In this document: positions 1-64,000 of the stretch, one piece after another | How positions within the stretch are numbered: the first letter of the stretch is position 1 | Layout: every line of letters starts with the position of its first letter | Assembly: GCF_036227325.1 (NCBI RefSeq) | Contig: NZ_CP109467.1 | Coordinates: 7,130,001 to 7,194,000, forward strand | DNA: 64,000 nt | Reading direction: 5' to 3' | Origin: Streptomyces sp. NBC_01465 | GTDB lineage: Bacteria > Actinomycetota > Actinomycetes > Streptomycetales > Streptomycetaceae | Made by a program: the position numbers and the translations under genes | The notes under the pieces: model-generated | What the model saw: only the letters and a program-made list of their open reading frames with translations | What the model was told of the DNA's origin: nothing | Database searches by the model: none

Positions 1-521
1 TACGGCAGGAACGCGTAGAACGGACCGTCAGGTGCGCGATCGCGAGAGCACAACGTCACGTCCCTCCCCTTGAGATACGCCAGCAACCAGTCGCTGAACG
101 TCATTTCGTAGTGGGTCCAGGCGGGGCTGTCGAACTCCTGGACCACGACGTTCCAGGGCGACGACGGGGTGTCGGGCACGCGCAGGAACACCGCCTCGCC
201 CGTCGTCGCCGACGCCACCGGCATCAGTTCCGCGGGTTTCGCCCCCGCCGGGCTCGGCAGGTACTCCACCATGTCCTCGTCGCGCCAGAGTTCGAGATCG
301 CCCCTGATGCTCTCTCCCAGACTGTGCAGAAGATGGCCGGCGGGGTGGTTCAGATACAGCTGCCCATTGATCTCGACGGACCCGTAGGCGTCCACGATCT
401 CGCGGAAGTCGGCAGGGAAGGTGATGCCGAGTTCTTCCTCCAGTTCGATCCAGGGTGCCGGATCCGACCAGTTGAACCGGGGTTCGCCCAGCAGGGCCTT
501 GATGTCGGGAAGCGTCGCCAT
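1..521 (-). CDS. SMI1/KNR4 (SUKH) family protein, 3' end outside window
   Basis: The reading frame runs leftwards from ATG at 521 (an in-frame GTG lies one codon upstream) and leaves the window without a stop after about 173 codons. The N-terminal half has the look of a SUKH/SMI1-KNR4 domain: a short acidic helix, then LEEELGITFPADFREIVDAYG, then a strand region ending in LYLNHPAG. The start overlaps the stop of the upstream amidase gene by one base (TGATG), so the two are almost certainly translationally coupled. SUKH proteins are known mainly as immunity proteins of polymorphic toxin systems, though many in Streptomyces have no assigned role. Immunity to the upstream protein is only an inference. 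No signal peptide or membrane segment is visible. Confidence 0.75.
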   Translation of the reverse strand, partial: MATLPDIKALLGEPRFNWSDPAPWIELEEELGITFPADFREIVDAYGSVEINGQLYLNHPAGHLLHSLGESIRGDLELWRDEDMVEYLPSPAGAKPAELMPVASATTGEAVFLRVPDTPSSPWNVVVQEFDSPAWTHYEMTFSDWLLAYLKGRDVTLCSRDRAPDGPFYAFLP

Positions 522-3274
522 CACGGGGCCAGGGTCTGGCCGATGTGCAGGCCGGCCGGGAGGCCCAGGGCCGAAGTGCCGTAGAAGACACCCGTACTGG
601 GGGTGATGCCGGTGGTGCTGGAGGTGTCGATTTGGAGGATGGTGCCGTTGCCGGCGTCTTCTCCGTCGACGCCGATGGCGAGGTCGGCGCGGCCGTATCC
701 GGAGAGGTCGGTCAGCGAGACGGATGAGCCGAGGCGGTCGCCGGTTTCGGCGGAGCCGGGAACTCCGGTGGTCTCCTGGCTGTAGGCGGCCGATCCTGCG
801 TCGGTGAGGCCGGTGGCGCTGCCGCGCAGGACGAGGATCTGGCCGGCGTTGGCCTGGTTGACGCCGGAGCGGGTGAGGTCCTCGTTGGGGAGGCCCGTCA
901 CGACGTCGGCGTAGCCGTCGAGGTTGACGTCGCCGATGGAGATCGAGGCACCCATGTCGTCGCCTGTTTCGCCGCTGCCGGGGACGGCTCCGGTGTCCTG
1001 GCTGATGGTTTTGCGGCCGGTGGCTGTGAGGCCGGTGGCGGAGCCCAGGAGTGTGGTGACGGCGCCGCCCTTGGCGGTGGTGCCGGATTCGGTGGAGCCG
1101 GGCTGGCCGATGGCGAGGTCGGTGTAGCCGTCGCCGTTGAGGTCGCCGGTGGCCAGGGTGCGGCCGCCGCGGGTGGCGAGGATCCCGAAGCGGACCAGGC
1201 CGGTGGGCGAGCCCTTGAGGACCAGGAGGCGGGCGACGCCGGACGGGTCGCGGTAGTTGACGGCCACGTCCGCGTAGCCGTCCATGTTGAAGTCGCCGGT
1301 GGCTGCGGCCGCGTAGGCGACGGCGCCGGTGTAGGCGCTGGTGTTGAGGTAGCCGGATTTGGCGGTGGCGGTCTTGGCGTCCCAGGCCCACCAGCGGCCG
1401 GGCTTGCCGGGGGCGACGGAGAAGATGTCGGACTTGCCGTCGGCGTTGAAGTCGCCGGTGGCGACCGTGGTGCCGAGCTTTTCGCCGGTGACGCGGGGTG
1501 AAGTGACGTAGCCCTTGCCGGAGTTGAGGCCGGGGCCGTAGACGACGGTGACGGTGCCGGAGTCGGCTTCGGCGGAGGTGCCGTCCTCGCCGGGGGAGCC
1601 GGTGATGAGGTCGGCGTAGCCGTCGCCGTTCACGTCGCCCCAGGTGTTGGAGGCACCGAAGTTGTCACCGGCCTCGTTCCCGCCGGGGATCCCCGCACTG
1701 TTCTGGTCGAAGGTACGGCGACCGGTGCTGGTGGGGCCGTCCACCGTGCTGGGCAGGACGGTGACCGAACCCGCCCCGTTCACGGCCTTCGGCACGCCGA
1801 CGGCCAGGTCGGTGACGCCGTCACGGCCCTGATTGACCTTGCCGTCCGCGCCCTTGACAGCCCCGGAGAGCCCGTCGGAGGTGGCGAGGGCGTGCGAGAT
1901 GCCGGGGGTCGCTGCCAGGGTGGCGATCCGCTTCAGCTTGGCCTTGAGGCCGGCACCCGGGCAGGCGGTGGCGTTGGTGTTGAAGTGCCCGAAGACGCGG
2001 GGCAGGGTGATGGAGGTGCCGAGCGGGATGTTGTTGCCCTGGTCGTCCTTGGCCGCGCCGGAGGTGAGGGTGACGCTGCTGGTCGGGCTGATGCCGTACA
2101 TGCCGAACTTCCAGGCGATGACACGGGCGATCGCGTCGACGCCGGCCTTGGTCGGCTGCATCTTCTCGGTGTTGCCGATGTAGGAGACGCCCAGGGTGTT
2201 GGTGTTGAAGCCGACGTCGTGCGCGCCGACGACGGGGAGGTCCATGCCGCCGCTGCGGCCCTCGAAGATCTGGCCGCAGCGGTCGACGACGAAGTTGTAG
2301 CCGACGTCGTAGTAGCCGCGGGCGAAGTGCTCCTGCTGGATGGTGCGCATCCGGCCGCGGGACTCGGCGCAGGAGACGCCGTTGTCGCTGTCGACACCGG
2401 TGTGGTGGACGACCGCCGCCTTGATCTCCTGACCGTAGGACGGCGTTCCGTCGTAGTCGGTGGAGGCGCCCCACTCGGCCTGACTGATGACCGGCGGCTT
2501 GACGACGGTGGAGGGGCGGGGCGCGGGCACGGTCTCGGTCGGCGAGGGGGAGGGCGACGCGGAGACGGTCGTACTCGGGGAGGCGGAGGCGGAGGCGGTG
2601 TCGGTGGGCGTCGGGTTTGCGCTCGCGGAGGCGGTGTCCGTCGGTGTGGGTGAGTCGCTCGGCGTTGCGGCCGGCGTGGTCTCCTCCGCGTACGAGGCGA
2701 CTTGGGCGGCCAGAGGCTGCTTGCCCGAAGCCTGCTGCGGGTCGGTGCCGGGGTCGAGCAGCTTGACGTCCATTCCGTCCGGCAGCTTCGCGCTTGCCGA
2801 GCCGTCCGCGGCCACCACCCGCACCTCGACGCCGTCGGAAGGGCCCGTCCACACGGACGCCGTCCCGCCGAGGGCGCCGCCTGCTCGCGTGGCCTCCTTG
2901 CCGTCGGCGGAGTACGGGTCGTCGGGCAGCGACTGCCAGGGGGACCACGTGCCAGTGGTCAGGTCCCTGGACCGGGTCTGGGCCGTGCCGTTGAGCTTGG
3001 TGTCGGGGTTGGGCCACGTCAGCATGACCGCGCTGAACTGGTCCGTCTCCCGCTGCCCAAGTCCCTTGCGCCCGGCCCCCTGGGTCTGGAGTTTCAGCGC
3101 GTGCACGGATGCTGCCCGCGCCTTCCCGCCGCCGGGCCCTTCGGACGGATTGGCGACGGCGTACGTCACCACCCCCGCCCCGCCGAGAACGACGGCCCCG
3201 ACGGTCAGCCAGGCTCGTCTCTTCAGGCTCAGTGGTTGGTACGCGTGCGCATTGCGCGGGCTCAATTGCCCCAC
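521..3274 (-). CDS. Secreted N-acetylmuramoyl-L-alanine amidase (PGRP) with C-terminal FG-GAP propeller
   Basis: 917 aa. Residues 19-42 form a membrane anchor or signal segment after a basic stretch. Residues 60-190 are an unassigned extracellular region, residues 200-260 a Pro/Ser/Thr-rich linker, and residues 262-450 a peptidoglycan-recognition amidase domain. The zinc-site residues of the family are visible: H290-H291 in VVHHTG, H430 in FGHFN and C438 in ACPG. From about 480 to the end come six or seven FG-GAP repeats with calcium-binding loops such as GDVNGDGYADL and GDFNADGKSD, expected to fold as a beta-propeller. The predicted role is cleavage of the amide bond between N-acetylmuramate and L-alanine in peptidoglycan outside the cell, with the propeller for binding. 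The ATG at 3274 is the only start giving a complete export signal. A SUKH gene is coupled directly downstream. Confidence 0.88.
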   Translation of the reverse strand: MGQLSPRNAHAYQPLSLKRRAWLTVGAVVLGGAGVVTYAVANPSEGPGGGKARAASVHALKLQTQGAGRKGLGQRETDQFSAVMLTWPNPDTKLNGTAQTRSRDLTTGTWSPWQSLPDDPYSADGKEATRAGGALGGTASVWTGPSDGVEVRVVAADGSASAKLPDGMDVKLLDPGTDPQQASGKQPLAAQVASYAEETTPAATPSDSPTPTDTASASANPTPTDTASASASPSTTVSASPSPSPTETVPAPRPSTVVKPPVISQAEWGASTDYDGTPSYGQEIKAAVVHHTGVDSDNGVSCAESRGRMRTIQQEHFARGYYDVGYNFVVDRCGQIFEGRSGGMDLPVVGAHDVGFNTNTLGVSYIGNTEKMQPTKAGVDAIARVIAWKFGMYGISPTSSVTLTSGAAKDDQGNNIPLGTSITLPRVFGHFNTNATACPGAGLKAKLKRIATLAATPGISHALATSDGLSGAVKGADGKVNQGRDGVTDLAVGVPKAVNGAGSVTVLPSTVDGPTSTGRRTFDQNSAGIPGGNEAGDNFGASNTWGDVNGDGYADLITGSPGEDGTSAEADSGTVTVVYGPGLNSGKGYVTSPRVTGEKLGTTVATGDFNADGKSDIFSVAPGKPGRWWAWDAKTATAKSGYLNTSAYTGAVAYAAAATGDFNMDGYADVAVNYRDPSGVARLLVLKGSPTGLVRFGILATRGGRTLATGDLNGDGYTDLAIGQPGSTESGTTAKGGAVTTLLGSATGLTATGRKTISQDTGAVPGSGETGDDMGASISIGDVNLDGYADVVTGLPNEDLTRSGVNQANAGQILVLRGSATGLTDAGSAAYSQETTGVPGSAETGDRLGSSVSLTDLSGYGRADLAIGVDGEDAGNGTILQIDTSSTTGITPSTGVFYGTSALGLPAGLHIGQTLAP

Positions 3275-3331
3275 CCCTCGGAGAATCGGATCACTTCACC
3301 GACCCAGCGCCCCGTGCGGCTCAAACATCAC

Positions 3332-3802
3332 TCAGTCCACGGGAGTTGTGATGCAGGTCACCACGTCTTCGCTGTACCGGGCGAGGCTGCCCACCGCGCC
3401 GAGAGAGAGGTAGAAGGCCTGGAGGGAGTCGGCGGTGGGGGAGGCGTAGCGGGCGGCGACCGCGCTCAGGGGGCTCCAGACGCGGCCGTTGGGCAGCCGG
3501 ATGCCCACGGGGTGCCCGTACTGGACGCGCTCGGATTCGCCGAAGTCCGTCCAGACCGCGGCCGCGTGCCGGACGAGCACCTCGCCGACGTACGCGCCGA
3601 TCCCCAGAAGAGTGCTCTCCATGCGGGCCGGGTGAAGGGACCCTCCCTTGCGCAGGCCGTCGACGACGAAGTCGGCGGTGCGCAGGCTGGCGACCGAGTA
3701 GGCGAGGGGGAGGCCGTTGCTGAGGGTGGCGCGGACGATGAACTGGGCCGCGTGGCTTCGCATGTCGGCCGCGCAGAGCTGCCGGGTCTCGGATGTGTTC
3801 AC
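3332..3802 (-). CDS. Conserved hypothetical protein, about 156 aa
   Basis: The frame stays open far upstream across the divergent sigma-factor gene, so the start must be chosen. GTG at 3802 places the protein just outside that gene and gives 156 aa. An ATG 16 codons in (before RSHAAQF) is the alternative; neither has a strong ribosome binding site. I do not recognise a family. The sequence looks soluble and globular, with no signal peptide or membrane helix, and codon use is normal for the genome. It is divergent from the ECF sigma factor and lies downstream of no obvious partner. Confidence 0.55.
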   Translation of the reverse strand: MNTSETRQLCAADMRSHAAQFIVRATLSNGLPLAYSVASLRTADFVVDGLRKGGSLHPARMESTLLGIGAYVGEVLVRHAAAVWTDFGESERVQYGHPVGIRLPNGRVWSPLSAVAARYASPTADSLQAFYLSLGAVGSLARYSEDVVTCITTPVD

Positions 3803-3924
3803 GCAGGACCCAGCGATGCCCGGGGCGCAAGTGTCACTCGGCCCGGCGGACGCCTTCTGTGACGTTTCTGTGTGCGGGGGCGCTGAGAGATGAGGACGCA
3901 GGTTGGGCGATCGAAGAGGCACGG

Positions 3925-4554
3925 GTGGGCACGGGCAAGGAGCAGCGGCGTACGCAGGTGTGCGACGTCGAGCTCGGGGCGGCTGTCGCGCACGCCCAGC
4001 AGGGTGACGAGGCCGCGTTCGCCGCGGCCTACCGCCTGGTCCACCCCGGACTGCTCGGGTATGTGCGCGGGCTGGTCGGGGGCGACGCGGAGGACGTCGC
4101 GTCGGATGCCTGGCTGGAGATCGCCCGCGACCTGGGGCGCTTCCGGGGCGACGGCGCCGGCTTCCGTGGCTGGACGGCGACGATCGCGCGGCACCGGGCG
4201 CTGGATCATCTCCGTAAGCAGAAGCGAAGACCCAGGACCTCGTTGATCGAGCAGGACGTACTGGAGCTGCCCGGGCGCGCGGACACCGAGGGCGCCGCGC
4301 TGGAGTCGATGTCGACCGAGCGGGCGCTGGAGCGGATTGCCGGGCTGCCGCCGGACCAGGCGGAGGCGGTGCTGTTGCGGGTGGTCGTCGGACTCGACGG
4401 TCCTGCGACGGCGCGGGTGCTGGGCAAGCGGCCGGGTGCCGTACGGACGGCCGCGTACCGGGGGTTGAAACGGCTGGCGGAACAGCTGGGTTCGACGGGC
4501 CGGACAGACGGAGTGACGTCTGCGGCGCCGGGAACGCTGAGGGACACGACATGA
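3925..4554 (+). CDS. ECF-type RNA polymerase sigma factor
   Basis: 209 aa from GTG 3925, chosen because GAAGAGG lies five bases upstream; the frame is open earlier but has no comparable site. Region 2 covers about residues 20-95, with a DAEDVASDAWLEI helix and a basic RALDHLRKQKRRP end. Region 4 is a helix-turn-helix at about residues 130-190 (LPPDQAEAVLLRVV, then GKRPGAVRTAAYRGLKRL). No extra C-terminal domain is present. It should direct core RNA polymerase to a small regulon, commonly including its own promoter. The downstream membrane gene overlaps by four bases (ATGA), the usual sigma/anti-sigma arrangement. Confidence 0.87.
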   Translation: MGTGKEQRRTQVCDVELGAAVAHAQQGDEAAFAAAYRLVHPGLLGYVRGLVGGDAEDVASDAWLEIARDLGRFRGDGAGFRGWTATIARHRALDHLRKQKRRPRTSLIEQDVLELPGRADTEGAALESMSTERALERIAGLPPDQAEAVLLRVVVGLDGPATARVLGKRPGAVRTAAYRGLKRLAEQLGSTGRTDGVTSAAPGTLRDTT

Positions 4555-5255
4555 GACGCGAAGAGAAGGTGCCGGAGACGGCACTGGTGACGCCCGAGAT
4601 CGAAACGCTCGCCGAGCGCGTACGCGACGGTGGCACGATCCGCCCGGACAGCGCCGAGCAGGCGCTCGCGGCATTCCGTGCTGCCCGTGACGCCGGCGAG
4701 CACGCGGCGCCGGGGCGTCATCGTGCGCGCGACGACTGGCGTCCGGTGCGGCGCCGGCTGCCGGCCCGCACCTCGCTGAGGGCGGCGCTGGGTGCTGCCG
4801 TGGCCACCGTGACCCTGGGCGGGGTGGCGCTGGCGGCCGGCACCGGAGCGATCCCCGACCCCTTCGGCCGCGCCGACGACCCCGGCAGGAAGGCGAGTTC
4901 GCCGCAGGCGCCGGACGCGTCCCGTACCTCTTCCGGCGCGGCGAGGAGCCAGAGCCCCGGCGGCCCGACCGGCTCGGCTCGCACCCCGTCGGGCCAGAGC
5001 CTGGAGGCGCTCTGCCGCGCCCAGGACAACGGCAACGGGAAGCGGAAGGGCAAGGCTTTCCAACGACTTGCTGCGGCTGCGGGCGGAGCGAACGCGGTCA
5101 ACGCCTACTGCGCCGGTCTGTTGGGCACGGACGCGACGGCCACCCCGAAGCCGGGAAAGCCGTCGGCGGCCGCGAAGAGCACCAAGGCGCAGCGTCCTTC
5201 GGCATCCCCCTCGCGAGGAAAGAGTTCGGGTCGCCCCGACAACTCCTCGAACTGA
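4551..5255 (+). CDS. Single-pass membrane protein coupled to the ECF sigma factor (putative anti-sigma partner)
   Basis: 234 aa. An N-terminal cytoplasmic segment of about 75 residues is followed by one hydrophobic helix (about 76-97, LRAALGAAVATVTLGG). An extracytoplasmic Pro/Ser-rich tail follows, holding a small Cys-containing module (LCRAQDNGNGK, later AYCAGLLG). The start codon overlaps the sigma-factor stop (ATGA), so synthesis is coupled. No zinc-binding HxxxCxxC anti-sigma motif is visible, so the anti-sigma role rests on position and topology only. The gene ends one base before the convergent SRPBCC gene stop. Confidence 0.7.
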   Translation: MRREEKVPETALVTPEIETLAERVRDGGTIRPDSAEQALAAFRAARDAGEHAAPGRHRARDDWRPVRRRLPARTSLRAALGAAVATVTLGGVALAAGTGAIPDPFGRADDPGRKASSPQAPDASRTSSGAARSQSPGGPTGSARTPSGQSLEALCRAQDNGNGKRKGKAFQRLAAAAGGANAVNAYCAGLLGTDATATPKPGKPSAAAKSTKAQRPSASPSRGKSSGRPDNSSN

Positions 5256-5256
5256 A

Positions 5257-5691
5257 TCAGGCCATCCGGCGTGCCAGTTCGTCCAGCCGGTGGCGCTGGA
5301 CCTTGCTCGCCTGGCCCACGACCACGGCCCGCAGCGGCCTCGGGAAGGTGACGCGGATCGTCTCGCTCACCCGCGTGCCCGCGCCCTCCTCGGTGAGCAC
5401 GACCGTCGCGGTCAAGTGGACCCGGCCGGGGCTGTGCACCTCGCTGACGATGCGCCGGTCCTGCTGGGACCAGGTCATGGCCACCCGTATCGGATTGGCC
5501 CAGCGCAGCGGGCCCAGCCGGAACTGCTCCACCGCCACGTACTGCGCCGCGTCGTCCCGTACGACGACATCGCGTACCGCTACCACCAGCGGTGACAGAC
5601 CGATGTAACTCTCCGGGCGCACCAGATGCTCCAGCACCTTCTCCGGCACGGACGCGACCCCGACGGCGCGGGTGAACTCCTCGGTGGGCAT
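5257..5691 (-). CDS. SRPBCC (START-like) family protein
   Basis: 144 aa from ATG 5691; a GTG two codons upstream is also possible. The sequence has the helix-grip pattern of polyketide cyclase/dehydrase-type SRPBCC proteins: N-terminal strand and helix (ASVPEKVLEHLVRPESY), several beta strands, and a long C-terminal helix (VVVGQASKVQRHRLDELARRM). These proteins bind small hydrophobic ligands; no catalytic residue can be assigned. It lies 37 bases downstream of the Gfo/Idh/MocA gene in the same direction and may be cotranscribed. It converges with the sigma partner gene with a one-base gap. Confidence 0.78.
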   Translation of the reverse strand: MPTEEFTRAVGVASVPEKVLEHLVRPESYIGLSPLVVAVRDVVVRDDAAQYVAVEQFRLGPLRWANPIRVAMTWSQQDRRIVSEVHSPGRVHLTATVVLTEEGAGTRVSETIRVTFPRPLRAVVVGQASKVQRHRLDELARRMA

Positions 5692-5728
5692 GGGCACATC
5701 ATGCCGCAGCGGCTCGCTCCCGGGCCCG

Positions 5729-6742
5729 TCAGGAGTACAGCTCGGGGCGCGGAACCAGCTCGACCTCCGTACGGACCCCGCTCTCCAGAGAGCGGACCCC
5801 CGCCTCGGCCACGGCGGCGGCCGCGTACCCGTCCCAGGCGCTCGGACCGGTGACGCGGCCCTGCCGGGTGGCGTCCACCCACGTCTGCACCTCGCGGTCG
5901 TAGGCGTCCGCGAACCGCACGAGATAGTCCTGGGCGACGTCCTCGCGCGCACCGGCGGCCTCGGTCACGACCATGGTGTGCTGCTCGCCGATCCGCGCGC
6001 TGCCCGCCTCGCAGACCGCCTCGCACTTCACCTGGTACCCGAAACCGGAGTTGACGAAGATCTCGATGTCGACCAGCGCGCCCTGCTCGGTCTCCAGCAG
6101 GACCAGCTGCGGGTCGGCCAGCCCCTCGGGGGCGAGCGCGGAGGGCCTCGGGCGCAACACCGTCACGGCGGTCGGCTCCTGCCCCAACAGCCAGCGTGCC
6201 GCGTCGATTTCGTGCGACACGGAGCTGTTGACGAGCATCGCGGAAGTGAAGCCGGGCGGCGAGGAGACATTGCGGTGCGTGCAGTGCAGCATGAGCGGAC
6301 GGCCGAGCCGCCCGTTGTCCAGCAGAGCCTTGAGACGGAGGTACTCGGCGTCGTAGCGACGCATGAAACCGACCTGCGTCAGCCGCCGTCCGAGCTTCAC
6401 CTCGGCCTCGACCACCCGCAGCGACCCCGTCGACTCCGGCGTCAACGGCTTCTCGCACAGCACCGGGAGACCGCGGGCGAAGGCCTCGAGGAGCACCTCC
6501 TCGTGCGCGGGCCCCGGCGAGGCGACCAGCACGGCCTCGACGCCCGGCGCGTCCAGCGCGGCCGTCGCGACGGCGGTGACCGTGACGCCGTCGACGCCCG
6601 CCACCGCGTTCCGCGCCCGCCCGACGTCGGGATCCGCGACCGCGGCGACCCGCGCACCGCTGATCACGCGATCGAGCCGTCGTATGTGGTCGGCTCCCAT
6701 GTGTCCCGCGCCCACGACCGCCACGCCCAGTAGTTGGCTCAC
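5729..6742 (-). CDS. Gfo/Idh/MocA family NAD(P)-dependent oxidoreductase
   Basis: 337 aa from GTG 6742. The Rossmann nucleotide-binding fold is evident at the start ([17 protein letters not shown]), followed by the family hallmark CEKPL near residue 95. The C-terminal alpha/beta domain has [11 protein letters not shown], where the conserved histidine region of the family is found. It most resembles inositol 2-dehydrogenase-like sugar dehydrogenases, but the substrate cannot be read from sequence. It is divergent from rph, with a perfect palindrome at 6792-6816 in the shared intergenic region, and is followed by the SRPBCC gene. The frame stays open across rph on this strand, which is a GC-codon artefact. 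Confidence 0.85.
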
Positions 6743-6791
6743 GTGTCCCGCACCCTTCGCAACGACAGTCCGTCCCCGAATCTCTTCTTGA

Positions 6792-6816
6792 TCATTGTCC
6801 GGACCCAGGACAATGA
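6792..6816. promoter_or_regulatory. Perfect inverted repeat (9-bp arms) upstream of rph
   Basis: TCATTGTCC, seven bases, then GGACAATGA, an exact inverted repeat, lies 50 bp before the rph start and 50 bp before the divergent oxidoreductase start. A further ACAATG half-site follows immediately. Size and placement fit an operator for a dimeric regulator. Rifamycin-inactivation genes in actinomycetes are known to be preceded by a conserved inverted repeat, the rifamycin-associated element; I could not confirm from memory that this matches its consensus. Confidence 0.7.
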
Positions 6817-6865
6817 CAATGGCAAGGAGAGCAATGGAGCCGGCTGCCCTGGAGGTAACGCAGTG

Positions 6866-9469
6866 ATGGACCAGTACGTGGTGGATCTTCGCGAGGTCGA
6901 CGAGACGCAGGTCGCGGTCGTCGGCGGCAAGGGCGCGCACCTGGGCGGGCTTTCGCAGATCGAAGGCATCCGCGTGCCGGGCGGCTTCTGTGTGACGACG
7001 GAGGCCTTCCGGCGGATCATGGCGGAAGAGCCGTCGGTCGACGGTCTGCTCGATCAGCTGTCGCGCCTGGACCCGGACGACAGGGAGGCGGTCCGCACGC
7101 TCAGCGCGGAGATCCGCAGGACCGTCGAGGAGATCGAGGTCCCGGACGACCTCGCGTCGGCGATCACCGGTGCGCTCGCCCGACTCGGCGAGCAGGGCGC
7201 CTGCGCGGTCCGGTCCAGCGCGACGGCGGAGGACCTGCCGACGGCCTCCTTCGCCGGCCAGCAGGACACGTACCTGAACGTCATCGGTCCGGCGGCGGTC
7301 GTCCGGCACATCAGCCGGTGCTGGGCCTCGCTGTTCACCGAGCGGGCCGTGACCTACCGCACCCGGAACGGCATCGACCACCGCACGGTCCACATGGCGG
7401 TGGTGGTCCAGCGGATGGTCCTCCCGTACGCGTCCGGAATCCTGTTCACCGCCGACCCCGTGACCGGCAACCGGAAAGTCGCCACCGTGGACGCCGGCTT
7501 CGGCCTCGGCGAGGCCCTGGTCTCCGGTCTGGTGAACCCGGACGTCTTCACGGTGCGGGACGGCAAGGTCGTCACCAAGGGGATCGCCGCCAAACAGCTG
7601 GCGATTCACGCCCTGCCGGACGGCGGTACGCGGGAAGTGACCGTCGACGCGCAGCAGCAGGAGCAGCCGGCGCTGACGGATGCCCAGGCCGTACGGCTCG
7701 TGGAGCTGGGGCGGCGGATCGAGGCGCACTTCGGGAGCCCGCAGGACATCGAATGGTGCCTGGCCGACGACGAGTTCCAGATCGTCCAGAGCCGTCCGAT
7801 CACCACCCTGTTCCCCGTCCCGGACTCCGGCGACCAGGAGAATCACGTCTACGTCTCCGTCGGCCACGGGCAGATGATGACCGACCCCATGAAGCCGCTG
7901 GGGCTCTCCATGTGGCGGCAGACAGCCATGGTGCAGATGCACGAGGCGGGCGGGAGGCTGTTCGTGGACGTCACCCCGCGCCTGGCCTCGCCCGCGGCCC
8001 GCGCCGGCCTTCTGGACGTCATGGGGAAGGGCGACCCGCTGATCAAGGACGCCCTGGAGACCGTCATCGACCGCGGCGACTTCGTCCCGACCCTCCCCGA
8101 CGCGGGTCCCGTCAGGCCGCCGGCCGGCGGTGCGCCAGCCCCGGCCGAGCCCGATCCGGCCATCGTCCCCCAACTGATCGAGCGCAGCCGTACGTCCGTC
8201 GCCGCCCTGGAGCGGGACATCGCGACGAAGACCGGCACGGAGCTGTTCGACTTCCTGCTGGAGGCCTTCGAGGAGCACAAGCGCGTGCTCAGCGACCCGG
8301 TCAACTTCCAGGCGATCATGGCCGGGATGGAGTCCACCTGGTGGCTCAACGACAAACTGCAGGAGTGGCTGGGCGAGAAGAACGCGGCCGACACGCTCAC
8401 CCTCTCCGCCCCCGACAACATCACGTCGGAGATGGGCCTTGCGCTGCTCGACGTCGCGGACGTGATCCGCCCGCACGCGGAGGTGGTGGCGTTCCTGCAG
8501 AACACCGGGCACCTCGAGGACGCGACCTTCCTGGACGAGCTGGCGAAGGTCGCGGGCGGGACCGAGGCGCGCGACGCCGTCGAGGCGTACCTCGACCGGT
8601 ACGGGATGCGCTGCGTCGGCGAGATCGACATCACCAGGCCGCGCTGGCGCGAGCAGCCCACCACGCTCGTGCCCGTCATCCTCGACAACGTACGGAACTT
8701 CGAACCGGGCGCCGCCGAACGGCGCTTCGAGCAGGGGCGGCAGAAGGCAGAGCAGAAGGAAGCGGACGTGCTGTCGCGGCTGCGGGCCCTGCCGGACGGG
8801 GACACGAAGGCCGACGAGACCCAGCGGATGATCGACCGGGTCAGGACCTTCATCGGATACCGGGAGTACCCGAAGTACGGCATCGTCAGCCGCACCTTCG
8901 TCTACAAGCAGGCCCTGATGGCAGAGGCCGAACGCCTCGTCGGGGCGGGCGTGCTTCCCGAGAAGGAGGACGTCTTCTACCTCACGTTCGAAGAATTCCG
9001 TGACGTCGTGCGCTCGCACCAGGTGGACGGCCGGCTCGTACAGGAGCGCAAGGACGCGTTCCGTGCGTACCACGCGCTCACTCCGCCCCGGGTGCTGACC
9101 TCGGACGGCGAGGCACTCACCGGGGCGTACCGGCGCGACGACGTGCCGGACGGCGCCCTGGTCGGCGTACCGGTCTCGGCCGGGACCGTCGAGGGGAGGG
9201 CCCGCGTCATCCTGGACATGGCGGACGCCGATCTCGAAGCGGGCGACATCCTGGTCACGCCCTTCACGGACCCCAGCTGGTCGCCGCTGTTCGTCGGCAT
9301 CGCGGGCCTGGTCACGGAGATGGGCGGCCTGATGACCCATGGCGCGGTGATCGCCCGGGAGTACGGACTGCCGGCCGTCGTGGGTGTCGAGCGGGCCACC
9401 CGGCTGATCCGGGACGGGCAGCGGATCCGCGTGCACGGAACCGACGGGTACGTCGAGATCCTGTCCTAG
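6866..9469 (+). CDS. rph: Rifamycin-inactivating phosphotransferase (Rph)
   Basis: 867 aa from ATG 6866, with GGAGG ten bases upstream; GTG 6863 is the alternative. Rph transfers the beta-phosphate of ATP to the ansa-bridge hydroxyl of rifamycins. The order is an N-terminal ATP-grasp region ([56 protein letters not shown] at about 310), a middle rifamycin-binding region, and a C-terminal swivelling His domain. [13 protein letters not shown] places the catalytic His at 825, the position known from the Listeria enzyme, and the total length is identical. It is related to PEP synthase, but the [15 protein letters not shown] start and short length favour Rph. The stop overlaps that of the convergent kinase gene in a shared CTAG. 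Confidence 0.93.
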
Positions 9470-10569
9470 CCGGGAGGTACGGCCGGCAGCTCCACGGTGA
9501 CGCGCATCCCGCCGGCGGGGCGCGGGGCGAGGGTGAGCGTGCCGTCGTGCGCGTGGGCGATGGACTTGACGATGGCCAGGCCGAGTCCGACGCCCGCGCG
9601 GTCGGCGTGAAGGCGCTCGCTGCCGCGCTGGAACGGTTCGGTGAGCGTCGCGACCAGTTGAGGGGTGAGCTTCTCGCCGGTGTTCTCGACCGTGAGCACC
9701 ACGCTCGCGGCGCGGACACCGGTGGTCACCCACACCGTGCCCCGCTCCGGCAGATTGTGGACGATCGCGTTCTGCAGGAGGTTCGTCGTCAACTGCAGCA
9801 GGAGCGCGTGCGAGCCGTCGGCGGGGGCGAAGTCGCCGGAGGTCTCGACGGTGACACCGCGCTCCTCGGCGAGCGGGAGCAGCGTCTCGACGGCCTCTTC
9901 CGCGAGGAGGGACAGGTCGACGGATTCCCGGGTGAAGGACCCCTGGTCGGCGCGGCTGAGCACCAGCAGCGCCTCGGTGAGGTCGATCGCGCGGGCGTTG
10001 ACGGCGCGCAGACGGTCGACGAGTTGACCCGGATCGTGGGCCGGATCCTTGTGGGCGACGTCGAGGAGCGACTGCGAGACGGCGAGGGGGGTGCGGAGTT
10101 CGTGCGAGGCGTTCGCCGCGAATCTCCGCTGCTCGGCGACGTGCGCTTCGAGCCGTACGAACATGGCGTCGAAGGCGTCGGCGAGTTCGCGGAACTCGTC
10201 GTTGCGGCCCGGCAGCTGGATGCGGTGGGAGAGCGAGCCGCTCGTGGCGGTGCGGGTGGCATTGGTGATGTGGGTCAGAGGGGCGAGCATACGGCCGGCG
10301 AGGAGCCAGCCTCCCAGGAGGCCGAACAGCAGCAGGAAGACCAGTACCGCGGCCGCTCTCGGGGCGAAGACCTCCAGAAGGGCCGACCGTACGGGGAAGA
10401 CACCGCCTTCCGGCTTGTCGTCCGGGTTGATGAGCATCGCGCGGTCGGGGACGTACCGCAGGAGGAACAGCCACACCGCCGTGAGCAGCAGGGCGCCCGC
10501 GACCATCAGGAATCCGGCGTAGCTGAGGGTGAGTTTGAGGCGAACGCTCATCCCGGGGCGTCTAGTCAC
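9466..10569 (-). CDS. Two-component sensor histidine kinase
   Basis: 367 aa from GTG 10569, which has GAGGG eight bases upstream and overlaps the response-regulator stop by eight bases. ATG 10551 would trim six residues. There are two membrane helices, at about residues 10-30 and 70-95, flanking a short extracytoplasmic loop. Then come a HAMP segment ([17 protein letters not shown]), the H-box [14 protein letters not shown] with the phosphorylated His, and the catalytic ATPase boxes ([22 protein letters not shown]). It should phosphorylate the regulator encoded immediately upstream. The signal is unknown; proximity to rph is not evidence of a functional link. Confidence 0.9.
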
Positions 10570-11245
10570 GGTCGCCGCCCTCACGTCCGGTGTCGATGCG
10601 GTAGCCGGCGCCGGCCACCGTGGCGATGATCCAGGGTTCGCCGAGCCGCTTGCGCAGGGCGGAGACCGTGATGCGTACGGCGTTGGTGAACGGGTCCGCG
10701 TTCTCGTCCCACGCCCGTTCCAGGAGCTCCTCGGCGCTGACGACTCCGCCTTCGGCCGCGACGAGCACTTCGAGCACGGCGAACTGCTTCCGGGTCAGCG
10801 CGACATAGCGGTCGTCGCGGTAGACCTCGCGGCGGAACGGATCCAGCCGCAGCCCCGCGACCTCGCGCACGGGCGGTCGGCTGTAGGCGCGTCTGCGGTC
10901 CAGTGCTCTGAGCCTGAGCACGAGCTCCTGGAGCGCGAACGGCTTCGTGAGGTAGTCGTCGGCGCCGAGCTCGAACCCAGTGGCCTTGTCGTCGAGACGG
11001 TCGGCCGCGGTGAGCATGAGGATCGGCATGCCGCTGCCGGAAGCGACGATGATCCGGGCGATCTCGTCACCGTTCGGTCCGGGGATGTCGCGGTCGAGGA
11101 CGGCGATGTCGTACGTGTTGATGTCCAGCAGCTCCAGGGCGGTGCCGCCGTCACCGGCGATGTCCGCCGCGATCGCCTCCAGACGCAGCCCGTCGCGGAT
11201 GGCTTCTGCCATATAGAGCTCGTCCTCGACGATCAGCACACGCAT
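10562..11245 (-). CDS. OmpR/PhoB-family response regulator
   Basis: 227 aa from ATG 11245. The receiver domain starts MRVLIVEDE; the phospho-acceptor is Asp51 in AVLDRDIPG, with the acidic pair E7/D8 and Lys in YLTKPFALQEL. The C-terminal winged helix-turn-helix (about 130-225) includes LTRKQFAVLEVL and NAVRITVSALRKRLG. It is coupled to its sensor kinase by an eight-base overlap. It is divergent from an endonuclease/exonuclease/phosphatase gene 87 bp away, which is a plausible target. Confidence 0.92.
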   Translation of the reverse strand: MRVLIVEDELYMAEAIRDGLRLEAIAADIAGDGGTALELLDINTYDIAVLDRDIPGPNGDEIARIIVASGSGMPILMLTAADRLDDKATGFELGADDYLTKPFALQELVLRLRALDRRRAYSRPPVREVAGLRLDPFRREVYRDDRYVALTRKQFAVLEVLVAAEGGVVSAEELLERAWDENADPFTNAVRITVSALRKRLGEPWIIATVAGAGYRIDTGREGGDRD

Positions 11246-11332
11246 GTGCTCGATGCTACGAGCCGGCACATATCGTCGGCGTATCGAAATCCGCATACGT
11301 GCCGACAACGCCATCCTGTCTTGACTGGCGGT

Positions 11333-12373
11333 ATGTCCCGAACCTCAGTGATCACCGCCACGCAGCCGGACCCCCCGGCACCCGACACCGAAGCCGGACC
11401 CGCGCCCGGTCCGTGGAGGCGCGGCCCGGTGTTCGCGGCGCTGGCGCTGCTCCTGGGGCTGATCATGCTCCTGCACGCGCAGATTCCGAACGGCATCGGT
11501 GGTCTCGGCAGCCTGGTGGAGACCTTCCTCCCGTGGTTCGGTCTCTTCGTCCCCGTGCTCGTCGCCGGGGCGCTGTGGCGTCGCTCCGCCACCGCCGGGG
11601 TCGCGCTGCTGCTGCCGGTCGTGGTGTGGGTGAGCCTCTTCGGCGGGATGCTCGGCGGCAGGTCCCACGCGGGCGGCGATCTCACCGTGATCGGTCACAA
11701 CGTCGGCGCGGACAACTCCGACCCGGCCGGCACCGCCCGTGACCTGGTGAAGTCCGGTGCGGATGTGCTGGCACTGGAGGAGCTGACCGAGCAGGCGAGG
11801 GGGACGTACGAGAAGGAGCTCGCGACGGCCTACCCGTACCGCACGGTGATGGGCACGGTCGGGCTGTGGAGCAAGCTGCCGCTGTCGGACACCGCGCCCG
11901 TCGACATCGCACAGGACGTCGGCCCGCTGGGGGACGCCAAGTCGGCCGAGGAGAAGCTGCCCTACAACCGGGCGCTGCGCGCCACGGTCGCCACGGACCA
12001 CGGGCCGCTGGCGGTGTACGTGGCCCATCTGGGTTCCGTACGGGTGATGCCGAGGGGCGGCTTCTGGACGGGCTCGCGGGACCGGGGCGTGGAGGCGCTC
12101 GCCCAGGCCGTCGCCGCCGAGCGGAACGAGCGGGTGGTACTGCTCGGCGACCTCAACGGCACCATGGACGACCGCGTGTTCGACGGGCTCGCCTCGCAGC
12201 TGCGCTCGGCCCAGGAGGAGGCCGGGGACGGCTTCGGCTTCAGCTGGCCCGCGAAGTTCCCCGTGGCGCGGATCGACCAGATCCTCGTCCGCGGTGTGCG
12301 GCCCGCGAGTTCCTGGGTGCTGCCGGCCACCGGCAGTGATCATCTGCCGGTGGCGGCCGCGATCAGCTGGTGA
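11333..12373 (+). CDS. Membrane-anchored endonuclease/exonuclease/phosphatase family protein
   Basis: 346 aa from ATG 11333. Three hydrophobic segments (about residues 28-45, 55-75 and 83-103) precede an extracytoplasmic EEP domain: GHNVGADNSDPAG, LALEELTEQ, GDLNGTMDD and the terminal SDHLPVAA. These supply the usual Mg-binding Asn/Glu and catalytic Asp/His residues. EEP proteins hydrolyse phosphodiesters (DNA, RNA, phospholipid headgroups or inositol phosphates); the outside location argues against a DNA repair role. The Shine-Dalgarno is weak. It is divergent from the two-component operon and ends one base before a small convergent reading frame. Confidence 0.85.
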   Translation: MSRTSVITATQPDPPAPDTEAGPAPGPWRRGPVFAALALLLGLIMLLHAQIPNGIGGLGSLVETFLPWFGLFVPVLVAGALWRRSATAGVALLLPVVVWVSLFGGMLGGRSHAGGDLTVIGHNVGADNSDPAGTARDLVKSGADVLALEELTEQARGTYEKELATAYPYRTVMGTVGLWSKLPLSDTAPVDIAQDVGPLGDAKSAEEKLPYNRALRATVATDHGPLAVYVAHLGSVRVMPRGGFWTGSRDRGVEALAQAVAAERNERVVLLGDLNGTMDDRVFDGLASQLRSAQEEAGDGFGFSWPAKFPVARIDQILVRGVRPASSWVLPATGSDHLPVAAAISW

Positions 12374-12374
12374 G

Positions 12375-12557
12375 TCAGGCACACCGGCCGTACAGGTCTC
12401 CGCGCTGCAGGGCGGACCGGGACCAGGACACCCCCGGCACGGGCGCCCACCGGCCGCGGTGCGACCGGTGCGGCGGCGGACCGTAGGGCGACTGCCAGGC
12501 CGGCCGGGCGGCTCGGTCCGCGGTGCCGAGGACGATGTCGAGCTTGATTTTGGACAC
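12375..12557 (-). CDS. Possible small protein, 60 aa
   Basis: From GTG 12557 the frame encodes SKIKLDIVLGTADRAARP at the start and ends DLYGRCA. About nine in ten third codon positions are G or C, typical of real genes here, and it ends one base from the stop of the convergent EEP gene. The ribosome binding site is weak (GGAAACG) and the frame is open further upstream to a GTG at 12608. I do not recognise a family. It is rich in Pro, Arg and Trp in the second half and has no signal peptide. Confidence 0.4.
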   Translation of the reverse strand: MSKIKLDIVLGTADRAARPAWQSPYGPPPHRSHRGRWAPVPGVSWSRSALQRGDLYGRCA

Positions 12558-12599
12558 AGAGATACACCGTTTCCAGTGAGATGACCGCAGCGGAAAGGA

Positions 12600-12624
12600 G
12601 CGCGGCACACAGGGTGCGCCGCGC
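12600..12624. terminator. Hairpin (11-bp stem, one mismatch) between small gene and NlpC/P60 gene
   Basis: GCGCGGCACAC pairs with GTGCGCCGCGC around an AGG loop. It sits 75 bp beyond the perfect hairpin that follows the NlpC/P60 gene and just upstream of the small frame. A second transcription terminator or a 5' leader structure are both possible. Confidence 0.45.
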
Positions 12625-12703
12625 GACGGTTCAGCGTTGAGGTGGTCTCACTTGGTGTACATCGGCACGTCCTTGGCGGGGCGGGTGCGGGCAGGAGGAC
12701 GGT

Positions 12704-12725
12704 AGCCGCACCCGGGGGTGCGGCT
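12704..12725 (-). terminator. Rho-independent-like terminator of the NlpC/P60 gene
   Basis: AGCCGCACCC and GGGTGCGGCT form a perfect 10-bp stem 20 bp past the stop codon of the hydrolase gene. There is no U-tract, as is usual in streptomycetes. Confidence 0.7.
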
Positions 12726-12745
12726 CCACTCCATTTCGGATGCGG

Positions 12746-13771
12746 TCAGATCCGTACGCCGAACTCGAAGGTCATGTTGCTCATGGCCTCGATACGGACG
12801 TACGCACCGGGCTTGGGGGCGTGCAGCACCTGACCGTTGCCGGCGTAGATGCCTATGTGGCTCAGGTCGCCGAAGAACAGGACCAGGTCGCCCGGCTTCA
12901 GTGCGCTCTGCGAGTAGATACGGGTTCCGGCGTTGGCCTGCGCCTGCGAGGTGCGCGGCAGGGACACGTTGGCCTGCGCGTACGACCACATGGTCAGTCC
13001 GGAGCAGTCGAAGGAGTCGGGGCCCGTGTGCGCCCAGATGTACGGCTTGCCTATCCGCGACATGCCCGCCTGGAGTGCGGCGGCGCCGTACTTGGAGGCG
13101 GGGGCCTCGTTGCCGAGGTCGACACGGGAGCTGGCGCGGCTGGCGCGGGCGTCCGCGGCGGCGAGCGACTGACGCTCCGCGGCCGTCAGGGAGTTGAGCA
13201 GCTTCTGCGCGTCGGCGAGCTTGCCCTGGACCGCCTTCTTCTGGGCCCCGAGATCCTTGCGGGTCTCGGCGAGGTCCTGGAGCTTGTCCTGCGCCTGCTG
13301 GCGCTGCTGCGCCAGCGAACGCTGCTTGGCCTGGAACGTCTTGAGCGCCTCGGTCTGCTGCGCGGTCAACTGGTCCATCGAGGACGCCTTGTCCAGGAAG
13401 TTCGCCGGGTCGGAGGAGAGGAACAGTTGCACGGACTCGTCGATGCCGCCGGAGCGGTACTGGGCGCTGGCGAGCGCACCGAGCTGGTCGCGCTGCTTGT
13501 TGATCTCCGCCTGGCTGCGGGCGACGTTGTCCTGGAGTTCGTCGACCTGCTTCTTGAGCTTGTCCTGCTTCTCCTGGGCCCCGTTGTACTTCTCGGTGGC
13601 CGCCTCTGCCTCTTCGTAGAGCTTGTCGACCTTCGCCTTCACCTGGCTCTTGGTCGGCTTCGGGTCGGCATGAGCCGCCTGGGAGGTGAGCGCCACGGCT
13701 GCGGCGGCGGTCGCGGTGAGCACGGTCACGCGGGTGCGGCTCGCAGGCTTGGGTCGACGGTGGGACGCCAC
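12746..13771 (-). CDS. Secreted NlpC/P60 family peptidoglycan endopeptidase with coiled-coil region
   Basis: 341 aa from GTG 13771, chosen for AAGGAG about nine bases upstream. The signal peptide is residues 1-35 (basic start, hydrophobic core, AAHA cleavage region). Residues 40-210 are a long coiled coil rich in Gln, Lys and Glu. The C-terminal NlpC/P60 domain (about 225-341) has catalytic Cys256 in DSFDCSGL, His305 in LSHIGIY and a third polar residue near His317. These enzymes cut the D-Glu to diamino-acid bond in stem peptides; the coiled coil suggests control by an FtsEX-like or other wall complex, as in RipA/PcsB-type proteins. The 5' leader is long and structured. Confidence 0.92.
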   Translation of the reverse strand: MASHRRPKPASRTRVTVLTATAAAAVALTSQAAHADPKPTKSQVKAKVDKLYEEAEAATEKYNGAQEKQDKLKKQVDELQDNVARSQAEINKQRDQLGALASAQYRSGGIDESVQLFLSSDPANFLDKASSMDQLTAQQTEALKTFQAKQRSLAQQRQQAQDKLQDLAETRKDLGAQKKAVQGKLADAQKLLNSLTAAERQSLAAADARASRASSRVDLGNEAPASKYGAAALQAGMSRIGKPYIWAHTGPDSFDCSGLTMWSYAQANVSLPRTSQAQANAGTRIYSQSALKPGDLVLFFGDLSHIGIYAGNGQVLHAPKPGAYVRIEAMSNMTFEFGVRI

Positions 13772-13795
13772 GAAGGCGAGCTCCTTCTTCCTCGG

Positions 13796-13820
13796 CCGCC
13801 GAACTGCATGGACTCGGCGG
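13796..13820 (-). promoter_or_regulatory. Leader hairpin just upstream of the NlpC/P60 ribosome binding site
   Basis: CCGCCGA and TCGGCGG form a perfect stem about 10 bp before the GAAGAAGGAG ribosome binding region. It is preceded by a pyrimidine/purine alternating segment (CACTCATCCCGAGTGGCGG) that can also fold. I looked for the ydaO/c-di-AMP riboswitch often found before streptomycete wall hydrolases and did not see its conserved boxes, so the regulatory class is unknown. Confidence 0.5.
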
Positions 13821-13984
13821 GACCTTCGCCGCCACTCGGGATGAGTGATCAACTGCGCAAAGGTACGAGGCCTGACTTTAGTGACCTTCCTGTGATCAGA
13901 TCCAACTCGGATATGAAGAAACATGGCCAAGGGGCGCACTTTTTACCCACAACAACCGCACAGTGATCGTCGATTGACGCTAGG

Positions 13985-15130
13985 TCACGAATTTGCACCG
14001 ATGAGAAGGTCCTGATCGGATTCGCTCGCGGGGTCCCTGGTGTGCGACCGCACGACGAGGGCACTCGCGCTGCCCGCCAGAAGTCCGAAGACGAGCGCGG
14101 CGGGCACGCCCTCGCCGAACCGGCCCGCGTAGTACATGAACGAACCGCTGCCCTGTGACGTGTCGAGCAGCGTCGTGACCAACTGATCGAGCAACAGGCC
14201 CAGCACGGTGACGCAGACGGCGCCGAGAGCGAACGCGGGGACGGTCGCGCGGTCGAGCAGGTCGGCCAGCAGTCGCAGCCCCCACCACACGACCGCCAGC
14301 AGCAGCGCGTCGGGGAGGCGGTAGAACATCCAGGAGCCGAGGCCGGTGTGCGACGGTGCGGTCCAGCCGCCGAGCAGCAGCCACTGGCGCAGCAGGTCGC
14401 CCGGTTCCGAGAGCAGTCCGCTGCCGGTGAACCCGGTCTGGATGCGGGCGGCCACGCGGTCGTACGAGAGGCCGACGAGGGACACCGCGATCACGAGGGT
14501 GCCCACGGTGGCCGCGAGGCGGGCGGCAGGCGCCGGAACCTTCGACGGCGATGGCTGAGGTCTCTCGCGCCGGGCGAGGAGCGCGACGCCCAGGGCGCCG
14601 AGCGCGGCCACCAGCGAGGCAGCGGCGAGCACGGGCCGCCCCGCCCCCATCGAGCCGGCCAGCCGCGGCAGGAAGCGGAAACTGCCCTGTCCGCCCGAGG
14701 CGACCATCCACGGCGCCGAGACCGCCACGGCCAGGGTGCCGGCGACCAGGCCCCACCCCCACAACGCGAGGACCACGGATGCCGACCGCCGCTTCCCGCC
14801 GGGCGTCAGCCGCCGTATCAGGAGCGCGGCCCCGACCGGATAGAGGACGACGAGGACGGCGTAGCGCACGCGCATGGCCGTGCGGTAGAGCTCCGCATAG
14901 TCCCGGCCGTTGCCCGGGGCGCCCGCGGGGTTCCCGTACTGCTCCGAGGACGGCAGCCCGTACGACCAGGGAGCCAGCCACCCCCGCAACTGGGTCGTTC
15001 CCTCGGGGCCGAACACCCGCGCCGTGCCCGGCAGGCTGAGTGCGTGGCTGCTCGCCCCCGCCCACAGCAGGAGCCCGGCGAGCAGCAGCCCGCCGAGCGC
15101 GCCAGGAATCAGTGCACGGCGATAGGTCAC
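13985..15130 (-). CDS. Multi-pass membrane protein of unknown function
   Basis: 381 aa from GTG 15130, with a G-rich ribosome binding site (GGGGGG) six bases before. There are about eight hydrophobic segments, including residues 8-26, 88-106, 117-140, 165-187, 207-228, 270-290, 300-322 and 345-365. A long first extracytoplasmic loop carries GPEGTTQLRGWLAPWSYG. No transporter or enzyme motif is recognised. It is divergent from an exported EEP-family protein. The C-terminus is cytoplasmic and acidic. Confidence 0.7.
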   Translation of the reverse strand: MTYRRALIPGALGGLLLAGLLLWAGASSHALSLPGTARVFGPEGTTQLRGWLAPWSYGLPSSEQYGNPAGAPGNGRDYAELYRTAMRVRYAVLVVLYPVGAALLIRRLTPGGKRRSASVVLALWGWGLVAGTLAVAVSAPWMVASGGQGSFRFLPRLAGSMGAGRPVLAAASLVAALGALGVALLARRERPQPSPSKVPAPAARLAATVGTLVIAVSLVGLSYDRVAARIQTGFTGSGLLSEPGDLLRQWLLLGGWTAPSHTGLGSWMFYRLPDALLLAVVWWGLRLLADLLDRATVPAFALGAVCVTVLGLLLDQLVTTLLDTSQGSGSFMYYAGRFGEGVPAALVFGLLAGSASALVVRSHTRDPASESDQDLLIGANS

Positions 15131-15244
15131 GACAGCCCCCCCGTCCGCCCGCCCGTCGGCGGGACGTCCTCATGTACAGCGCAAGATACTCATGTGTGGT
15201 GCGGGCAACGACGGCCGGGGCGCATACTTCGCTTCGAGGAGGCG

Positions 15245-16090
15245 ATGGTGACCGGAACCGGGGTGCGGGTGCTCGTGGGCGTCATGATCGCGGCCTGCGT
15301 CGTGTTCCTCGGCCCCAGTGCGCCGAACGTCGCCCGCGTCGCCAGACCGTTGCCGGCCGGCTCGCCCACCGAGGTCGTGGCGGACCGGGTCATGACGTGG
15401 AACATCTGCAATCCCTGTACCGAGAGCGGGTACAACGACGGCCGGGCGGCCGAGATCGCCGCGTACGCACCCCAGGTCGTCGGCCTGCAGGAAGCGTGTG
15501 TGCGGGACGTCGAGACGATCCGTAACCAGCTGCAGTACTTGTACGGCCTGAAATACCACGTCACGTACGGTTCCGTGCTGAAGAGTTGGAGCCGCTGCGG
15601 GGGAGTGCCGTGGAGCCCGGGGGGCTACGGGCAGGCGATCCTCTCGGCGGCACCGGTCACGGACCATGTGATCGTGGAGTACCCCGACGGCGGGTCCGAG
15701 GACCGCGGGTACATGGCGGTCACGACTCTCGTGGGCGGCCGGCAGGTCCGGGTCTTCAACACGCACCTGGCCCAACGGCGCCAGGAGGCGGTCAGGGAGA
15801 AGCAGTCGGGCGTCCTCGCGGCGGAAGTTGCCCGGTACGACCGTGCGATCGTCCTGGGCGACTTCAACGCGAGGCCGGACGCCCCCGAACTCGCCGGGAT
15901 GTGGGATCTGGCCGAGGACGTGGACGCCCAGTGCGATCCCTCGGCGGCCGGCCCCTGCGAGCCGACCACCGACTGGCGCAGCAAGTTCGACTACATCTTC
16001 CTGCGGGGCTTCGCCCCGGTCGAGCACGGGGTGGGTCTCAGCCCGTACTCGGACCACGACTTGCTGCACGCCGACCTGAGGCCTGCGTAG
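15245..16090 (+). CDS. Secreted endonuclease/exonuclease/phosphatase family protein
   Basis: 281 aa. GAGGAGG ends two bases before ATG 15245 and five bases before GTG 15248, so the second codon may be the true start. A signal or anchor helix spans residues 7-30. The EEP fold follows: VMTWNICNPC, VVGLQEACV, NTHLAQRR, VLGDFNARPD and the final YSDHDLLHADL, giving the metal and catalytic Glu, Asp, Asn and His residues. Paired cysteines (NICNPC, QCDPSAAGPC) suggest disulphides outside the cell. A secreted nuclease or phosphodiesterase is likely. The 3' end overlaps the convergent EamA gene by 53 bp. Confidence 0.86.
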   Translation: MVTGTGVRVLVGVMIAACVVFLGPSAPNVARVARPLPAGSPTEVVADRVMTWNICNPCTESGYNDGRAAEIAAYAPQVVGLQEACVRDVETIRNQLQYLYGLKYHVTYGSVLKSWSRCGGVPWSPGGYGQAILSAAPVTDHVIVEYPDGGSEDRGYMAVTTLVGGRQVRVFNTHLAQRRQEAVREKQSGVLAAEVARYDRAIVLGDFNARPDAPELAGMWDLAEDVDAQCDPSAAGPCEPTTDWRSKFDYIFLRGFAPVEHGVGLSPYSDHDLLHADLRPA

Positions 16091-17021
16091 CGAGGGCCGG
16101 CGCAACTCCTGCACGCGGAGCGCGCGATGGCTTTCGTTCGACCATGCCCAGCGCCACTCCGGCGATGATGATCACGCCGCCCGACACCTGGGCGATCCCG
16201 ACCGACTCCCCGTTGATCACGACGGCGCCGAGGACGCCGAAGACCGGAACCAGGTTGAGGATGTTCACCGCGACGCTCGAAGTCATCCTGCGCAGGCCGT
16301 GGTTGTAGAGCAGGAAGCCGCCGACCGAGCACGCCACGGCCAGATAGGCCAGCAGCAGGGAGACCGTCGCGTCCGGCATCCGCCAGTCGCCCGCCTCCAG
16401 CGGCGATGCGAGCAGGAACCCGGCCGCGCCCGCCAGGGTCTGGTAGTAGGTGGCGCTCGCGGCGTCCTGTCCGGCGCTCGCGCGCTTGCCCAGCACGTTG
16501 TAGCCGGCCCAGGCCAGCCCGCCGAGCAGCAGCAGTACGTCGCCCGTCCAGCGCGAACTGCCGCCCGCCTCCGCCCCGTTGCGTACGACGAGGAAGGCGC
16601 CGAGGGTGGCGAGGGCCACCCCCGCCACCCTCGGCAGCGGCATCCGGGTGCGGAAGGCGAACAGCTCCACCAGCATCGTCATCAGCGGATAGGTGGCCAC
16701 GATCAGTGACGCGTCGGAGGCCGTGGACATGTCGACGCCGACGTTCTCCAGGACGAAGTACACGGTGATGCCGAGGAATCCGCTCAGGTACAGCTGCCGC
16801 CGCTGCCCGGCGTCCGGGCGGACGGCGCGGTCCGGACGGCGGCGGCCCAGCCGTACCAGCGCGCCGAGAAGGACCGCCGCGAGTGAGAATCTGACGGCGC
16901 CGATGCTGAGCGGGCCGACGTCGTCGAGGACTCGCTTGGTCACCGCGTACGAACTGCTCCACATCAGCGCGGCCGCCATGACGGCGCACACCGCCCCCGC
17001 TGTCGGTCCGCGTTCCCGCAT
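16038..17021 (-). CDS. EamA/DMT-family transporter
   Basis: 327 aa from ATG 17021, with GAGAGGGG about nine bases upstream. Ten transmembrane helices in two five-helix EamA repeats are visible; the first repeat begins AVMAAALMWSSSYAVTK, the second GGLAWAGYNVLGKRAS. Such proteins export amino acids, nucleotides or drugs. The divergent Lrp/AsnC gene 122 bp away suggests amino-acid export controlled by that regulator, as with many LysE- and RhtA-type systems. The 3' end overlaps the neighbouring EEP gene tail to tail. Confidence 0.87.
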   Translation of the reverse strand: MRERGPTAGAVCAVMAAALMWSSSYAVTKRVLDDVGPLSIGAVRFSLAAVLLGALVRLGRRRPDRAVRPDAGQRRQLYLSGFLGITVYFVLENVGVDMSTASDASLIVATYPLMTMLVELFAFRTRMPLPRVAGVALATLGAFLVVRNGAEAGGSSRWTGDVLLLLGGLAWAGYNVLGKRASAGQDAASATYYQTLAGAAGFLLASPLEAGDWRMPDATVSLLLAYLAVACSVGGFLLYNHGLRRMTSSVAVNILNLVPVFGVLGAVVINGESVGIAQVSGGVIIIAGVALGMVERKPSRAPRAGVAPALATQASGRRAASRGPSTG

Positions 17022-17080
17022 CTCGCGTCGCCCCTCTCCGTGGCCGAACAAACATCGGCCCATTAGGCTGGAGGCTAACA

Positions 17081-17121
17081 ACATCAGCAGGAATGATGTG
17101 AATAGTCCGAATTATCTTCGG
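17081..17121. promoter_or_regulatory. Two inverted repeats in the EamA/Lrp divergent region
   Basis: ACATCA-7 nt-TGATGT (17081-17099) and CCGAA-5 nt-TTCGG (17107-17121) lie between the two starts. Spacing and AT content relative to the surroundings fit binding sites for the adjacent Lrp-type regulator. Proposed from sequence only. Confidence 0.45.
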
Positions 17122-17143
17122 GATTCAGGGAGTTGGGGGACGC

Positions 17144-17596
17144 ATGGACGAACTAGATTCGGCGCTGGTGCGCATGCTTCAGGAGGATGGTCGGCGCACC
17201 AACCGGGACATGGCCCAGGAACTGGGCATCGCCCCCTCCACCTGTCTGGAGCGCGTCAGGGCGCTGCGCCGGAGCGGTGTCCTGACGGGATTCCACGCGG
17301 AGGTGGACCTCGCCGCGATCGACCGAGGACTGCAGGCGGTGATCGCCGTACGGGTCCGCCCGCCGACGCGTGCGGTGATCGAGTCCTTCCAGACCTTCCT
17401 GGAGCAGATGCCCGAAGTCATCTCGCTCTTCGTCCTCACCGGGAACGACGACTTCCTCGTGCACGTCGCCGTCCGGGACACCGACCATCTGCACGCGGTG
17501 GTCCTGGACAAGCTGACCAAGCGCCCGGAACTGGCCGACGTACGGACATCGGTGGTCTACGCGCACATGCGCAGGAAGGTCGTCGGCCCTACCTGA
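17144..17596 (+). CDS. Lrp/AsnC family transcriptional regulator
   Basis: 150 aa from ATG 17144, with GGGAG upstream. The N-terminal winged helix (about residues 1-60) contains RMLQEDGRRTNRDMAQELG and a recognition helix in STCLERVRALRRSG. The C-terminal RAM ligand-binding domain (about 70-150) carries FVLTGNDDFLVHVAV. These regulators bind amino acids as octamers. It is divergent from the EamA transporter, its most probable target. The last eight bases overlap the convergent cysteine hydrolase gene. Confidence 0.92.
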   Translation: MDELDSALVRMLQEDGRRTNRDMAQELGIAPSTCLERVRALRRSGVLTGFHAEVDLAAIDRGLQAVIAVRVRPPTRAVIESFQTFLEQMPEVISLFVLTGNDDFLVHVAVRDTDHLHAVVLDKLTKRPELADVRTSVVYAHMRRKVVGPT

Positions 17597-18290
17597 TGTC
17601 CCGCTGCTCGGGGACCACGACGCCGAAGCGGTCCTGGATCGTGGCGAGCGCGGCCTCGTGCACCTGCTTCGCGGGGATGCCGCGCGGGTTGCCGTTGACC
17701 GGGAGCGGACGGGTCGCGGAGGCGTCGCCGACCACGGTCGGGTGGTAGCCGTCGTAGACCGCGCCCTCGGCGGTGAACAGGGTGCACATGTGCGTCATGA
17801 AGCCGGCGATGATGACGTTCTTGCGGCCGGTCTTCTGGAGTTCCTCGTCGAGGTTCGTCCCGTGGAAGCCGTTGGGGACGGCCTTCTCGACGACCACCTC
17901 GCCCTTGGCCGGCCTGAGCGCCGGAATGATCTGGCCGGCCCGGGAGTCGAGGTCGTACCCCTTCTCCACAATGTGGATGACCGGCGTGTGCGCCTTGCGG
18001 GCCCGCTCCAGCAGGGACCGGGTGTTCTTCACCGCCTCGCGCCAGCCGGTGAGCTCCATCGCGCCGCCGGTGTAGACGTTCTGGTAGTCGACGAGGACCA
18101 GAGTGGCGTCGGACAGTTTCGCCGGCGTCTCGTCCAGCTTCATCAGCTGACGGAGCGTCGTTGTGTCCTTCGCGTAGTTCTCGTGCCGGTCGGTACGGGT
18201 TGCGGCCTCGGAGTCACCACCGCAGGCCGTCGCGGTGGCCGCGAGTACGGCTGCGGCAGCCAGGGCGAGAGCAGGACGCAGCAGCTTCAT
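17589..18290 (-). CDS. Isochorismatase-like cysteine hydrolase with lipoprotein signal
   Basis: 233 aa. Unlike its upstream paralogue it begins with a lipoprotein signal peptide (MKLLRPALALAAAAVL, lipobox TACG near residue 27). The hydrolase core follows, with the catalytic triad pattern: Asp in LVDYQNVY, Lys in VEKAVPNGF and nucleophile Cys in FMTHMCTLF. Family members hydrolyse amides or isochorismate, but secreted forms are uncommon. The start overlaps the stop of the upstream paralogue (ATGA), implying coupled expression after a tandem duplication. The substrate is unknown. Confidence 0.85.
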   Translation of the reverse strand: MKLLRPALALAAAAVLAATATACGGDSEAATRTDRHENYAKDTTTLRQLMKLDETPAKLSDATLVLVDYQNVYTGGAMELTGWREAVKNTRSLLERARKAHTPVIHIVEKGYDLDSRAGQIIPALRPAKGEVVVEKAVPNGFHGTNLDEELQKTGRKNVIIAGFMTHMCTLFTAEGAVYDGYHPTVVGDASATRPLPVNGNPRGIPAKQVHEAALATIQDRFGVVVPEQRDIR

Positions 18291-18874
18291 CGGACGATCT
18301 CCTTCTGGGTCGCGACGACGACCCCGTACAGGTCGGCGATGGTGGCGAGAGCGCTCTGGTGCACCTGATGGGCGTCGACGTCCACGCCCATCAGCGGCAG
18401 CGAGCGGGTCGCCGAGGCCTCGGCGACGACCGTGGGGCGATTGCCGTTGAGGAACGCGCCCTGGGCCGTGAAGGTGACGCACATGTGGGTCATCCAGCCC
18501 GCGATGACGACGTCCTGGCCGTCTTCGAGGTGCGTGTCGAGGTCGGTGCCGACGAACGCGTCGGGAGCCTGCTTCACGACGACCGGCTCGCCCTCGACCG
18601 GGGCGACCTTCGGGTGGATCCGCCCGATCTCGGCCCGGATGTCGTACGGGGTGCCCTCGCCGCCGTCATTGATGACGTGGACGACCTTCGTACCCTCCTG
18701 GCGGGCCCTGTCCAGCAGTTGCGCGGCGGCGTCGAGGGACTCCTCCCAGCCGTCGAGCTCCATCACGCCCTGGGTGTACGTGTTCTGGAAGTCGATCAGG
18801 ATCAGCGTCGACTCCGTCAGCCTCGCGGGCGTCTGGTCGAAGCCGTTGAGCTCGCGCAGCGTGGTTCGGGACAT
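18287..18874 (-). CDS. Isochorismatase-like cysteine hydrolase
   Basis: 195 aa, cytoplasmic. The triad is visible: Asp in LIDFQNTY, Lys in VVKQAPDAFVGT and Cys in WMTHMCVTF. It shares most of its length with the downstream lipoprotein paralogue (for example LxQLMKLDETPAKL versus LRELNGFDQTPARL). It is divergent from a GlxA-type regulator, a very common arrangement for this family, so control by that regulator is likely. Start ATG 18874. Confidence 0.9.
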   Translation of the reverse strand: MSRTTLRELNGFDQTPARLTESTLILIDFQNTYTQGVMELDGWEESLDAAAQLLDRARQEGTKVVHVINDGGEGTPYDIRAEIGRIHPKVAPVEGEPVVVKQAPDAFVGTDLDTHLEDGQDVVIAGWMTHMCVTFTAQGAFLNGNRPTVVAEASATRSLPLMGVDVDAHQVHQSALATIADLYGVVVATQKEIVR

Positions 18875-19023
18875 GGGCGTACCGCCTTCGGATCACGGGT
18901 GAGGAGTGCGGCCCGCACCGTCCGCCGGGCCACATCTGCAACGCTATGACTCAGCCGTGATGGCGGCAATGACGTCTAACATGCAGATACCGACATGCCG
19001 ACATGCCGAGGAAAAGGGGCCCC

Positions 19024-20022
19024 GTGCCGGAAACCGCCGTACGCCGCGTCGTCATCGTGCTCTTCGAAGGCGTCGATCTGCTCGACGTCACCGGCCCGCC
19101 GGAGGTCTTCTCGCTGGCGCTGCGCGAGACCGAGGAGGCCGCGGGGTATCAGGTTGTGCTGGCCGCCGAGTCAATGGGCCCGGTCAGGACCGGCGCCGGA
19201 GTCCGTATCCTCCCCGACCTCACCTTCCAGGAGGCCGCCGCGGGCACCATCGACACGCTCATCGTGCCCGGGGCGGTGGGGGTCGACGACGAGGGCCGGG
19301 TGCACCCGCTCGTCGATCCCGCACTGGTCGACTGGGTACGGATCCTCGCCGGGCGCTCGCACCGGATCACGTCCGTGTGCGTGGGAGCCCACCTGCTGGC
19401 CGCGGCCGGTCTTCTCGACGGCAAGCGCGCCACCACCCACTGGTCCACCGCGCAGCAACTGGCCGCCGACCATCCGGCAGTGAAGGTCGACGCCGACCCG
19501 ATCTTCATCCGCGAGGGGAACGTGTGGACCGGCGCCGGAATCAGCGCCTGCCTCGACCTCTCCCTCGCCCTGATCGCCGAGGACCTCGGCGAGGCCGTCG
19601 CGCTGCGCGTGGCCCGGCAGCTCGTGATGTACCTCAAACGCCCCAGCGGACAGAGCCAGTTCAGCGTTCCGCTGGAGCAGGTCTCCACGACGCGGCGCAT
19701 CGAGGACCTGCGCCACCACATCCTGCGGCACATCGACGAGCCGCTCACCGTCGCGGACCTCGCCGAGTACGCCCGTGTCAGTGACCGGCATCTGACCAGG
19801 CTCTTCAAGAACGACCTGGGCATGACCCCGCACGCCTACATCGAATCGGTCCGCGTCGAGAAGGCCCGCCACACACTGGAGTCCTCCGACGCCACGCTCG
19901 AACGCGTCGCCACCGTCTGCGGATTCGGAACGACGGACACCCTCGTGCGGGCGTTCCGGCGCCGTCTCGACACGACGCCGACGGAGTACCGCCGGCGTTT
20001 CCGGGTGATCCCGGCGCCCTGA
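19024..20022 (+). CDS. GlxA family transcriptional regulator (DJ-1/PfpI + AraC HTH)
   Basis: 332 aa from GTG 19024, preceded by GAGGAAAAGGGG; an in-frame ATG at 19003 lacks a good site. The N-terminal DJ-1/PfpI-like domain (about 1-190) has the nucleophile-elbow-like CVGAHLLAAAGLLDG. The C-terminal AraC domain (about 225-325) has two helix-turn-helix motifs (VADLAEYARVSDRHLTRLF and LERVATVCGFGTTDTLVRAF). It likely controls the divergent cysteine hydrolase pair. Short direct repeats (CGACATGC twice) lie just upstream of its start. Confidence 0.9.
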   Translation: MPETAVRRVVIVLFEGVDLLDVTGPPEVFSLALRETEEAAGYQVVLAAESMGPVRTGAGVRILPDLTFQEAAAGTIDTLIVPGAVGVDDEGRVHPLVDPALVDWVRILAGRSHRITSVCVGAHLLAAAGLLDGKRATTHWSTAQQLAADHPAVKVDADPIFIREGNVWTGAGISACLDLSLALIAEDLGEAVALRVARQLVMYLKRPSGQSQFSVPLEQVSTTRRIEDLRHHILRHIDEPLTVADLAEYARVSDRHLTRLFKNDLGMTPHAYIESVRVEKARHTLESSDATLERVATVCGFGTTDTLVRAFRRRLDTTPTEYRRRFRVIPAP

Positions 20023-20037
20023 CCCGCCGACGGGCCT

Positions 20038-21771
20038 TCAGGACGGTCCTGCGAGCGGGCGGGCGCGGTGGGCGGGCCCGGGGTGGTGAACGCCGCGCGG
20101 CTGGTAGCCGAGGGTGTCGGCGCGGCCCAGGAGGTCGGCGAGGTACCAGATGATGGCGAGCCACATCTCCGTGCCCTGGAGCCCTGGTTCGGGGCCGGGG
20201 CCGGCGGGCCCGGATCCGAATCCGAAACCCCGGCCGTTGTGCCAACGGGGCAGGATCGCGGCCAGTTGACGCTCGGCCCAGGCGCGTATGTCCGCTGCTC
20301 GGTAGCCGTCGCCCCGGCTGTCGTTTCCGAGCTGCCGGGTGCACAGCCAGAGGGGGTGCGCGACGTCCAGCACGTTGCACGCGTTGTCCTTGCCGGTGCC
20401 GAAGTGGCGCGGGTCGCGGGCGTGGTCGAGGGCGGCGTCCACCACGCGTTCCGGATGCGGAACCGGGAGCCCGAACTGGGCGAACGAGCCGCGGCTGAGC
20501 CGGTAGTAGCCGTTGACGACCTGCAGGCGGCCGCTCCGGGCGGAGGGGCTGCCCCACATCCCGGTCCACGGGTCGGCCCGGGTGAGCAGCCAGCCGAACA
20601 GCGCCTCCAGCGCGCCCGGCCGCACAGCTCCTTCGCCGTCGTGCCGCTGGTTCCAGTGCGCTGCGGTGGCCCAGGCGTCGATCCAGGCGCCGGCTCCCCA
20701 CGCACCTTCCTGCCACGGCAACTTGTCGAGTCGCGCGACGAGTTGACCGGCCGTCATCTGCTGGACGCCGCGTACGGGGCGAGGGAAGGAGGCGCCGAGC
20801 AGATCGAGGGCGTACCCGGCGGACAGGATGTGGTAGAGCGCGGGGCCGTCGCTGATGAAGCCGTCGTCGTCGGGTTCCGGCAGCGGCTCGCCGAGCTCGG
20901 GCACCAGCCCGGTGTCCGGGTCCTGGGCTGCGCACAGCCGCTTGACGTGTTCGTCGGCGGTCAACTGCTCGGGTGCCTCGCCCAGCAGCAGATCGGCGAT
21001 CTCCACGGCGTCGCAGTGCGCGCGCAGTGTCGCGGTCGCCCCGGGGCGGTCGACGTACCGCTCGCCGTCCCAGCACCGGGCGAGGACGTCCGCGGCCTGG
21101 GTGCGCGCGGTGTCGGCGAACCGGGTGAGGGGGTCCGGGACCTGGACCGCGGGGGCCGCGGCGGTGCTCCGGCGGTCGCGCAGCGGACGCGCCGGGTTTC
21201 CGGCGGCCATGGTCCAGTCCGGGAGATCCTTGGTCACCACCGCGCCGGCGCCGATCACGCAGTGGTCGCCGATGGTGACGCCGTCCACCACGACCACGTG
21301 CGAGCCGATCCACACGTCGTCGCCGACCGTGATCCCCCGGCTGGTGTGGGGCTGTTGGAAGACCGGGCGGTCGGGTGCCATGGAGTGATTGAAGCCGAGC
21401 AGCGACGTGTGTGCGCCGATGCGTACGCCGTCGCCCAGCGTGACAGTGCCCCGCACGGTGGCGTACGGGTTCACGGTGCAGTCCGAGCCTGTGGTCAACT
21501 CCCCGGTGACATAGGCGTGAGCGGCGATGTAGGAGTCGTCGCCGAGGCGCAGCCGGTCCGGGAACACCGCGGCCGACTCGCCGACGTAGCACCGCGCGCC
21601 GATCTCGGTGTCGCCACCGATCCCTCGCTGCCGTTCACGCTGAGCGACGCGCTGTTCCTCCGTCGCTGCCTCGGCGAACAGCCAGGGACAGTGGTCAAAA
21701 TGCTGTACGTCTTGCCGCTGTTGGTGATCCACGGGCGAACAGTAGTCAGGTGAACGCCCTGCCGGCCACAT
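20038..21771 (-). CDS. Hexapeptide-repeat acyltransferase fused to a large C-terminal domain
   Basis: 577 aa from ATG 21771 (GGGGG directly upstream); GTG 21732 is an alternative. Residues 60-200 are a left-handed beta-helix of the maltose/galactoside O-acetyltransferase type: hexapeptide turns such as IGARCYVGES, VGDDVWIGSHVVV and IGDHCVIGAGAVV, with a His-containing loop (GFNHSMAPDRP). The remaining 370 residues are rich in Trp and helical (WQEGAWGAGAWIDAWATAAHW, then FAQFGLPVPHPERVVDAAL), like an alpha/alpha-barrel enzyme or binding domain. I cannot name that part. The fusion suggests acetylation of a sugar or peptidic substrate held by the second domain. Confidence 0.75.
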   Translation of the reverse strand: MWPAGRSPDYCSPVDHQQRQDVQHFDHCPWLFAEAATEEQRVAQRERQRGIGGDTEIGARCYVGESAAVFPDRLRLGDDSYIAAHAYVTGELTTGSDCTVNPYATVRGTVTLGDGVRIGAHTSLLGFNHSMAPDRPVFQQPHTSRGITVGDDVWIGSHVVVVDGVTIGDHCVIGAGAVVTKDLPDWTMAAGNPARPLRDRRSTAAAPAVQVPDPLTRFADTARTQAADVLARCWDGERYVDRPGATATLRAHCDAVEIADLLLGEAPEQLTADEHVKRLCAAQDPDTGLVPELGEPLPEPDDDGFISDGPALYHILSAGYALDLLGASFPRPVRGVQQMTAGQLVARLDKLPWQEGAWGAGAWIDAWATAAHWNQRHDGEGAVRPGALEALFGWLLTRADPWTGMWGSPSARSGRLQVVNGYYRLSRGSFAQFGLPVPHPERVVDAALDHARDPRHFGTGKDNACNVLDVAHPLWLCTRQLGNDSRGDGYRAADIRAWAERQLAAILPRWHNGRGFGFGSGPAGPGPEPGLQGTEMWLAIIWYLADLLGRADTLGYQPRGVHHPGPAHRARPLAGPS

Positions 21772-21891
21772 CGCCCCCAGGGTGTAAACCCGTGGTCCGA
21801 TGCCCCGCGGACAGGTGCGTGACAGCGTCTCTCTGTGCCCACGGTCCGTCCGTCGGCACATAGTTGACGACCCGTCACCACAGGAGGGCCC

Positions 21892-23103
21892 ATGGCCACC
21901 ACGCCGTACATCAACCGGAAGAACATGACGCGCCGCCGCATGCTGGGAGCAGCGCTGGCCGCCGTGCCGCTTGCCGCCGTCGCCGGCCCCGCGTGGGCGG
22001 ACCCGGCCGCGGCCGCCCGCACCGCGAGGCGGCTCACACTGCCCGCACCCACCGGGCCGCACCCGGTGGGCACGGCCCCACTGCACCTCGTCGACCGGTC
22101 GCGTCCGGACGGCATCGCGGGCCCCGGGCACTTCCGCGAGCTGATGGCCACCGTCTGGTACCCCGCCCGGAACGTCGAGCGGTACCCGGTGGCGCCCTGG
22201 ATGCCGGCCGGCGCACTTCAGGCGTTCCTCGACGACACGGGGTTCGGCGCTCTGGCCCCGTTGGGGCCGCTCACCGCCGGCCATGTGGGCGCTCCGGTGC
22301 GGCGGTCGGGCCGAAGGCTGCCCGTCGTCGTGTTCTCGCACGGCGCGCACAGCCACCAGGGCGACCACACCGTCATGGTCCAGGAGCTCGCCAGCCACGG
22401 GTTCGCGGTGGTGACGGTGGCTCACCAGTACGACACCTACACCGAGTTCCCCGACGGCCGGGTCGCGGTCCCGCTGCAGGACAGCCAGGCGCCGACCCTG
22501 CCCGGGGACTTCGCCGCCGACCTGCGCTTCGTCCTCGACTGCGTCGAGCAGCTCGCCGCCGGGTGCAATCCGGACGCCGGCCGGAGGGAACTGCCGGCCG
22601 GGCTGCTCGGCGCCCTCGACCCGCGGAACGTGGGCGTGTTCGGCTGGTCGAAGGGCGGGACGGCCACCGCCTGCGCCATGCTCGCGGACGAGCGCATCCG
22701 GGCCGGGCTGAGCCTCGACGGCCCGATGCAGATGAACCCGCCGCTCGCCGGCGACCTGCACCGGCCGTTCATGATGATGTCCGCCGAGTTCACCCGGGCC
22801 ACGGATCCCGAGGCCGCCGTTTTCTGGTCGCACCTGCGGGGATGGCGGCTGAACATCCAGGCCCAGGGCGCTGTCCACATCTCGTACGGCGACAACGAGG
22901 CACTCTTCCCCCAGGTGGCGAAGGTGCTCGGATGGAGCGCACAGCAGCTCCAGGAAACGATCGGCACGCTCGATCCCGGCCAGGCGGTGAGGATCCAGCA
23001 GGCATACCCGCTCGCGTTCTTCGACGAGCACCTGCGCCGCGGTCGGGGACACCTGCTCGACGGGCCGTCCCCGGCCTTCCCGGCGGTGACGTTCCTCCCC
23101 TGA
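21892..23103 (+). CDS. Tat-exported alpha/beta-hydrolase (PAF acetylhydrolase-like esterase)
   Basis: 403 aa from ATG 21892, with CAGGAGG upstream. Residues 1-36 are a twin-arginine signal (MTRRRMLGAALAA, cleavage near AWA). The hydrolase core shows an oxyanion/HGxH-like strand (VVVFSHGAHSHQGDH), the nucleophile elbow GWSKGG, an Asp in LSLDGPM and a late His in GAVHISYGD. It resembles platelet-activating factor acetylhydrolase and the dienelactone-hydrolase-like secreted lipases of actinomycetes. The substrate is probably an ester or lipid outside the cell. It is followed 23 bp later by the convergent TetR gene. Confidence 0.85.
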   Translation: MATTPYINRKNMTRRRMLGAALAAVPLAAVAGPAWADPAAAARTARRLTLPAPTGPHPVGTAPLHLVDRSRPDGIAGPGHFRELMATVWYPARNVERYPVAPWMPAGALQAFLDDTGFGALAPLGPLTAGHVGAPVRRSGRRLPVVVFSHGAHSHQGDHTVMVQELASHGFAVVTVAHQYDTYTEFPDGRVAVPLQDSQAPTLPGDFAADLRFVLDCVEQLAAGCNPDAGRRELPAGLLGALDPRNVGVFGWSKGGTATACAMLADERIRAGLSLDGPMQMNPPLAGDLHRPFMMMSAEFTRATDPEAAVFWSHLRGWRLNIQAQGAVHISYGDNEALFPQVAKVLGWSAQQLQETIGTLDPGQAVRIQQAYPLAFFDEHLRRGRGHLLDGPSPAFPAVTFLP

Positions 23104-23126
23104 GCGGCTAGGTGGGTGAGGTCGCT

Positions 23127-23717
23127 CTATGGGCCGGGCGGCGCAGTGAGCATCCGCCAGACGCGGCGGACCTGTTCCGCCATGTCGATGTCGGGGTCGC
23201 TCAGCCACTGGAGTTGGATGCCGTCGGTCGCCGCGACGAGGGCCGAGGCCGTGAAGTGCGGGTCGAGCCCGGGGCTCGCCCGGCCGGCCCGCTGCTCGGC
23301 CGTGAGGTGCTCGGCGATCGTGGCGCGCAGCAGGGCGAAGCGTTCCCTGAAGTACGTGTGGGCCGGGTGTGCGCGGTCGGTCGAGGCCGCGGCGAGAGTG
23401 ACGTAGAGGCGTACGCGGGCGGAGTTGGCAGCGTTCGCGGTCAGGGCCCTGGCCAGGAACTCGCCCGGATCGCGCACGACGTCCGGGTCGCGGAAGCGCG
23501 CCTCGGCCGCACGGTCGTTGGCGCGCAGGACCTCGGTGAGCAGGTGGTCCTTGGACTCGAAGTAGTGCATCAGCCCGGTCAGGCTGATGTGACTCTCCTT
23601 CGCGACCATCCGCAGTGTGGTGTTCCGCTCGCCCACGCGGCCGAAGATCTCAAGGGTGACCTTGAGGATCTCCTCCCGTTTGGCGACCCCCTTGGGGTAG
23701 GAGTTTCTGGCTGTCAC
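23127..23717 (-). CDS. TetR/AcrR family transcriptional regulator
   Basis: 196 aa from GTG 23717. The N-terminal helix-turn-helix includes KREEILKVTLEIFGRVGERNTTLRMVAKESHISLTGLMHYF; the C-terminal ligand domain ends LSDPDIDMAEQVRRVWRML, close to the BetI/TetR_C_6 type. It is divergent from an MFS transporter and a GH3 beta-glucosidase, with a perfect palindrome between them. It is probably a repressor of glycoside uptake relieved by a sugar or aglycone ligand. Confidence 0.9.
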   Translation of the reverse strand: MTARNSYPKGVAKREEILKVTLEIFGRVGERNTTLRMVAKESHISLTGLMHYFESKDHLLTEVLRANDRAAEARFRDPDVVRDPGEFLARALTANAANSARVRLYVTLAAASTDRAHPAHTYFRERFALLRATIAEHLTAEQRAGRASPGLDPHFTASALVAATDGIQLQWLSDPDIDMAEQVRRVWRMLTAPPGP

Positions 23718-23768
23718 GCGCCCACCCTATTCGGCCGCCATCGCGCCTGCGCAAAGCCTTGTCAGCAA

Positions 23769-23789
23769 AAACAGTACGCCGTACTGTTT
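23769..23789. promoter_or_regulatory. 21-bp perfect palindrome, likely TetR operator
   Basis: AAACAGTACG, one base, CGTACTGTTT. It lies 52 bp upstream of the TetR start and 40 bp before the MFS start, so binding would block both promoters. The arms are exact. Confidence 0.8.
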
Positions 23790-23828
23790 CGGCCAGTCGC
23801 AGGTGCGGCCCACCGAGAGAAGGTCCCG

Positions 23829-25118
23829 ATGGCGAGACCCCCCGGGGAGCTCCGTGTTCCCTCCCCGCTCCCTGCCGATCCGGCGGGAGCGGCCGCGCCG
23901 GTCGACGGCCGGGCGCTGCGCCGCCTCATGGCGTGCATCGGCCCCGCCAACCTCGGCGTCGCTCTCGTATGGGGAGCTGTCCCCGGCACCCTGCTCGCCC
24001 TCCAGGTCCAGCGCGCGGTCGGCGAGGACGCGAAGGTCGGCACGCTCGCGGTCGTGACCACGGTGGGCGCGCTCGTCGCGATGGTCGCCCAGCCCGTCGC
24101 GGGAGCCGTGTCGGACCGCACCCGCAGCCGTTTCGGCAGGCGCGGGCCCTGGATCGTGGTCGGCGTGGTGACGGGTGGCCTGGCCCTGATCGGCATGGCG
24201 TTCGCGCACTCCGTACCGGTGATGCTGGCCCTCTGGTGCCTGGTGCAGATCGGCTACAACTTCGCGGTGGGCCCGCTCTCGGCCGTCATGCCCGACCGGG
24301 TGCCACCGGAGAGACGCGGCCTGTTCTCCACTGTCACCGGCCTCGGCTCCATGTGCGGCTCGCTGCTCGGCCAGGTGTTCGCCGCCGTCTTCGAGGACCG
24401 GATCACCACGGCATACGTGGTGCTCGCCGCGCTCGCGACGTCCCTGGCGGTCGTCTTCGTGACTCTCAACCCGGACCGGCCGAGCCGGGACGCTCCCCAA
24501 GAGCCCTTCGAGGTACGTGAGTTCCTGCGTGGGCTGTTGCCGAACCCACGCAAGCACCCCGACTTCTTCTGGGTGTTCGTCAGCAGGCTGTGCACCAACC
24601 TGTCGTACTTCCTGGTCTTCGGCTACAAGCTCTACATCCTCCAGGACTACATCGGTCTGCACGACGAGGCGATCGACCGCGTACCCGTACTCGCGCTGAC
24701 CGCCGTCGCCGGCCTTCTCCCGGCCGCCGTCGTGACCGGACCCCTCTCGGACCGGCTCGGCCGGCGCAAGGTGTTCGTGGTGGCCTCGGCCTCTCTCCTC
24801 GGCTGTGCCATGTTCATACCGTTCGCCCTCCCCACCATGACAGGGATGACCGCGATGGCCTTCCTGGTGGGCATCGGCTTCGGCTGCTTCCAGGGCGTGG
24901 ACACCGCCCTCATCTCTCAAGTGCTGCCCTCCGGGCGGTCCTTCGCCCGCGACCTCGGCGTCGTGAACGTCGCAGCCACCCTGCCGCAGGTCCTCGCGCC
25001 CGCCATCGCCGGAGCCGTCGTCCTCTGGCTCGGCGGATACCGGACGCTCTTCCCTCTCGCCATGGCCTGCGCGCTGCTCGGTGCGGTGGCGGTGCTGCGC
25101 GTCAAGGGAGTCCGATGA
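23829..25118 (+). CDS. MFS transporter, probable glycoside importer
   Basis: 429 aa from ATG 23829, with GAAGG six bases upstream. Twelve transmembrane helices are visible. The MFS signature loop is GAVSDRTRSRFGRRGPW after helix 2, repeated as GPLSDRLGRRKVF after helix 8. This pattern (SDR.RSRFGRRGPW) is typical of the glycoside-pentoside-hexuronide/SLC45-like sugar carriers. It is the first gene after the TetR operator, with GH3 directly downstream, so it likely imports the beta-glucoside that GH3 cleaves. Confidence 0.88.
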   Translation: MARPPGELRVPSPLPADPAGAAAPVDGRALRRLMACIGPANLGVALVWGAVPGTLLALQVQRAVGEDAKVGTLAVVTTVGALVAMVAQPVAGAVSDRTRSRFGRRGPWIVVGVVTGGLALIGMAFAHSVPVMLALWCLVQIGYNFAVGPLSAVMPDRVPPERRGLFSTVTGLGSMCGSLLGQVFAAVFEDRITTAYVVLAALATSLAVVFVTLNPDRPSRDAPQEPFEVREFLRGLLPNPRKHPDFFWVFVSRLCTNLSYFLVFGYKLYILQDYIGLHDEAIDRVPVLALTAVAGLLPAAVVTGPLSDRLGRRKVFVVASASLLGCAMFIPFALPTMTGMTAMAFLVGIGFGCFQGVDTALISQVLPSGRSFARDLGVVNVAATLPQVLAPAIAGAVVLWLGGYRTLFPLAMACALLGAVAVLRVKGVR

Positions 25119-25177
25119 CCACGGCGGACCACATCCGCCTTCGCACCGCGCATTGCCCCGCACTCCAAGGAGAAGAC

Positions 25178-27484
25178 ATGAACAACCCGAATCGGCCGGC
25201 AGAGACGCCCGGCGAGACGGTGGCCCGCCTGACCCTCGCCGAGAAGGCCGGCCTGACCACCGGCGCGGGCTGGTGGCACACCACCGCGTACCCGGACGCC
25301 GGGATCCCGGAAGTCCGGCTCTCGGACGGCCCCCACGGGCTGCGCCTGCAGAACGACACCCGGGCCGACCACCTGGGCATCAACGGCAGCGCCCCGGCCA
25401 CCTGCTTCCCGCCGGCCGTCACCCTGGCCTGCACCTGGGACAGCGACCTGGCGCGGCGGGTCGGCGACGCACTGGCCCGCGAGAGCCTCGCGCACGGCGT
25501 GCACGTGCTGCTCGGCCCCGGCGTCAACATCAAGCGCAGCCCGCTGTGCGGACGCAACTTCGAGTACTTCTCCGAAGACCCGCTGCTCAGCGGGGTGTTG
25601 GGAACAGCCTGGGTCAAGGGCCTGCAAGCTCAGGGGGTCGGGGCCTCGGTCAAGCACTTCGCCGCGAACAACCAGGAGACCGGCCGGATGTCGGTCAGCG
25701 CGGACATCGACGTACGCACGCTGCGCGAGATCTATCTCCCCGCCTTCCACCGCGTGGTGACAGAGGCCGAGCCCTGGACGGTCATGTGTGCCTACAACCG
25801 GGTCAACGGCGTGCACGCGTCGCAGAATCCCTGGCTTCTGACGGACGTCCTGCGCGGCGAGTGGGGATACGACGGCGTGGTCGTCTCCGACTGGGGCGCC
25901 GTGGTCGACAGGGCGCGGGCCCTCGCCGCCGGGCTCGATCTGGAGATGCCGTCCTCGTCCGGCGCCGGCCCCGCCAGGGCCGTCGCGGCCGTGGAATCAG
26001 GCGAACTTCCCGAGGAAGCGCTGGACCGAAGCGCCGCACGGGTCGTGGCACTCGCCCGCAAGGCGGCCGAGCACGCGCGCCCCGGTGCCGCCTTCGATGC
26101 GGCCGCCCACCACGAGCTCGCCCGCGAGGTCGCCACGCGCGGCGCGGTACTGCTCAAGAACGACGGCGCGCTCCTCCCGCTGGATCCCGCCGCAGCCCAA
26201 CGCATCGCGGTCATCGGCGAGTTCGCGCGCACTCCCCGCTACCAGGGCGAGGGCAGCTCGCGCGTGAACCCGACCCGGCTCGAAGACGCACTGACCTCGA
26301 TCGTCGAGGCCGCGCCCGCGGCGCACGTCACCTTCGCTCCCGGCTTCCCCGTCGACGCTCCGGACGCCGATGCGGCTGCGCTGCAGGAGGAGGCCCTCCG
26401 CGCGGCCGAGAGCGCGGACGTGGTCGTGCTGTTCCTCGGTCTGCCGCCGAGCTTCGAGTCCGAGGGGTACGACCGCGAACACATCGAACTCCCCGAGGAG
26501 CAGACCCGGTTGCTCGCCGCCGTTGTCGCGGTGAACGCGAACGCCGTCGTGGTCCTCTCCAACGGGGGCGTGGTCCGGCCGGCCGGCTGGATCGACGGCG
26601 TGCCGGCCGTCCTGGAAGGCTGGCTGTCCGGCCAGGCCGGTGGCTCGGCCACTGCCGACCTCCTGTTCGGCAGGGCGAACCCGTCGGGGCGCCTCGCGGA
26701 GACGATCCCGCTGCGGCTCGCCGACACCCCGGCGTACCTGGCCTGGCCGGGCGAGAACGGTCATGTCACGTACAGCGAGGGCCTGTTCGTCGGCTATCGC
26801 CACTACGACGCCCGTGACATGGCGGTCTCCTTCCCCTTCGGGCACGGCCTGTCGTACACCACCTTCGCCTACGCGGACCTGCGGGTGGTCCCGGACGCAG
26901 GCGGGCTCGACGTCACCGTGGCGGTCACCAACACCGGGGAGCGGTCCGGTCACGAGGTCGTCCAGGTGTACGTGGCCGCGCCGGGCGCGCGGGCCCGGCG
27001 CCCCGTACGGGAGTTGAAGGGGTTCGCCACCGTGTGCCTCGCACCCGGCGAGACCCAGGACGTCACCGTCCGCATCGCCCGCGCCGACCTCGCCTATTTC
27101 GACACCGCAGCCGGTACCTGGCTCGTCGAGGACGCCGACCACCGTATCGATGTCGGGGCCTCCAGCCGCGACATCCGGCTGACCACGACGGTCCCGGTCG
27201 ACGGCGACGCCTACGCCGACCAGCCGGACGCCGACTCGACCGTCGAGGTATGGCTCGCCCACCCCGTGGGCGGCCCGGCCATCACGGCACTGCTCGGCCG
27301 GGTCCAGAAGTCCATGGGCGACGCCTACCCCCAGGAGGGAAGCTCCCGTCAGCGGATGGTGGCCAACATGCGCCTCAGCCAGCTCGCCGGGCTCCCGATC
27401 GTTCCCCTGAGCTTCGACGACGTACAGGAACTGGTCGAGACGGTGCGGTCGGCCGCGGGCACCGGGAGGGAGGCGACATCCTGA
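25178..27484 (+). CDS. Cytoplasmic GH3 beta-glucosidase
   Basis: 768 aa from ATG 25178, with AAGGAG five bases upstream. An in-frame ATG at 25115 overlaps the MFS stop but has no site. The TIM-barrel domain contains the KHFAANNQE motif and nucleophile Asp238 in VVVSDWGA. The alpha/beta sandwich domain follows (VLLKNDGALLPL, YQGEGSSRVNP), then an FnIII-like domain (about 590-670, FGHGLSYTTF). The last 70 residues form a helical tail like that of the neighbouring sulfatase (see findings). There is no signal peptide, so it acts on imported substrate. It should release glucose or another sugar from the non-reducing end of beta-glycosides. Confidence 0.92.
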   Translation: MNNPNRPAETPGETVARLTLAEKAGLTTGAGWWHTTAYPDAGIPEVRLSDGPHGLRLQNDTRADHLGINGSAPATCFPPAVTLACTWDSDLARRVGDALARESLAHGVHVLLGPGVNIKRSPLCGRNFEYFSEDPLLSGVLGTAWVKGLQAQGVGASVKHFAANNQETGRMSVSADIDVRTLREIYLPAFHRVVTEAEPWTVMCAYNRVNGVHASQNPWLLTDVLRGEWGYDGVVVSDWGAVVDRARALAAGLDLEMPSSSGAGPARAVAAVESGELPEEALDRSAARVVALARKAAEHARPGAAFDAAAHHELAREVATRGAVLLKNDGALLPLDPAAAQRIAVIGEFARTPRYQGEGSSRVNPTRLEDALTSIVEAAPAAHVTFAPGFPVDAPDADAAALQEEALRAAESADVVVLFLGLPPSFESEGYDREHIELPEEQTRLLAAVVAVNANAVVVLSNGGVVRPAGWIDGVPAVLEGWLSGQAGGSATADLLFGRANPSGRLAETIPLRLADTPAYLAWPGENGHVTYSEGLFVGYRHYDARDMAVSFPFGHGLSYTTFAYADLRVVPDAGGLDVTVAVTNTGERSGHEVVQVYVAAPGARARRPVRELKGFATVCLAPGETQDVTVRIARADLAYFDTAAGTWLVEDADHRIDVGASSRDIRLTTTVPVDGDAYADQPDADSTVEVWLAHPVGGPAITALLGRVQKSMGDAYPQEGSSRQRMVANMRLSQLAGLPIVPLSFDDVQELVETVRSAAGTGREATS

Positions 27485-27499
27485 CCCCGGCGTCACCCC

Positions 27500-28414
27500 T
27501 CACGCGGCGACCGTCCGGAACCCGCAGTTCCCGCTGCTGGATGCCGGCGTGTTGGCCGAGCGGGCGGCCACGCGGTAGCGGTGGCAGTAGGAGTGGTGGC
27601 ACAGGTAGGAGCCGCCCCGCATGACACGGCGCTCGCCCGTCTCGGGTCCCTTGGGGTCGGCGGCGGGGGAGTGGGCGTAGTAGTCGGGGGCGAACCAGTC
27701 CGCGCACCACTCCCAGACGTTCCCGGCGACCTCGTACAGGCCGAGGCCGTTGGGCGGGTACGAGCGCACCGGTGCGGTGGCCAGCCAGCCGTCCGCACCA
27801 GTGTTGGCATACGGGAAAGGGCCTTGCCAGATGTTGCACAACCACCGTCCGTCGGGGGTCAGTTCGTCTCCCCATGCGAAGCGGCGGCCGGCGAGACCGC
27901 CGCGGGCCGCGTACTCCCACTCCGCCTCGGTCGGCAGGCGGCGGCCCGCCCACGCGCAGTACGCCAGGGCGTCGGCCCATGCCACGTGCACCACCGGGTG
28001 GTCCGGCTCCGCGGTGGACAGCGGGCCGTGGGGGTGGCGCCAGTCGGCTCCCCGTACGTCCAGCCACCAGGGGGCGGCCGGGTCTGCCCCGAGGACGTCC
28101 GCCCGCCCGGCGGCGGCCGCCAGGTGGAACACGGCGGAGCTGCCTTCCCGTTCGGCGACGGTCACGTACGCGGAGTCGGCGACGAACGCCTCGAACGCCG
28201 CCACGGTCACCGTGGTGACGTCGATGGCGAACGGGGCGACGCGTACCGCGTGCACGGGCTGTTCGCCGTCCGCCGGATAGCCCTCCCCGAAGGCGTCCCC
28301 CATCTGGAACTCGCCCCCGGGGAGGGTGACTTGGTCGTGCGCGGGCGGTATGCGGGCCGGCGTGGGCAGCGGTCCGGTGGAGCAGATCCGGGTTTCCGGT
28401 ACGCAACATCCCAT
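27500..28414 (-). CDS. Formylglycine-generating enzyme (sulfatase-activating)
   Basis: 304 aa from ATG 28414, with GGAG six bases upstream. The FGE-sulfatase fold is clear (GGEFQMGDAFGEGYPADGE near the start, RRLPTEAEWEYAARGG, NVWEWCADW). The copper-binding active-site pair lies in GSYLCHHSYCHRYRVAAR as Cys272 and Cys277, the same numbers as in the characterised Streptomyces coelicolor enzyme. It therefore should oxidise the Cys of CxPxR sulfatases to formylglycine using O2. The sulfatase lies on the other side of the PadR gene; the shared divergent region suggests co-regulation. No signal peptide. Confidence 0.93.
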   Translation of the reverse strand: MGCCVPETRICSTGPLPTPARIPPAHDQVTLPGGEFQMGDAFGEGYPADGEQPVHAVRVAPFAIDVTTVTVAAFEAFVADSAYVTVAEREGSSAVFHLAAAAGRADVLGADPAAPWWLDVRGADWRHPHGPLSTAEPDHPVVHVAWADALAYCAWAGRRLPTEAEWEYAARGGLAGRRFAWGDELTPDGRWLCNIWQGPFPYANTGADGWLATAPVRSYPPNGLGLYEVAGNVWEWCADWFAPDYYAHSPAADPKGPETGERRVMRGGSYLCHHSYCHRYRVAARSANTPASSSGNCGFRTVAA

Positions 28415-28445
28415 TGACGTCTCCATGACGTGAGTATATGAATTC

Positions 28446-28457
28446 TCACCTAGGTGA
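28446..28457. promoter_or_regulatory. 12-bp perfect palindrome between FGE and PadR
   Basis: TCACCTAGGTGA is fully self-complementary and lies in an AT-rich patch (GTATATGAATTC precedes it). It is 32 bp from the FGE start and 57 bp from the PadR start, a plausible operator for the PadR protein. Confidence 0.55.
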
Positions 28458-28513
28458 AACTGCACATAGTAAAAGCGTCGCACACAGCTTCCGTACTGAG
28501 GGAGTCCACGTTC

Positions 28514-29083
28514 GTGAAGTTCGAGTACGTCCTGCTCGGCCTGCTGGCCCGTCGCCCTTACAGCGGGTACGACCTGCGCAAGTGGCTCGAGATCGAAGGG
28601 CAGTTCCTGTGGGCGCGGGCGCACCACAGCCAGATCTACCGCAAGCTCGGGCAGATGGAGGCCGACGGCTGGGTGCGGCACGAGGTCGACGCGCGCGAAG
28701 GCCGCCCGGACGCCAAGGTGTACCGGCTCACGGCACGCGGGCGCGAGGTCCTCCTGGACTGGGTGCGCTCGCCCTACGAGCCGCCCAGCCGCTTCCAGGA
28801 GATCGACTTCCTCGCGCGGTTCAGCGTCGCGGCGCCGCTCGACAAGGACGCCGCGATCCGGATCGTCGGGACAGAACTCGACCACCGCCGCGCGCAGATC
28901 GCCAAGAACCGGGACCGCGACCGCACCCTGCGCTACGAGGATCCGGCACCCGGCCTCGACCAGGACCTCGACCGGCAGGTCCACGACGCTCTCCACACGC
29001 TCGGCGCGGCCGCCATGGACCGCTGGGTCGCCTGGCTGGAGCACACACTGCGCAGCCTGACAGAAGGGAATCCCGTCCAATGA
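28514..29083 (+). CDS. PadR family transcriptional regulator
   Basis: 189 aa from GTG 28514. A GTG at 28454 would begin inside the palindrome and is rejected. The winged helix covers FEYVLLGLLARRPYSGYDL to the beta wing (DGWVRHEVDAREGRPDAKVY). The C-terminal part is the PadR_C/Vir-like coiled helices for dimerisation. The stop overlaps the sulfatase start (ATGA), so regulator and sulfatase are coupled. It is probably a repressor of the FGE/sulfatase/glycosidase genes, relieved by a phenolic or sugar ligand as in other PadR proteins. Confidence 0.9.
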   Translation: MKFEYVLLGLLARRPYSGYDLRKWLEIEGQFLWARAHHSQIYRKLGQMEADGWVRHEVDAREGRPDAKVYRLTARGREVLLDWVRSPYEPPSRFQEIDFLARFSVAAPLDKDAAIRIVGTELDHRRAQIAKNRDRDRTLRYEDPAPGLDQDLDRQVHDALHTLGAAAMDRWVAWLEHTLRSLTEGNPVQ

Positions 29084-30843
29084 GGGCGATCATGGTGATG
29101 TTCGACAGCCTCAACCGGCACATGCTGCCGCCGTACGGAGGCGACTGGACCCACGCTCCGAACTTCGCGCGGCTCGCCGAGAAGGCCGTCACCTTCGACA
29201 ACGCCTACGCCGGCTCGATGCCCTGCATGCCGGCCCGCCGCGAACTCCACACCGGGCGGCACAACTTCCTGCACCGCAGCTGGGGCCCGCTGGAGCCCTT
29301 CGACGACTCGATGCCCGAACTCCTCAAGCAGAACGGCGTCTACACCCATCTCGTCAGCGACCACCCGCACTACTGGGAGGACGGCGGCGCCACCTACCAC
29401 GGCCGCTACAACACCTGGGAGTTCTTCCGCGGCCAGGAGGGCGACCCGTGGAAGGGCCAGGTCGCCGACCCCGAGATACCCGAGGACCTGAAGCGGATGC
29501 GCTTCGGCGCCTACCGCCAGGACTGGGTCAACCGCCCCCACATGGCGACCGAGGACCGGCACCCCCAGACCCTCACCTTCGACGCGGGCCTCGACTTCGT
29601 CCGTACGAACAAGGACGCCGACCGGTGGTTCGTGCAGATCGAGACCTTCGACCCGCACGAGCCGTTCTTCAGCCACCAGCCCTACAAGGACCTCTACCCC
29701 CACGACTACGAAGGACCGCACTTCGACTGGCCCGACTACAAGCGCGTCGTCGAGACCGACGGTCAGGTGGAGCACGCCCGCTTCGAGTACGGGGCGCTCC
29801 TGTCGATGTGCGACCACTCGCTCGGCCGCGTCCTGGACACCATGGACGAACTCGACCTGTGGGACGACACCCTCCTGATCGTCAACACCGACCACGGGCT
29901 GCTGCTCGGCGAGAAGGGCTGGTGGGGGAAGAGCGTCCAGCCCTGGTTCAACGAACTGGTCCACCTGCCGCTGTTCGCCTGGGACCCGCGCAACCGCGTC
30001 GCGGGCGAACGGCGTTCGGCGCTCGTGCAGACCGTGGACGTGGCGCCGACCCTCCTCGAGTTCTTCGGCGTCGACCGCCCCGGCGACATGCAGGGCGCAC
30101 CGCTCCCGGTCGCCGAGGACACCCCGGTGCGCGAGGCAGGCCTGTTCGGCATCCACGGCGGACACGTCAACGTCACGGACGGCCGCTACGTCTACATGCG
30201 GGCGCCCGCCTCACCCGACAACGCGCCGCTGTACGAACACACCCTGATGCCCACCCACATGCGGGGCCGCTTCTCGCCCGCCGAACTCGCGGACCTGGAG
30301 CTGGCCGAGCCCTTCGACTTCACCAAGAACGTCCGCACCCTGCGTGTGCCGGGCCGCACCCTCCTCAACCCGTACCACCACGGCACGCTCCTCTTCGACC
30401 TGGAGACCGACCCCGAGCAGCGCACCCCGCTGATCGACGACGACGCCGAACTGCGCATGACCACCCTCCTGGTGGAGTTGATGCGCGCGGGCGACGCCCC
30501 GCCCAGCCAGTACGAACGCCTCGGCCTGCCCGCCCACGGCCCGGTCACGGAGAAGCACCTCCTGGTACGGGCCCAGCACGAGCAGGCCGAACGGGCCGCC
30601 CAGCCGCTGCCCCGCGCCGATGACTTCCCCGAGGGCCGCCTTTCGCTGCGTACGCCCCTCGCGGCGCTGATCTCCGACCCGGTCGCCGTCGAAGTGCTGC
30701 GCAGGCACCTGCCCGGCGTTGCCGACTCGGAGCTCCTGCAGATGATCGGGGCGACTCCGCTCATCGATGTCGCCGCGATGGCGGGCGCACTGTTCCCGCC
30801 GTCGAACCTCCGCCTGGTGGCCGAGGAGCTCGCCCAGCTCTGA
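29080..30843 (+). CDS. Cytoplasmic type I (Cys) sulfatase with C-terminal helical extension
   Basis: 587 aa. The formylglycine motif is MPCMPARR: Cys49, Pro51, Arg53 (CxPxR). Metal and sulfate residues of the alkaline-phosphatase fold are present: Asp9 in MFDSLNR, D271-H272 in VNTDHG, and Lys in GEKGWWGK. It hydrolyses sulfate esters; no signal peptide is present, so it works inside the cell, where the adjacent FGE can activate it. The last 65-70 residues (TPLAALISDPVAVEVLRRHLPG onward) are an extra helical module. Translation is coupled to PadR (ATGA). The substrate is unknown; gene context suggests a sulfated glycoside. Confidence 0.92.
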   Translation: MRAIMVMFDSLNRHMLPPYGGDWTHAPNFARLAEKAVTFDNAYAGSMPCMPARRELHTGRHNFLHRSWGPLEPFDDSMPELLKQNGVYTHLVSDHPHYWEDGGATYHGRYNTWEFFRGQEGDPWKGQVADPEIPEDLKRMRFGAYRQDWVNRPHMATEDRHPQTLTFDAGLDFVRTNKDADRWFVQIETFDPHEPFFSHQPYKDLYPHDYEGPHFDWPDYKRVVETDGQVEHARFEYGALLSMCDHSLGRVLDTMDELDLWDDTLLIVNTDHGLLLGEKGWWGKSVQPWFNELVHLPLFAWDPRNRVAGERRSALVQTVDVAPTLLEFFGVDRPGDMQGAPLPVAEDTPVREAGLFGIHGGHVNVTDGRYVYMRAPASPDNAPLYEHTLMPTHMRGRFSPAELADLELAEPFDFTKNVRTLRVPGRTLLNPYHHGTLLFDLETDPEQRTPLIDDDAELRMTTLLVELMRAGDAPPSQYERLGLPAHGPVTEKHLLVRAQHEQAERAAQPLPRADDFPEGRLSLRTPLAALISDPVAVEVLRRHLPGVADSELLQMIGATPLIDVAAMAGALFPPSNLRLVAEELAQL

Positions 30844-30862
30844 GGCCCTTGCGGCCATGTGA

Positions 30863-30894
30863 GCCGGTGACGGGGTTGCCGCCCCGTCACCGGC
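30863..30894 (+). terminator. Strong hairpin after the sulfatase gene
   Basis: GCCGGTGACGGGG and CCCCGTCACCGGC form a perfect 13-bp stem with a six-base loop, 20 bp past the sulfatase stop. It is a likely terminator or attenuator separating PadR-sulfatase from MFS-GH1. Confidence 0.8.
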
Positions 30895-30956
30895 GATTGC
30901 CCTCTCCCTCCCGCAGATCTCCCGTCAAGAAGAACGCAGAGAAAAGAGAAGGCGCG

Positions 30957-32300
30957 ATGCCTGAGCTTAGCCAGCGCCCCGTCACGCCCAAAGCCGAGGT
31001 CCAGGTCGAGGGGCGCTGGCGACAGCTGTCCCTGCTCGGCGGCACGATGCTGGTCGACAGCACCGAGACGAGCCTGGTCAACAGCCTCTTCCCGCTGATC
31101 CGGCAGTCCCTCGGCGTCTCACTGGGCGCCCTCGGAATACTGACCGCCGCAGCCAAGATCGTGGGCGCCTTCACCGGCCCCTTCTGGGTGTGGGCGGCGC
31201 AGCGCTGGTCGCGCAAGAGCGTCCTCGTCGTGGCCACCGGACTCTGGGGCGTCTGGGGCGTGGCCGCGGGCTTCTCGCAGAACTTCACCCAACTCCTCGT
31301 CCTCTACACCGTGTTGGCAGCCGGCTACGCGGCCGCGAACCCCATCATCACCGAGCTGATCGGGGACCTCTTCGGCGGATCGTCCCGAGGCCGCGCGGTC
31401 GGTGTGGTCTACGGCGCGGTCTCCCTGGTCACCGCAGTGATCGGCCCGCTCAAGGGCCAGCTGGCCGGGGTCGACGACGGCTGGCGCTGGGGCCTGTGGG
31501 GCGTCGGCGTCTTCAACATCCTGCTGGGCCTCGCCCTCTGGGCGGGATTCCGCGATCCGGGGCGCGGCGCGGCCGAGGAGCAGCTCGCCGACCTCGACCG
31601 CGCCACCCGCGACGCCCAGGCGAAACTCACCTGGACCAAGGCGCTCTCGCTGCTCAAGATCCGCAGCCTGGTGATCCTGCTCGTCTCACGCCTCCTGTCC
31701 GGACACCTCCTGGTGGGCACCTTCGGCGTGGTCTTCCTCGTCGACGTCTACGGCTTCAGCACCCAGAAGGCGTCGATCGTGCTGCTGCCCTTCGGCGTCG
31801 GCTACTTCCTCGGCACACTCCTGGGCGGCGTCGCCGTCGACCGGGCCACCCGGCGCAGTCCGCGCCACGGCCCGGTCGCGGTCCTCCAGGCGGCCCAGTT
31901 CGCCTTCGCGCTCTTCGCCTACTTCGGCACCCAGTTCGGCTACGACAGCATCGCCCTGTTCTGCGTCTTCTTCGCCCTCATGGGCGCGACCCAGGGCATC
32001 AACCCGAGCGTCAACCGCCCCATGGTCATGGCCATCACCCCACCCGAACTGCGCGGCGCCGCGTTCGCCCTCTACGTCTCCATCGTCGAAGCGATCGCCT
32101 GGGCCGCCTACAGCCTGGCCGCCGGCTTCCTCGGCGACGCCGTCGGACTGCGCACGGTCTTCCTGTGGGCGCTCGTCGTCCTGATGCTGATCAACGGCGC
32201 CTACCTGACGCTCCTTCACCGCTCGTACGCCGATGACGTGACCCGCGTACAGAGGGAACTGCACGCGCGCCGCGAACAAGCCCTCGACCCCACCGCCTGA
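30957..32300 (+). CDS. MFS transporter (second of the glycoside locus)
   Basis: 447 aa from ATG 30957, with AAGG five bases upstream. About 12 helices; TMD1 starts LSLLGGTMLVDSTETSLVNSL, and the loop after helix 2 holds AAQRWSRKSVLVVAT in place of the usual DR-GRR motif. The central loop is charged (ADLDRATRDAQAKLTWTK), and the C-terminal tail is about 30 residues, basic and soluble. It is unlike the first MFS gene and closer to SLC/spinster- and hexuronate-like carriers. It sits between the sulfatase and GH1, so it probably imports the sulfated substrate or exports the aglycone. Confidence 0.85.
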   Translation: MPELSQRPVTPKAEVQVEGRWRQLSLLGGTMLVDSTETSLVNSLFPLIRQSLGVSLGALGILTAAAKIVGAFTGPFWVWAAQRWSRKSVLVVATGLWGVWGVAAGFSQNFTQLLVLYTVLAAGYAAANPIITELIGDLFGGSSRGRAVGVVYGAVSLVTAVIGPLKGQLAGVDDGWRWGLWGVGVFNILLGLALWAGFRDPGRGAAEEQLADLDRATRDAQAKLTWTKALSLLKIRSLVILLVSRLLSGHLLVGTFGVVFLVDVYGFSTQKASIVLLPFGVGYFLGTLLGGVAVDRATRRSPRHGPVAVLQAAQFAFALFAYFGTQFGYDSIALFCVFFALMGATQGINPSVNRPMVMAITPPELRGAAFALYVSIVEAIAWAAYSLAAGFLGDAVGLRTVFLWALVVLMLINGAYLTLLHRSYADDVTRVQRELHARREQALDPTA

Positions 32301-32367
32301 CGTTTCGGGTCCGCCGACCCGCCGCGACTGTCCCCGCACCCGGCCACACAGAAGAGAGAACCAGCTC

Positions 32368-33570
32368 ATGACGCATGAACGACGACTGCCCGACGGCTTC
32401 CTGTGGGGCGCGTCCACCGCCGCCCACCAGATCGAGGGCGGCAACACCAACAGCGACTGGTGGGAGTTCGAGCACAGCGCAATCCCCTACGTCAAAGAAC
32501 CCAGTGGCGACGCCTGCGACAGCTACCACCGCTGGCGCGAGGACATGGACCTGCTGGCCGAACTCGGCTTCACCGACTACCGGTTCAGCATCGAATGGGC
32601 CCGCATCGAACCGGCCCCGGGTGAGTTCTCCCACGCCGCCATCGCCCACTACCGGCGCATGGTCGAAGGCGCGCGCGAACGGGGCCTGCGGCCCATGGTC
32701 ACGCTGCACCACTTCACCGCACCCCGCTGGTTCGCCCAGCGCGGCGGCTGGGCCGCCGCCGGATCGGACGAACTCTTCGCCCGCTACCTCACGGCGGCCG
32801 CCCCCATCTACGCCACGGACGTGGCGCACGCGTGCACGATCAACGAGCCCAACATCCTCGCCGTCATGGCTGCCGCGCAGGCCGCCCTCGCCTCCGGCCA
32901 GGCCGTGAACTTCGCCGAGAACCCGCCGGCCCCGGACGGGGCCACCACCGACGCGCTGATACGGGCGCACGCCCGCGCCGTCGAAACGGTCAAATCCCTC
33001 GCACCGCAGGTGAGTACCGGCTGGTCCGTCGCCAACCTGGTGTGCCAGCCCCTGTCCGGAGCCGAGGACGTCGCCGCGGCATTCCGGCACCCGCGCGTGG
33101 ACGTCTTCCTCGAAGCCGCCCGCGGCGACGACTGGCTCGGTGTGCAGGCATACACGCGCACGCTCATCGGCCCGAACGGCCGGCTGCCCGTGCCCGAGGG
33201 CGCGGAACGCACCCTCATGGGATGGGAGTACTACCCGCAGGCGCTCGGCCACGCCCTGCGGCACAGCGCCTCCGTCAGCGGCGGCACCCCGCTCATCGTC
33301 ACCGAGAACGGCATCGCCACCACCGACGACGCCCGCCGCATCGACTACACCACCGGCGCCCTCGACTCCCTGTCCGCCGCCATGCGCGACGGCATCGACG
33401 TCCGCGGCTACTTCCACTGGAGTGCCCTGGACAACTACGAATGGGGCCGCTACGAACCGACCTTCGGCCTGATCGCCGTCGACCGAGAGACCTTCGTCCG
33501 GACCCCCAAGCCCTCGGCCGCCTGGCTCGGCGCCATCGGCAGCACCCGCGTGTTGCCGAGCGAGGCGTGA
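32368..33570 (+). CDS. Cytoplasmic GH1 beta-glucosidase
   Basis: 400 aa from ATG 32368, with AAGAGAGAA upstream. The GH1 N-terminal signature LPDGFLWGASTAAHQIEGG is present, the acid/base Glu160 is in CTINEPN, and the nucleophile Glu313 is in IVTENGIA. Both catalytic Glu are intact; plant myrosinases lose the first. The aglycone-side sequence WSALDNYEWGRYEP is standard. It is shorter than typical (440-480 aa), mainly in the loops between residues 165 and 290. No signal peptide. It is the last enzyme of the locus; a pentapeptide-repeat gene overlaps its stop. Confidence 0.92.
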   Translation: MTHERRLPDGFLWGASTAAHQIEGGNTNSDWWEFEHSAIPYVKEPSGDACDSYHRWREDMDLLAELGFTDYRFSIEWARIEPAPGEFSHAAIAHYRRMVEGARERGLRPMVTLHHFTAPRWFAQRGGWAAAGSDELFARYLTAAAPIYATDVAHACTINEPNILAVMAAAQAALASGQAVNFAENPPAPDGATTDALIRAHARAVETVKSLAPQVSTGWSVANLVCQPLSGAEDVAAAFRHPRVDVFLEAARGDDWLGVQAYTRTLIGPNGRLPVPEGAERTLMGWEYYPQALGHALRHSASVSGGTPLIVTENGIATTDDARRIDYTTGALDSLSAAMRDGIDVRGYFHWSALDNYEWGRYEPTFGLIAVDRETFVRTPKPSAAWLGAIGSTRVLPSEA

Positions 33571-34118
33571 GGGTGGTGGCCCGGGACGTCTTCGAGCAAC
33601 TGTCGAGCGCAAGCGTGTCCGTGCGGCACGGCGGCACGTACGCCATGGAGCAGATCGCCGACGCGGCACCGCACTACCGCGGCCATGTGGCCGCGCTACT
33701 GGCCTCCTTCGTCAGGCAACAGGCCCCCTGGCCACCGATCCGTCCACCCGGTGAAGTGGACGCCGAACGGCCGCGTTACACCGGGGGACTCCGCGACGAC
33801 GTCGGCGGAGCCGTCGCTGCACTGAGCCGACGCAGCATGGTTCTGCCGGGAGACACCATCGAGCTGGAGAAGGTCGACCTGCGCGGCGCCGACCTGGCCA
33901 CCCAGGACCTGAGCTGGTTCTGCTTCGCCGGATCCAACCTCGAGGGAGCCAACCTGACCGGGTGCGACCTCTCGCACACGACCTTTGCCGACGCCAGCTT
34001 GAAGAACGCCAACCTGACGGGCGCCACGCTCACTGACGCGAACCTCAATGGCGCGGACCTTACCGGGGCCACTGGCATCGGCACACCCCCCGTTCCCCAC
34101 CGCACTCCGGCCGCGTAG
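33567..34118 (+). CDS. Pentapeptide-repeat protein, apparently N-terminally shortened
   Basis: 183 aa from GTG 33567, which overlaps the GH1 stop (GTGA); GTG codons at 33573 and 33576 are alternatives. Residues 10-50 (SVSVRHGGTYAMEQIADAAP, VAALLASFVRQQAP) match the segment that in larger actinobacterial proteins precedes the repeats and follows membrane helices, which are absent here. Residues 95-165 are pentapeptide repeats (VDLRGADL, SNLEGANLTGCDL, ANLNGADLTGA) that form a right-handed beta-helix. It is either a small soluble relative or a truncated copy. No function can be assigned. Confidence 0.7.
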   Translation: MRVVARDVFEQLSSASVSVRHGGTYAMEQIADAAPHYRGHVAALLASFVRQQAPWPPIRPPGEVDAERPRYTGGLRDDVGGAVAALSRRSMVLPGDTIELEKVDLRGADLATQDLSWFCFAGSNLEGANLTGCDLSHTTFADASLKNANLTGATLTDANLNGADLTGATGIGTPPVPHRTPAA

Positions 34119-34285
34119 GGCTGACGGTGTGTCAAGGTGCCGAGTTGTCTGCGGGGATGTCCGCAGCAATGTCCGTTCTGTTCGCGGCTTGTCGAAGGTA
34201 TGGGCAGGGCACACCCCGTTGTCCGTAGCCTCGACCGCACGGGGCCGTGTAGCGTCCGGGCCAGCAGTCGTGGTTCCGAAGTACC

Positions 34286-34376
34286 GCCCGTGGACGCGAG
34301 TTCACGGGCAGCTTGCTGTTCAGCGCCTCTGAGGACCAGGACGACCACCTCCGCCTCCCGCAAAGTGCGGGAGGCG
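34286..34376 (+). promoter_or_regulatory. Structured 5' leader of the cold-shock gene
   Basis: Two hairpins lie in the leader: GCCCGTG/CACGGGC (34286-34309) and a perfect 10-bp stem CGCCTCCCGC-AAAGT-GCGGGAGGCG (34352-34376). The second ends 14 bp before the GGAGG of the cold-shock gene. Long folded leaders that control translation by temperature are usual for cspA-type genes. The stretch 34119-34285 shows no gene. Confidence 0.6.
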
Positions 34377-34400
34377 ACTTCGAGTCCCTTGGAGGACAAC

Positions 34401-34604
34401 ATGGCCAGCGGAACCGTCAAGTGGTTCAACGCGGAAAAGGGCTTCGGCTTCATCGAGCAGGACGGCGGCGGCCCGGACGTCTTCGCCCACTACTCGAACA
34501 TCAACGCCTCCGGCTTCCGTGAGCTGCAGGAAGGCCAGAAGGTGAACTTCGACATCACCCAGGGCCAGAAGGGCCCGCAGGCGGAGAACATCACTCCCGC
34601 CTGA
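34401..34604 (+). CDS. cspA: CspA-family cold-shock protein
   Basis: 67 aa, with GGAGG five bases before ATG 34401. It is a complete cold-shock domain: [15 protein letters not shown] (RNP1) and DVFAHYSNI (RNP2), ending [10 protein letters not shown]. It is a single-stranded nucleic acid chaperone in the cytoplasm. It is a lone gene with a folded leader and a strong terminator, and it marks the left border of the rearranged segment. Confidence 0.97.
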
Positions 34605-34617
34605 GTTGTCCAACTCC

Positions 34618-34653
34618 GTGACGCCCGCCCCGGTTTGCCGAGGCGGGCGTCAC
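34618..34653 (+). terminator. Terminator of the cold-shock gene
   Basis: GTGACGCCCGCC and GGCGGGCGTCAC form a perfect 12-bp stem 13 bp after the stop codon. Confidence 0.88.
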
Positions 34654-34807
34654 GCGTCAGCGCGGGGCATGTCCTCGGTGGGGGCCGAGCCGTCACGTGA
34701 ACGGTTCTTCGTGGGTCTGTCACCAGCAGGGCACGCAGGCCACTTGCGCGCGTTCGTTGCCATCAACGAGCGCCAACTGTCGCGTAGGTTCCGGCGGCGG
34801 TCGCTTG

Positions 34808-34966
34808 CGGCCCGGTACCGGCAACGCGATGTGCCGTAGGAGCGGCTGAGGGAATCGGCGGCTTTCCGTGATCTGCTGAAGGTAGCCAGGAAGCGTGTAG
34901 CCGTGAGATGGCCCGAGAGGTCTTCTACCTGGTCAAACAGCTGCCGTCAGACCCCCGCTCATAGGG
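34808..34966 (+). mobile_element. IS110-family relic 1 (internally deleted; 3' tail retained)
   Basis: 34809-34842 (GGCCCGGTACCGGCAACGCG and following) matches 35596-35628, the sequence just before the transposase start of relic 2. It is followed by 34905-34964, which encodes MAREVFYLVKQLPSDPRS and a stop, like the C-terminus of IS110 transposases (compare relic 4, AREVFHLVRAVQP). Everything between is lost. 34654-34807 holds nothing I can assign. Directly after the relic comes a broken copy of the pcaL 5' end. Confidence 0.6.
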
Positions 34967-34996
34967 GCTGTCGCGACAGATGAGAGGGTCGGACGG

Positions 34997-35101
34997 GTGA
35001 GTGAGACGCCGAAGAACACCCTCCAGTACCGCTTTGACGGGCCAGAAGACGCTCCCGTGCTGATCCTGGGGCCCTCCCTCGGAACCACATGGCACAGGTA
35101 G
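34997..35101 (+). pseudogene. 5' fragment of a second pcaL-like gene
   Basis: 34 codons from GTG 34997 to TAG 35099-35101. The fragment reads SETPKNTLQYRFDGPEDAP and continues to GTTWHR-stop. It aligns with residues 1-33 of the intact pcaL at 53237, and about 50 bp of upstream sequence (ATAGGGGCTGT and flanks) also match. Many synonymous and some coding differences show that the copies diverged long ago. The rest of the gene is missing. Confidence 0.85.
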
Positions 35102-35384
35102 GCAAGACCGTCTTCTGACGTCCACGTGGTCCAGTTCGACGCCGTTCACGCAGGTTTGGTCTTGGTGGTCCAGGGGCGTCGATGGTGTTGGTGACAGCGA
35201 TGTGGCAGATGAGGCCCTTTTGCCGACCAAGCTCCGGTTGTAGGCGTGTGGCGTCTGTGGGCGTATCGAGTGTCCGCCGTGAGTAGTTCCGCTGCGCGGC
35301 CGCTTGCTGCGAATCGATCGTGAACGATCGGCCGGTGTCGGATCACCGTGCCGTACGGGCCGGGACTGAGCATGCTCCCCGTTT
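35102..35384. other. Stretch without a recognisable gene
   Basis: Open frames occur on the minus strand (for example 35146-35373) but have no homologue I recognise and no ribosome binding site. It lies between the pcaL fragment and IS110 relic 2 and is probably decayed insertion-sequence or gene debris. Confidence 0.5.
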
Positions 35385-35739
35385 CCAGTTGGGAATGCTG
35401 TGACGGGCGGGAGGATGGATGGGCGCTGTCCCGGGTCCGTGGCCTGACTCATGACATCTCTGACCGGAGCGTCTGAATTTCGCAGTGTCGGCTGTTGGCC
35501 GGGGATGGTGCGTTGTCGGTGCCGGGCTGGCGGGGTGTGTCTCGATAGGGGCCTGCCGATCATTGTGGCGTTCTCACGATTCTGACCGTCTGACGTGGCC
35601 CGGTACCGGCGACGCGATACGTCGTCGGACCGGGAGAGGAACGGGCATGTCGACTTCGACGGTGTCCAGTACGTCGCCCGTGCCGCAGACTCGCCGTCGC
35701 CGTCCTGCGGGGGAGGTGGTGTTGGGAGTGGACACGCAC
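35385..35739 (+). mobile_element. IS110-family relic 2 (non-coding left end + transposase N-terminus)
   Basis: About 260 bp of non-coding sequence precedes ATG 35647, which begins MSTSTVSSTSPVPQTRRRR and reaches GEVVLGVDTH, the N-terminal DEDD motif start (first Asp) of IS110 transposases. The frame is then broken: the next sequence belongs to an unrelated nuclease-like piece. The non-coding part shares about 120 bp (35415-35546) with relic 4 at 53018-53134. In IS110 elements this region encodes the bridge RNA. Confidence 0.72.
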
Positions 35740-35799
35740 CGACCTGCCGAGTGGTGGCGATCACGAAGACGCCGAACGTCGCCACTCTGGATCAAGGCA

Positions 35800-36204
35800 T
35801 CATGGCCCGATCTGGTTAGGGCATATGTCGCCGAACAACTCGCCGGGCGAGGCTGGGACGTCGATTTCTGGGGCCAAGGGCAGCTGAGCCGGGCGCTTCA
35901 ATCCGCGCGCCGGCAGACCGACAGTTCCATCCGCTGGTTCCCGGATCTCATCGCGGCGAAGGCCAAGGACCTTGTCCTGATCGGCTGCAAGGGCGGCATG
36001 ACCAGCAGGCGAACAGGCCGGCATGCTGTCGAATGGTCCGCGGTGATGGCGCATTTGCAGCTCGTGGCCTGGACACAGCTCCCGGTTTACTACGTGTTCG
36101 ATGGCCTTGATGCGCGCTCGCCGACGGCGGTACTGGGTGACGGTGCCCTGTGGCTCCACCAGCCCACCGTCGGCCCCCTGCTGCGCGCGCCGGCCGCTGG
36201 CGTG
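35800..36204 (+). pseudogene. Fragment resembling a PD-(D/E)XK-type nuclease
   Basis: About 135 codons in the same frame as the IS110 relic start. AYVAEQLAGRGWDVDFWGQG is followed by WFPDLIAAKAKDLVLIGCKG, which has the PD...(x)CK spacing of PD-(D/E)XK folds, then WSAVMAHLQLVAWTQLPVYY. It has no start of its own and runs into the EamA fragment, so it is a 5'-truncated remnant, or a chimeric 276-aa frame from 35485 if ever translated. The family is uncertain. Confidence 0.45.
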
Positions 36205-36209
36205 TTTGT

Positions 36210-36362
36210 TTCTTCGGGATCTTTATGGGCGTCAACCCGGTGTTCGCCGCTCTGTTCGGCATGCTCGTCCTGGACCAGCGCCTTGGCGCGGCATCGTGGC
36301 TGCTCATCACCGTGATCGTCACCGTCGACGCTGTGTCCGTGGGCACCGCCGCTAACCGCTCG
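36210..36362 (+). pseudogene. C-terminal fragment of an EamA/DMT transporter
   Basis: About 50 codons. FFGIFMGVNPVFAALFGMLV and LDQRLGAASWLLITVIV match the last two helices of EamA proteins (compare NPVFAAL..LLGERL..). It has no start and is joined out of context to the nuclease-like piece. 36363-36499 contains nothing recognisable. Confidence 0.65.
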
Positions 36363-36499
36363 CAGACCGACCTCTTTGTGGTTGGCCCCGCCGAATACCC
36401 GCGCCCGGGTGTGCGCCTGCGCCCTCCGCCACGACGACGTACGGGCCACTTGGGAGCGGTAGTCCCGTGCGAAAGAAGGCTTACCCGGTGCTACGGGGT

Positions 36500-36919
36500 T
36501 CACGGTGCCGGTACGGCACCGATCTGCTGCATCACCCCGAGGAGATCGGGCTGGCCCCGTTCGCCCACGATCCGGCCGTCGGCCAGGTAGTAGAAGTTCA
36601 TGGCCTGCACCGAGATCTTGTTGCCGCTCGCCGGGATCCCGAAGAATTCACCGTCGTGGGTTCCCCGCATGGTGAACCGCGCGGCCACGGTGTCGCCTTC
36701 GGTGACCGTCTCCTCCAGCGTCCACTCCACATCAGAGAAGCCGCCGCGCATCATCCCGAGAACTTCCAGGTACCCGACGGGCCCCCGCAGTGGTTCCGGG
36801 TGGCTTGGCGCGTGGAACACCGCGTCCGGAGAAATGACCTCGCGGGCGAGATCCTCGTTGCCTGTGTTGATGAACTCGACGAAACGGTTCATCACTGACT
36901 CGGTGGACTGCGACGGCAT
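36500..36919 (-). CDS. SnoaL-like / NTF2-fold ester cyclase family protein
   Basis: 139 aa from ATG 36919, with GGAGAGG nine bases upstream. Features of the SnoaL-like polyketide cyclase family are visible: an N-terminal helix (VMNRFVEFINTGNEDLAREVI), FHAPSHPEPLRGPVGYLEVL, and the beta-strand pairs VAARFTMRGTH and ADGRIVGERGQPD. A small cone-shaped alpha+beta enzyme or binding protein is expected; the substrate is unknown. It is divergent from PadR across a perfect 34-bp palindrome, so it is almost certainly PadR-controlled. Confidence 0.87.
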   Translation of the reverse strand: MPSQSTESVMNRFVEFINTGNEDLAREVISPDAVFHAPSHPEPLRGPVGYLEVLGMMRGGFSDVEWTLEETVTEGDTVAARFTMRGTHDGEFFGIPASGNKISVQAMNFYYLADGRIVGERGQPDLLGVMQQIGAVPAP

Positions 36920-36965
36920 CTTGCTGTGCCTCTCCGGAGACGTTTGGGCGGATACCTACGACCGT

Positions 36966-36999
36966 AACATCGAATCGATGTTCACATCGATTCGATGTT
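36966..36999. promoter_or_regulatory. 34-bp perfect palindrome, PadR operator
   Basis: 16-bp arms AACATCGAATCGATGT and ACATCGATTCGATGTT separated by TC, with no mismatch. Each arm is itself nearly palindromic (ATCGAATCGAT), as if two dimers bind side by side. It lies 47 bp from the SnoaL start and 20 bp from the PadR start, overlapping both probable promoters. Confidence 0.88.
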
Positions 37000-37018
37000 C
37001 GCGTGCGAAGATGGACTC

Positions 37019-37597
37019 ATGCTGGAACTCGCGATACTCGGCTTCCTCGCCGAGGGACCCCTGCCAGGACACGAGCTGCGCCGCCGCATCTCACAGCTGA
37101 CCGGCTACACGCGGCCGGTCAGCGACGGCACCCTGTATCCGGCGATCAATCGCCTGACCAGGGCGGGCCTGATCGAGCGGCGCACCGACCCAGCCGGCGG
37201 GGCGGCGCGGTACGTGCTCAGCCTGACCGCGACCGGTCGGGCCGACATGCTGCAGCGCCTGCGCAAGCCCGCCGACCACGAGATCACCGACTTCACCCGG
37301 TTCTACGCCGTCCTGGCCTTCCTCTCCCACCTGCCCGACGTGGCCGAACAGCACGCGGTGCTGCGCAGACGGCTGGAGTTCCTGGAAGAACCGGCGAGCT
37401 TCTTCTACGACAACGAGCGGCCCCTGTATGCCGAGGAGATCGCCGACCCCTACCGGCGCGGCATGCTGCTCACCGCCCGGGCCACCAGCCGCGCGGAGCG
37501 GACCTGGCTGCGCGAGGCCCTCGGCGAGGAACCGCCCGCATTCGACACCGCATGCACCCAGGGCGATCCGCATGCGCCCGCCGCCCCCGCGAGCTGA
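37019..37597 (+). CDS. PadR family transcriptional regulator
   Basis: 192 aa from ATG 37019. The start is only 20 bp past the palindrome and lacks a clear ribosome binding site, so it may be leaderless. The winged helix runs LELAILGFLAEGPLPGHELRRRI to GAARYVLSLTATG, followed by a C-terminal helical dimerisation domain (RFYAVLAFLSHLPDVAEQHAVL). It probably represses itself, the divergent SnoaL-like gene and the downstream oxidoreductase. Confidence 0.92.
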   Translation: MLELAILGFLAEGPLPGHELRRRISQLTGYTRPVSDGTLYPAINRLTRAGLIERRTDPAGGAARYVLSLTATGRADMLQRLRKPADHEITDFTRFYAVLAFLSHLPDVAEQHAVLRRRLEFLEEPASFFYDNERPLYAEEIADPYRRGMLLTARATSRAERTWLREALGEEPPAFDTACTQGDPHAPAAPAS

Positions 37598-37617
37598 CTG
37601 TCCACGGAGGTACCCCC

Positions 37618-38601
37618 ATGCTTGCTTCCTGGTACGACACCCAGGGCCCCGCCGCCGATGTCCTGCACGTCGGTGAACTCCCTGATCCCGTCCCCGGACC
37701 CGGCGAGGTCCGTGTCCGTGTCACCGTCTCGGGCGTCAACCCCGGCGACACCAAGAAACGGCGCGGCTGGCTCGGCTCGTCCATGCCCTTCCCGCGGGTG
37801 ATCCCGCACAGCGACGCCGCCGGAGTCATCGACGCCGTGGGTGACGGGGTCGACGCCCGCCGCGTCGGGCAGCGAGTCTGGGTATACGGCGCCCAGTCCT
37901 ACCGCCCCTTCGGCACCGCCGCCCAGTACACCGTCGTATCCGACCACCAAGCCGCACCCCTGCCAGACCACCTCAGTGACGAGCTGGGGGCGAGCCTCGG
38001 CATCCCCGGCATCACCGCCCACCGCACCGTCTTCGCCGACGGCCCGGTCGACGGCCAACTCATCCTGGTCCACGGAGTCCTCGGCGGCGTCGGCTCCCTG
38101 GCCGCCCAACTCGCCCACTGGGCCGGCGCCACCGTGATCGCCACCGTCCGCCGCACCGCGGACCTCGACCACATCGACCCGGCCGTCGTCTCCCACGCCG
38201 TCGCCCTGGACACCGGCGAGCCCGCCGCGACCATCCGCGCGTACGCGCCGCGGGGCGTCGACCGGATCATCGAGGTCGCACTGTCCGACAACGCCGACCT
38301 CGACAACGCCGTCGCCGCCAACAACGCCGTCATCGCCGCCTACGCCACCCGCACGGACCGCACCGAGATCCCCTTCTGGCCGCTGCTGTTCAACAACGTC
38401 ACCCTGCGGCTGCTCGGCAGCGACGACTTCCCCGCCGAGGCCAAGCGCCAGGCCGCCCGCGACCTCACATCCGCAGCCGCCGTCGGCGCCCTCACCGTCA
38501 CCGTCGGCGACCGCCACACGCTGGACGACATCGCCAAGGCCCACGACCACGTCGACACCGGTGGTGGCCACGGCCGCACTCTGGTCACCATCCCCCAATA
38601 G
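37618..38601 (+). CDS. NADPH:quinone reductase-like (zinc-independent MDR) oxidoreductase
   Basis: 327 aa from ATG 37618, with GGAGG seven bases upstream and 20 bp after PadR. The GroES-like N-terminal domain (GPGEVRVRVTVSGVNPGDTKK) lacks the cysteine ligands of zinc alcohol dehydrogenases. The Rossmann motif is HGVLGGVGSLAAQLAHWAGA. This matches the quinone reductase/zeta-crystallin group, which reduces quinones or enones with NADPH. With PadR and SnoaL-like genes it forms a probable aromatic- or electrophile-response unit. Confidence 0.9.
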   Translation: MLASWYDTQGPAADVLHVGELPDPVPGPGEVRVRVTVSGVNPGDTKKRRGWLGSSMPFPRVIPHSDAAGVIDAVGDGVDARRVGQRVWVYGAQSYRPFGTAAQYTVVSDHQAAPLPDHLSDELGASLGIPGITAHRTVFADGPVDGQLILVHGVLGGVGSLAAQLAHWAGATVIATVRRTADLDHIDPAVVSHAVALDTGEPAATIRAYAPRGVDRIIEVALSDNADLDNAVAANNAVIAAYATRTDRTEIPFWPLLFNNVTLRLLGSDDFPAEAKRQAARDLTSAAAVGALTVTVGDRHTLDDIAKAHDHVDTGGGHGRTLVTIPQ

Positions 38602-38709
38602 CGCAGACTCGGAACACTGGCCTGCTCAACTGCCCAGCCCTATGGGTCGGCCCGGCGCATGCCACGGGTGGGTGGCGTTGCTGCCGGGCCGTCAGTCGCT
38701 TACGCGGTC

Positions 38710-40485
38710 TCACTTCCTGTGCAGAGCCCTGTGGCGACGTCCGCGAAGCAGCAGCGTGCCGCCGGCAGCGATGACGAGCAGGCCACCGACGGCGCTGTAT
38801 GTGACAGTGGTGCTCGCCCCGGTGGAAGCCAGGTCGCCGGACGTGCTGTTCGGGGTGGTCCCGTCGACGCGTGCGCCGATCTCCCCCTGCGCGCGGGTGC
38901 CGGTCGTGCCGGAGACGACCGGTGCGGCGGCGGTCGGGGTGGGGGCGGGTGTCGGCTTGGCAGGGCCGGCGGTCCCCGGCGCGGGCTTCAGCTGAAGGGT
39001 CGTGATCGAGTACGGCGGCAGTGTCTGTGCGGCCGCCGTGCCCCTCTTCGTCGTGGTCAGGGCGGTGTCTCCCTGGGCGTAGGAAACGGTCGTGACCGCT
39101 CCTGCGGCCGGGGTGTATCCGGCGTAGGAGAGCGATACCGGCGCCGCGTTCTGCGGGCTCTTGTTGATCAGCATGACGTTCAGAGCGCCGTTGTTGCTGC
39201 GCACCGCGTGCACAGCGACCGACGCGTTGCCCGAGGACGCCTTGACCATGGTGTCGCCGGGCTTTGCCAGTGCGGTCAGCGAGCGGATGCCCCAGTAGAT
39301 GGGGAAGGGCGTGTCGCGTGCCGGTTCGCACTTCCCTCCGGCGCAGGTGCCGGCGGAGAGGATGCCCCCGTCCTGGTAGTCGATCTGGCCGTTGACGGTG
39401 GTGGGTGCTTGGTCGGTGCCGTTGTGCAGGTTCCACCAGTCCACGTGGGTGGCACCTTGCTCGAACCAGGTCATGTAGGTGTCCGGAGCGAACAGGGCCG
39501 CGGCCTGGCTGGTCTGGGCGGGCGAGCCGACGGCGCCGTTCTCGGTGACCGCGATCTCCACCGAAGCGGCGCGCGAGCCCGCGTACTGGGCGATCAGTGA
39601 GCGCAGCGAGGACGTGACACCGGCGATCCGGGAGGGGGTCTTCAGCAGGTCGTCCGTGGTGGTGCCGCCCGGATACCAGTGGACGATGGCGAAGTCGATC
39701 GAGCTTCCCGCGATGGAGAGCACCGTGTTGTTCCAGTCGGCGCTGTCACCGGGAGCCTTCTCCTTGTCCGGCCAGCCGCCGGGGGTGGTGAGCACCGCTC
39801 CGATCTTCACCTTCGGGTCCACGGCCTTCATCGCCTTCGCGTAGGCGACCAGGTTCTTCGCGTACTCCCTCGGGCTCTTGTCGGCGTGCTTGTCGGTCTC
39901 CCAGCCCTTGCCGTCGCCGTAGTACCCGTTGCCGTAGACCTCGTTGCCGATCTCCCAGTACTTCACGCCGTAACCCTTGGTGACGTTGGCGTACTTGACC
40001 CAGTCGGCGGCCTCCTGAGGGGTGCCGGAACCGTAGTTCGCGGTCACGATCGGCCGGGCGCCGACCTTCTTCGCGGTGGCCATGAAGTGGTCGAAGTCGG
40101 TGTTGGACGGGTTCCTGTAGCCGTCGTCCATGGTGTGGGTCTTCCAGTGGTACACGTCCGCGCCGGAGCCGCCGGGATAGCGCAGCTGCCGAACTCCCGC
40201 GGCCTTCATCAGCGATGACACCTTGGCGGTGCCCATGTGATCGTCGCCCACGCCCGTGTTGAGGCCGGTACCACTGCTGGGCACGGTGCCCAGGGAGGTC
40301 CCGGCATTCACACGGATGTCGACGGTCGGCGCGGCGCCCGCGCTCGGCGCCAGGACGCCGACACCGGCCGAGGCGGCGAGCACCGCCACCGCCCCCGCGA
40401 CAAAGCGCCGGCGCAACCGGCTACGGCGAGGCGTGCGGCGCCAGGGCATCGGCTGCTCGGCGGTTCTCGGGTCGTTTGGTGACAT
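38710..40485 (-). CDS. LAXTG-anchored secreted arabinofuranosidase-like glycosidase
   Basis: 591 aa from ATG 40485, with GGAG eight bases upstream. A basic N-region and signal peptide (about 20-52) are followed by a TIM-barrel clan GH-A catalytic domain like GH51/GH39: LRYPGGSGADVYHW, acid/base Glu182 in WEIGNEVYG, nucleophile Glu315 in AVTENGAVG. A beta-sandwich domain follows, then a Pro/Thr/Ala linker. The C-terminal sorting signal is LASTG (552-556), with a hydrophobic helix and RGRRHR tail, as used by class E sortases in Streptomyces. It is likely a wall-bound alpha-L-arabinofuranosidase or related hemicellulase. Confidence 0.85.
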   Translation of the reverse strand: MSPNDPRTAEQPMPWRRTPRRSRLRRRFVAGAVAVLAASAGVGVLAPSAGAAPTVDIRVNAGTSLGTVPSSGTGLNTGVGDDHMGTAKVSSLMKAAGVRQLRYPGGSGADVYHWKTHTMDDGYRNPSNTDFDHFMATAKKVGARPIVTANYGSGTPQEAADWVKYANVTKGYGVKYWEIGNEVYGNGYYGDGKGWETDKHADKSPREYAKNLVAYAKAMKAVDPKVKIGAVLTTPGGWPDKEKAPGDSADWNNTVLSIAGSSIDFAIVHWYPGGTTTDDLLKTPSRIAGVTSSLRSLIAQYAGSRAASVEIAVTENGAVGSPAQTSQAAALFAPDTYMTWFEQGATHVDWWNLHNGTDQAPTTVNGQIDYQDGGILSAGTCAGGKCEPARDTPFPIYWGIRSLTALAKPGDTMVKASSGNASVAVHAVRSNNGALNVMLINKSPQNAAPVSLSYAGYTPAAGAVTTVSYAQGDTALTTTKRGTAAAQTLPPYSITTLQLKPAPGTAGPAKPTPAPTPTAAAPVVSGTTGTRAQGEIGARVDGTTPNSTSGDLASTGASTTVTYSAVGGLLVIAAGGTLLLRGRRHRALHRK

Positions 40486-40647
40486 GTGGGGGGCTCCGAT
40501 CGGGTGTTGACACAGAGGGCGTAGCGCCGCTGACCACGGCTCGCCCTCGTCGGTACACCCTCAAGTGGCCACCCGGAGCGGAAAGGTTGCCGCCTCAATC
40601 ATTTTTCTCCGAGACGCGGCCGCACCGTCCGGCGCGAACCATCACAT

Positions 40648-40669
40648 GCTTCCGGGCAGCCCGGGAAGC
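40648..40669. terminator. Terminator-like hairpin in the 40.5-40.8 kb gap
   Basis: GCTTCCGGG and CCCGGGAAGC pair with a one-base bulge around a CAG loop. The rest of the gap 40486-40815 holds only the remnant noted at 40697 and promoter sequence. Confidence 0.5.
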
Positions 40670-40696
40670 GTGACGGCCACGGCCGGCCCCTGCGCG

Positions 40697-40755
40697 TCAC
40701 AACTCGAGGATCTGCCAGTCCTGGTTGTCGCCGCCGTTGTCGGACACCTGGGTCA
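40697..40755 (-). pseudogene. Possible C-terminal scrap of a CBM13/ricin-type lectin
   Basis: About 19 codons ending at TGA (40697-40699) read LTQVSDNGGDNQDWQILEL, like the last QxW repeat of secreted carbohydrate-binding modules. It has no upstream continuation. Confidence 0.3.
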
Positions 40756-40815
40756 GACTGCGGTCAGAGCAACAAGTGCACTGTTACGGACATGCGATGG
40801 GTAGTGGCGGGGCGA

Positions 40816-42147
40816 TTAGTCAGTGGCGGGGTACACGAACAGTTCGGTCTTCCAGCCGTCGACCTTGTCCGGGGCGAGGCCCGCCGAGCCGTTCACCAGG
40901 ACCGGGGCGATGCGGGGGCTGGTGGGCAGGTCCTGACCCGTGCGTGCGTCCAGGGCGACCGGTCCGTTCTTGGTCTTGCCGTAGACCCGGCCGTGCCAGG
41001 CGGTGGTGATCTCGGGGGCGATGCGGTCGGCCTGCTTGTCGGGCAGCCGCCACAGCGTCTTGCCGGTGGTGGCGTCCAGGCCGAAGGCGGCGTCGTCGTC
41101 CGTGCCGTTGCCGGTGCCGTGGCAGACGACGGTGCTCTTCTCGTCGTACACGCAGGTGCCCTTGGAGAGCGGAACGGGCAGTTGCTGCTTGGTCTTGCCG
41201 GTGGCGGGGTCGAGGAGCTGAACGTAGGGGTGCTCGCTGCCGAAGTGGCCGCCCTGGAGGAGGACGAAATGCGGGCCCAGCGCGGACACGCTCTGGTTGA
41301 CGATGTACTGGCCCTGCCAGCGGGGCGCACCGGTGGCCGCGTCGTGTCCTGCGGCGTGCGCCTCGTATTTCTCCGTGTCCCAGCCGACCGCCATGCCTCC
41401 GGCGATTCCTGTGGCCGCGAATCCGTCCTGGACCCAGATCTGGCGGTGGGTTGTCAGGTCGATTCCGTAGGTGACGGCGTTGTCGTTGCTTTGGGACACC
41501 GCCACCACGCCGGTGTTCCCGTCGGCGCCGACCGCTGTCGCGGTCAGCTCGGTGCCCAGGTCGTCGGCCCATTCCGGCAGCCGCAGGGTCACCCGCCACC
41601 GCACCTCGGCGGTGGCGGGATCGCTGGCGTCGATCTCAACTGCCTGATGAGAAGCCTGGGTTCCCGTGCCGGACACCTGGACCGGGAACGGTGTCAGCAG
41701 GGCCGGTGTGCCGCCGATGGTGACGATCGCGGGCGCCCCGGCCTTGTGCTTGGTTCCGTTGCCCTCGGCCAGCGCTTTGGCTGCGGGCTCGATGGTCGCC
41801 GTGACGTGTCCGTTGGTGGTGTCGATGGCCTGCACGTGGTCGAACGCGCCTACGTACGCCGTCTTTCCGTACAGCGTGACCGAAGTCGGACCGACGAGCC
41901 TGTTGTCGAGGTCCAGGACGTCGGTGAGCAGCCCGTCGGGCATTCGGGCGCCCTTCGTCGCGAACGTCGCCGGCGGATCGTGAACGGGTCGCGACGCGGC
42001 GGCGGACGTGTGTGCGGCGGTCGGCGGGGCGCCGCCGGTCGCCCGGGAGGCGTCGCCCGTACCGCAGGCCGTCAGCAGGCTGCAGGCGAGCGCCACGGCC
42101 GCGAGCCTCAAACCCCGTGAGGGCAGAGGTATTTGGGAGTTTCGCAT
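40816..42147 (-). CDS. PQQ-type beta-propeller lipoprotein
   Basis: 443 aa from ATG 42147; an in-frame GTG 12 codons upstream is possible. The lipoprotein signal ends in lipobox LLTACG. The mature part is a series of PQQ/outer-membrane-assembly-like blades: ATGAPRWQGQY, PATGKTKQQLP, DATTGKTLWRLP and DARTGQDLPTSP. Propellers of this type bind ligands or proteins; no dehydrogenase metal site is visible. It lies on the extracytoplasmic face of the membrane. No partner gene is adjacent; the SRPBCC gene downstream of 42.2 kb reads the same way. Confidence 0.82.
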   Translation of the reverse strand: MRNSQIPLPSRGLRLAAVALACSLLTACGTGDASRATGGAPPTAAHTSAAASRPVHDPPATFATKGARMPDGLLTDVLDLDNRLVGPTSVTLYGKTAYVGAFDHVQAIDTTNGHVTATIEPAAKALAEGNGTKHKAGAPAIVTIGGTPALLTPFPVQVSGTGTQASHQAVEIDASDPATAEVRWRVTLRLPEWADDLGTELTATAVGADGNTGVVAVSQSNDNAVTYGIDLTTHRQIWVQDGFAATGIAGGMAVGWDTEKYEAHAAGHDAATGAPRWQGQYIVNQSVSALGPHFVLLQGGHFGSEHPYVQLLDPATGKTKQQLPVPLSKGTCVYDEKSTVVCHGTGNGTDDDAAFGLDATTGKTLWRLPDKQADRIAPEITTAWHGRVYGKTKNGPVALDARTGQDLPTSPRIAPVLVNGSAGLAPDKVDGWKTELFVYPATD

Positions 42148-42222
42148 GGGGTCCCCGTTCAGTTCATTCCGGACGGTGATCACCCTATTGCACTCGCTCC
42201 GGCGCTCACCGGGTTCCCCGCC

Positions 42223-42651
42223 TCAGCTCTCGATGCGGATCTTCAGAGCCTCGTTGAGGGCGGCGAAGTTCTGCCGGGTGGCGGAGATGGTCTTGGCGGT
42301 GAAGGGGACGAGTAGGCCGGAGAACTTCTCGGCCTGCTCGACCTCGGTGCCCCCGGCCGCGGTGGCGGTGAGCGTGAAGCGGTGCTCGCCGTCGAAGATC
42401 CCCGGCAGAACGAAGTGGCCGATCCAGCGCAGCTCCACGCCGGGATCGGCGGCCAGGACGCGCGGGCGGAACGTCATGGGCTTCCCGTCGGCGGGGAACA
42501 TCTTCAGCGTGAGCCGTCGGCCGACCGCGACGTCGCCCGATGCCTCGCGGATGAAGGGATTCCAGTCCGCGTAGGCGGTGAGGTCGGTGAGCACTTTCCA
42601 GACTTCCGTGGCCGGAGCGTTGATCTCGATCGAGTGGGAGATCGTCTTCAT
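42223..42651 (-). CDS. SRPBCC family protein (polyketide cyclase/AHSA1-like)
   Basis: 142 aa from ATG 42651, with GGAAGG six bases upstream. The fold markers are the N-terminal strand HSIEINAPATEVWKVLTDL, the tryptophan-containing YADWNPFIREASG, and the C-terminal helix NFAALNEALKIRIE. A hydrophobic ligand cavity is expected. It is divergent from an XRE-cupin regulator that probably controls it. Confidence 0.88.
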   Translation of the reverse strand: MKTISHSIEINAPATEVWKVLTDLTAYADWNPFIREASGDVAVGRRLTLKMFPADGKPMTFRPRVLAADPGVELRWIGHFVLPGIFDGEHRFTLTATAAGGTEVEQAEKFSGLLVPFTAKTISATRQNFAALNEALKIRIES

Positions 42652-42697
42652 CGTGTGCCTTCCTTGAGTCTTCCGGAGCCAGTATCCTGTCTTCTGA

Positions 42698-42718
42698 TCC
42701 GATATATTGAGTGTCGGA
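42698..42718. promoter_or_regulatory. Short inverted repeat in the SRPBCC / XRE-cupin divergent region
   Basis: TCCGA and TCGGA flank GATATATTGAGTG-type AT-rich sequence that also resembles a -10 element. A possible operator for the XRE-cupin protein; the arms are only five bases. Confidence 0.35.
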
Positions 42719-42731
42719 AAGGGTGATGTCA

Positions 42732-43331
42732 ATGGAGGATCCAGCGGAGATCGTGGGCCGGACACTGGCCGCGAACCTGCGGGCGATGCGGCAGTTGCGG
42801 GGCTGGCGGCTGGATGACCTGGCCTCCCGGTCGGGGGTCAGCCGGGGGATGCTGCAGCAGATCGAGACCTGCCGCACCAACCCCAGCGTCGCCACGCTCG
42901 CCCGGATCAGCGCCACTCTGGGCATCTCGATCGGCCGTCTCGTCGAGCCGCCCGAGGAACTGGGCCAGGTGGTGCGCGCGGCCGACGCGGAGGTTCGCCG
43001 CGCCGGACACCACAGTGTGGGGCGGCTGCTCGTCAACGACGGCCAGGCCCCGTTCATCGAGTTCTGGGATCTTCTCATCGCCGAGCACGACGAGATGAGC
43101 TCCCCCGCGCATCCGCCGGGAACACGGGAACTGCTCCACCTCTACGAGGGACGGCTCGAAGTCGAGGTCGGTGGCGCCGACTTCACCCTCGAAGCGGGCG
43201 ACGCCCTGCGCATGCGCGGCGATCGCGCCCACGTCTACCGCAACTCCGGCCCGGGCCCCGCCCGTATGACCATGGCCGTCACCTACACCGGTGACCGCGA
43301 CCCCCGCTATGCGCCCCCTCCGGCCACATGA
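42732..43331 (+). CDS. XRE-family regulator with C-terminal cupin domain
   Basis: 199 aa. ATG 42732 has AAAGGG eight bases upstream; ATG 42726 is too close to it. The helix-turn-helix spans about residues 10-65 (LRAMRQLRGWRLDDLASRSG and VSRGMLQQIETCRTNPSVAT). The cupin_2 domain (about 120-190) has the strand LLHLYEGRLEVEVGG and RMRGDRAHVYRN. Such proteins sense small metabolites through the cupin. It likely represses the divergent SRPBCC gene and possibly the downstream NAD(P)-binding gene. Confidence 0.9.
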   Translation: MEDPAEIVGRTLAANLRAMRQLRGWRLDDLASRSGVSRGMLQQIETCRTNPSVATLARISATLGISIGRLVEPPEELGQVVRAADAEVRRAGHHSVGRLLVNDGQAPFIEFWDLLIAEHDEMSSPAHPPGTRELLHLYEGRLEVEVGGADFTLEAGDALRMRGDRAHVYRNSGPGPARMTMAVTYTGDRDPRYAPPPAT

Positions 43332-43418
43332 AGCCGCAAGGGCCGTCACGTTCTCGCGCCGCGCTGCGTCAATGAGTTGAAAGCCCACCACCGGAACCGT
43401 CCACGGAAGGCAGACATC

Positions 43419-44192
43419 ATGCAGAAGCCCACCAGGATCGCAGTCGTCGGAGCGACGGGCCGAGTCGGCAGGCACGTTGTGAGGGTCCTTGAGGAACACG
43501 ACCACCACGTCGTGCCCATCTCACGCTCCTTGGGCGTGGACGTGGTCACCGGGGAGGGCCTGGCCGAAGCCCTGCACGGCGTCGAAGTGATCATCGACGT
43601 GTCCAGTACACCCTCGCCCGAGCAGGCGGCGGCCACCGAGTTCTTCACCACCACCGCTCGCAACCTGCACCAGGCCGGACACAAGACCGGCGTCCGCCGG
43701 ATGGTGGTGGTGTCGATCATCGGCATCGACGGCTCCACCACCGGCTACAACGCGGCCAAACTGGCCCACGAGAAAGCGGTGCTGGACGGCCCGCTCCCCA
43801 CCCGGATCGTACGGGCCGCGCAGTTCCACGAGTTCGTTGAAGAACTGGTCGGCTGGGGCACCCAGGGCGAGGTCGCCTACGTGCCCGCCATGCGCACCCA
43901 ACTCGTCGCCGCCCGCAGCGTCGCCGAGAAACTGGTCGAGGTCGCCACGGATACGGATCCGACGCCCGCAGGTGCGTCATACCCGGAGATCGCCGGCCCC
44001 CGCGCCGAGAACCTCGCCGACGCGGCACGCCTCCTGGCCGCCCGGCAGGGCAGCCCGTCCCGCATCGAGGAAGTGAGCGACCCGGCCAACCCCGACCGGG
44101 ACCTGTTCGAGAACGGCGGCCTGCTCCCCGGCCCGCACGCGACCCTCGCCGGACCGACCTACGCGGACTGGCTCGACCGATCCACCTCCTGA
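43419..44192 (+). CDS. NAD(P)H-binding (NmrA/atypical SDR) family protein
   Basis: 257 aa from ATG 43419, with GGAAGG eight bases upstream. The Rossmann start is [19 protein letters not shown], and VVSIIGIDG and [12 protein letters not shown] follow, as in NAD(P)H-binding atypical SDRs without a canonical YxxxK site. Related proteins reduce quinones or sense NADP. It is the last intact gene before the second block of broken genes. Confidence 0.85.
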
Positions 44193-44340
44193 AGCGCAAA
44201 GCAGGAAGCAGTCGCTGAGCACCGCATCGGACGCAGGGCGGTCTTCTTTGCGTAGCGCGAAGACGAATCGCGGTCCGAGTGCGCCTTGGTGCATGGGCAT
44301 TGCCGAGTGTGTCCGTCTGCAGGTGCACGGAACTCGCGGA

Positions 44341-45957
<1,617 letters not shown>

Positions 45958-46098
45958 GACGACCGCCTCGCCCCGACTGACCGTGACCGGCTTCGGCGCC
46001 CCGGTCGTGGCCTCTTCCGCCTTCCTGCCCTGCGTGGACACCAGCCTGCCCATCGCGGCGGCCGTTGTCCTGCTGACCACGTTCACGGGTGAAAGACG

Positions 46099-46221
46099 TT
46101 CCACCACCCCGACGTCGGCGACGTGCTCCTCGGCTACCAGTCCGTGCAGCTGCACGGCAGCCCAGGACGCCGTCTCGTCGTCTTCCAGGCCGGGAGTGCG
46201 TCCCATCGCTTCGCGGGAAAT
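46099..46221 (+). pseudogene. C-terminal scrap of an XRE regulator with MmyB-like domain
   Basis: About 40 codons: FHHPDVGDVLLGYQSVQLHG followed by SPGRRLVVFQAGSASHR. This is the conserved end of MmyB-like ligand-binding domains in actinobacterial XRE regulators (FRHPEVGEL.L.Y..L.....PGQ.LVVY). Everything 5' is gone; 45958-46098 codes for a short hydrophobic piece (APVVASSAFLP) I cannot place. Confidence 0.6.
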
Positions 46222-46245
46222 CGGATGCGCACCACCGGCCGTCGT

Positions 46246-46983
46246 TCAGGCCCGGGTGTAGCCGCCGTCGGCGAAGAGTTCGGCGCCGGTGACGAACGAC
46301 GAGGCGTCCGAAGCCAGGAAGAGAGCGGCCTCGGCGATTTCCTCGGCGTCGGCCAGCCGCCCCAGTGGCACGACGGCCTCGGCGAACCGGTCGACCTCCG
46401 GCCCCGCGGCGCCCAGCAGGCCAGGGGTCCGCGTGGGTCCCGGGCTGAGCACGTTGACCCGGAATCGGCGTTCCCGTGACTGCCGGGCCCAGTTGTGCAC
46501 GAGGTTGCTCAGCGCAGCCTTCGAGGCGCTGTAGACCTCGAGTTGCTCATTGGGCCGCACGCTGTTGCTTGAGCCGATGACCAGGATGGAGGCGTTCTCC
46601 GCCAGCAGCGGAAGCGCCTTCTGAACGGTGAAGAGTGGGCCCTTGACGTTGACGGCGAGCGTCAGGTCGACGTTCGCCTCGGTGTGGGCGCCGAGCGCGG
46701 CGTCCGCGACGATTCCCGCGTTGGCCACCAGCACGTCGATGCGTCCGGCCTCCTCGCGGACTTGCGCGTAGAGCGCGTCCAGGTCGGCCAGGACCGAGAC
46801 GTCGGATCGTACGCCGGTGGCCGCAGGCCCCAACTCCTTGACTGCAGCTTCCAGGCGGTCGATGTCCCGGCCGGTCACGAAGACCCGAGCGCCTTCCCGG
46901 ACGAAGCGGTGGGCGATGGCAAGACCGATCCCACTGGTCCCTCCGGTGATCACGGCCACCTTCTCCTGCAGCACGCCTGACAT
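46246..46983 (-). CDS. SDR-family NAD(P)-dependent oxidoreductase
   Basis: 245 aa from ATG 46983. It is a classical SDR: cofactor motif TGGTSGIGLAIA, NAG at LVANAGI, catalytic Ser in VIGSSNSV and YSASKAA with Tyr and Lys. The sequence ends ASSFVTGAELFADGGYTRA. It reduces a carbonyl or oxidises an alcohol; the substrate is unknown. It is divergent from a TetR regulator with shared inverted repeats, a common aldehyde/quinone stress unit. Confidence 0.93.
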   Translation of the reverse strand: MSGVLQEKVAVITGGTSGIGLAIAHRFVREGARVFVTGRDIDRLEAAVKELGPAATGVRSDVSVLADLDALYAQVREEAGRIDVLVANAGIVADAALGAHTEANVDLTLAVNVKGPLFTVQKALPLLAENASILVIGSSNSVRPNEQLEVYSASKAALSNLVHNWARQSRERRFRVNVLSPGPTRTPGLLGAAGPEVDRFAEAVVPLGRLADAEEIAEAALFLASDASSFVTGAELFADGGYTRA

Positions 46984-47008
46984 GGCGAACCCCTTCAGTT
47001 ATGGAATG

Positions 47009-47041
47009 GATCGTCCATAACATAAGCAGTAATGGACGATC
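47009..47041. promoter_or_regulatory. Inverted repeat between SDR and TetR genes, likely operator
   Basis: GATCGTCCAT and ATGGACGATC are exact inverted copies 13 bp apart; the left arm also sits in a local palindrome (ATGGATCGTCCAT). It lies 26 bp from each start, over both probable promoters. Confidence 0.82.
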
Positions 47042-47067
47042 GAGTCAAGAACGGATAGGCTGAGATC

Positions 47068-47685
47068 ATGCCGAGACCACGCGCATTCGACGAACGCCAA
47101 GTCCTGGAACGGGCCCGGGAACAGTTCTGGGCGACCGGCTATGCGGGAACCCGGATGGACGACATCGCCCAGGCGACCGGCCTGGGCAAGGGCAGCCTGT
47201 ACGGCGCGTTCGGCGACAAGGGCAAGCTGTTCCACCGCGTGTTCGGCGACTGGTGCACCGCGGTCGTCGATGTGGCCGAGGCGCGGCTGGCAGGTGGCCC
47301 GGACTCAGAGGCCATGGCTCGGCTGTCGGGATACGTGCACCTCATGGCGGAGAACGCCGCCTCCGACACCGAGCGGCGCGGGTGCCTGTTGGCCAAGGGT
47401 GCGGCGGAACTGGCCCAGCACGATCCGAAGGTCGCCGGACGGTCGGCCGAGACCATGGCGGCACTGCTGGCCCTGCTGCGGACGGAGATCAGCGCCGCCC
47501 AGCGCCACGGCGACATCGATGCCGCTGCGGATCCGGAGCGGTTGGCGGCACTGCTGCTGACGGTGGTCCGCGGTATCGAGGCGGTAGGCAAGGCCGGCCT
47601 GGACTCGGAGACGCTACGGAACATTGCAGACACCGCACTGGCGGTCCTCCCCATGACCGAGGGTCAGGAACGCCTCGGTGCCTAG
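47068..47685 (+). CDS. TetR/AcrR family transcriptional regulator
   Basis: 205 aa from ATG 47068. The N-terminal helix-turn-helix is classic (VLERAREQFWATGYAGTRMD, IAQATGLGKGSLYGAFGDKG). The C-terminal domain includes RGCLLAKGAAELAQHDPKV and is of the TetR_C_16/YxaF-like type. It should repress the divergent SDR gene and itself through the repeat at 47009-47041. Confidence 0.93.
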   Translation: MPRPRAFDERQVLERAREQFWATGYAGTRMDDIAQATGLGKGSLYGAFGDKGKLFHRVFGDWCTAVVDVAEARLAGGPDSEAMARLSGYVHLMAENAASDTERRGCLLAKGAAELAQHDPKVAGRSAETMAALLALLRTEISAAQRHGDIDAAADPERLAALLLTVVRGIEAVGKAGLDSETLRNIADTALAVLPMTEGQERLGA

Positions 47686-47799
47686 GGGCAGGGCCGGGCT
47701 CGGCCAGATCTCCGAGGGCCTTGCCGGCGCCCGCCCACAGATCCGCGATCCTGAGCCGTCGGCGTCGGTCCGGCCGCCCCCACGGCCGGACGGTGCCGA

Positions 47800-48045
47800 C
47801 TACGACGCTCTGCACCTGTCCAGTACGGTTCGCGCCAGCCCGCGCAGCCAGGCGTGGGCGTGGTCGGTGTCGTAGCGCTGATGCCACGACAGGTATACCG
47901 GTGCGCGCGGTGATTGTGTCGGGGGTGTTCTCGGCGTCCGCCGGCCATGCTCCAGGGCTTCGGCGTACCAGGAGTTACGGGAACAGCGTGCCGGTGTCGA
48001 TGTCGGCCTTGTCGGCGATCTGCTGGGTGGTGACCTCGAGTTCGT
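47800..48045 (-). pseudogene. Fused scraps of a TetR helix-turn-helix and a LysR C-terminus
   Basis: On the minus strand, 48045-47980 encodes HELEVTTQQIADKADIDTGT, a TetR recognition helix. It then breaks, and 47900-47800 encodes APVYLSWHQRYDTDHAHAWL, typical of the last residues of LysR regulators. They are in different frames. 47686-47799 and 48046-48304 hold nothing I can name. This is debris of two regulators joined by deletion. Confidence 0.5.
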
Positions 48046-48304
48046 GGCCCTGTGCGGCTCGGTCGCTGGGTGCCGCACCCGCGCCCAGTGGTGGTGGGAA
48101 GCGGTGTGCGCGGGCTCACCTGGAAAGGGCAATCGGATAGGCCGCCACGACGCTTCCGGAAGGGCCACCAACCTCCGCGTGGGCGGCCCCGGGCTCTCCT
48201 GCGGCCTCGACCGGCGGAAGATTTCCGTGCTGCGCTTCGTCCTCGTCCGGTACGCGACCAGTTACCAGGTCCACCGTGAACGTCACGTACGTGGTGTGCG
48301 CGAT

Positions 48305-48843
48305 TCAGCGCTGCATGGCGTCGCGGACCAGCGCTGTGTCGACGAACTGTTCGAAGCGGACGATGTGGCCGCCGCGCACGACGAAGTGGTGTGCCACGCG
48401 TACGTTGATGTCCTTGCCGGTGGCCTTGTTGGTGGCGGTGTAGCGGTCTCCACCCCTTTGTGGGTCAGGCGTACGAGTCGTCCACGCCGGTCGCCGGGGC
48501 CCTCGACCCGCTCGACGAGCCCGGCCGCCGCCATCCGGTCCACCAGGCGCGTCACACCGCCGGTGGTGAGCATCTGCTCCTGCGCGATGGCCCGCATCGA
48601 CAGGCCCGGCTCATCGGCCCGGCCCAGGATGAGCAGGACCTCGTACATGAGGTGACTGATGCCGCACTCCTGCTCCAGGGAACGCCCCAGGATGTACTCC
48701 AGCCGGTTCGCCGCTCCCTGCAACCGGCCGAAGGCAAGCACCAGTTCATGGCCGGCGGCGTCCTTTGCCGTCGTGATCTCCACTGGCTCATCCACGGTCC
48801 CGCCACCCATCATCGTCGGCCCACGGCCATCCTCACCGATCAT
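48305..48843 (-). pseudogene. Truncated MarR regulator fused out of frame to an NTF2-like C-terminus
   Basis: From about ATG 48843 a MarR protein is readable: an N-terminal helix (HELVLAFGRLQGAANRLEYI), then the winged helix SMRAIAQEQMLTTGGVTRLV and GPGDRRGRLVRLTHKG. At about 48455 the dimerisation helices are replaced: in another frame the sequence reads DRYTATNKATGKDINVRVAH and IVRFEQFVDTALVRDAM to a stop at 48305, the end of a SnoaL/NTF2-like protein. The MarR frame runs on as low-complexity residues to 48283. It probably has no function, though a 186-aa chimera could be made. Confidence 0.75.
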
Positions 48844-49076
48844 GCCGCACGTCCGGGCCGGATCAGCGCTGTCCCCGGCGGCGGAGCAGCCGCCGTACGC
48901 AGCCGCGCCGGGCCTCCGGGGTGGACGCAGGCCCGGCCGGCGGCTGTGAGGTCAGGGGCACGCTGCGCGGGTCGCTCAACAGACAGGCGTGCGCCAGGAC
49001 GTGCCGCGCGATCGCGGTGGCACCTCCCGTGGTTCCCTTGAGGTCGGCAAAACGGGCAGTAGGCTGCGGGCGCGTG

Positions 49077-49448
49077 ATGGTCGGTAAGCGACACCCCAAG
49101 TCCTCTCCGCGAGCCGGAGGCAGCGGGCAGGCCGTTCAGGCCGCGGTTCCGCTGTACGGTTTCCAGCCCCCGGTCGGCACTCCGTACGGCCTTGAGGTGA
49201 ACACCATCGAGGCATTCTCTGCCGGGCATGACGACTGGCCGAGGAATCCGCCCCGTCCGGGCAGTGCCACCTTCCACTACCTGATCCTGGTCACGGAGGG
49301 CGAACTGCTCCACGACGTCGACCACGTCACGCGGAACGTCTCCCCGGGCCAGTGGCCCAGCGCTCGGTCAAATCCCGGTGAACGGGGCCCGGATGATCAG
49401 GTCACTCGCAGAAGTCCTTCGGCGTTTCCGGCCAGGATGCCCGAGTGA
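49077..49448 (+). pseudogene. N-terminal fragment of an AraC-family regulator
   Basis: From ATG 49077 the sequence becomes recognisable as VPLYGFQPPVGTPYGLEVNT and ATFHYLILVTEGELLHDVDH, ending at NVSPGQW (49355), the start of AraC cupin-like sensor domains. The remainder of the cupin and the DNA-binding domain are absent; the frame ends with unrelated codons at 49448. 48844-49076 and 49449-49635 hold no gene; a minus-strand scrap near 49395-49442 (GILAGNAEGLLRV) looks like an amidohydrolase C-terminus. Confidence 0.6.
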
Positions 49449-49635
49449 TCGGGGTTGATGCACGGTTGAGGCACATCTGAACTGGCTTACCCTGCGGGCG
49501 GGTCCGGCTGAGGGCGAACGACGCAACGGGCAGGAAATCCATGAAGTGTGCCGTCGCTTGGGGGGATCATGGGCTGCGGCCGTCCCTCGCCCCGGGACGG
49601 CGGTCGTTTGTGCACCGCCTCCGGAGGGACGCTGA

Positions 49636-51225
49636 ATGACTCATATACCCACCGTCCGACGGGTTTTCGGCGACGGACCGTTCGCCGAGATCGGGGAACC
49701 AGCTCTGGCCGTCGTTGACGATTGCTCGCGGCTGGTTGCGGTGGGCGGAGACCTTGGGCGCCTCCAGTGGGGCGGCAGCGCGACCGCCGACTCGAAGTGG
49801 ACCGGGTACCGGATCGGGGTCTATGAGCGGGAGGGTCTCCGGTGTCGGCACGTGGTGCGATCTCGGTATCCCGTGCGGTCTCTCGCCTTCCACCCTGAAC
49901 TTCCCCTGCTGGCCGTCGGGACGGGAAGTTATGACGGCGGTTACTCCTTCGAAGGTGAGCTGCTGTTGATCCACCTGGATACCGGCAGTGTGGTGTCCGC
50001 GTTGAAGTACCTGCGGGAAGTGCTCAGCCTGGAATGGCTCAGTCAGGTGGCACTGCGTCTAGTCCTGGCGCCGTGCGACGACTGGGACAATCCGCACGCA
50101 CGGGAGCAGGGGCATACAGCCGTGGTCGTGCGCACCGACTGGTCGGCAGTCGTGGAGGGGGCGGTCGGCGCAGAGGAGGTGACTGCGCCCGCAGCGCCGA
50201 CCGTTCGGCGCGAGCTCACCGGGGAGGCACGCCGGGTTGTGTCGGATCTCGCGACGGCGGCGGGCAAGCGCTGGTCCCTGCGGCGGCGGGTGTGGGCTGT
50301 CGAGGGACTGGCGGATGGCCGCGTACTGGCCGCTCTTGACGGGGTTCTGGCTGAGTCGTGGCTGCCGTCGGGCGAGCGGCAGTGGGCGGTCGAGGAGGAG
50401 GAAGACGGCCGGCAGCTGGTCCTGTCTTCCGACGGCACATCGGTGTGGGTCAATGGCGAACACCGCAGTAGCTGGTCGGGAAGACGCTGGGAGACTCCCG
50501 CACCGCGCATCGCACGGATCGCGACCGATACCGGACAGGTGCTGGAGACCCTGAGCCCGGACGTGTTCGCGGTTCTCGTCGCGGGCGCAGACCGCATGGT
50601 CCTGAGGCCGCTGGGTGATCGCCGGAAGCGACCCGCACGCTTGACGCTGTTCGATCTTGACGGCCCGGTGCCCGGAGCGGAGGTCGGCCCCTTCGACGTC
50701 TTCAACCACCCGTTCACGGTCCGGCGCGCGAGCCGTCCCTACGCCTTGGTAGGCACTGACCCGGCCAAGGCGCACCGGGACAAGTGGGTCACCGCTCTGG
50801 GGGCCGACGGGACGCTGCGCCGGCTCTTTCCGCACTCCTGGGTGCCGGAGGAACATCATTTCGGCGGTGCGGCAGTCGAGTTGGGGCAGTCCCTGGTGTG
50901 CGCCGGCACCGTCCACGACAGCTACGGGCTTCAACCGGGCGGCGCCTACGTCATACGGCGATCCCTGAGCGGCGCTGTGCAATGGGAGTACCGCACCGAT
51001 CACCCCGCCACCGCCCTGGACACCGATGAGGACACGGTCTACGTGGCCGATAACTCCGGAGCCCTGGTGGCACTCGATGCCGACAACGGCTCGCTGCAAT
51101 GGCGCATGGACCTTGAGGTCGACGGCACGCCCACGGTCGCACTGTCCCTGGCCGCGGTGGCCCGAGGCCATGTGCTTGCGGGGACCGTCGACGGTCGAGT
51201 CCTGGAGTACTCGGTCGGGCGGTGA
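49636..51225 (+). CDS. Cytoplasmic WD/PQQ-like beta-propeller protein
   Basis: 529 aa from ATG 49636, with GGAGGGACG eight bases upstream. No signal peptide. Propeller-type repeats can be seen at both ends: VRSLAFHPELPLLAVGTG (about 75-95, WD-like) and DTDEDTVYVADNSGALVALD with ADNGSLQWRMDL (about 455-485, PQQ-like). The middle (170-300) is less regular and Arg/Glu-rich. It is likely a scaffold or ligand-binding protein. It stands alone between broken genes and IS debris, and its GC content is slightly lower than the core genes. Confidence 0.72.
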   Translation: MTHIPTVRRVFGDGPFAEIGEPALAVVDDCSRLVAVGGDLGRLQWGGSATADSKWTGYRIGVYEREGLRCRHVVRSRYPVRSLAFHPELPLLAVGTGSYDGGYSFEGELLLIHLDTGSVVSALKYLREVLSLEWLSQVALRLVLAPCDDWDNPHAREQGHTAVVVRTDWSAVVEGAVGAEEVTAPAAPTVRRELTGEARRVVSDLATAAGKRWSLRRRVWAVEGLADGRVLAALDGVLAESWLPSGERQWAVEEEEDGRQLVLSSDGTSVWVNGEHRSSWSGRRWETPAPRIARIATDTGQVLETLSPDVFAVLVAGADRMVLRPLGDRRKRPARLTLFDLDGPVPGAEVGPFDVFNHPFTVRRASRPYALVGTDPAKAHRDKWVTALGADGTLRRLFPHSWVPEEHHFGGAAVELGQSLVCAGTVHDSYGLQPGGAYVIRRSLSGAVQWEYRTDHPATALDTDEDTVYVADNSGALVALDADNGSLQWRMDLEVDGTPTVALSLAAVARGHVLAGTVDGRVLEYSVGR

Positions 51226-51273
51226 TCCGAACACTGTCTCGTCCCGGCTGCGCTGGGATGCGTGTACGCAGGC

Positions 51274-51357
51274 GACTACGAGCCACGGGAAGGCAAGACC
51301 CGGCGCAAGATCACCTGCTGTTCGAAACGGTATGTGGCGCGGAAGGTCTACCGCTGA
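51274..51357 (+). mobile_element. IS110-family relic 3 (transposase 3' tail only)
   Basis: 28 codons ending at TGA 51355-51357: DYEPREGKTRRKITCCSKRY then VARKVYR. This matches the C-terminal EGKTKREALRCLKRY.AREVY pattern of IS110 transposases. No upstream part remains; it begins shortly after the propeller gene stop. Confidence 0.55.
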
Positions 51358-51470
51358 GCTTGGGCGGAGCGTCGAAGCCTGGACTGCTCACCGGATGTAC
51401 CGATTCCGAGTGTGGGGCTGTGCGTGTCTGCGCGGGGCAGGGCTTTGAGAGCCACCATTTTCTTCCTCAT
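51348..51470 (-). CDS. Possible 40-aa peptide with strong ribosome binding site
   Basis: ATG 51470 is preceded by ACAAGGAG at eight-base spacing. The peptide starts MRKKMVALKALPRADTHSPT and ends RRSAQAQR; the last codons overlap the IS110 tail on the other strand. Third-position GC is only about 65 percent, so coding is doubtful. The IS256 element begins about 25 bp upstream and may have cut its promoter. Confidence 0.25.
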   Translation of the reverse strand: MRKKMVALKALPRADTHSPTLGIGTSGEQSRLRRSAQAQR

Positions 51471-51495
51471 GCGTGCACTCCTTGTCACCGGCGGG

Positions 51496-52919
51496 ATGGC
51501 GTCCCACTGAGTGGTGTAGCCGGTCCCCGTTTCGGAATGCGCGGGTGTCTGCCCGGGGCGTGCGCCCGTTGCTGGTGACTGCTCCCTGACCAAGGGGCAG
51601 GCCATCGCGTAAGTCTCCCTGGTGAACGGCCAGTTCAACCGAGGAGGACGCGATGGCCTTGTCCCAGTCTGACCTGATGCGGCTACTGGAGTCACTACGT
51701 ACGGCCGATGGAATCGAGTCGATCAGGGTGTTGTGCGAGCGGATCCTGCAAGAACTCATCGAAGCCGAAGCAACCGAAGCCATCGGGGCTGCCCCCGGTG
51801 AGCACTCGAGCGACCGTGTGGCCTGGCGCAATGGCCATCGCGACCGGCTGCTGACCTCGCAGGCCGGCGACTTGGACCTGAAGATTCCCAAGGTGCGGAG
51901 CGGGTCGTTCTTCCCCTCGTTGCTGGAACGCCGACGGCGTATCGACCGGGCCCTGTTCGCCGTGGTGATGGAGGCATACGTGCACGGTGTCTCCACCCGG
52001 TCGGTCGATGACCTGGTCAAAGCACTCGGTGCGGACAGCGGGATCTCGAAGTCCGAGGTGTCGCGGATCTGCGGCGAACTCGACGCGGAACTCACCGCGT
52101 TCAAAGAACGGCCTCTGGACCACACGGTCTTCCCCTACGTCTTCCTGGACGCGACGTACTGCAAGGCAAGGGTGAACCACCGGATCGTCTCGCAGGCGGT
52201 GGTCATCGCGACCGGGATCTCGGCGAGCGGGCACCGCGAGGTCCTTGGACTGATGGTCGGCGACAGCGAGTCAAAGCCGTTCTGGACCACGTTCCTTCGC
52301 AGCCTGCGCTCCCGCGGCCTGGACAACGTCCAGCTGGTGATTTCCGATTCGCACAGCGGTCTGGTGGCCGCGATCCGCACCGTGTTCCTCGGATCGGCCT
52401 GGCAAAGGTGCCGCGTCCACTTCGTGCGCGACGTCTTCTCGGTGATCGAAAAAGGCTCCGGCGAGATGGTCGCGGCAACGATCCGCACCATCTTCGCGCA
52501 GACGACCGCCGAGACCGTCCGCGCCCAGCTCAACGTGGTGGCCGACATGCTCGGACGCCAGTTTCCCAAGGTCAAGGCCATGTTGCTGGAAGCCGCACCG
52601 GACATCACCGCGTTCGCGGACTTCCCGCCCGCGCACTGGAAGAAGATCTGGTCCACGAACCCGCTGGAGCGGCTGAACCGAGAGATCAAACGCAGGACCG
52701 ATGTCGTCCAAGTCTTCCCCAACCCCGCCGCCCTCGACCGCCTCGCCGCCGCGGTCCTGGCCGAACTCCACGACGAGTGGCAGGTCTTCGACCGCCGCTA
52801 CCTCTCCGAAGGCTCCATGGCCGAACTCTTCACCGACAAGCCCACACCGCAACGAAAGATCCCCACACAACCGGAACCCAACAAGCTCCACTGACTACAC
52901 CACTCGGCGGGACACGACC
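51496..52919 (+). mobile_element. Complete IS256-family insertion sequence
   Basis: About 1.42 kb with imperfect terminal inverted repeats: GCGTCCCACTGAGTGGTGTAG at 51499-51519 and, on the other strand, GTGTCCCGCCGAGTGGTGTAG from 52915 to 52895 (18 of 21 match). The element is flanked by the direct repeat CACCGGCGGG (51486-51495 and 52919-52928), consistent with the 8-9 bp target duplication of this family; exact ends are uncertain by a base or two. One intact transposase gene fills it, so the copy may be active. Confidence 0.85.
51653..52894 (+). CDS. IS256-family (mutator-type) transposase
   Basis: 413 aa from ATG 51653, with GAGGAGG six bases upstream. It carries the DDE catalytic triad of the mutator group: first Asp in VFLDATYCK, second Asp in LVISDSHSG, Glu in TNPLERLNREIKRR. 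The conserved C/H region RCRVHFVRDVF is present. The N-terminal DNA-binding part begins LSQSDLMRLLESLRTADGI. The length is normal for the family and no frameshift is visible. Confidence 0.97.
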   Translation: MALSQSDLMRLLESLRTADGIESIRVLCERILQELIEAEATEAIGAAPGEHSSDRVAWRNGHRDRLLTSQAGDLDLKIPKVRSGSFFPSLLERRRRIDRALFAVVMEAYVHGVSTRSVDDLVKALGADSGISKSEVSRICGELDAELTAFKERPLDHTVFPYVFLDATYCKARVNHRIVSQAVVIATGISASGHREVLGLMVGDSESKPFWTTFLRSLRSRGLDNVQLVISDSHSGLVAAIRTVFLGSAWQRCRVHFVRDVFSVIEKGSGEMVAATIRTIFAQTTAETVRAQLNVVADMLGRQFPKVKAMLLEAAPDITAFADFPPAHWKKIWSTNPLERLNREIKRRTDVVQVFPNPAALDRLAAAVLAELHDEWQVFDRRYLSEGSMAELFTDKPTPQRKIPTQPEPNKLH

Positions 52920-52984
52920 ACCGGCGGGCTCCGGTTGATGAATGGGTGCCGTTGCGGGTCGGGTTCGAACACAGCTTTAGGTAC

Positions 52985-53193
52985 GACGTGTTGGGCGGGA
53001 CACTTGCAGGGTGCTGTCCCAGGTCCGCGGTCTGACTCATGAGAGATGTGACCGGGGTGTCTTGCTCACACGGCGTCGACTGTTGGCCGGGGATGGTGCG
53101 TTGTCGGTACCGGGCTGGCGGGGTGTGTCTCGATGCCTCAAACGTTACGTCGCCCGCGAGGTGTTTCACCTGGTCAGAGCCGTACAGCCGTGA
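52985..53193 (+). mobile_element. IS110-family relic 4 (left non-coding end fused to transposase tail)
   Basis: 53018-53134 matches the non-coding left end of relic 2 (for example GTTGGCCGGGGATGGTGCGT is identical). It joins directly to 53134-53193, which encodes CLKRYVAREVFHLVRAVQP and a stop, the IS110 transposase C-terminus. The whole transposase body is deleted, leaving both ends. The intact pcaL gene follows 44 bp later, as its broken copy follows relic 1. 52929-52984 is unassigned. Confidence 0.68.
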
Positions 53194-53236
53194 CCCCGTC
53201 ATAGGGGCTGTTGTGAGGTATGAGAGCGTGAGGCGG

Positions 53237-54514
53237 ATGAGCGAGACGACGCAGCAGACCCTCCAGTACCGCTTTGACGGGCCAGAACACGCTCCGGTCC
53301 TGATCTTGGGGCCCTCACTGGGTACCACATGGCACATGTGGGACCGGCAGACCCCCGAGCTGTCCCGTGAGTGGCGTGTGCTCAGATTCGATCTGCCCGG
53401 GCACGGCGGCGCCCCCGCCCACCCCGCCACCTCGATCGGTGAGATCGCCGACCGGTTGCTCGCCACCCTCGACGAGCTGGGTGTGCAGCGCTTCGGTTAC
53501 GCGGGCTGCTCCATCGGCGGTGCCATCGGCATGGAGCTGGCGCTGCGCCACCCCGGGCGGGTCGCCACGCTCGCGCTGGTCGCCGCCTCGCCCCGGTTCG
53601 GCACGGCCGACGAGTTCCGGCAGCGCGGGGTGATCGTGCGGACCAATGGGCTCGACCCGATGGCGCGCAGCGCACCCGAGCGCTGGTTCACGCACGGCTT
53701 CGCGACCGCACAGCCCGCGATTGTCGAATGGGCCGTGCAGATGGTCCGCACCACCGATCCCGGCTGCTACATCGCCGCCTGCGAGGCCCTCGCCGCCTTC
53801 GACGTCCGTACGGAACTCGGGCGCATCGGCGTTCCGACCCTCGTGGTCGTCGGCGCCGAGGACCAGGTCACCGGGCCCGGCGATGCGCGCACCCTGGTCG
53901 CGGGCATACCCGACGCCCGTCTCGCCATGGTCCCCGGTGTCTCGCACCTGGCCCCGGTCGAGCAGCCCGCGGCCGTCACGGACCTGCTGGCGCACCATTT
54001 CACCGCCTCCTGGCAGGACACTTCCACCTCGATCCCGGTCCAGACACCGGCCCCGTCGCTCTCCGCCCCCGTGACCCCGATCGCCGAGATCGAGCCCGCC
54101 CCGGCGGACGTGCGGTCCACGGAGGCCGGGCGCCCCGATCCGTACGAGGCCGGGCTCAAGGTGCGTCGCGAGGTCCTCGGGGACGCCCATGTCGACCAGG
54201 TCACGGCGGCCTCGGACGAGACGACCGAGGAGTTCCAGGAGCTGCTCACCCGGTACGCCTGGGGCGAGATCTGGACCCGTGAGGGGCTGGACCGCCGCAC
54301 CAGGAGCGTGGTGACGCTGACGGCGCTGGTCTCCGGCGGGCACCTGGAGGAGCTGGCCTTCCATCTGAAGGCGGCCCTGCGCAACGGCCTCACCCCGGTG
54401 GAGATCAAGGAAGTGCTGCTCCAGACAGCCGTCTACTGCGGTCTCCCGGCGGCGAACGCGGCCTTCAAGGTCGCCCAGGCCGTGATCCAGCAGGAGACCA
54501 CGCCCGACCCGTAG
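53237..54514 (+). CDS. pcaL: PcaL: 3-oxoadipate enol-lactonase / 4-carboxymuconolactone decarboxylase fusion
   Basis: 425 aa from ATG 53237; GTG three codons upstream is possible. Residues 1-265 are an alpha/beta hydrolase enol-lactonase with oxyanion region LPGHGG, nucleophile Ser92 in GCSIGGAIG, Asp in VVGAEDQVT and His in GVSHLAP. A Pro-rich linker follows, then residues 310-425 form the carboxymuconolactone decarboxylase domain (KVRREVLGDAHVD, SVVTLTALVSGGHLEELAFH). The two domains catalyse consecutive steps of the protocatechuate branch of the beta-ketoadipate pathway. No other pca gene is present upstream, where IS debris lies, so the gene may have lost its operon. Confidence 0.93.
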   Translation: MSETTQQTLQYRFDGPEHAPVLILGPSLGTTWHMWDRQTPELSREWRVLRFDLPGHGGAPAHPATSIGEIADRLLATLDELGVQRFGYAGCSIGGAIGMELALRHPGRVATLALVAASPRFGTADEFRQRGVIVRTNGLDPMARSAPERWFTHGFATAQPAIVEWAVQMVRTTDPGCYIAACEALAAFDVRTELGRIGVPTLVVVGAEDQVTGPGDARTLVAGIPDARLAMVPGVSHLAPVEQPAAVTDLLAHHFTASWQDTSTSIPVQTPAPSLSAPVTPIAEIEPAPADVRSTEAGRPDPYEAGLKVRREVLGDAHVDQVTAASDETTEEFQELLTRYAWGEIWTREGLDRRTRSVVTLTALVSGGHLEELAFHLKAALRNGLTPVEIKEVLLQTAVYCGLPAANAAFKVAQAVIQQETTPDP

Positions 54515-54527
54515 GAGGATGGAAGGC

Positions 54528-55166
54528 ATGACCATGAAGCTGACCAAGATGGGCCACGCCTGCATTCGGCTGGAGAAGGACGGGCGGACGCTCGTCGTCG
54601 ACCCGGGCTCCTTCAGCGAGCAGGACGCGGCGCTCGGCGCCGACGCGGTCCTCATCACGCACGAGCACCTCGACCACTTCAACGAGGACCGGCTCCGGAC
54701 CGCCATGGAGGCGAACCCGGCCGCCGAGATCTGGACGCTGCGCGCGGTCGCCGACCAGCTGTCCGCCGCCTTCCCCGGCCGTGTCCACACGGTCGGCCAC
54801 GGGGACGCCTTCACCGCCGCCGGCTTCGACGTCCAGGCGCACGGCGAACTGCACGCCGTCATCCACCCGGACCTGCCGAGGGTCACCAACACCGGCTATC
54901 TGGTGGACGGTTCGCTCTTCCACCCGGGTGACGCCTTCACGGTCCCCGACGCCCCGGTTGAGACGCTGATGCTCCCCGTGCACGCCCCGTGGAACAAGGT
55001 CTCCGAGGTCATCGAGTACGTCCGGGCGGTCAAGCCGCAGCGCGCCATCGACATCCACGACGGCCTCCTCAAGGACGTGGCGCGCGGGATCTACGACCTG
55101 CACATCGGCAATCTGGGGGGCGCGGACCACTCCCGTATGGCCCCGGGAGACGCCACGCAGCTCTGA
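54528..55166 (+). CDS. MBL-fold metallohydrolase (UlaG/YtnP-like)
   Basis: 212 aa from ATG 54528 (GGAGG nine bases upstream; ATG 54534 is close behind). The metallo-beta-lactamase motif is ITHEHLDHFNEDRL, with further ligands in ELHAVIHPD and the LFHPGDAFTV Asp. It resembles the small UlaG-like lactonase or phosphodiesterase group. It is 13 bp downstream of pcaL and probably cotranscribed. The substrate is unknown. Confidence 0.9.
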   Translation: MTMKLTKMGHACIRLEKDGRTLVVDPGSFSEQDAALGADAVLITHEHLDHFNEDRLRTAMEANPAAEIWTLRAVADQLSAAFPGRVHTVGHGDAFTAAGFDVQAHGELHAVIHPDLPRVTNTGYLVDGSLFHPGDAFTVPDAPVETLMLPVHAPWNKVSEVIEYVRAVKPQRAIDIHDGLLKDVARGIYDLHIGNLGGADHSRMAPGDATQL

Positions 55167-55195
55167 CTGTCAGACCCAGCCGTTAGGTTACGTAC

Positions 55196-55975
55196 ATGCG
55201 CATCGCGACCTGGAACGTCAACTCGATCACCGCCCGTCTCCCGAGGCTGCTGGCCTGGCTGGAGACCACGGAGACGGATGTCCTGTGCATCCAGGAGACC
55301 AAGTGCTCCGCCGAACAGTTCCCCCACGACGAGCTCCGTGAGCTCGGTTACGAGTCCGCGGTCAACGCCACGGGCCGGTGGAACGGGGTGGCGCTGCTCT
55401 CCAGGGTGGGGCTCGACGACGTGGTGAGCGGCCTGCCCGGCGGCCCGGAGTACGAGGGCGTGCAGGAGCCGCGGGCCGTCTCGGCGACCTGCGGCGGCGT
55501 CCGCGTCTGGTCGGTGTACGTACCGAACGGACGCGAGGTCGACCACGAGCACTACGCGTACAAGCTGCGCTGGTTCGAGGCGCTGAAGGCCGCCGTGGCC
55601 GACGACGTGGCGGGCGCGCGGCCCTTCGCGGTCCTCGGGGACTTCAACGTGGCCCCGACCGACGAGGACGTCTGGGACCCGGCGGTCTTCGAGGGCGCCA
55701 CCCATGTCACCCCCGCCGAGCGTGCCGCGCTCACCGCACTGCGCGAGGCGGGTCTCTCCGACGTCGTGCCGCGCCCGCTCAAGTACGACCGTCCGTACAC
55801 CTTCTGGGACTACCGCGCGCTCGCCTTCCCGAAGAACAAGGGCATGCGCATCGACCTGGTCTACGGAAACGAGTCCTTCGCCAAGGCCGTCAAGGACAGT
55901 TACGTGGACCGCGAGGAGCGCAAGGGCAAGGGCGCGTCCGATCACGCCCCGGTTGTGGTCGATCTCGAGATCTGA
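55196..55975 (+). CDS. xthA: Exodeoxyribonuclease III
   Basis: 259 aa from ATG 55196. There is no Shine-Dalgarno; TGACTG and TAGGTT lie about 35 and 12 bp upstream, so the transcript is probably leaderless. The EEP-fold AP endonuclease motifs are complete: ATWNVNSI, CIQETK, GDFNVAPTDEDVWD, MRIDLVYG and SDHAPVVVDL. It repairs abasic sites and removes 3' blocking groups in DNA. Length matches XthA/ExoA. Confidence 0.95.
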   Translation: MRIATWNVNSITARLPRLLAWLETTETDVLCIQETKCSAEQFPHDELRELGYESAVNATGRWNGVALLSRVGLDDVVSGLPGGPEYEGVQEPRAVSATCGGVRVWSVYVPNGREVDHEHYAYKLRWFEALKAAVADDVAGARPFAVLGDFNVAPTDEDVWDPAVFEGATHVTPAERAALTALREAGLSDVVPRPLKYDRPYTFWDYRALAFPKNKGMRIDLVYGNESFAKAVKDSYVDREERKGKGASDHAPVVVDLEI

Positions 55976-56029
55976 CCGACACCGCGTGCCTGTGGTGCTG
56001 CTGTACACCTGGATGACAGGCTGAGCAGT

Positions 56030-56479
56030 GTGAACATTCCCTTCCTGGACAACTGGCGCAAGCGGCATGGAGATCAGCACGCGGCAACTCTGGTCGCCGC
56101 GGTGGAGAACGACCCGGAGGGCGTGGCCGAGCTGCTCTCGGAGTGTGAGCTGCTCAGAGCCCGCGCCGGGCAGAGCGGGCTGCAACTCGACGACTCCCCG
56201 GAGTCGTTGGAGGCGCTCGATCAGCTGCCGCCGCGCTGGCGCGGCGCCACCGCGGATCCCGAGGAACTGCCCTGGCTGGGCAATGACGCGGGCCTCTACC
56301 TCGGAACCGTCATCGTGAAGACGGTCTCCGGGGCGGCCTGGGACGTCTGGCCCGAGGGAAAGCCCGTGGTGCGGCTGGAGTCGGGGCGCGAGATCGACGT
56401 GGTGGAAGTGGGCGGCGACTGGGTGGCCACCGGCGCCCCGGAGCTCTCCCAGGTCTACGCGGAGGCCGCAGAGAACTGA
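56030..56479 (+). CDS. DUF6278 family protein
   Basis: 149 aa from GTG 56030. The sequence (NIPFLDNWRKRHG start; GNDAGLYLGTVIVKTVSGA; SGREIDVVEVGGDW) is a conserved streptomycete family I recall as DUF6278. It is soluble, acidic and without a signal peptide. Its constant position after xthA in related genomes is from memory. Function unknown. Confidence 0.8.
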   Translation: MNIPFLDNWRKRHGDQHAATLVAAVENDPEGVAELLSECELLRARAGQSGLQLDDSPESLEALDQLPPRWRGATADPEELPWLGNDAGLYLGTVIVKTVSGAAWDVWPEGKPVVRLESGREIDVVEVGGDWVATGAPELSQVYAEAAEN

Positions 56480-56603
56480 CCGGACCGGCAGTTCGTGACA
56501 AATACGCCTTATGCCTGATTCGTGCGTGTCGAGTGTGAAGTCCCTTTCCGGGATGGATAGTTTGCGCTGACCTCGACACAGCGATAAGTGGGCAGGACAG
56601 CGT

Positions 56604-57347
56604 ATGGCCGTCGATCCGTTGATCGAGCTGAGTGATGTCAACAAGTACTACGGGAAGTTGCACGTCCTCCAGGACATCAACCTCACCGTCGGACGAGGGG
56701 AGGTGGTGGTCGTCATCGGGCCGTCCGGCTCGGGCAAATCAACGCTATGCCGGACGATGAACCGGCTCGAGACGATCGAGTCGGGCACCATCTCCATCGA
56801 CGGACAGCCCCTCCCCGAGGAGGGCCGCGCACTCGCCAAACTGCGCGCCGAGGTCGGGATGGTCTTCCAGTCCTTCAACCTCTTCGCCCACAAGACCGTC
56901 CTGGCGAACGTCTCCCTCGCCCAGCGACAGGTCCGCGGCCGCAAGAAGGACGAGGCCGACAAGCGCAGCCACGAACTCCTGGAGCGCGTCGGGCTCGAAG
57001 CCCACGCCGACAAGCTCCCCGCCCAGCTCTCCGGCGGCCAGCAGCAGCGTGTGGCCATCGCCCGCGCCCTGGCCATGGACCCCAAGGCCCTCCTCTTCGA
57101 CGAGCCCACCTCGGCGCTCGACCCGGAGATGATCAACGAGGTCCTGGAAGTCATGCAGCAGCTCGCCCGCGACGGCATGACGATGGTCGTCGTCACCCAC
57201 GAGATGGGCTTCGCCCGCTCCGCCGCCAACCGGGTCGTGTTCATGGCCGACGGCCGCATCGTCGAGGACCGGTCCCCCGAGGACTTCTTCACCGCACCGG
57301 AGAGCGACCGGGCCAAGGACTTCCTCTCCAAGATCCTCAAGCACTGA
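56604..57347 (+). CDS. gluA: Glutamate/polar amino acid ABC transporter, ATP-binding protein
   Basis: 247 aa. Walker [11 protein letters not shown]-loop [13 protein letters not shown], signature [15 protein letters not shown], Walker [13 protein letters not shown] and switch His in VVVTHEMGF. It belongs to the polar amino acid uptake family (PAAT), closest in arrangement to the GluABCD glutamate importer of actinobacteria. It is the first gene of a four-gene operon; the 124-bp upstream gap carries a plausible -10 (TAGTTT at about 56559) but no riboswitch I recognise. Confidence 0.95.
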
Positions 57348-57364
57348 CGGGGGTGACCACGACG

Positions 57365-58276
57365 ATGCGTACGACACGACTGCCCAGAACCCTCGCCGCA
57401 CTGGGACTTGTGCTGCTCGCCGCCGCCTGCGGCAAGTCCGGCAGCCCGCCCGTGAAGGGCCCGCAGCCCGACCAGCTGCCGGTCTACAAGGTGGCCAAGG
57501 ACTTCCAGCTGCCGTCCTCCTCGACCTGGAAGAGGGCGAAGAGCCGCGGCCGTCTCGTCGTGGGCGCCAAGGAGGACCAGCCCTACATGGGCGAGAAGGA
57601 TCCGGCCACCGGCGTCTACTCCGGCTTCGACATCGAGATCGCCAAGATGATGTCGGCCTCGCTCGGCTTCGACCCCGCCTCGATCGAGTTCAAGACGATC
57701 GCCTCGGCCAACCGCGAAACCGCCCTGCAGAACGGCCAGATCGACTACTACGTCGGCACCTACACCATCAACGACAACCGCAAGAAGCTCGTCGGGTTCG
57801 CCGGCCCCTACTACCTGGCGGGCCAGGGCCTGCTGGTGCGCACCGACGAGAACGACATCAACGGCCCCCAGGACCTGGACGGCAAGCGCGTCTGCTCCGC
57901 CGCGGGCTCCACCCCCTACCAGCGCATCGCCGCCGACTACCCGGACGCCGAGCTCGTCGCGTACGACACCTACTCGATCTGCGTCGACAACCTGCTGACC
58001 TACCAGGTCGACGCGGTCACCACCGACGACACGATCCTCAGCGGGTACGCGGCCAAGGTGCCCGACGAACTCAAGGTCGTGGGCAAGCCCTTCTCCGCCG
58101 AGCCGTACGGGATCGGCGTCCCCAGGAGCGACAACGCGCTGCGCTTCGCGCTCGACGACGCCATCGCGCTCCACGAGAAGAACGGCGACTGGCAGAAGGC
58201 GTACGACTCCACCCTCGGTCTGTCGGGCCGCAAGGCCGCTCCCATGCCGCCCATCAACCGCTACCCGGCGAGCTGA
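57365..58276 (+). CDS. gluB: Glutamate-binding lipoprotein of the ABC importer
   Basis: 303 aa from ATG 57365 (an in-frame GTG at 57353 is also near a G-rich site). The lipoprotein signal has lipobox LLAAACG. The SBP_bac_3 domain follows (LVVGAKEDQPYMGEKDPATG, FDIEIAKMMSASLGFD, GTYTINDNRKK). It captures the amino acid outside the membrane and delivers it to the permeases encoded next. Confidence 0.94.
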   Translation: MRTTRLPRTLAALGLVLLAAACGKSGSPPVKGPQPDQLPVYKVAKDFQLPSSSTWKRAKSRGRLVVGAKEDQPYMGEKDPATGVYSGFDIEIAKMMSASLGFDPASIEFKTIASANRETALQNGQIDYYVGTYTINDNRKKLVGFAGPYYLAGQGLLVRTDENDINGPQDLDGKRVCSAAGSTPYQRIAADYPDAELVAYDTYSICVDNLLTYQVDAVTTDDTILSGYAAKVPDELKVVGKPFSAEPYGIGVPRSDNALRFALDDAIALHEKNGDWQKAYDSTLGLSGRKAAPMPPINRYPAS

Positions 58277-58283
58277 GGCAGCC

Positions 58284-58928
58284 ATGAACGTACTCACCGA
58301 CAACTTCAAGCTCTACGGCGACGGGTTCCTCGGGACCGTCGAACTCACCGTCTACGCCTCGGTCCTGGCCCTCGTCCTGGGTTTCCTGATGGCCTCCTTC
58401 CGCGTCGCACCGGTCGGCTCCTTCCGGGTCTTCGGCACGGTCTGGGTGGCCGTCCTGCGCAACACCCCGCTCACCCTGCTCTTCTTCGCGGTCCTCCTCG
58501 GCCTGCCGCGCTTCGGACTCGTCCTGCCCTTCAAGGTGTTCGCCGTCCTCGCACTCGGCTGCTACACCTCGGCGTTCATCTGCGAGGCGCTGCGCTCCGG
58601 CATCAACACCGTGCCCAAGGGACAGGGCGAGGCGGCCCGCAGCCTCGGGATGACGTTCGGTCAGACGCTCTCCACCGTCGTCCTGCCGCAGGCGTTCCGC
58701 TCCGTCATCCCGCCGATCGGCTCCACGATCATCGCGCTCGCCAAGAACTCGGCCATCGCCGGCGCCTTCAGCGTCACCGAGCTCCTCGGCACCTACAAGA
58801 CCCTCAGTGAGCTCGGCTACAACATCATCTGGACCTTCGTCTGGATCGCCGTCGGCTACCTGATCATCACCCTCACCATCAGCGCGCTCTTCAATGTGCT
58901 GGAGAAGCGCTATGGAGTCGCCCGATGA
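58284..58928 (+). CDS. gluC: Glutamate ABC transporter permease 1
   Basis: 214 aa. It carries the five-helix HisM/ArtQ-type permease core with the EAA loop GEAARSLGMTFGQTLSTVVL. It starts seven bases after gluB and overlaps gluD by four bases (ATGA). Confidence 0.94.
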   Translation: MNVLTDNFKLYGDGFLGTVELTVYASVLALVLGFLMASFRVAPVGSFRVFGTVWVAVLRNTPLTLLFFAVLLGLPRFGLVLPFKVFAVLALGCYTSAFICEALRSGINTVPKGQGEAARSLGMTFGQTLSTVVLPQAFRSVIPPIGSTIIALAKNSAIAGAFSVTELLGTYKTLSELGYNIIWTFVWIAVGYLIITLTISALFNVLEKRYGVAR

Positions 58929-59785
58929 CCGCAGATTCCACCGCCCTCTACGACATCCCCGGACCCAAGACCCGTAAGCGCCACATGCTCTACGGGGTCC
59001 TGTCGACGGTCCTCATCGCCGGGCTCGTCGCCTGGGTGCTGTATCTCCTCTTCGACACCGACCAGTTCACCTACGAGAAGTGGATGCCCTTCGAGTACAA
59101 GGGCATCCAGGAGCTGCTGCTGCGCGGCCTCGGCAACACGCTGAAGGCCTTCGCGTACGCGGCCGTGCTCTCCATCGCCTTCGGCGCGGTCCTCGCGCTG
59201 GGGCGGCTCTCGGAGCACCGGCCCGTGCGCTGGGTGGCGACGCTCCTGGTGGAGTTCTTCCGCGCCATGCCCGTACTGGTGATGATCTTCTTCATCTTCG
59301 TGGCGCTCAAGGTGCAGCCGCTGCCCGCGCTCGTCACCGGGCTCACCCTCTACAACGGCTCGGTGCTCGCCGAGATCTTCCGCACCGGCATCGGCAATGT
59401 GGAGCGCGGGCAGCGCGAGGCCGCGTACGCGCTCGGGATGCGCAAGACGCAGGTCATGACCCATGTCCTGGTGCCGCAGGCGGTGCGTGCGATGCTGCCG
59501 ACCATCATCAGCCAGCTCGTGGTGACCCTCAAGGACACCTCGCTCGGCTATCTGATCACCTATGAGGAGTTCCTTCACGCGGGCAAGCTCATCGCGTCGA
59601 ATCTCGACTACGATTTGCCGTTCATCCCCGTGGTGATGGTGATCTCACCGATCTACATCGGGATGTGCATGCTGCTCTCCTGGTTCGCCAACTGGACGGC
59701 CAGGAGACAGAAGCGCAACCCGAAGACCGAGGCCGTGGACGTGGGTCCGGCCGAACCAGGGACGCTGCTGCCGGGTGTGCAGTAG
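58925..59785 (+). CDS. gluD: Glutamate ABC transporter permease 2
   Basis: 286 aa. It has an extra N-terminal helix (residues 20-42) and a large periplasmic-side loop before the HisM-type core. The EAA loop is REAAYALGMRKTQVMTHVLV. The C-terminal cytoplasmic tail is basic. Coupled to gluC by ATGA. The operon ends here; 59786-59898 shows no clear terminator. Confidence 0.94.
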   Translation: MTADSTALYDIPGPKTRKRHMLYGVLSTVLIAGLVAWVLYLLFDTDQFTYEKWMPFEYKGIQELLLRGLGNTLKAFAYAAVLSIAFGAVLALGRLSEHRPVRWVATLLVEFFRAMPVLVMIFFIFVALKVQPLPALVTGLTLYNGSVLAEIFRTGIGNVERGQREAAYALGMRKTQVMTHVLVPQAVRAMLPTIISQLVVTLKDTSLGYLITYEEFLHAGKLIASNLDYDLPFIPVVMVISPIYIGMCMLLSWFANWTARRQKRNPKTEAVDVGPAEPGTLLPGVQ

Positions 59786-59898
59786 CTCGTAGGGCCATGC
59801 CCGTCCGGCAGCAGCCGGTGATCACTTCTTGCACAGCAGGCGAGGAGAAGGTCAGCTGCGTGCCGGTCGGGGTGTGCTCGCTTGCCGGGGCGGTCGCA

Positions 59899-61056
59899 TC
59901 AGCGCAGGGCGCTCTTCGCCTGCCAGTCGGCCCAGCTCAGATTCCAGTTGCCGTAGCCGTTGTTGACGGCGACCGTGCCCTTGGCGTCGGCCCCGGTGAT
60001 CTCGAAGGGGTCGCCGACCTGGGCCAGGCCGTAGAGGTGGTCGGCGTCGGCGTCGCTCATGCCGATGCAGCCCGAGCTGTGGTTCGTGTTCCCGAAGTAG
60101 GCGGCGTTCCAGGGGGCCGCGTGGGCGTACATGCCCGACCAGGTCAGCCGCATCGAATCGTCGACCATCTTGTCGTACGCGTTGCCGAGGCCGACCGTCT
60201 CGGAGCGCATGTTGATCGTGCCCTCCTTCGACATCAGTACCGCGACGCCCTTCCAGGAGGCCTTGTCGCCGCCCGGGGCGCCGCCCGATACGGGGATCTG
60301 CTTCACCCGGCGGCCGTCCTGGTAGAGCGTCAGCTGCTTGGTGTCGAGGTTCACCTTCATCAACTGGCTCTTCCCGATGGTGAATCGGGTGCTGTAGTCC
60401 CGTACGAAGAAGCCGCCCGCCGTGCCCGAGTCCGTGCCGTTCAGATCGGCCTCGAGGGTGACCTTGGTGCCGGGCTTCCAGTACTCCTTCGGGCGCCAGT
60501 CCACACGGTCCTTGCCCGAGTAGTCCTCCATCCAGCCCCAGGAGCCCTGGGTGTTGTTGGAGGTGGTGACCTTCAGCTGCTTCTCCACCGCCGCGCGGTT
60601 CTTGACGGGGTGGTCGAAGACGATCGAGAGCGGCTGGGCGACACCGACCGTGGTGTTCTTGCCCGGGGCCAGGGTCAGCTTGTTGATCTGCGTGGCGGCG
60701 GCCGTGGCGAAGGAGGCTTTCGCCGTTCCGCCGCCCTGGGCGGTCGCCTGCACGGAGTACGCCGTGCCGGGTGCAGCATTGCGCGCGGACGTCCAGGACA
60801 TGCCGTCGGCGGCGAGCGTGCCCGGAAGCTCCCCGCCCTTGTCGCCGGAGACCGAGACCTGCTTCAGCTTTCCGTCGGTGGCCGTCACCTTCACCGGTGA
60901 GCCGGCCTTCGCCTGATGCCCGGTGAGGTTGACCGTGATCCGCGGGGCCGATGCCACGGACTGTGAGCCCGGCGCCGTACCGCCGCCCGAGCAGGCGGTG
61001 AGGGTGGCGGCGAGCGCCGCGGCGATGGCGGCGGTGGCTGTGCGTATGTGGCTCAA
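59899..61056 (-). CDS. L,D-transpeptidase lipoprotein
   Basis: 385 aa from ATG 61056. The lipoprotein signal ends TLTACSGG. An immunoglobulin-like region (about 35-235) precedes the YkuD catalytic domain (about 240-365), with MYAHAAPW and the active-site motif HSSGCIGM, Cys330. The usual SHGC is here SSGC. A Trp-rich C-terminal tail follows (YGNWNLSWADWQ). It forms 3-3 cross-links in peptidoglycan, as LdtMt2-type enzymes do, and is the usual target of carbapenems. Confidence 0.93.
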   Translation of the reverse strand: MSHIRTATAAIAAALAATLTACSGGGTAPGSQSVASAPRITVNLTGHQAKAGSPVKVTATDGKLKQVSVSGDKGGELPGTLAADGMSWTSARNAAPGTAYSVQATAQGGGTAKASFATAAATQINKLTLAPGKNTTVGVAQPLSIVFDHPVKNRAAVEKQLKVTTSNNTQGSWGWMEDYSGKDRVDWRPKEYWKPGTKVTLEADLNGTDSGTAGGFFVRDYSTRFTIGKSQLMKVNLDTKQLTLYQDGRRVKQIPVSGGAPGGDKASWKGVAVLMSKEGTINMRSETVGLGNAYDKMVDDSMRLTWSGMYAHAAPWNAAYFGNTNHSSGCIGMSDADADHLYGLAQVGDPFEITGADAKGTVAVNNGYGNWNLSWADWQAKSALR

Positions 61057-61247
61057 GACGGATCCTCCAGACGGGGTGGGTCCCCTGAGGAGAGTCCGAT
61101 CGCGGTGTCCCGGTTGCGGTGAATCGCTGTGACATTACGGAAAGGTCCTAAGTCCTGGACCTGCCGGGACGAAGGTCCTGACCAGCTTGTTGACCAGAAT
61201 TCAGCGAATCCCTGGCGCGACGGGCGAAGACGTTCCAAGCTCTCGGT

Positions 61248-61886
61248 GTGACGAATTCAGCGGACGGAACGGCGCACGCGGGACAGGTGGCGGAGGACGG
61301 CATCACGCTGCGTCTGCGCGGCAAGCTGCAGTGGATACCGGTGGCGGCCGTCGTGGTGGTGATCGCCTGGGCGGCAGCCACCGGATCGGTCTTCGACGGC
61401 CCCAACCAGGGCTCGGTCGCGGGCGTCATGATGGTGATCGGCGGGGTGCTGCTCGCCGCGATCGCCGTCGCCTTCGTGGGGCATCTGGTGCGGCCGATGC
61501 GGGTGCGCGCGGACGCGGACGGCCTCACCGTACGGCTGCCGGCCTGGCCCGGGGCGACGCTCCCGTGGGCGGGGCTCGCGGCGGTGAGCGCGGTCGCCGT
61601 CACCGAGGGGGGCCGCACCCGGCAGTTCGTGGTCGTCGACTACGCGCCGGGCACGGCAGCGCTGCCGCGGCTGAGCCGCACCCGGGCGACGTACGGCAGG
61701 ATCGCTCCCGAGCTCGGGCGTGACGAGGACGCCCGCGGCCTCGTCTTCGAGGAGCAGATCTTCGACTTCGACCCGGCCGAACTCCTCGTCCTGATCCGGC
61801 AGTCCGCGCCCTCGGAGCTCCCCGTCAGCGATCTGCGCGATGAGACTTGGGAGAAGCGGGCGCCGGAGTCTGGGCCGCACGTGTGA
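61248..61886 (+). CDS. Membrane protein of unknown function (two helices, PH-like tail)
   Basis: 212 aa from GTG 61248. Two transmembrane helices (about 28-48 and 58-82, WIPVAAVVVVIAWAAATG; GVMMVIGGVLLAAIAVAFV) are followed by a beta-rich cytoplasmic domain (VRADADGLTVRLPAWPGATL), as in bacterial PH-like/DUF3093-type proteins. The 3' 62 bp overlap the convergent neighbour. No ribosome binding site is evident. Confidence 0.75.
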   Translation: MTNSADGTAHAGQVAEDGITLRLRGKLQWIPVAAVVVVIAWAAATGSVFDGPNQGSVAGVMMVIGGVLLAAIAVAFVGHLVRPMRVRADADGLTVRLPAWPGATLPWAGLAAVSAVAVTEGGRTRQFVVVDYAPGTAALPRLSRTRATYGRIAPELGRDEDARGLVFEEQIFDFDPAELLVLIRQSAPSELPVSDLRDETWEKRAPESGPHV

Positions 61887-62568
61887 CGTCGGCGACCAGC
61901 TCCACCACGTCCGGACCGTAGGCCGCGGAGTTGACGACCTTCAGCAGCAGACAGAAGGACTTGTCGCCGTACTTGCGCGCCAGCTTCTCGTGGTTGCGGG
62001 CCAGATAGCGCGACGCCGCCTGGTTGGTGATCGCCTGCTGGCCGCAGAAGAGGAAGACCGGGCGGGCCTCGGGTCCGGTGGTGAGGCGGGCGATCAGTAC
62101 GTACGCGACCTTGCCGTTCTCCAGGCGGTAGCGCTCGCTGCCGATCTGGAGGGCGCCGCGGTCCGGGCCCGGCTCCATGTCCGTGTTGACCTGGATGCCC
62201 GGGAGCAGGGACTGGAGGTGGGCCGTCATACGGCGGTTCGAGGCCGGTCCGCCGACGCAGAACTCGGTGCGCTCGCCGATGCCCTGCTGGGCGGTGTCGC
62301 CCGTGATGATCTGGGCGTGCGCCCCGCAGTCCTTGATCAGGGCGGCGAGTTCGAGGAGGGCGAAGACGTCGAAGCGGTGGACGGCGCCGTCGCCGCCCGC
62401 CTCGCGGTTGACGACCAGGACGCACTCGGAATTCCCGGGCAGCCCGAAGAAGGCCTGCTTGCGGCGGAGTTTCCGGCGCCAGAGGTAGGTACGGGCGAGC
62501 CAGCCAACGGCGGCGCTGAGGCCGGCGGCTATGACGCCGAGCAGGATGTTGCGTACGTCGTCGTTCAT
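61825..62568 (-). CDS. Membrane-anchored protein of unknown function
   Basis: 247 aa from ATG 62568. One N-terminal helix (residues 7-25) and a basic stop-transfer stretch (RRKLRRKQ) anchor a cytoplasmic domain. That domain contains FGLPGNSECVLVVNREAGG, ELAALIKDCGAHAQII and RPVFLFCGQQAITNQAASRY. I do not recognise the family; the alternation of strands and helices suggests a compact alpha/beta fold. It overlaps the convergent membrane gene by 62 bp. Confidence 0.7.
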   Translation of the reverse strand: MNDDVRNILLGVIAAGLSAAVGWLARTYLWRRKLRRKQAFFGLPGNSECVLVVNREAGGDGAVHRFDVFALLELAALIKDCGAHAQIITGDTAQQGIGERTEFCVGGPASNRRMTAHLQSLLPGIQVNTDMEPGPDRGALQIGSERYRLENGKVAYVLIARLTTGPEARPVFLFCGQQAITNQAASRYLARNHEKLARKYGDKSFCLLLKVVNSAAYGPDVVELVADVTRAAQTPAPASPKSHRADR

Positions 62569-62658
62569 GGTGCGGCATGGTACCGATAGGCGTGCTCATG
62601 ACGAACGGTCGGTGCGAGGGCTACGCTGCGCGGACGTCCGTCGTATGGAGGTCACTTG

Positions 62659-64000
62659 ATGCGTCGCGCCACCGCACGGAAGCTCTCGGTCCTGGCAGTC
62701 ACCGCCTCGGTGGTGTCCCTCTCCGCGGCCTCACCACCCTCGTCGGCCTCAAGTCCGCCGGTCAAGACGCCTGTTGCCGTCGGCTACGGGGGAGCGGTGT
62801 CCAGCGTCGACGCGGACGCCTCGGCCGCGGGCATCGAGGTGCTGCGCAAGGGTGGCAACGCGGTGGACGCGGCGGTGGCCACGGCGGCCGCGCTCGGCGT
62901 CACCGAGCCGTACTCGGCCGGGGTGGGCGGAGGCGGCTACTTCGTCTACTACGACGCCAAGTCCCGCAAGGTGCACACCATCGACGGCCGCGAGACCGCG
63001 CCGCTCTCCGCGGACAGCTCGCTGTTCCTGGAGAACGGCAAGCCCCTCGCCTTCGCCGACGCGGTGACCAGCGGGCTGAGCGTGGGCACCCCGGGCACGC
63101 CGGGGACCTGGGACACGGCGCTCGACACCTGGGGCAGCAAGTCGCTGAAATCGGTGCTGCAGCCCGCCGAGCGGATCGCCAGGAACGGGTTCACCGTCGA
63201 CGCCACGTTCCGTTCGCAGACCGAGGGGAACCAGGCGCGGTTCGCGGACTTCCCCGCGACGGCGAAGCTGTTCCTGCCCGGCGGACAGCTGCCGGTGGTG
63301 GGCTCCACCTTCAAGAACCCCGATCTGGCGCGCACCTACGAGGAGTTGGGGCGCAAGGGCATGGGCGCCATCTACCACGGCGACGTCGGCGAGGACATCG
63401 TCCGTACGGTACGGAAGCCGCCCGTGGCCGCGGGGTCGACGCGGGTCGTGCGCCCCGGCGACCTGACGGAGAAGGACCTGCGGGCGTACGAGGCGAAGAT
63501 CCAGGCCCCGACGCAGGTGAACTACCGGGGGCTCGACGTCTACGGCATGGCACCGTCCTCCTCGGGCGGGACCACCGTGGGCGAGGCCCTCAACATCCTT
63601 GAGCGGACCGACCTTTCGAAGGCGTCCCAGGTGCAGTATCTGCACCACTACATCGAGGCGAGCCGGATCGCCTTCGCCGACCGGGGGCGCTGGGTCGGCG
63701 ACCCGGCCTTCGAGTCCGTACCGACGAAGGGGCTCCTGTCGCAGCGGTTCGCGGACTCGCGGGCCTGCCTGATCAAGGACGACGCGGTACTGAAGAGCCC
63801 GCTCGCCCCTGGGGACCCCTCGAACCCGGCGGCGTGCGCGGCCGGTGGGACCGCCGCCCCGACGACGTACGAGGGCGAGAACACGACGCACCTCACCGTG
63901 GCCGACAAGTGGGGCAACGTCGTCGCCTACACCCTGACCATCGAGCAGACCGGCGGCAGCGGCATCACCGTGCCGGGGCGCGGCTTCCTGCTCAACAACG
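62659..64000 (+). CDS. ggt: Gamma-glutamyltransferase, 3' end outside window
   Basis: 447 codons to the window edge from ATG 62659, with GGAGG seven bases upstream. The signal peptide is residues 1-31. The large-subunit features are GGNAVDAAVATAAALGVTEPYSAG and DGRETAPL, with its conserved substrate-binding Arg. The autocleavage site is in GENTTHLTV, where Thr409 should become the N-terminal nucleophile of the small subunit. It acts outside the cell on glutathione and other gamma-glutamyl compounds. About 150 residues, the rest of the small subunit, are missing. Confidence 0.93.
   Translation, partial: MRRATARKLSVLAVTASVVSLSAASPPSSASSPPVKTPVAVGYGGAVSSVDADASAAGIEVLRKGGNAVDAAVATAAALGVTEPYSAGVGGGGYFVYYDAKSRKVHTIDGRETAPLSADSSLFLENGKPLAFADAVTSGLSVGTPGTPGTWDTALDTWGSKSLKSVLQPAERIARNGFTVDATFRSQTEGNQARFADFPATAKLFLPGGQLPVVGSTFKNPDLARTYEELGRKGMGAIYHGDVGEDIVRTVRKPPVAAGSTRVVRPGDLTEKDLRAYEAKIQAPTQVNYRGLDVYGMAPSSSGGTTVGEALNILERTDLSKASQVQYLHHYIEASRIAFADRGRWVGDPAFESVPTKGLLSQRFADSRACLIKDDAVLKSPLAPGDPSNPAACAAGGTAAPTTYEGENTTHLTVADKWGNVVAYTLTIEQTGGSGITVPGRGFLLNN

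Follow-up and report, generated by a model that had tools for sequence, protein, structure and literature searches.

Known systems and layout of the locus

The glycan sulfatases studied so far are mostly exported enzymes whose substrates are polysaccharides of marine or host origin. The kind of system considered here is already known: the accessible part of PMC9239261 describes ats clusters of Bifidobacterium breve (Egan 2016) in which a sulfatase, a sulfatase-maturing enzyme, a transport system and a transcriptional regulator are found together. The window, by which we mean the whole 64,000-nucleotide stretch of Streptomyces sp. NBC_01465 DNA that was analyzed, holds the same kinds of genes together, also in an actinobacterial host, a likeness drawn from the published description; however, the ats maturases are described as anaerobic (anSME), whereas the window has a formylglycine-generating enzyme (FGE), PadR and TetR regulators, and GH1 and GH3 glycosidases in the locus. 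We found no paper on this locus among the open-access matches listed (titles and abstract starts). Positions 23127 to 33570 are filled by eight intact, open and contiguous genes, as a sequence-only reading had stated, and each has a Pfam match above the curated cut-off. They are arranged as TetR / MFS1-GH3 and FGE / PadR-sulfatase-MFS2-GH1, with FGE divergent from the PadR-sulfatase-MFS2-GH1 genes and convergent with GH3. The features are as follows.

23127..23717, minus strand: TetR-family regulator, 196 aa (PF00440, 36 bits)
23769..23789, unstranded: predicted TetR operator, AAACAGTACG-C-CGTACTGTTT
23829..25118, plus strand: MFS1 transporter, 429 aa (PF07690, 141 bits; PF13347, 84 bits)
25178..27484, plus strand: GH3 glycosidase, 768 aa (PF00933/PF01915)
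27500..28426, minus strand: FGE, 308 aa (PF03781, 279 bits), with Cys276/Cys281
28447..28469, unstranded: predicted PadR operator, CACCTAGGTG-AAACT-GCACATAG, in the divergent FGE/PadR gap
28514..29083, plus strand: PadR-family regulator, 189 aa (PF03551, 47 bits)
29080..30843, plus strand: putative S1 (formylglycine-type) sulfatase, 587 aa, with C49MPAR and without an export signal; 4-base overlap with PadR
30556..30840, plus strand: sulfatase C-terminal helical domain, possibly resembling (on weak evidence) the GH3 C-terminal domain
30957..32300, plus strand: MFS2 transporter, 447 aa (PF07690, 142 bits), proposed importer
32368..33570, plus strand: GH1 glycosidase, 400 aa (PF00232, 234 bits), a relative of SGR_2426

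A putative cytoplasmic S1 sulfatase

Membership of the formylglycine-dependent sulfatase family S1 (PMC5066984) was judged by sequence, from a PF00884 score above cut-off together with a C-x-P-x-R motif. The window protein scores 119 bits against a cut-off of 25 and its translation reads C49-M-P-A-R53, which bears out the earlier placement of a CxPxR motif at Cys49; from its sequence it can be classed as an S1 formylglycine-type sulfatase. For comparison we used 80 related loci, the best of 147. The motif cysteine is kept in all 70 recovered sulfatases (69 loci plus the window), a count and a tree from which 11 of the 80 loci were left out because they gave no sulfatase ORF with the start pattern used.

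Solved S1 members (S1_7, S1_25, S1_46, S1_11), choline sulfatase and phosphonate monoester hydrolase (PMH, S1_0) have the fold and the FGly-type motif in common with the window sulfatase, but they are 15–24% identical to it in the 50 structure alignments listed, with no close one among them. Its solved relatives are a mixture of glycan sulfatases, choline sulfatases and PMHs, and fold comparison (with a model alignment of 50 of the 70 recovered sequences) gave no separation of the three classes; because these relatives of mixed class score closely, the substrate class of the sulfatase rests on its neighbors. It is quite improbable that the FGly enzyme hydrolyzes phosphodiesters or phosphonates instead of sulfate esters, for example by stripping phosphoglycerol from beta-1,2-gluco-oligosaccharides (osmoregulated or cyclic glucans) before GH1 and GH3 degrade them: the protein reaches 114 of 900 bits on the PehA equivalog, other sulfatase-family matches occur in 28 of the 80 loci (best 80 of 147) and better fit a multiply sulfated substrate, and the GH38, GH2 and GH78 neighbors described below fit beta-1,2-glucans poorly.

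GH3, FGE, sulfatase and GH1 showed neither a hydrophobic nor a Tat-like N-terminus. Their peak 15-residue N-terminal hydropathy (a simple measure, unlike a signal-peptide predictor) is 0.18–0.63, whereas two other sulfatases encoded in this genome, whose N-termini look like leaders, reach 1.87 and 1.96; the N-terminus of the window sulfatase starts straight in the first strand. By this measure the earlier statement that the hydrolases have no signal peptide stands, a cytoplasmic sulfatase is supported, and we discarded the alternative of secreted enzymes.

The formylglycine-generating enzyme and possible dependence on a maturase

The FGE has the PF03781 domain and a catalytic cysteine pair at 276/281, counted from the start at 28426; the 272/277 of the sequence-only reading is the same pair, counted from an M5 start. 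An EgtB-like protein of the FGE family was ruled out, as the EgtB and SenA equivalog cut-offs are missed and the cysteine pair is present. The solved FGE 6muj/2q17, which we take to be that of Streptomyces coelicolor, matches the window FGE over nearly its full length at about 446 bits, with the LCHxSYC motif and its catalytic pair aligned; the window FGE gene differs in adjoining one sulfatase, and the genome encodes two more FGEs, both with the cysteine pair. The sister strain NBC_01016 keeps the sulfatase without the local FGE and has another FGE on a different contig. Thus, of the proposal that the sulfatase has its own activating enzyme, the local enzyme is upheld and its exclusivity is not.

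An FGE match of at least 45% identity is present in 45 of the 80 related loci (best 80 of 147), and the density in this genome predicts a true FGE in about 0.7% of such stretches. Linkage of FGE to the sulfatase is above chance, in a comparison where the 80 loci are not independent and 11 of them have less than 9 kb on one side. On the tree (70 rows) local FGE linkage must have been gained or lost at least 13 times, against a mean of 23.3 in shuffles, so the linkage is clustered but labile. Two loci, L082 of Neobacillus and L076 of Actinotalea, have an anaerobic sulfatase maturase within 5 kb of the sulfatase, at 420.6 and 413.8 bits respectively (cut-off 349.45), and BLAST found no further ORF of this kind in the 80 loci (best 80 of 147). 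We found no PF03781 match in the Actinotalea genome, and the single match in the Neobacillus genome lacks the cysteine pair. These two swaps of FGE for anSME open formylglycine dependence to testing.

Conservation of the neighborhood

Among the 21 loci whose identity is at least 78% (from the best 80 of 147), FGE is found in 17, PadR in 21 and MFS2 in 20; over all 80 (again the best of 147), PadR is matched in 52, MFS2 in 48, GH3 in 28 and GH1 in 8. The stable core is PadR/sulfatase/MFS2, usually with FGE, and the glycosidases are interchangeable modules. The full eight-gene set is present only in the window, L094 and L095 among the fetched genomes, and the TetR-MFS1-GH3 block is inverted in L094. 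Within the genus, seven genomes have both sulfatase and GH3 at E <= 1e-200, and in only four are they within 10 kb; a Streptomyces-wide gene order was rejected, with the sulfatase (E <= 1e-100) in 38 of 392 genomes and the GH3 (at least 75% identity) in 3 of 392. The idea of one complete locus thus gives way to two single-site regulons (below) with inconstant glycosidases. Gene dispersal, which had been named as grounds for abandoning the idea, is seen for the glycosidases, whereas PadR, sulfatase, MFS2 and FGE stay together in close relatives.

A GH1 or GH3 gene nevertheless lies within 10 kb of the sulfatase in 31 of the 80 loci (best 80 of 147), against roughly 6% expected from the density in the window's genome. 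GH3 matches of at least 48% identity occur in 13 of these 80 best loci of 147, from Streptomyces, Nocardia, Microbacterium, Agromyces, Neobacillus and Metabacillus; two of the 13 matches, in L052 and L082, are partial. Neighboring ORFs were called with a simple script, and Pfam or NCBIfam scans cover a selected few of them. In Bacillaceae the neighbors include LacI together with a GPH symporter, which scores 405 bits in L079 (cut-off 231.35); the same ORF clusters recur in L078, L082 and L089, with GH3 present in L089 and in pieces in L082. In L036, ROK, sugar ABC parts, GH38 and GH2 lie immediately upstream, and L037, L039, L040 and L041 share these ORF clusters; L096 has a LacI-type regulator, two GH3 genes, FGE and an ABC importer. 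The seven Chloroflexota loci have no match to the window glycosidases; in one of them, L064, a GH78 lies about 5 kb from the sulfatase. In L051, acyl-CoA ligase and dehydrogenase genes lie near GH1 and the sulfatase (similar ORFs were seen by eye in L055), a hint of aglycone breakdown there.

This context bears on whether the enzyme is a sulfur-scavenging sulfatase for aryl or choline sulfate, with glycosidases that are chance neighbors or unrelated modules. PadR regulators are often tied to phenolics, GH1 and GH3 are unmatched within 10 kb in 49 of the 80 loci (best 80 of 147), and seven loci have TetR-GH3-GH1 cassettes with no sulfatase match in the fetched stretch, all of which would suit scavenging. 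However, a choline sulfatase is ruled out by the TIGR03417 score (113.4 bits, equivalog cut-off 433.45), and in Bacillaceae and a Streptomyces sulphureus group the sulfatase repeatedly has unrelated sugar importers and glycosidases from various families next to it. We consider scavenging unlikely; the sugar-catabolic context is supported by its recurrence in Actinomycetota and Bacillota.

Glycosidases and the C-terminal tails

The best solved relative of GH3 by sequence is PSTG1 (8j9f/9lql), with 52.8% identity over the aligned part (346 of 655 residues). From its name we infer that PSTG1 is the Paenibacillus PSTG, or a close copy, found as a sesaminol triglucoside hydrolase (PMC3622683); the accessible part of that description mentions no sulfatase, whereas the window GH3 shares its locus with one. 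GH3 misses the exo-alpha-(1->6)-L-arabinopyranosidase model NF041610 (873.9 bits, cut-off 1300). GH1 belongs to PF00232 and has the NEP and TENG motifs, which have catalytic roles; it misses the beta-glucosidase equivalog TIGR03356 (267.5 bits, cut-off 478.5). Its closest solved relative by sequence is SGR_2426 (8kap, 584 bits) of Streptomyces griseus. According to the accessible part of PMC12369401, SGR_2426 lacks an N-terminal signal, as does the window GH1, its Gln229 is linked to sophorose preference, and its gene is grouped with ABC transporter genes and a GH193 gene, whereas the window GH1 is set beside sulfatase and MFS2. At subsite +1 Trp291 is kept and Gln229 is replaced by Leu, in the window as in L012, L095, L049 and L016, so GH1 is not of the Trp291/Gln229 sophorose type. 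Because the closest solved relatives of both glucosidases are sophorose-preferring enzymes, a beta-1,2-glucoside (sophoroside) is hinted at, for the glucosidases only; the glucosinolates and flavonoid sulfates named earlier as substrates were guesses, and these neighbors point elsewhere.

Profile-profile comparison of the sulfatase and GH3 tails gave a score of 38.2. A control with 61 alignment pieces ranked tail columns of the GH3 cluster itself first (21.9) and third (18.8), and the best non-GH3 piece reached 20.5. Scored by itself against the profile of the sulfatase tails, the GH3 tail of the window gave no match (13.3). Pfam searches up to E 10 with five sulfatase and two GH3 tails gave no convincing match (one GH3 tail had two sub-threshold ones, at E 0.02 and 0.04), and Foldseek, with a tail model alignment of 41 of 55 sequences, gave nothing below E 1.

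Regulators and transporters

Two regulons are predicted, each with one operator in the genome. With up to 3 mismatches allowed, the TetR operator pattern fits a single place in the 9.14-Mb genome. Its palindrome occurs once each in L012, L013, L016 and L049 and is absent from the other 76 loci (best 80 of 147); the TetR gene adjoins GH3 in these four and in L094 and L095, and TetR is proposed to be the local regulator of MFS1-GH3. The PadR pattern has a single place at up to 1 mismatch. Of 28 PadR genes with 50% identity or more, the window's among them, 22 have the complete pattern upstream, a partly circular count because the pattern was drawn from the same upstreams; of 27 more distant ones, 1 has it. 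When the 55 upstreams were shuffled 200 times, no shuffle had more than 1 full pattern. That PadR senses an aglycone, as the sequence-only reading had it, is a conjecture.

MFS1 has a weak GPH/sugar-transporter likeness and stays below the cut-off for GPH sugar symporters (TIGR00792, 56.3 bits, cut-off 231.35). Both MFS proteins also score weakly with efflux models, and the two genes are under TetR- and PadR-type regulators, as might be expected if a bioactive compound were desulfated and deglycosylated for detoxification or signaling and the compound or its aglycone exported by MFS. We regard this as very improbable: in relatives the transporter's place is taken by importer types, a GPH symporter (L079) or an ABC system with binding protein (L036, L096).

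Proposed pathway and its meaning

The best reading, and a probable one, is a cytoplasmic pathway for a small sulfated beta-glycoside, with import, desulfation and deglycosylation in that order. MFS2, perhaps with MFS1, would bring the intact glycoside in; FGE, by homology, would act in the cytoplasm and oxidize the sulfatase's Cys49 to formylglycine; and the S1 sulfatase would remove sulfate, probably from the sugar part, unblocking the glycoside for GH1 and GH3, which would release glucose and whose relatives lean to beta-1,2 linkages. From the conservation and uniqueness of the sites, PadR at one divergent operator would control FGE and PadR-sulfatase-MFS2-GH1, and TetR at the second MFS1-GH3. 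The earlier proposal of intracellular desulfation followed by cleavage is supported in part, by the cytoplasmic sulfatase, local maturase and sugar context, and not by the constancy of the glycosidases. It is conceivable, though rather doubtful, that a widespread cytoplasmic S1 family (Actinomycetota, Bacillota, Chloroflexota) makes sulfated beta-1,2-linked glucosides, either sophorosides or beta-1,2-gluco-oligosaccharides, accessible to GH3/GH1 cleavage inside the cell, and that sulfatase and GH3 share a C-terminal helical domain that could keep the two attached to each other or within a common oligomer.

The locus is a handle for substrate testing, as it offers a single operator, a single sulfatase and only a few enzymes to work with. 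If the proposed pathway is true, a conserved non-exported sulfatase family that comes with a coupled maturase, regulators of a single site each and exchangeable glycosidases would suggest an undescribed pool of soluble sulfated glycosides.

Layout of the locus and conservation of its gene set

The window covers positions 7130001-7194000 of a 9.14-Mb genome (single contig), and the named relatives nearest to its sulfatase in sequence are Streptomyces, on which basis the host is assigned to that genus. Eight open genes, each with Pfam confirmation, occupy 23127-33570:

23127-23717, minus strand, TetR regulator
23829-25118, plus strand, transporter MFS1
25178-27484, plus strand, GH3
27500-28426, minus strand, formylglycine-generating enzyme (FGE)
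28514-29083, plus strand, PadR regulator
29080-30843, plus strand, sulfatase
30957-32300, plus strand, transporter MFS2
32368-33570, plus strand, GH1

The transcription units form two divergent pairs, TetR / MFS1-GH3 and FGE / PadR-sulfatase-MFS2-GH1; GH3 and FGE converge across a gap of 15 bases, and the PadR and sulfatase genes overlap by four. Just upstream of TetR (21892-23103), with no sign that it belongs to the locus, lies a PAF-acetylhydrolase-like esterase whose leader (TRRRM) resembles a Tat signal. A small C-terminal helical domain that has no Pfam name is apparently common to the sulfatase (30556-30840) and GH3 (27110-27484).

A scan confirmed 147 sulfatase relatives. Loci were retrieved for the best 80 and scored for partner matches within 10 kb of the sulfatase at set thresholds. 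In these best 80 of 147, the core partners are PadR (52/80), MFS2 (48/80) and FGE (45/80), and the variable ones GH3 (28/80), TetR (20/80), MFS1 (13/80) and GH1 (8/80); GH1 or GH3 is present in 31/80 and a further sulfatase in 28/80. All seven partners together were found in 0/80 at those thresholds; the full eight-gene set was seen in the window and in loci L095 and L094, the latter with its TetR-MFS1-GH3 block inverted. In the 21 closest loci (at least 78% identity) most keep PadR (21/21), MFS2 (20/21) and FGE (17/21), and a minority GH3 (7/21), TetR (6/21), GH1 (4/21) or MFS1 (3/21). The sulfatase occurs in 38 of 392 genomes of the genus (E <= 1e-100), and GH3 at 75% identity or more in three of the 392, beside the sulfatase in all three. 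At E <= 1e-200, GH3 is found in 7/38 sulfatase genomes versus 15 of the remaining 354 (p 0.003 by Fisher's test, or 0.009 when the window's genome is excluded); in those seven it lies within 10 kb of the sulfatase in four, about 25 kb away in one and on another contig in two.

Regulation

The FGE/PadR divergent gap carries a predicted PadR operator, CACCTAGGTG-N5-GCACATAG (28447-28469). The full pattern, drawn in a partly circular way from the same upstream regions, precedes 22 of 28 PadR genes at least 50% identical (window included) versus 1 of 27 more distant ones, and in 200 shuffles of the 55 upstream regions it was found in at most 1. It has a single genome site at up to 1 mismatch (a second, reverse-strand match overlaps the same site). 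The predicted TetR palindrome (23769-23789) is likewise a single genome site, at up to 3 mismatches, and recurs in L012, L013, L016 and L049. With such single-site, conserved predicted operators, PadR and TetR would hence be two local, separate switches.

Sulfatase maturation

In two related loci that lack FGE, an anaerobic sulfatase maturase (model cut-off 349.45 bits) is encoded near the sulfatase: at a distance of about 2.9 kb in Neobacillus (L082:5893-7140, 420.6 bits) and of about 4.9 kb in Actinotalea (L076:16665-17993, 413.8 bits). The Actinotalea genome has no PF03781 match, and the single match in the Neobacillus genome lacks the catalytic Cys pair, i.e. is no true FGE. This swap fits a locally encoded sulfatase-activating enzyme. 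Two observations speak against strict ownership: the Cys pair is present in three FGEs of the window's genome (which also encodes one EgtB-like protein), and strain NBC_01016 lacks a local copy. The NBC_01016 locus, L012, is the window's nearest neighbour in the 70-sequence sulfatase tree; it keeps the sulfatase and other genes, no FGE gene stands between GH3 and the PadR operator (L012:9200-9480), and, by eye, the GH3 end runs into the apparent FGE start region. On a different contig this genome encodes another FGE that has the Cys pair. Loss of the local FGE is the simpler reading, because L049, the next relative, has one. At another place in the window's genome (G000:C1:8144658-8151001; loci L009, L001), an FGE is found no more than 7 kb from a second sulfatase.

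Sugar context and glucosidases

Bacillaceae locus L079 contains LacI, a sulfatase, a GPH symporter that exceeds the curated cut-off, a further sulfatase and FGE. Its LacI and symporter ORF clusters are also represented in L078, L082 and L089, with FGE matches in L078 and L089 and GH3 in L089; GH3 of L082 appears to be in several pieces (L082:13600-17619, Neobacillus rhizosphaerae reading frame). In L036 (Streptomyces sulphureus group) ROK, sugar ABC parts, GH38 and GH2 lie directly upstream of the sulfatase, the same ORF clusters recurring in L037, L039, L040 and L041. In L096 two GH3 genes and FGE accompany a LacI-type regulator and an oligopeptide-type ABC importer. Such importers and sugar-type regulators beside the sulfatase favour uptake and breakdown. 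GH3 matches of at least 48% identity occur in 13 of the best 80 of 147 loci and span six genera; two of these matches are partial. Counting against a glycoside are the 49/80 loci (best 80 of 147) with no GH1 or GH3 match within 10 kb and the seven Chloroflexota loci (0/7). We argue that partner genes vary across loci while the logic persists, and that this is the basis for a glycoside substrate class. Extra sulfatase-family matches accompany GH3 in L045, L048, L038, L080, L030 and L032, which suggests a multiply sulfated substrate. Two Actinomadura loci (L051:2835-7984 and, judged by eye, L055) have acyl-CoA ligase and dehydrogenase genes near GH1 and sulfatase, perhaps for aglycone catabolism.

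GH3 is 52.8% identical (346/655 aligned residues) to structure entry PSTG1, which from its name we infer to be PSTG, or a close copy. PSTG favours sophorose over cellobiose and gentiobiose (PMC3622683). The nearest solved relative of the window GH1 is SGR_2426, specific for beta-1,2 among beta-linked gluco-oligosaccharides (PMC12369401). SGR_2426 has Gln229 at subsite +1, whereas the window GH1 has Leu, as do L012, L095, L049 and L016; other sulfatase-linked GH1s have Gln (L094) or Pro (L023). The window's genome encodes a second GH1 (L102) that also has Gln, as do L101 and all seven TetR-GH3-GH1 cassettes with no sulfatase match in the fetched stretch (L097-L100, L103-L105); two cassette genomes (G056, G161) have the sulfatase on another contig. 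Because Gln229 is replaced in window-type GH1 but kept in these cassettes, L101 and L102, the former may have drifted to another partner group. The sulfatase-free cassettes suggest that the window locus arose by joining a beta-glucoside cassette to a sulfatase core. By eye, ORFs resembling dipeptide-type ABC transporter parts lie near the L097 and L100 cassettes.

We consider an intracellular sulfated-glycoside utilisation locus the best reading, and a fairly probable one. The proposal that it is one complete unit is not supported as it stands: a minority of loci have GH1 or GH3, and two separate regulatory switches are predicted. Glycosulfatase clusters with maturase, transporter and regulator are a known kind, of which this locus is a variant. 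Its sulfatase belongs to a well-conserved family.
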